NCBI GenBank assembly: GCA_029264225.1
Contig: JARICB010000366.1
Span: 1 to 10,788 of the forward strand
Direction: 5' to 3'
From: Nocardioides sp.
GTDB lineage: Bacteria > Actinomycetota > Actinomycetes > Propionibacteriales > Nocardioidaceae
Length of the DNA stretch: 10,788 bases
The notes under the pieces are model-generated. The model was given only the letters and a program-made list of their open reading frames with translations. It was not told the origin of the DNA and did no database searches. Below, in pieces: positions 1-10,788 of the stretch; position 1 is the stretch's first letter, and every line of letters begins with the position of its first letter. The position numbers and the translations under genes were made by a program.

Positions 1-1592
1 GCGCCCACGGACTGCGGCTCGTGATCGAGGTGAAGAACGGCTTCGTCCCCGAGGCCATCCTGGAGCAGCTCTACCGCCAGACCCCGCTCGAGGACTCGTT
101 CGGCATCAACGCCGTGGCCCTCGTCGACGGCCAGCCCCGCACCCTGGGCCTGAAGGAGATGCTCGAGGTCTTCCTCAAGCACCGCTTCGAGGTCGTACGC
201 CGCCGCTCGCTGTTCCGTCGAGAGAAGGCCGCCGCCCGGCTGCACCTGGTCGCCGGGCTGCTCATCGCCATCCTCGACATCGATGAAGTGATCCAGGTCA
301 TCCGCGGCTCCGACAACGCCGTGGTGGCCAAGGAGCGACTGATCGATATCTTCGAGCTGAGCGACCTGCAGGCCGACTACATCCTCGACATGCCGCTTCG
401 CCGGCTGACGAAGTTCTCCAAGCTCGAACTCGAAAAGGAGAAGGACGAGCTGGAGCGCATCATCGAGGAGCTCGACGCGATCCTGGGTGACGACAAGTTG
501 CTGCGCCAGGTCGTCTCCGACGAACTTGCTGAGGTCGCCAAGACCTACGGCACTCCGCGACGGACTGTGTTGCTCGCCTCGGCCGGCACCACCGTCGCGG
601 CGGCGGCCACTGCCATCGAGGTGGCCGACGACCCGTGCTTCGCCTATCTCTCCTCGACCGGGCTGGTCGCCAGGTCGTCGAGCGCCACCCCGCCCGGCCA
701 CGGCGAGTCGCGGGCCAACCACGACGTGATCACCTCAGCCGTGCGCACGACTGCACGCAGCGAGGTCGGCGTGCTCACCTCGGCGGGCCGGCTGGTGTGG
801 TTGGCCGTGCTCGACATGCCCGAACTGCCCGACTCGGCCAACGACCCCAACCTGCAGGGCGGGTTACCGCTGAGCGAGGTGCTGTCGCTGGCGGCCGGAG
901 AGCGGCCACTGGCGCTGACCTCGCTGGTCAGTGAGGGTCCCGGCATCGTGCTCGGCACCCGCGACGGCATCGTCAAACGGGTCAACCCCGAGGTGCTCGG
1001 CAAGGATGAGTGGGATGTCATCACGCTCAAGGACGGCGACGAGGTCATGGGCGCCGCCGAGCTGCTCACGGGCAACGAGACGTTGTGCTTCATCAGCACC
1101 GATGCCCAACTGCTCCATTTCGGCGCTGACGCGGTGCGCCCGCAGGGCCGCTCCGGCGGTGGCATCGCCGGGATCCGGCTCAGTTCCGGTGAGCGGGTGG
1201 CGTGGTTCGGCGTCCTCGCGGGACCCGACGCCGTCGTAGTGACTGCCTCGGGGGCCTCGACGGCCCTGCCGGGCACCGAGTCCGGCGCGGTGAAGGTGAC
1301 GCCGTTCAGCGAATACCCCGGCAAGGGTCGCGCCACCGGCGGCGTGCGCTGCCACCGTTTCCTCAAGGGTGAGGACACCCTCCTCACGGCCTGGGCTGGT
1401 CCCCCACCTGCCCTCGCAGCGGCCGCCAGCGGTGCCCCGATCGACCTCCCCGCGGCCAGCGGACGGCGCGACGGCTCGGGGATCCCGGCCCCGCAGGCCA
1501 TCGCGGCGGTGGCCGGACCAGTCGCCGTACGCCTTGCTGAAGATCGTGCTCAAGAACCGACTGAAGACCTGACCCAAGATGTGCAAAGGTGA
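1..1592 (+). CDS. parC: DNA topoisomerase IV subunit A (ParC), 5'-truncated by the window edge
   Basis: This is the C-terminal two-thirds of a type IIA topoisomerase A subunit, which cuts and rejoins DNA and, with ParE, decatenates daughter chromosomes. The frame is open from base 3, so the GTG at 21 is not the real start. The catalytic tyrosine and winged-helix domain lie upstream of the window. Visible in order: the end of the breakage-reunion core (GFVPEAILEQLYRQTPL, about 39-89), the coiled-coil arm (RLTKFSKLELEKEKDELE, about 402-456), then the C-terminal beta-propeller. The propeller carries a degenerate GyrA-box (QGRSGGG at 1143-1163) rather than the canonical QRRGGKG, which fits ParC better than GyrA. 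A low-complexity Ala/Pro tail ends the protein. ParC rather than GyrA is also supported by parE 3.5 kb downstream and a principal sigma factor close by. Its TGA stop overlaps a possible GTG start of the lipoprotein gene, suggesting co-transcription. Confidence 0.93.
   Translation, partial: AHGLRLVIEVKNGFVPEAILEQLYRQTPLEDSFGINAVALVDGQPRTLGLKEMLEVFLKHRFEVVRRRSLFRREKAAARLHLVAGLLIAILDIDEVIQVIRGSDNAVVAKERLIDIFELSDLQADYILDMPLRRLTKFSKLELEKEKDELERIIEELDAILGDDKLLRQVVSDELAEVAKTYGTPRRTVLLASAGTTVAAAATAIEVADDPCFAYLSSTGLVARSSSATPPGHGESRANHDVITSAVRTTARSEVGVLTSAGRLVWLAVLDMPELPDSANDPNLQGGLPLSEVLSLAAGERPLALTSLVSEGPGIVLGTRDGIVKRVNPEVLGKDEWDVITLKDGDEVMGAAELLTGNETLCFISTDAQLLHFGADAVRPQGRSGGGIAGIRLSSGERVAWFGVLAGPDAVVVTASGASTALPGTESGAVKVTPFSEYPGKGRATGGVRCHRFLKGEDTLLTAWAGPPPALAAAASGAPIDLPAASGRRDGSGIPAPQAIAAVAGPVAVRLAEDRAQEPTEDLTQDVQR
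1585..1592 (+). promoter_or_regulatory. Ribosome binding site deciding the lipoprotein start
   Basis: AAAGGTGA lies 5 bases before ATG 1598 and overlaps the parC stop codon (TGA 1590-1592). This favours ATG 1598 over GTG 1589 and suggests that translation of the lipoprotein may be coupled to termination on parC. Confidence 0.6.
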
Positions 1593-1597
1593 CCCCC

Positions 1598-2296
1598 ATG
1601 ATCGTGCGTACCGTTGGTCTCGTCCTGTGTGCGAGCCTCGCCCTTGGTGCTTGCAGCGGAGGCGCCGACCGGCCCCTCAGCAAGGACGCCTCGCCCGAAG
1701 AGGTGCTGAGCCTGGCGGCCACGATGCTCAACGACACCAGCGGCGTGAAGCTCACGCTCGCCACGACCAACCTGCCCGCCGGTGTCTCGGGCATCACCAA
1801 GGCAGACGGCATCGCGACCAACGCGCCCGCCTTCGAGGGCACGATCACGGTCCTCTTCTCCGGTCAGAGCGTGCAGGTTCCCGTCGTCGCCATCGACAGC
1901 ACTGTCTATGCGCAGTTGCCGTTCGCCCCCGGATGGCAGGACATCGACCCGGGTGAGTACGGCGCCCCCGACCCGGCTGCGCTGATCAGCGCCGAGACCG
2001 GCTTCCCCTCCCTGCTCGGGGTCACCACCGACCTCGAGGAGGGTGAGTCCGTGCGCGGCGGAGCCGACAACGCCGAGGTGCTCACCACCTACACCGGCAC
2101 CGTGCCCGGCGCGGCGATGAAGAAGACGATCCCGAGTTCCTCGGGCAAGAGCTTCGACGCGGAGTACCAGGTCGCCGACAACGGTGAGCTTCGTCAGGCT
2201 TCGCTCACCGGCGCCTTCTACCCGGACAGCACGGAGATGACTTACACGGTCGACTTCGCTGCCTACGGCACGAGCAAGGACATCGTCGCGCCGTGA
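1598..2296 (+). CDS. lprG: LprG-like lipoprotein (LppX_LprAFG family)
   Basis: This is a secreted lipoprotein of the mycobacterial LppX/LprA/LprF/LprG family, whose beta-barrel half-shell binds acylated lipids. In mycobacteria LprG works with the exporter Rv1410c/P55 to carry triacylglycerides and lipoglycans from the inner membrane towards the envelope. The signal peptide is short (MIVRTVGLVLCASLALGAC) with a lipobox ending L-G-A-C, so Cys19 should be the lipidated residue. The mature part shows family features: a TGF/TGL-like motif (AETGFPSLLG), a GWQDIDPGEYG loop and alternating beta strands. I chose ATG 1598 because AAAGGTGA (1585-1592) sits 5 bases upstream. An in-frame GTG at 1589 would overlap the parC stop but has a poorer ribosome site. 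The product has 232 residues, close to the roughly 236 of LprG. The gene ends inside the start of the MFS gene (GTGA overlap). The family call is from recognised motifs; lipid cargo is inferred. Confidence 0.85.
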   Translation: MIVRTVGLVLCASLALGACSGGADRPLSKDASPEEVLSLAATMLNDTSGVKLTLATTNLPAGVSGITKADGIATNAPAFEGTITVLFSGQSVQVPVVAIDSTVYAQLPFAPGWQDIDPGEYGAPDPAALISAETGFPSLLGVTTDLEEGESVRGGADNAEVLTTYTGTVPGAAMKKTIPSSSGKSFDAEYQVADNGELRQASLTGAFYPDSTEMTYTVDFAAYGTSKDIVAP

Positions 2297-4185
2297 GCGC
2301 GCCTTCCGGGTCCGCACCGACCCGGGCGCTGTTGAGTCTGGCGGCAGTAGCCGTCGCCTTCGCCGCTGCCGACACCTACGTCGTCGTCCTGGCGTTGCCC
2401 GACATGATGGGCAGCGTCGGGGTGCCGATCGACCAGTTGCAACGGGCCGCCCCGATCATCTCCGGCTTCCTGCTCGGCTACGTCGCGATGTTGCCGTTGA
2501 TCGGCCGGATTGCCGACCTCCGCGGCCGAGTGCCCGTCCTGGTCTTCTCGCTGCTGCTGTTCGCCTTCGGCTCACTCGTCACGGCCCTTGCCTACGACAT
2601 GCCCTCGATGGTGGTCGGCCGGTTCCTGCAGGGGGTCGGCGGTGGTGGTCTGGTGCCGGCCACGCTGGCACTGGTCGCGGACCTCTACCCCAAGGAACGA
2701 CGCGGTATCCCGCTGGGGATCGTGTCAGCCGTGCAGGAGATCGGCTCGGTCCTCGGACCGCTGTTCGGGGCCCTCGTGCTGGCCGTCGCCGACTGGCGGG
2801 CGATCTTCGCGATCAACCTGGCCGTCGGGCTGGTCCTGGCCGCCGTCCTCCACTGCGTCACCCGGTCGTCGGGTCGGCGGTCGCGTCGTGGCTGGCGTCG
2901 TGGCTGGCGTCGTGGCTTCACCATGTTAAGTAGGGAAGCCGTCACTTCGCACACCGTGGACGGTGTGACAAGTGAGGAGTTCCCTACTCAGCATGGTGAA
3001 GCAACAGCACCGGGCGCCCCCTCAGCAGTACGTCGCATGCCACCCGATTTCGTCGGGGCACTGCTCCTCACCGTCACCCTCGTGGCCGGAGCCCTGGTAT
3101 TCGTCCGACCCAGCCAACTCCTGCGCGACCTGACCTGGGGCCAGTTGTTCATCCCGTTCACTGGGTCGGGCCGTTGGCTGACGCCCATCGGCGCGATCGC
3201 CATCGTGGCGGCGGTGCTGTTCTGCGTCCGCTGTCTGACGGCCCGCCGCCCCCTGCTGGACCTGCGTCGTTGGGGCGCCAGCATCCTGGAGGCCGACCTG
3301 GTAGGAGCGCTGCTGCTGGCCGCTGCCTTGGCTGGAGTGATTCTCGCCTTCGCCACCGCCGACCCCAAGGTGCAGGTGTTCTCCGAGCAGGGCCTCTGGT
3401 TCCTGCTCGGCTCGGTCATCGCGACGTTCCTGCTGGTCTGGCACCTGCGCACCGCAAGGGCACCGTTGCTCCCTCGCGGTGCACTGCGACGTACGCCGGC
3501 CTGGGGAGCCCTGGTCGTCAGCTTCTTCATCGGAGCCGCCCTGATCGCGGCCCTGATCGACATCCCGCTCTTCGCCCGCACCACCGTCTACCCGGACTCG
3601 CAACTGGCGGCCGCGCTGGTGCTGGTGCGGTTCCTGGTGGCCCTGCCCATCGGCGCCGTGATCGGCGGATACCTGATCCGGCGCTTCTCCCCCGGCGTCG
3701 TCACTGCCACCGGCATGCTGCTGGCCGCCGCTGGCTTCGTGCTGATGACGCGCTGGGGACTCACCACGATCGAGGAACCGATCGCCAACCTCGCACTGCT
3801 GGTCGGCGGCTTGGGCTTCGGCCTCGCGCTGGCGCCGGTCAACGCGGCCCTGCTGGCCTACACCGACGACGACGTCCACGGCGTGGCCAGCGCGTTCGTC
3901 GTGGTGGCCCGCATGGTCGGCATGCTGGTCGGCATCTCTGCACTGACCACGATCGGGTTGCGCCGTTACTACGCCGAGCAGGGCGTGATCCCACCCGTGC
4001 GGGAGGTCTGCAACGGCAAGAGCAAGTGCGCGGAGTTCTCCGATCTGCTTCGGGTCGCGGGAATCGCCCAGGAGCACACGGTCTTCTGGGGGGCGGCGGG
4101 CTGTGCCCTCATTGCCGCCATCGCTGCGCTGGCGCTTTTTCGTGAGGCGAAGCCCACACCATTTCCCGCGGACCGGCGTCGCTGA
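2293..4185 (+). CDS. MFS exporter, LprG partner (P55/Rv1410c-like), with an enlarged central linker
   Basis: This proton-coupled inner-membrane exporter resembles mycobacterial P55 (Rv1410c), which extracts triacylglycerides and hands them to LprG. Motif A (GRIADLRGR), motif B (GRFLQGVGGGG) and motif C (GSVLGPLFGALV) are present. Asp27 in TM1 (AAADTYVVV), Glu149 in TM5 (AVQEIGS) and Arg540 (VVVARMVGM) line up with residues I recall as functionally important in Rv1410 (D22, E147, R417). The GTG start lies in the GTGA overlap with the lipoprotein stop, so the two are translationally coupled. The protein has 630 residues against about 518 in Rv1410. The excess lies between TM6 (ends near 188) and the canonical linker pair (about 333-393). 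It comprises an Arg-rich repeat (198-209), residues encoded by a palindrome (208-237) and an additional two-helix unit (252-328) resembling the linker. I count 16 hydrophobic helices instead of 14. Two cysteines (573, 579) lie in the probable extracytoplasmic loop before the last helix. Confidence 0.88.
   Translation: MSAPSGSAPTRALLSLAAVAVAFAAADTYVVVLALPDMMGSVGVPIDQLQRAAPIISGFLLGYVAMLPLIGRIADLRGRVPVLVFSLLLFAFGSLVTALAYDMPSMVVGRFLQGVGGGGLVPATLALVADLYPKERRGIPLGIVSAVQEIGSVLGPLFGALVLAVADWRAIFAINLAVGLVLAAVLHCVTRSSGRRSRRGWRRGWRRGFTMLSREAVTSHTVDGVTSEEFPTQHGEATAPGAPSAVRRMPPDFVGALLLTVTLVAGALVFVRPSQLLRDLTWGQLFIPFTGSGRWLTPIGAIAIVAAVLFCVRCLTARRPLLDLRRWGASILEADLVGALLLAAALAGVILAFATADPKVQVFSEQGLWFLLGSVIATFLLVWHLRTARAPLLPRGALRRTPAWGALVVSFFIGAALIAALIDIPLFARTTVYPDSQLAAALVLVRFLVALPIGAVIGGYLIRRFSPGVVTATGMLLAAAGFVLMTRWGLTTIEEPIANLALLVGGLGFGLALAPVNAALLAYTDDDVHGVASAFVVVARMVGMLVGISALTTIGLRRYYAEQGVIPPVREVCNGKSKCAEFSDLLRVAGIAQEHTVFWGAAGCALIAAIAALALFREAKPTPFPADRRR
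2884..2919 (+). repeat. 12-base tandem repeat, three copies, coding for Arg-Arg-Gly-Trp/Phe
   Basis: The unit CGTCGTGGCTGG occurs exactly at 2884-2895 and 2896-2907, then as a 10/12 copy at 2908-2919. It is in frame and encodes RRGW-RRGW-RRGF on the cytoplasmic side just after TM6 of the exporter. The third copy runs into the left arm of the 88-base palindrome that starts at 2915. Confidence 0.9.
2915..3002. repeat. 88-base palindromic element inside the exporter gene, possibly a mobile miniature repeat
   Basis: Two 43-base arms (2915-2957 and 2960-3002) flank a 2-base centre (GG, 2958-2959). By my base-by-base check 36 of 43 positions pair as Watson-Crick and one more as a G-U wobble. The outer 11 bp (GCTTCACCATG / CATGGTGAAGC), an inner 9-bp block (AGTAGGGAA / TTCCCTACT) and the 8-bp core (CACACCGT / ACGGTGTG) are perfect. 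G+C is about 55 percent, well below the flanks. It is read through in frame as residues 208-237 and includes a rare TTA leucine codon (2926-2928). It lacks a U-tract, so it is not a normal terminator. The compositional contrast and strict symmetry suggest an inserted miniature palindromic element, analogous to Rickettsia palindromic elements that also sit in frame inside genes. No second copy is seen in this window. Confidence 0.8.
3046..3475 (+). repeat. Protein-level duplication: two tandem linker-helix modules in the exporter
   Basis: Residues 252-322 and 335-393 of the exporter share their beginnings (DFVGALLL / DLVGALLL) and ends (TARRPLL / TARAPLL), each holding two hydrophobic helices. 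The second copy matches the single central linker pair of Rv1410-type proteins as I remember them (DLVGGLLL...). The first is therefore the extra copy. The DNA of the two copies has diverged, so the duplication is not recent. Confidence 0.6.
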
Positions 4186-4201
4186 GACGCGCTGCCGCCG
4201 C

Positions 4202-4207
4202 TAAAGT
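4202..4207 (+). promoter_or_regulatory. Putative -10 box of a leaderless promoter for the carbonic anhydrase
   Basis: TAAAGT fits the actinobacterial TANNNT -10 consensus and ends 6 bases before GTG 4214. No Shine-Dalgarno sequence is visible before that start. Transcription would begin at or next to the start codon, giving a leaderless mRNA. No clear -35 box is seen. Confidence 0.5.
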
Positions 4208-4213
4208 CAGCAC

Positions 4214-4708
4214 GTGGATGACTTCAGCGACCTGATCGCCGCCAACCGGACCTATGCCGACAGCTTCACCGGCGGGAACTTCGACGGCGTCGCCCATGCC
4301 GGCGTAGCGATCGTTACCTGCATGGATTCCCGGATCGATCCGCTGCCGATGATCGGGCTCAAGCACGGCGACGCCAAGATCTTCCGTAACCCCGGCGGCC
4401 GGGTCGACAACTCCGCGCTCGAGGCCCTCGTCCTCGGAGTTCACCTGCTCAACGTCAGCCGGATCCTGATCGTGCCGCACACCATGTGCGCGATGACCAC
4501 CCACACCGAGGCGGAGTTCCACGCCGAGGTCGGTGCCTCGGCCGGGGCCGACATCTCGTGGCAGTCCTTCCACGTCATCGCCGATCAGGTCGCAGCCCTG
4601 GACGCCGACGTCCACAAGGTGCGATCGCATCCGCTGATTCCAGCCTCGGTCCAGGTCGGCGGCTTCCTCTACAAGGTCGACAGCGGCCTGCTGGAGCAGA
4701 AGTTCTGA
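4214..4708 (+). CDS. Beta-class carbonic anhydrase
   Basis: This is a cytoplasmic zinc enzyme interconverting CO2 and bicarbonate, of the short beta-class type (164 residues; mycobacterial CanA/Rv1284 has about 163). The catalytic dyad and first zinc ligand sit in TCMDSR (Cys36, Asp38, Arg40). The second half of the site is PHTMCAM, where His89 and Cys92 supply the other zinc ligands. FRNPGGRV (about residues 57-64) is the conserved loop after the first motif. The usual HTDCGM is changed to HTMCAM, but all zinc ligands are kept, so activity is plausible. The GTG start lacks a ribosome site and follows a -10 box directly, pointing to a leaderless transcript separate from the exporter operon, whose stop is 28 bases upstream. 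The family call is secure; the physiological role (CO2 supply for carboxylases, pH balance) is inferred. Confidence 0.9.
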   Translation: MDDFSDLIAANRTYADSFTGGNFDGVAHAGVAIVTCMDSRIDPLPMIGLKHGDAKIFRNPGGRVDNSALEALVLGVHLLNVSRILIVPHTMCAMTTHTEAEFHAEVGASAGADISWQSFHVIADQVAALDADVHKVRSHPLIPASVQVGGFLYKVDSGLLEQKF

Positions 4709-4716
4709 CCCTGTCC

Positions 4717-4722
4717 TAGCCT
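4717..4722 (+). promoter_or_regulatory. Putative -10 box of a leaderless promoter for the SdpI-like gene
   Basis: TAGCCT matches TANNNT and ends 7 bases before ATG 4730, again with no Shine-Dalgarno sequence between. The arrangement mirrors the one before the carbonic anhydrase gene. No convincing -35 box is visible. Confidence 0.42.
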
Positions 4723-4729
4723 TGGCTCC

Positions 4730-5089
4730 ATGGACGAAGACCTCATCGGCGCCCTGATCGTGGCGATGGTTGCGCTGTTCCTGGGTCCGTTGATCTGGTG
4801 GATGACGGCACGCGCGGCCGATGGTGCCCTGGCCCGCAACTCGTTCGTCGGCATCCGGGTCCGCCGGACGCTGGAGTCCGACGAGGGCTGGGTCGAGGGG
4901 CACCGGGCCGCGCTGCCATGGGCACGGCGTACGTCGCTTGCTGCCGTGCTCCTGGGTCTGGTCACGATCGCCGTGGCCCTGAGCGGCCCGACCCAGATGG
5001 CCTTCGGCATCGCCATGGCGGCGATGGCACTCATCGTGGCCGGCGCCATCATGTGCGCCGTGGCCGCGTCCCGTACAGCGGCCGACTGA
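4730..5089 (+). CDS. Small SdpI-like membrane protein
   Basis: This 119-residue integral membrane protein has three predicted helices: about 6-26, 66-86 and 90-112. Between helices 1 and 2 lies a hydrophilic stretch with N37, GIR (41-43), TL (47-48), S50, W54 and H58. That pattern (N-x3-GIR-x3-TL-x-S-x3-W-x3-H) is characteristic of the SdpI/YhfL family, whose founder is the Bacillus subtilis immunity and signalling protein against the SdpC toxin. Actinobacteria hold many short SdpI-like proteins with no known toxin nearby, and none is visible here, so an immunity role should not be assumed. It follows the carbonic anhydrase by 21 bases, could be co-transcribed with it, but also has its own possible -10 box. 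It is convergent with parE, only 19 bases away. Confidence 0.72.
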   Translation: MDEDLIGALIVAMVALFLGPLIWWMTARAADGALARNSFVGIRVRRTLESDEGWVEGHRAALPWARRTSLAAVLLGLVTIAVALSGPTQMAFGIAMAAMALIVAGAIMCAVAASRTAAD

Positions 5090-5100
5090 GCAGCCGCTCA
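5087..5100. terminator. Short hairpin between the convergent SdpI-like gene and parE
   Basis: TGAGC (5087-5091) and GCTCA (5096-5100) form a 5-bp stem around AGCC, beginning at the SdpI-like stop codon. It is the only symmetric structure in the 19-base convergent gap. There is no U-tract, so it is a weak terminator candidate. Confidence 0.3.
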
Positions 5101-5108
5101 CGCGTCAC

Positions 5109-7181
5109 TCAGGCGTCAAGAGTCTCCACGTCGACCTCGTAGGCACCTTGGACGATGAACTCCTTGCGAGGGGCCACGTCGGAGCCCATCAGCAACTCAA
5201 ACACCGCTCCGGCTGCTTCGGCGTCGTCAACCGTCAACCGGCGCAGCGTGCGCTGGCGCGGGTCCATCGTCGTCTCGGCCAACTGGTCGGCGTCCATCTC
5301 TCCGAGCCCCTTGTAACGCTGGACCGGTTCCTTCCACCGCACGTTCCTCTTCTTCAGCTCTGCGAACTTCCGCTGGAGCTCGTCGTCGGAGAACGTGTAG
5401 ACGTATTTGTCCATCCCCTTCTTGGGGTTGATCATCTCGATCCGATGCAGGGGCGGCACCGCGGTGAAGACGCGTCCCTGCGTAATCAGCTCCGGCATGT
5501 AGCGGAAGAACAGGGTGGCAAGCAGGCATCGGATGTGCGAGCCGTCGGAGTCGGCGTCGGCCATGAAGATGATCCGGCCGTAGCGGGCCGCGTCGATGTC
5601 GAAGGTGCGTCCGGAGCCGGCGCCGACGACCTGGATGATCGAGGCACACTCGGCGTTCTTGAGCATGTCGCCGATGGAGGCCCGCTGCACGTTGAGGATC
5701 TTGCCGCGGATCGGGAGCAGCGCCTGATACTCGGAGTCGCGGGCGAATTTCGCCGTACCCAACGCCGAGTCACCCTCGACGATGAACAGTTCGGTGCGCT
5801 CGTTGTCACCCGAACGGCAGTCGGCCAGCTTCGCGGGTAGGGCTGACGATTCGAGGGCGTTCTTGCGACGCTGGGTCTCCTTGTGCTGCTTGGCGGCCAG
5901 CCGGGACTTCGAGGCGCCGACCACCTTCTCCATGACGAGCTTGGCCTGCGCCTTCTCGTCCCGCTTCGTGGAGGTCAGAAACGCCTTCAGCTCCGCCGCC
6001 ACGACCCTGCGCACGACCCCGCGCGCTGCCGGCGTGCCGAGGATCTCCTTGGTTTGCCCCTCGAACTGAGGCTCGGCGAGCCGCACCGTGACGACCGCTG
6101 TCATGCCCTCGAGCACGTCGTCCTTGATCACGTTGTCGTCGTTGACCTTGAGCGCCTTGGTGGCACGCATGACGTCGTTGAAGGTGGCGGTGACTGCCTG
6201 TTCGAACCCGCTCAGATGGGTGCCGCCCTTGGGAGTGGCGATCACGTTGACGTAGGAACGCACCTGCGTGTCGTAGTTGTTGCTCCAGCGCAGCGCGACG
6301 TCGACGCTGAGTTCGCGCTCCACCTCCTGGGGCGTCATCTGCCCTGCGTCGTCGAGCAACGGGACCGTCTCGGTGAACGTGTCCACGCCCTGAAGGCGCA
6401 GGATGTCGGTCACCGGCTCGCCCTGGGAGAGGTAGTCGGTGAACTCGCTGATGCCCCCCTCGTGCAGGAAGGTCTCGTCGACCGGCTCGGGGCCACGACG
6501 GTCACTGATCATCAGTTCGAGTCCGGGCACGATGTAGGAGGTCTGCCGAGCTCGCCCGAGCAGCCCCTCCAACTCGATGCCGGCGTCCTTGGTGAAGATC
6601 TGACGATCGGGCCAGAACCGGATGCGAGTGCCGGTCTTGCCCTTGGCCACGCGCTTGCCCTTGCGGGTCAGTCCTGACTGGGGCACGAAGGCCGCGGTCG
6701 GTCCGTCGCCGGCGAACACGCCGGGCTGGCCACGTTTGAACGAGAGCCCCTGCTGAGACGGCGCCCGATCGACATCAATGTCCATGCGTGAGGAGAGCGC
6801 GTTGACCACGGACAGTCCGACTCCGTGCAGTCCACCGGTCGCGACGTAGGAGCCGCCGCCGAACTTACCTCCGGCGTGCAGCTTGGTGGCCACCACCTCG
6901 ACCCCGGGAAGCCCGGTCTTGGGCTCCTTGTCGGTCGGGATACCGCGACCGTCGTCGTGCACCTCGACCGAGTCGTCAGGGTGCAGGATGATCTCGACCC
7001 GGCGCGCGACACCGGCCAGTGCCTCGTCCACGCCGTTGTCGATGATCTCCCACAGGCAGTGCATGAGCCCACGGGTGTCCGTCGAGCCGATATACATGCC
7101 GGGACGCTTACGAACCGCTTCGAGCCCCTCGAGGACGAGGAGATGCGCCGCGTTGTAGGTGTTGTCTGCTGGTGCTGCCAC
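5109..7181 (-). CDS. parE: DNA topoisomerase IV subunit B (ParE)
   Basis: This is the ATPase subunit partnering ParC to unlink and relax DNA. From GTG 7181 the protein has 690 residues. It opens with HLLVLEGLEAVRKRPGMYIG, typical of the GyrB/ParE ATPase. The GHKL site shows E45-IID-N49, DDGRGIP (76-82) and GGLHGVGLSVVNALS. The transducer domain follows, then TOPRIM with VEGDSALG (Glu469) and ADADSDG (Asp542, 544, 546, metal binding), LPIRGKILN, and the C-terminal YKGLGEMD. EGDSALGTAK instead of EGDSAGGSAK is the ParE rather than GyrB form in actinobacteria, and parC lies on the same segment. The frame stays open to a GTG at 7274, which would add 31 poorly conserved residues. I prefer 7181 because conserved sequence starts just after it and a TAGGTT box lies 8 bases upstream. 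The gene is divergent from the DUF7455 gene and convergent with the SdpI-like gene. Confidence 0.93.
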   Translation of the reverse strand: MAAPADNTYNAAHLLVLEGLEAVRKRPGMYIGSTDTRGLMHCLWEIIDNGVDEALAGVARRVEIILHPDDSVEVHDDGRGIPTDKEPKTGLPGVEVVATKLHAGGKFGGGSYVATGGLHGVGLSVVNALSSRMDIDVDRAPSQQGLSFKRGQPGVFAGDGPTAAFVPQSGLTRKGKRVAKGKTGTRIRFWPDRQIFTKDAGIELEGLLGRARQTSYIVPGLELMISDRRGPEPVDETFLHEGGISEFTDYLSQGEPVTDILRLQGVDTFTETVPLLDDAGQMTPQEVERELSVDVALRWSNNYDTQVRSYVNVIATPKGGTHLSGFEQAVTATFNDVMRATKALKVNDDNVIKDDVLEGMTAVVTVRLAEPQFEGQTKEILGTPAARGVVRRVVAAELKAFLTSTKRDEKAQAKLVMEKVVGASKSRLAAKQHKETQRRKNALESSALPAKLADCRSGDNERTELFIVEGDSALGTAKFARDSEYQALLPIRGKILNVQRASIGDMLKNAECASIIQVVGAGSGRTFDIDAARYGRIIFMADADSDGSHIRCLLATLFFRYMPELITQGRVFTAVPPLHRIEMINPKKGMDKYVYTFSDDELQRKFAELKKRNVRWKEPVQRYKGLGEMDADQLAETTMDPRQRTLRRLTVDDAEAAGAVFELLMGSDVAPRKEFIVQGAYEVDVETLDA

Positions 7182-7189
7182 AAGAGTGA

Positions 7190-7195
7190 AACCTA
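7190..7195 (-). promoter_or_regulatory. Possible -10 box for parE
   Basis: On the minus strand TAGGTT fits TANNNT and ends 8 bases before GTG 7181, so transcription could start at or close to the start codon. If the true start is the more distant GTG 7274, this box lies within the coding region and is coincidental. Confidence 0.28.
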
Positions 7196-7387
7196 CCCGC
7201 GACACGCCGTAGGACGCGGCAGGCGCGCTGCTCCCAGCCAGTACCCCCGTAGGGACTACGGTGGCGTCAATCACGCGCCCTTGTGTCCCATCGTGGGAGA
7301 TTCAGGCCCCACGGTGGACGCAAGAGTGATGTGATGGAGAATCGTCCACTCCCAGTGGCGCCCGGCGGGAATCTTTGACCCGGCGGC

Positions 7388-7393
7388 TACGTT
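7388..7393 (+). promoter_or_regulatory. Possible -10 box for the DUF7455 gene
   Basis: TACGTT fits TANNNT and lies 35 bases before GTG 7429, leaving room for a short leader that includes the strong ribosome site. A TTGACC at 7375-7380 is too close to serve as its -35. Confidence 0.3.
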
Positions 7394-7428
7394 GGGCCAA
7401 GACACCGATGGAGAGAAAAGAGGCCGCT

Positions 7429-7662
7429 GTGAATACCGCAATTGCCCCCCAGCCCGCCGCACTGACGGCGAGCGACCGCTGCGACCGCTGCGGTGCACAG
7501 GCTTACCTGCGAGTCGAGCTTCAGACCGGTGGCGAGCTTCTCTTCTGCGCCCACCACGCTCGCGAGCACGGCGACAAGCTGCGTTCGATCGCAGCCAACG
7601 TCCACGACGAGACCCACAAGTTGAGCGCCACCCCGGCCTCGGCTGGTCGGGGCGACAGCTGA
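7429..7662 (+). CDS. Small zinc-ribbon protein (DUF7455)
   Basis: This 77-residue soluble protein belongs to a widespread actinobacterial family of unknown function. It has a putative zinc site: Cys18-x2-Cys21 in RCDRCGAQAY and Cys40-x-His42-His43 in LLFCAHHAREHG, joined by a beta hairpin. A charged helix (about 44-66) and a short Ser/Gly tail follow. The GTG start at 7429 is preceded by AGAGG (7419-7423) with 5 bases of spacing; upstream in-frame ATG 7408 and TTG 7375 have no comparable site. From memory such genes lie close to the principal sigma factor and parE in other actinobacteria too, which hints at a housekeeping role, perhaps nucleic-acid or protein binding. That role is inference. 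It is a single-gene unit closed by a strong hairpin. Confidence 0.8.
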   Translation: MNTAIAPQPAALTASDRCDRCGAQAYLRVELQTGGELLFCAHHAREHGDKLRSIAANVHDETHKLSATPASAGRGDS

Positions 7663-7684
7663 GCGCTCACCCACAACCGTCCGG

Positions 7685-7714
7685 ACGGCCCCCGACCACT
7701 TGGTCGGGGGCCGT
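7685..7714 (+). terminator. Perfect 14-bp hairpin after the DUF7455 gene
   Basis: ACGGCCCCCGACCA (7685-7698) and TGGTCGGGGGCCGT (7701-7714) pair perfectly around a 2-base centre. The stem is very G+C-rich and starts 22 bases after the stop codon. There is no U-tract, which is common for actinobacterial terminators. It separates this gene from the downstream DUF456-EamA unit. Confidence 0.75.
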
Positions 7715-7744
7715 TGACGCATTGCGCTGTGCGAGGCTTCGCGC

Positions 7745-8224
7745 GTGAGCAGTACCGAAGTCGTCGTCGCGCTCCTGCTTGTGGTCGGCATCCTCGGAGT
7801 CATCGTTCCGGTGCTGCCCGGCACGGTGCTCATCGTTGCCGGCCTGCTGCTCTGGGCCGTGGAGGTGAACACCTCGATCGGCTGGCTGGTCTTCGCCATC
7901 GCGACGACCTTCGTAGTGTTCGGCTCGATCATCAAGTACGTCGTGCCCGGGCGTCGCCTCGCGGCTGCCGGCGTTCCTCGCTCGACCCTCGTCGCTGGCG
8001 GTCTCGTGGGGGTCGTGGGTTTCTTCGTGATCCCCGTGATCGGCATCTTCATCGGCTTCATCCTGGGGATCTACGCCGCTGAACGGCGCCGGCTCGGGGC
8101 GCGCGCAGCCGGCCCATCGACAACGCACGCACTGAAGGCCGTGGGCTTCTCCGTCCTGATCGAACTTGGCGCCGCCCTGCTGGCGATCGCGACCTGGGTC
8201 GTCGGCGTCGTGATGATCACCTGA
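7745..8224 (+). CDS. DUF456 family integral membrane protein
   Basis: This 159-residue membrane protein of the DUF456 family is of unknown function. The sequence is almost wholly hydrophobic. Helices fall at about 5-22, 25-40, 45-65, 80-113 (probably two, glycine-rich) and 133-157. The family-like opening GILGVIVPVLPGTVLIVAG and the Gly-rich FVIPVIGIFIGFILG support the assignment. The GTG start has GAGG (7733-7736) 8 bases upstream. Its TGA shares one base with the ATG of the next gene (TGATG), so the two are probably translated together. No catalytic residues are visible. The link with the DMT transporter suggests a membrane role, but nothing points to a substrate. Confidence 0.8.
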   Translation: MSSTEVVVALLLVVGILGVIVPVLPGTVLIVAGLLLWAVEVNTSIGWLVFAIATTFVVFGSIIKYVVPGRRLAAAGVPRSTLVAGGLVGVVGFFVIPVIGIFIGFILGIYAAERRRLGARAAGPSTTHALKAVGFSVLIELGAALLAIATWVVGVVMIT

Positions 8225-9054
8225 TGGGAATTCTGCTCTCGCTCGCAGCCGCCGTGGCCTATGGCCTCTCCGACTTCGCCGGCGGTTTCGCTGCTCGTCG
8301 TACGTCGGCATGGCCGGTCGCTGTCATGGGGTCGGCCTGCGCCTTGGTCTTCTCGATCCTGATCGCCCTGGTCACCCACGGCGAGCCCAGCACCCGTGAC
8401 CTGCTCTGGGGAGTCCTGGGCGGTATTGGCACCGGACTGGGCGGCGCCTTCCTCTACCGGGGCCTGGCCGCGGGCCGGATGGGCGTGGTGGCGCCGGTCT
8501 CGGCCGTCGGCTCGGCGCTGCTGCCGGTGGTGGTCGGAGTCTCCACCGGTGATCGCCCCGCACTCCTGGTATGGCTCGGCATCGCCGCGGCTGTTCCCGG
8601 CATCTGGCTGGTGAGCCGCGAGCCGGGCGAGGCAAGCAACCTGGCCGCCGGGATTCTGGACGGGGTGCTGGCCGGACTCGGCTTCGGATTGTTGTTCGCC
8701 GCCATCGCCCAAGTTCCCGAGGGCGCCGGCTACTGGCCACTAGCGACCGCCCAACTGTTCGGTCTGCTTACCGTGATCGCCACGGCGACACTGCTCCGCG
8801 CCCAGCGGCGGGTGAAGGCCCGCTCCGAAGTGTTCGGAGGCCTCGTGGCTGGTCTGCTCTCGGTCACGGCGTCGCTGTGCTTCCTGCTCGCCACCTACTC
8901 GGGGATCCTCACCGTGGCGGCCGTCCTGACATCGCTCTACCCGGCTGTCACGATCCTGCTGGCGTCCGTCCTACTGCGCGAGCACATCCACCGGGGCCAG
9001 GGCCTGGGCCTCGCCCTGTGCGGACTCTGCGTCGCCCTGGTCGCTGCGGGCTGA
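8224..9054 (+). CDS. EamA-family drug/metabolite (DMT) transporter
   Basis: This 276-residue inner-membrane protein has about ten helices arranged as two EamA repeats (roughly 3-131 and 142-275). The first opens with LSLAAAVAYGLSDFAGGFAA. Each half ends in the usual EamA pattern: APVSAVGSALLPVVVG in the first, and LTSLYPAVTILLASVLLREH in the second, where a Pro in a Ser/Thr-rich helix is followed by the E-H/R end of the helix. Members export amino acids, nucleosides or other small metabolites; the substrate here cannot be told. The start ATG overlaps the DUF456 stop by one base, indicating coupling. The gene is convergent with the sigma factor gene, with a strong two-part hairpin between. Confidence 0.85.
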   Translation: MGILLSLAAAVAYGLSDFAGGFAARRTSAWPVAVMGSACALVFSILIALVTHGEPSTRDLLWGVLGGIGTGLGGAFLYRGLAAGRMGVVAPVSAVGSALLPVVVGVSTGDRPALLVWLGIAAAVPGIWLVSREPGEASNLAAGILDGVLAGLGFGLLFAAIAQVPEGAGYWPLATAQLFGLLTVIATATLLRAQRRVKARSEVFGGLVAGLLSVTASLCFLLATYSGILTVAAVLTSLYPAVTILLASVLLREHIHRGQGLGLALCGLCVALVAAG

Positions 9055-9069
9055 ACCCAGTCCCTGATG

Positions 9070-9109
9070 CCCGCGCGACCCGGCCGAAACCGGCCAGGGT
9101 CAACGCGGG
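9070..9109. terminator. Compound hairpin between convergent EamA and sigma factor genes
   Basis: The inner stem is GACCCGGCCG (9077-9086) with CGGCCAGGGTC (9091-9101), 10 bp with one bulged A at 9096 and loop AAAC. The outer stem is CCCGCG (9070-9075) with CGCGGG (9104-9109), separated from the inner one by C on the left and AA on the right. It fills the 71-base gap between the two stop codons and can work on both strands. Confidence 0.75.
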
Positions 9110-9125
9110 TGTCGCAGGATCGGTA

Positions 9126-10772
<1,647 letters not shown>

Positions 10773-10788
10773 GAACACCTCTCGTCAA

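What the first reader, a model, noticed from the sequence alone, without database searches (positions are those of the whole stretch)
2915..3002. An 88-base near-perfect palindrome sits in frame inside the lipid exporter gene
Two 43-base arms pair at 37 of 43 positions (one wobble) around a GG centre. The DNA is about 55 percent G+C in a richer background and contains a rare TTA codon, yet the reading frame passes through it and transmembrane sequence resumes after it. It falls in the cytoplasmic loop after TM6, where extra residues are tolerated. This looks like a miniature mobile palindrome that has become coding sequence, as Rickettsia palindromic elements do. In the mRNA it should fold into a long hairpin that could attract RNase III or slow ribosomes between the two halves of the transporter.
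Basis: partly seen in the sequence, partly recalled or inferred. Interest (0 to 1): 0.75.

Follow-up and report, generated by a model that had tools for sequence, protein, structure and literature searches.

The report
Repeated DNA palindrome inside a transporter
A 94-letter palindrome scattered through the genomes of Nocardioides and relatives, almost always between genes, has here landed inside a lipid-exporter gene and adds about 30 amino acids to the protein; in other genomes two such palindromes bracket a gene for a probable DNA-cutting protein that may be what spreads them.

Summary
The palindrome is real; its full extent is 94 bp, 2912-3005. It belongs to a multi-copy family: 20 places in this genome and many related genomes. 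Of 110 copies examined, 105 lie between two genes, 4 are undetermined, and only the window copy is inside a gene. Its closest sister differs at 2 of 94 bases in unrelated flanks. Of 54 exporter loci scanned, one other (G006) has an in-frame copy in the same loop, different in sequence and frame. No target duplication and no Y1/RAYT transposase in genus carriers were found. Its model joins an AbiEi-like half to a Vsr/homing-endonuclease-like domain: a candidate mobiliser, untested across genomes and in this one. Tandem duplications across copy ends suggest template switching.

The parts
2912..3005 (.). 94-bp palindromic element, full unit (left arm 2912-2958, right arm 2959-3005)
   Evidence: 15 full-length copies in the genome line up over 94 columns without net length change; conservation stops at these ends
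2914..3003 (+). 30 codons lying wholly inside the element
   Evidence: frame read; codon-adaptation index 0.159 against 0.495 for the whole gene
2883..2917 (+). 12-bp tandem repeat, 2.9 copies, overlapping the left end of the element
   Evidence: end-spanning duplications occur at 14 of 218 element boundaries against 2 of 1256 control boundaries
2293..4185 (+). host gene: MFS exporter like Rv1410/P55, interrupted in the linker after TM6
   Evidence: Pfam MFS_1; best solved structure 8pnl, putative triacylglyceride transporter
1589..2296 (+). LprG-like lipoprotein gene directly upstream
   Evidence: Pfam LppX_LprAFG, E 3.1e-31

Best explanation
The palindrome is one non-coding copy of an old family of 94-bp interspersed palindromes of Nocardioides and relatives. 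Shown: many copies, one fixed length, arms that covary, a habit of lying past gene ends, near-identical copies in unrelated flanks, no such element in nearly all exporter relatives, and, in ten other genomes, two elements bracketing one gene whose product is modelled as an AbiEi-like DNA-binding half joined to a Vsr/homing-endonuclease-like domain. Inferred: the gene with its two elements is the self-supporting form, and its protein cuts at or near element ends so that break repair copies elements to new places, much as RAYT genes bracketed by REPs are thought to serve REPs. One copy close to that on contig C122 entered the TM6-TM7 linker of an LprG/P55-type lipid exporter. The linker tolerates length change, and with a small compensating length change (94 is not a multiple of 3) the gene stayed open. 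As a DNA hairpin the element also makes replication switch template, which keeps its arms matched and makes the tandem duplications at copy ends. The confidence given is for the insertion of a family copy; for the role of the bracketed gene it is about 0.5.
Against: No transposition and no nuclease activity was observed. Some pairs were fetched because their spacing had been noticed. AbiEi-type genes are numerous (1908 relatives at 1e-10 among 8000 scored) and how many lie outside elements is unknown. There is no target duplication. The linker is too variable to read the exact insertion point. Gene conversion could also make copies alike. Copies were found by palindromic ends or pairing models, which inflates pairing statistics, and R2 also scores an unrelated 96-bp palindrome (up to 56 bits). 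At rplY-pth, G089 and G019 share an element with the same flanks, so some copies are inherited.
Confidence: 0.85

Rival explanations
1. The palindrome arose inside the exporter and is kept for RNA structure or for the peptide; it is not a mobile repeat.
For: It folds very strongly and the frame is kept.
Against: 20 places in the genome, 52 of 54 exporter loci without it, codon index 0.159 in the insert.
Confidence: 0.03
2. The family consists of 3'-end hairpins (bidirectional terminators or mRNA 3' protectors) spread by selection for that role; the window copy is a misplaced one, and the bracketed gene is merely a frequent neighbour.
For: 100 of 105 copies with two neighbours are convergent or tandem; 82 of 100 lie within 60 bp of a stop; in tandem pairs the upstream stop is nearer than the downstream start in 40 of 50.
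Against: Avoidance of promoters gives the same pattern for a neutral insertion. The G-T excess over A-C in the transcribed sense is weak (132 to 111, P 0.20). 135 of 196 genus genomes gave no match with R1.
Confidence: 0.25
3. The AbiEi/Vsr-like gene is cargo or a defence gene captured between elements, and an unknown enzyme moves the elements.
For: PADLOC models call its N-terminal half AbiEi; no Pfam model covers its C-terminal half.
Against: The same gene family is in all 10 genomes, with like spacing (start side 110-135, stop side 4-54 bp in seven); no element pair of this spacing in the held loci lacked it.
Confidence: 0.3
4. A REP-like element moved by a RAYT (Y1) transposase.
For: Palindrome, 3'-end habit, no target duplication.
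Against: PF01797 in 1 of 196 genus genomes, and that one (G164) is not among the 61 carriers.
Confidence: 0.04
5. Assembly artefact: the assembly joined two loci at the repeat.
For: The genome is in 451 contigs and some copies lie at contig ends.
Against: Both halves match the same exporter in order and frame: residues 9-624 of the window protein match the G022 relative in one stretch.
Confidence: 0.03

Closest known systems
REP elements with RAYT genes (REPtrons)
   Same: A gene bracketed by two palindromic repeats whose solitary copies are spread between genes (RAYT description: passages of PMC3733652).
   Different: 94 bp instead of 20-40; the bracketed protein is AbiEi/Vsr-like, not a Y1 transposase, and Y1 genes are missing from the 61 genus carriers.
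Rickettsia palindromic elements (RPE)
   Same: About 100-150 bp palindromic repeats that can sit in frame inside genes (passages of PMC3767692 and PMC10969869).
   Different: Other host lineage; fixed 94 bp; 1 of 110 copies in a gene; 43 of 110 without any open frame, whereas each RPE is described as encoding a conserved peptide ORF.
Homing endonucleases of the I-Bth0305I/Vsr fold
   Different: Fused to an AbiEi-like N-terminal half and bracketed by palindromes; cutting not tested.
MITEs such as Correia and ERIC elements
   Same: Small, non-coding, inverted repeats, dispersed.
   Different: No target duplication found; longer forms carry an AbiEi/Vsr-like gene rather than a recognised transposase.

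Membership tests
Rickettsia palindromic element | palindromic repeat in many copies | tested here: met
Rickettsia palindromic element | copies in frame inside genes | tested here: met
   window and G006 exporter, but rare: 1 of 110
Rickettsia palindromic element | each copy encodes a conserved peptide ORF | tested here: not met
   43 of 110 copies have no open frame; mean 1.26 open frames against 1.80 (0.51-2.95) with permuted columns
Rickettsia palindromic element | sequence homology to RPE families | not tested
   no RPE sequence was fetched
REP/RAYT system | gene bracketed by two elements | tested here: met
   10 of 10 genomes where the AbiEi/Vsr-like gene was seen
REP/RAYT system | that gene, or any in the carrier, is a Y1 transposase (PF01797) | tested here: not met
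   Pfam finds only AbiEi_4 in 7 of 7 bracketed proteins; PF01797 in 1 of 196 genus genomes, not a carrier
REP/RAYT system | 20-40 bp unit tagged GTAG at one end | tested here: not met
   94 bp, ends mostly GNNG/CNNC
MITE | target site duplication | tested here: not met
   no consistent direct repeat at the ends of 110 copies
MITE | autonomous relative with the same ends | tested here: inconclusive
   two elements around an AbiEi/Vsr-like gene in 10 genomes; that this form is autonomous is inferred
Vsr/homing-endonuclease fold (bracketed protein) | fold of the C-terminal domain | tested here: met
Vsr/homing-endonuclease fold (bracketed protein) | DNA cutting | not testable with these tools
   invariant E204, D237, E248, D250 and K254 lie in the domain; their role is my guess
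Rfam family | match above the family's gathering score | tested here: not met
   best match MIR4387, 40.5 bits against a cut-off of 84

The most novel reading that the evidence does not exclude
A new kind of mobile element: a 94-bp DNA hairpin whose full form is a gene for an AbiEi/Vsr-type nuclease between two hairpins, spreading solitary hairpins by cut-and-repair copying instead of by a transposase, and kept symmetric by template switching. The linker of the LprG/P55 lipid exporter is a recurrent landing site where at least two different palindromic repeat families became protein.
Probability: 0.45. Interest if true: 0.88.

Novelty: new variant of a known kind. Interest (0 to 1): 0.74.

Why it matters
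Palindromic repeats that become protein are best known from Rickettsia, and for many such repeats no mobilising enzyme is known. Here a family in free-living high-G+C bacteria, with hundreds of sequenced relatives, comes with a concrete candidate enzyme of a type not recognised as a transposase, so movement, arm correction and the birth of protein sequence from repeats become directly testable. A shared landing site in a transporter linker gives paired natural examples.

Tried and rejected
That was wrong: one cluster (AbiEi-type, four genomes) had been overlooked, and follow it. The probability of the novel case was kept although its statement now names the gene, and the interest scores were raised, for that reason; the odds of the 3'-end and REP rivals were lowered slightly and a cargo rival added. 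The draft also gave 47 of 49 exporter loci where 54 had been scanned, and gave 179 of 294 without saying that R2 also scores another palindrome.

TRIED WITHOUT RESULT: plain DNA search of 39 genomes found copies in one besides the own; covariance models reached more. Phage and plasmid collections gave no match. In viral contigs the pattern hit 7 places, all with spacing 65 or 67, none with the family's 66, taken as chance. In G010 the end pattern also gave two unpaired sites, which show no palindrome (C1:43910; C5:136541); the other unpaired-looking ends belong to copies with a diverged partner or to arrays as far as they were looked at. NCBIfam gave no family for 3 of 3 bracketed proteins and the solved-structure sequence search nothing significant.

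REJECTED READINGS: single-copy coding palindrome; RAYT-driven REP; assembly chimera. ORFs spanning other copies (such as L104 and L166) were judged start-codon over-extensions, since the recognised domain begins downstream. For L208 and L210 searches used a wrong copy position, corrected.

DROPPED ROWS: L007 (short flank) and L212 (95 long) are not among the 110 copies; incomplete copies C425, C142, C209, C340 and C33 were left out of pairing counts; named-collection copies entered only with exact TTCACCATG ends, spacing 66 and at least 25 of 42 paired. A2 holds 38 rows chosen by me. L256 was dropped. Loop length was measured for 28 relatives; the rest failed the text pattern. One search missed the L212 pair for its length.

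PAPERS: passages only of PMC12306157, PMC3733652, PMC10576003, PMC3767692, PMC10969869, PMC5526307 and PMC2267715; PMC8794818 as a listing with the start of the abstract. That the family is not in print rests in the held open-access library.

Full report
WHAT IS THERE. The palindrome reported at 2915-3002 is real: 36 Watson-Crick pairs and one wobble in 43, while the next best site of that geometry in the window has 25. It folds at -67.4 kcal/mol against -33.0 +/- 3.7 for shuffles. Comparison with other copies extends it to 94 bp, 2912-3005. A 12-bp tandem repeat, 2883-2917, overlaps its left end.

THE HOST GENE. The gene 2293-4185 is an MFS exporter whose closest solved relative is 8pnl, the MHAS2168 structure of the Rv1410 study (PMC10576003, passages). 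An LprG-like lipoprotein gene lies directly upstream. The element falls after the sequence that matches TM6. Of the relatives whose linker could be measured, 28 have 20-45 residues (median 25.5); the window has 71 and G006 41. The inserted codons look foreign: codon index 0.159 against 0.495.

A FAMILY OF COPIES. The own genome holds the element at 20 places: 15 full length, all 94 bp, three cut by contig ends, one stopping half-way and one with an internal deletion. One search adds an end on C158 whose flank resembles that of C431 and may be the same locus. A scan of named genomes finds copies with the right spacing and pairing in Nocardioides sp. SR21 (contig lengths equal those of G010) and in actinomycete MAGs, one of them labelled Propionibacteriaceae; poorly paired or differently spaced hits elsewhere were set aside. 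That the window's genus is Nocardioides and its family Nocardioidaceae follows from SR21 lying in the same genus. Model R1 finds matches in 61 of 196 genus genomes. Model R2, from 38 diverse copies, finds them in 179 of 294 family genomes and 19 of 26 genera at E up to 0.001; because R2 also gives up to 56 bits to a different, 96-bp palindrome, only the hits at 1e-13 or better, about 90 genomes in 7 genera by hand count, are safe. Across the phylum R2 matches 2 of 396 genomes, the own one and one of the same family. These searches use strict filters and score few candidates per genome, so copy numbers and absences are rough. Of 18 loci inspected, 17 show the family pattern; L256 was displayed at a wrong position.

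STRUCTURE IS KEPT WHILE SEQUENCE CHANGES. In the 38-row alignment 41 of 45 pairs change on both sides, 298 such cells against 101.5 +/- 8.2 in shuffles; part of this reflects how copies were found. In the transcribed sense of tandem-gene copies G-T cells (132) do not clearly exceed A-C cells (111) (P 0.20), which fits upkeep at the DNA level. Template switching is known to maintain hairpins (PMC8794818, listing); applying it here is my inference.

WHERE COPIES SIT. Of 100 copies with a gene end beside them, 82 are within 60 bp of a stop.

MOVEMENT. The window copy and the copy on C122 agree at 92 of 94 positions while their 40-base flanks agree at 12 and 14; the C122 copy lies between two tandem genes. 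Of 54 exporter loci scanned, counting the window and five more distant relatives, a 94-bp element lies in the gene in two: the window and G006 (L044:1450-1543); other matches in these loci (L030, L034, L036, L294, L298, L304), most of them weak, lie outside the gene. The G006 copy is read in another frame and matches the window copy at 48-49 of 94 positions, so I take it as independent, though an ancient shared insertion lost elsewhere is not excluded. No direct repeat marks the ends of 110 copies. PF01797 occurs in 1 of 196 genus genomes, not a carrier. No viral, phage or plasmid copy was found.

TANDEM ARRAYS AT THE ENDS. In SR21, arrays with periods of 35, 55, 59 and 66 bp adjoin copies, each unit joining an element tip to host flank. 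Over all copies a duplication spanning the boundary occurs at 14 of 218 boundaries against 2 of 1256 controls; the window's 12-bp repeat is one of the 14.

A SECOND REPEAT IN THE SAME LINKER. Ten of 49 exporter linkers carry TGGTYGAG or TCGAGACC motifs of another palindromic repeat, whose pattern matches 19 places in 6 of 8 genomes with none for the reversed control, including the exporters of G128, G053 and G012. Shared descent may explain part of the ten.

AGAINST THE SIMPLE STORY. At the rplY-pth spacer G089 and G019 share an element with the same flanks and 77 of 94 identical positions, so copies can be long-lived; G000 and G151 also have one there, and other genomes a different palindrome. 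The compensating length change needed for the open frame has not been located.

VERDICT. A family of interspersed palindromes, new to me and to the papers searched, with two in-frame captures by one exporter linker and a candidate nuclease gene bracketed by elements. It works like Rickettsia palindromic elements and like REPtrons but fails membership tests of both.

Noticed in passing
L323-L329, L258, L188, L212: A 311-313 residue AbiEi/Vsr-like gene bracketed by two 94-bp elements in ten genomes.
   Followed up: partly
L259-L288, rplY-pth spacer: This spacer carries 94-bp elements in some species and a different, 96-bp nested palindrome in others.
   Followed up: partly
L030, L289, L290 exporter linkers: Tandem peptide repeats in the exporter linker, some made of pieces of a TGGTYGAG...TCGAGACC palindromic repeat.
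   Followed up: partly
L093, L102, L134, L140, L148: A different repeated palindrome with TTCACCATGAAG ends in one Lentisphaeria MAG.
   Followed up: no
window 10335-10498: Short tandem repeats in the alanine- and lysine-rich N-terminal part of a sigma-factor-like gene on the minus strand.
   Followed up: no
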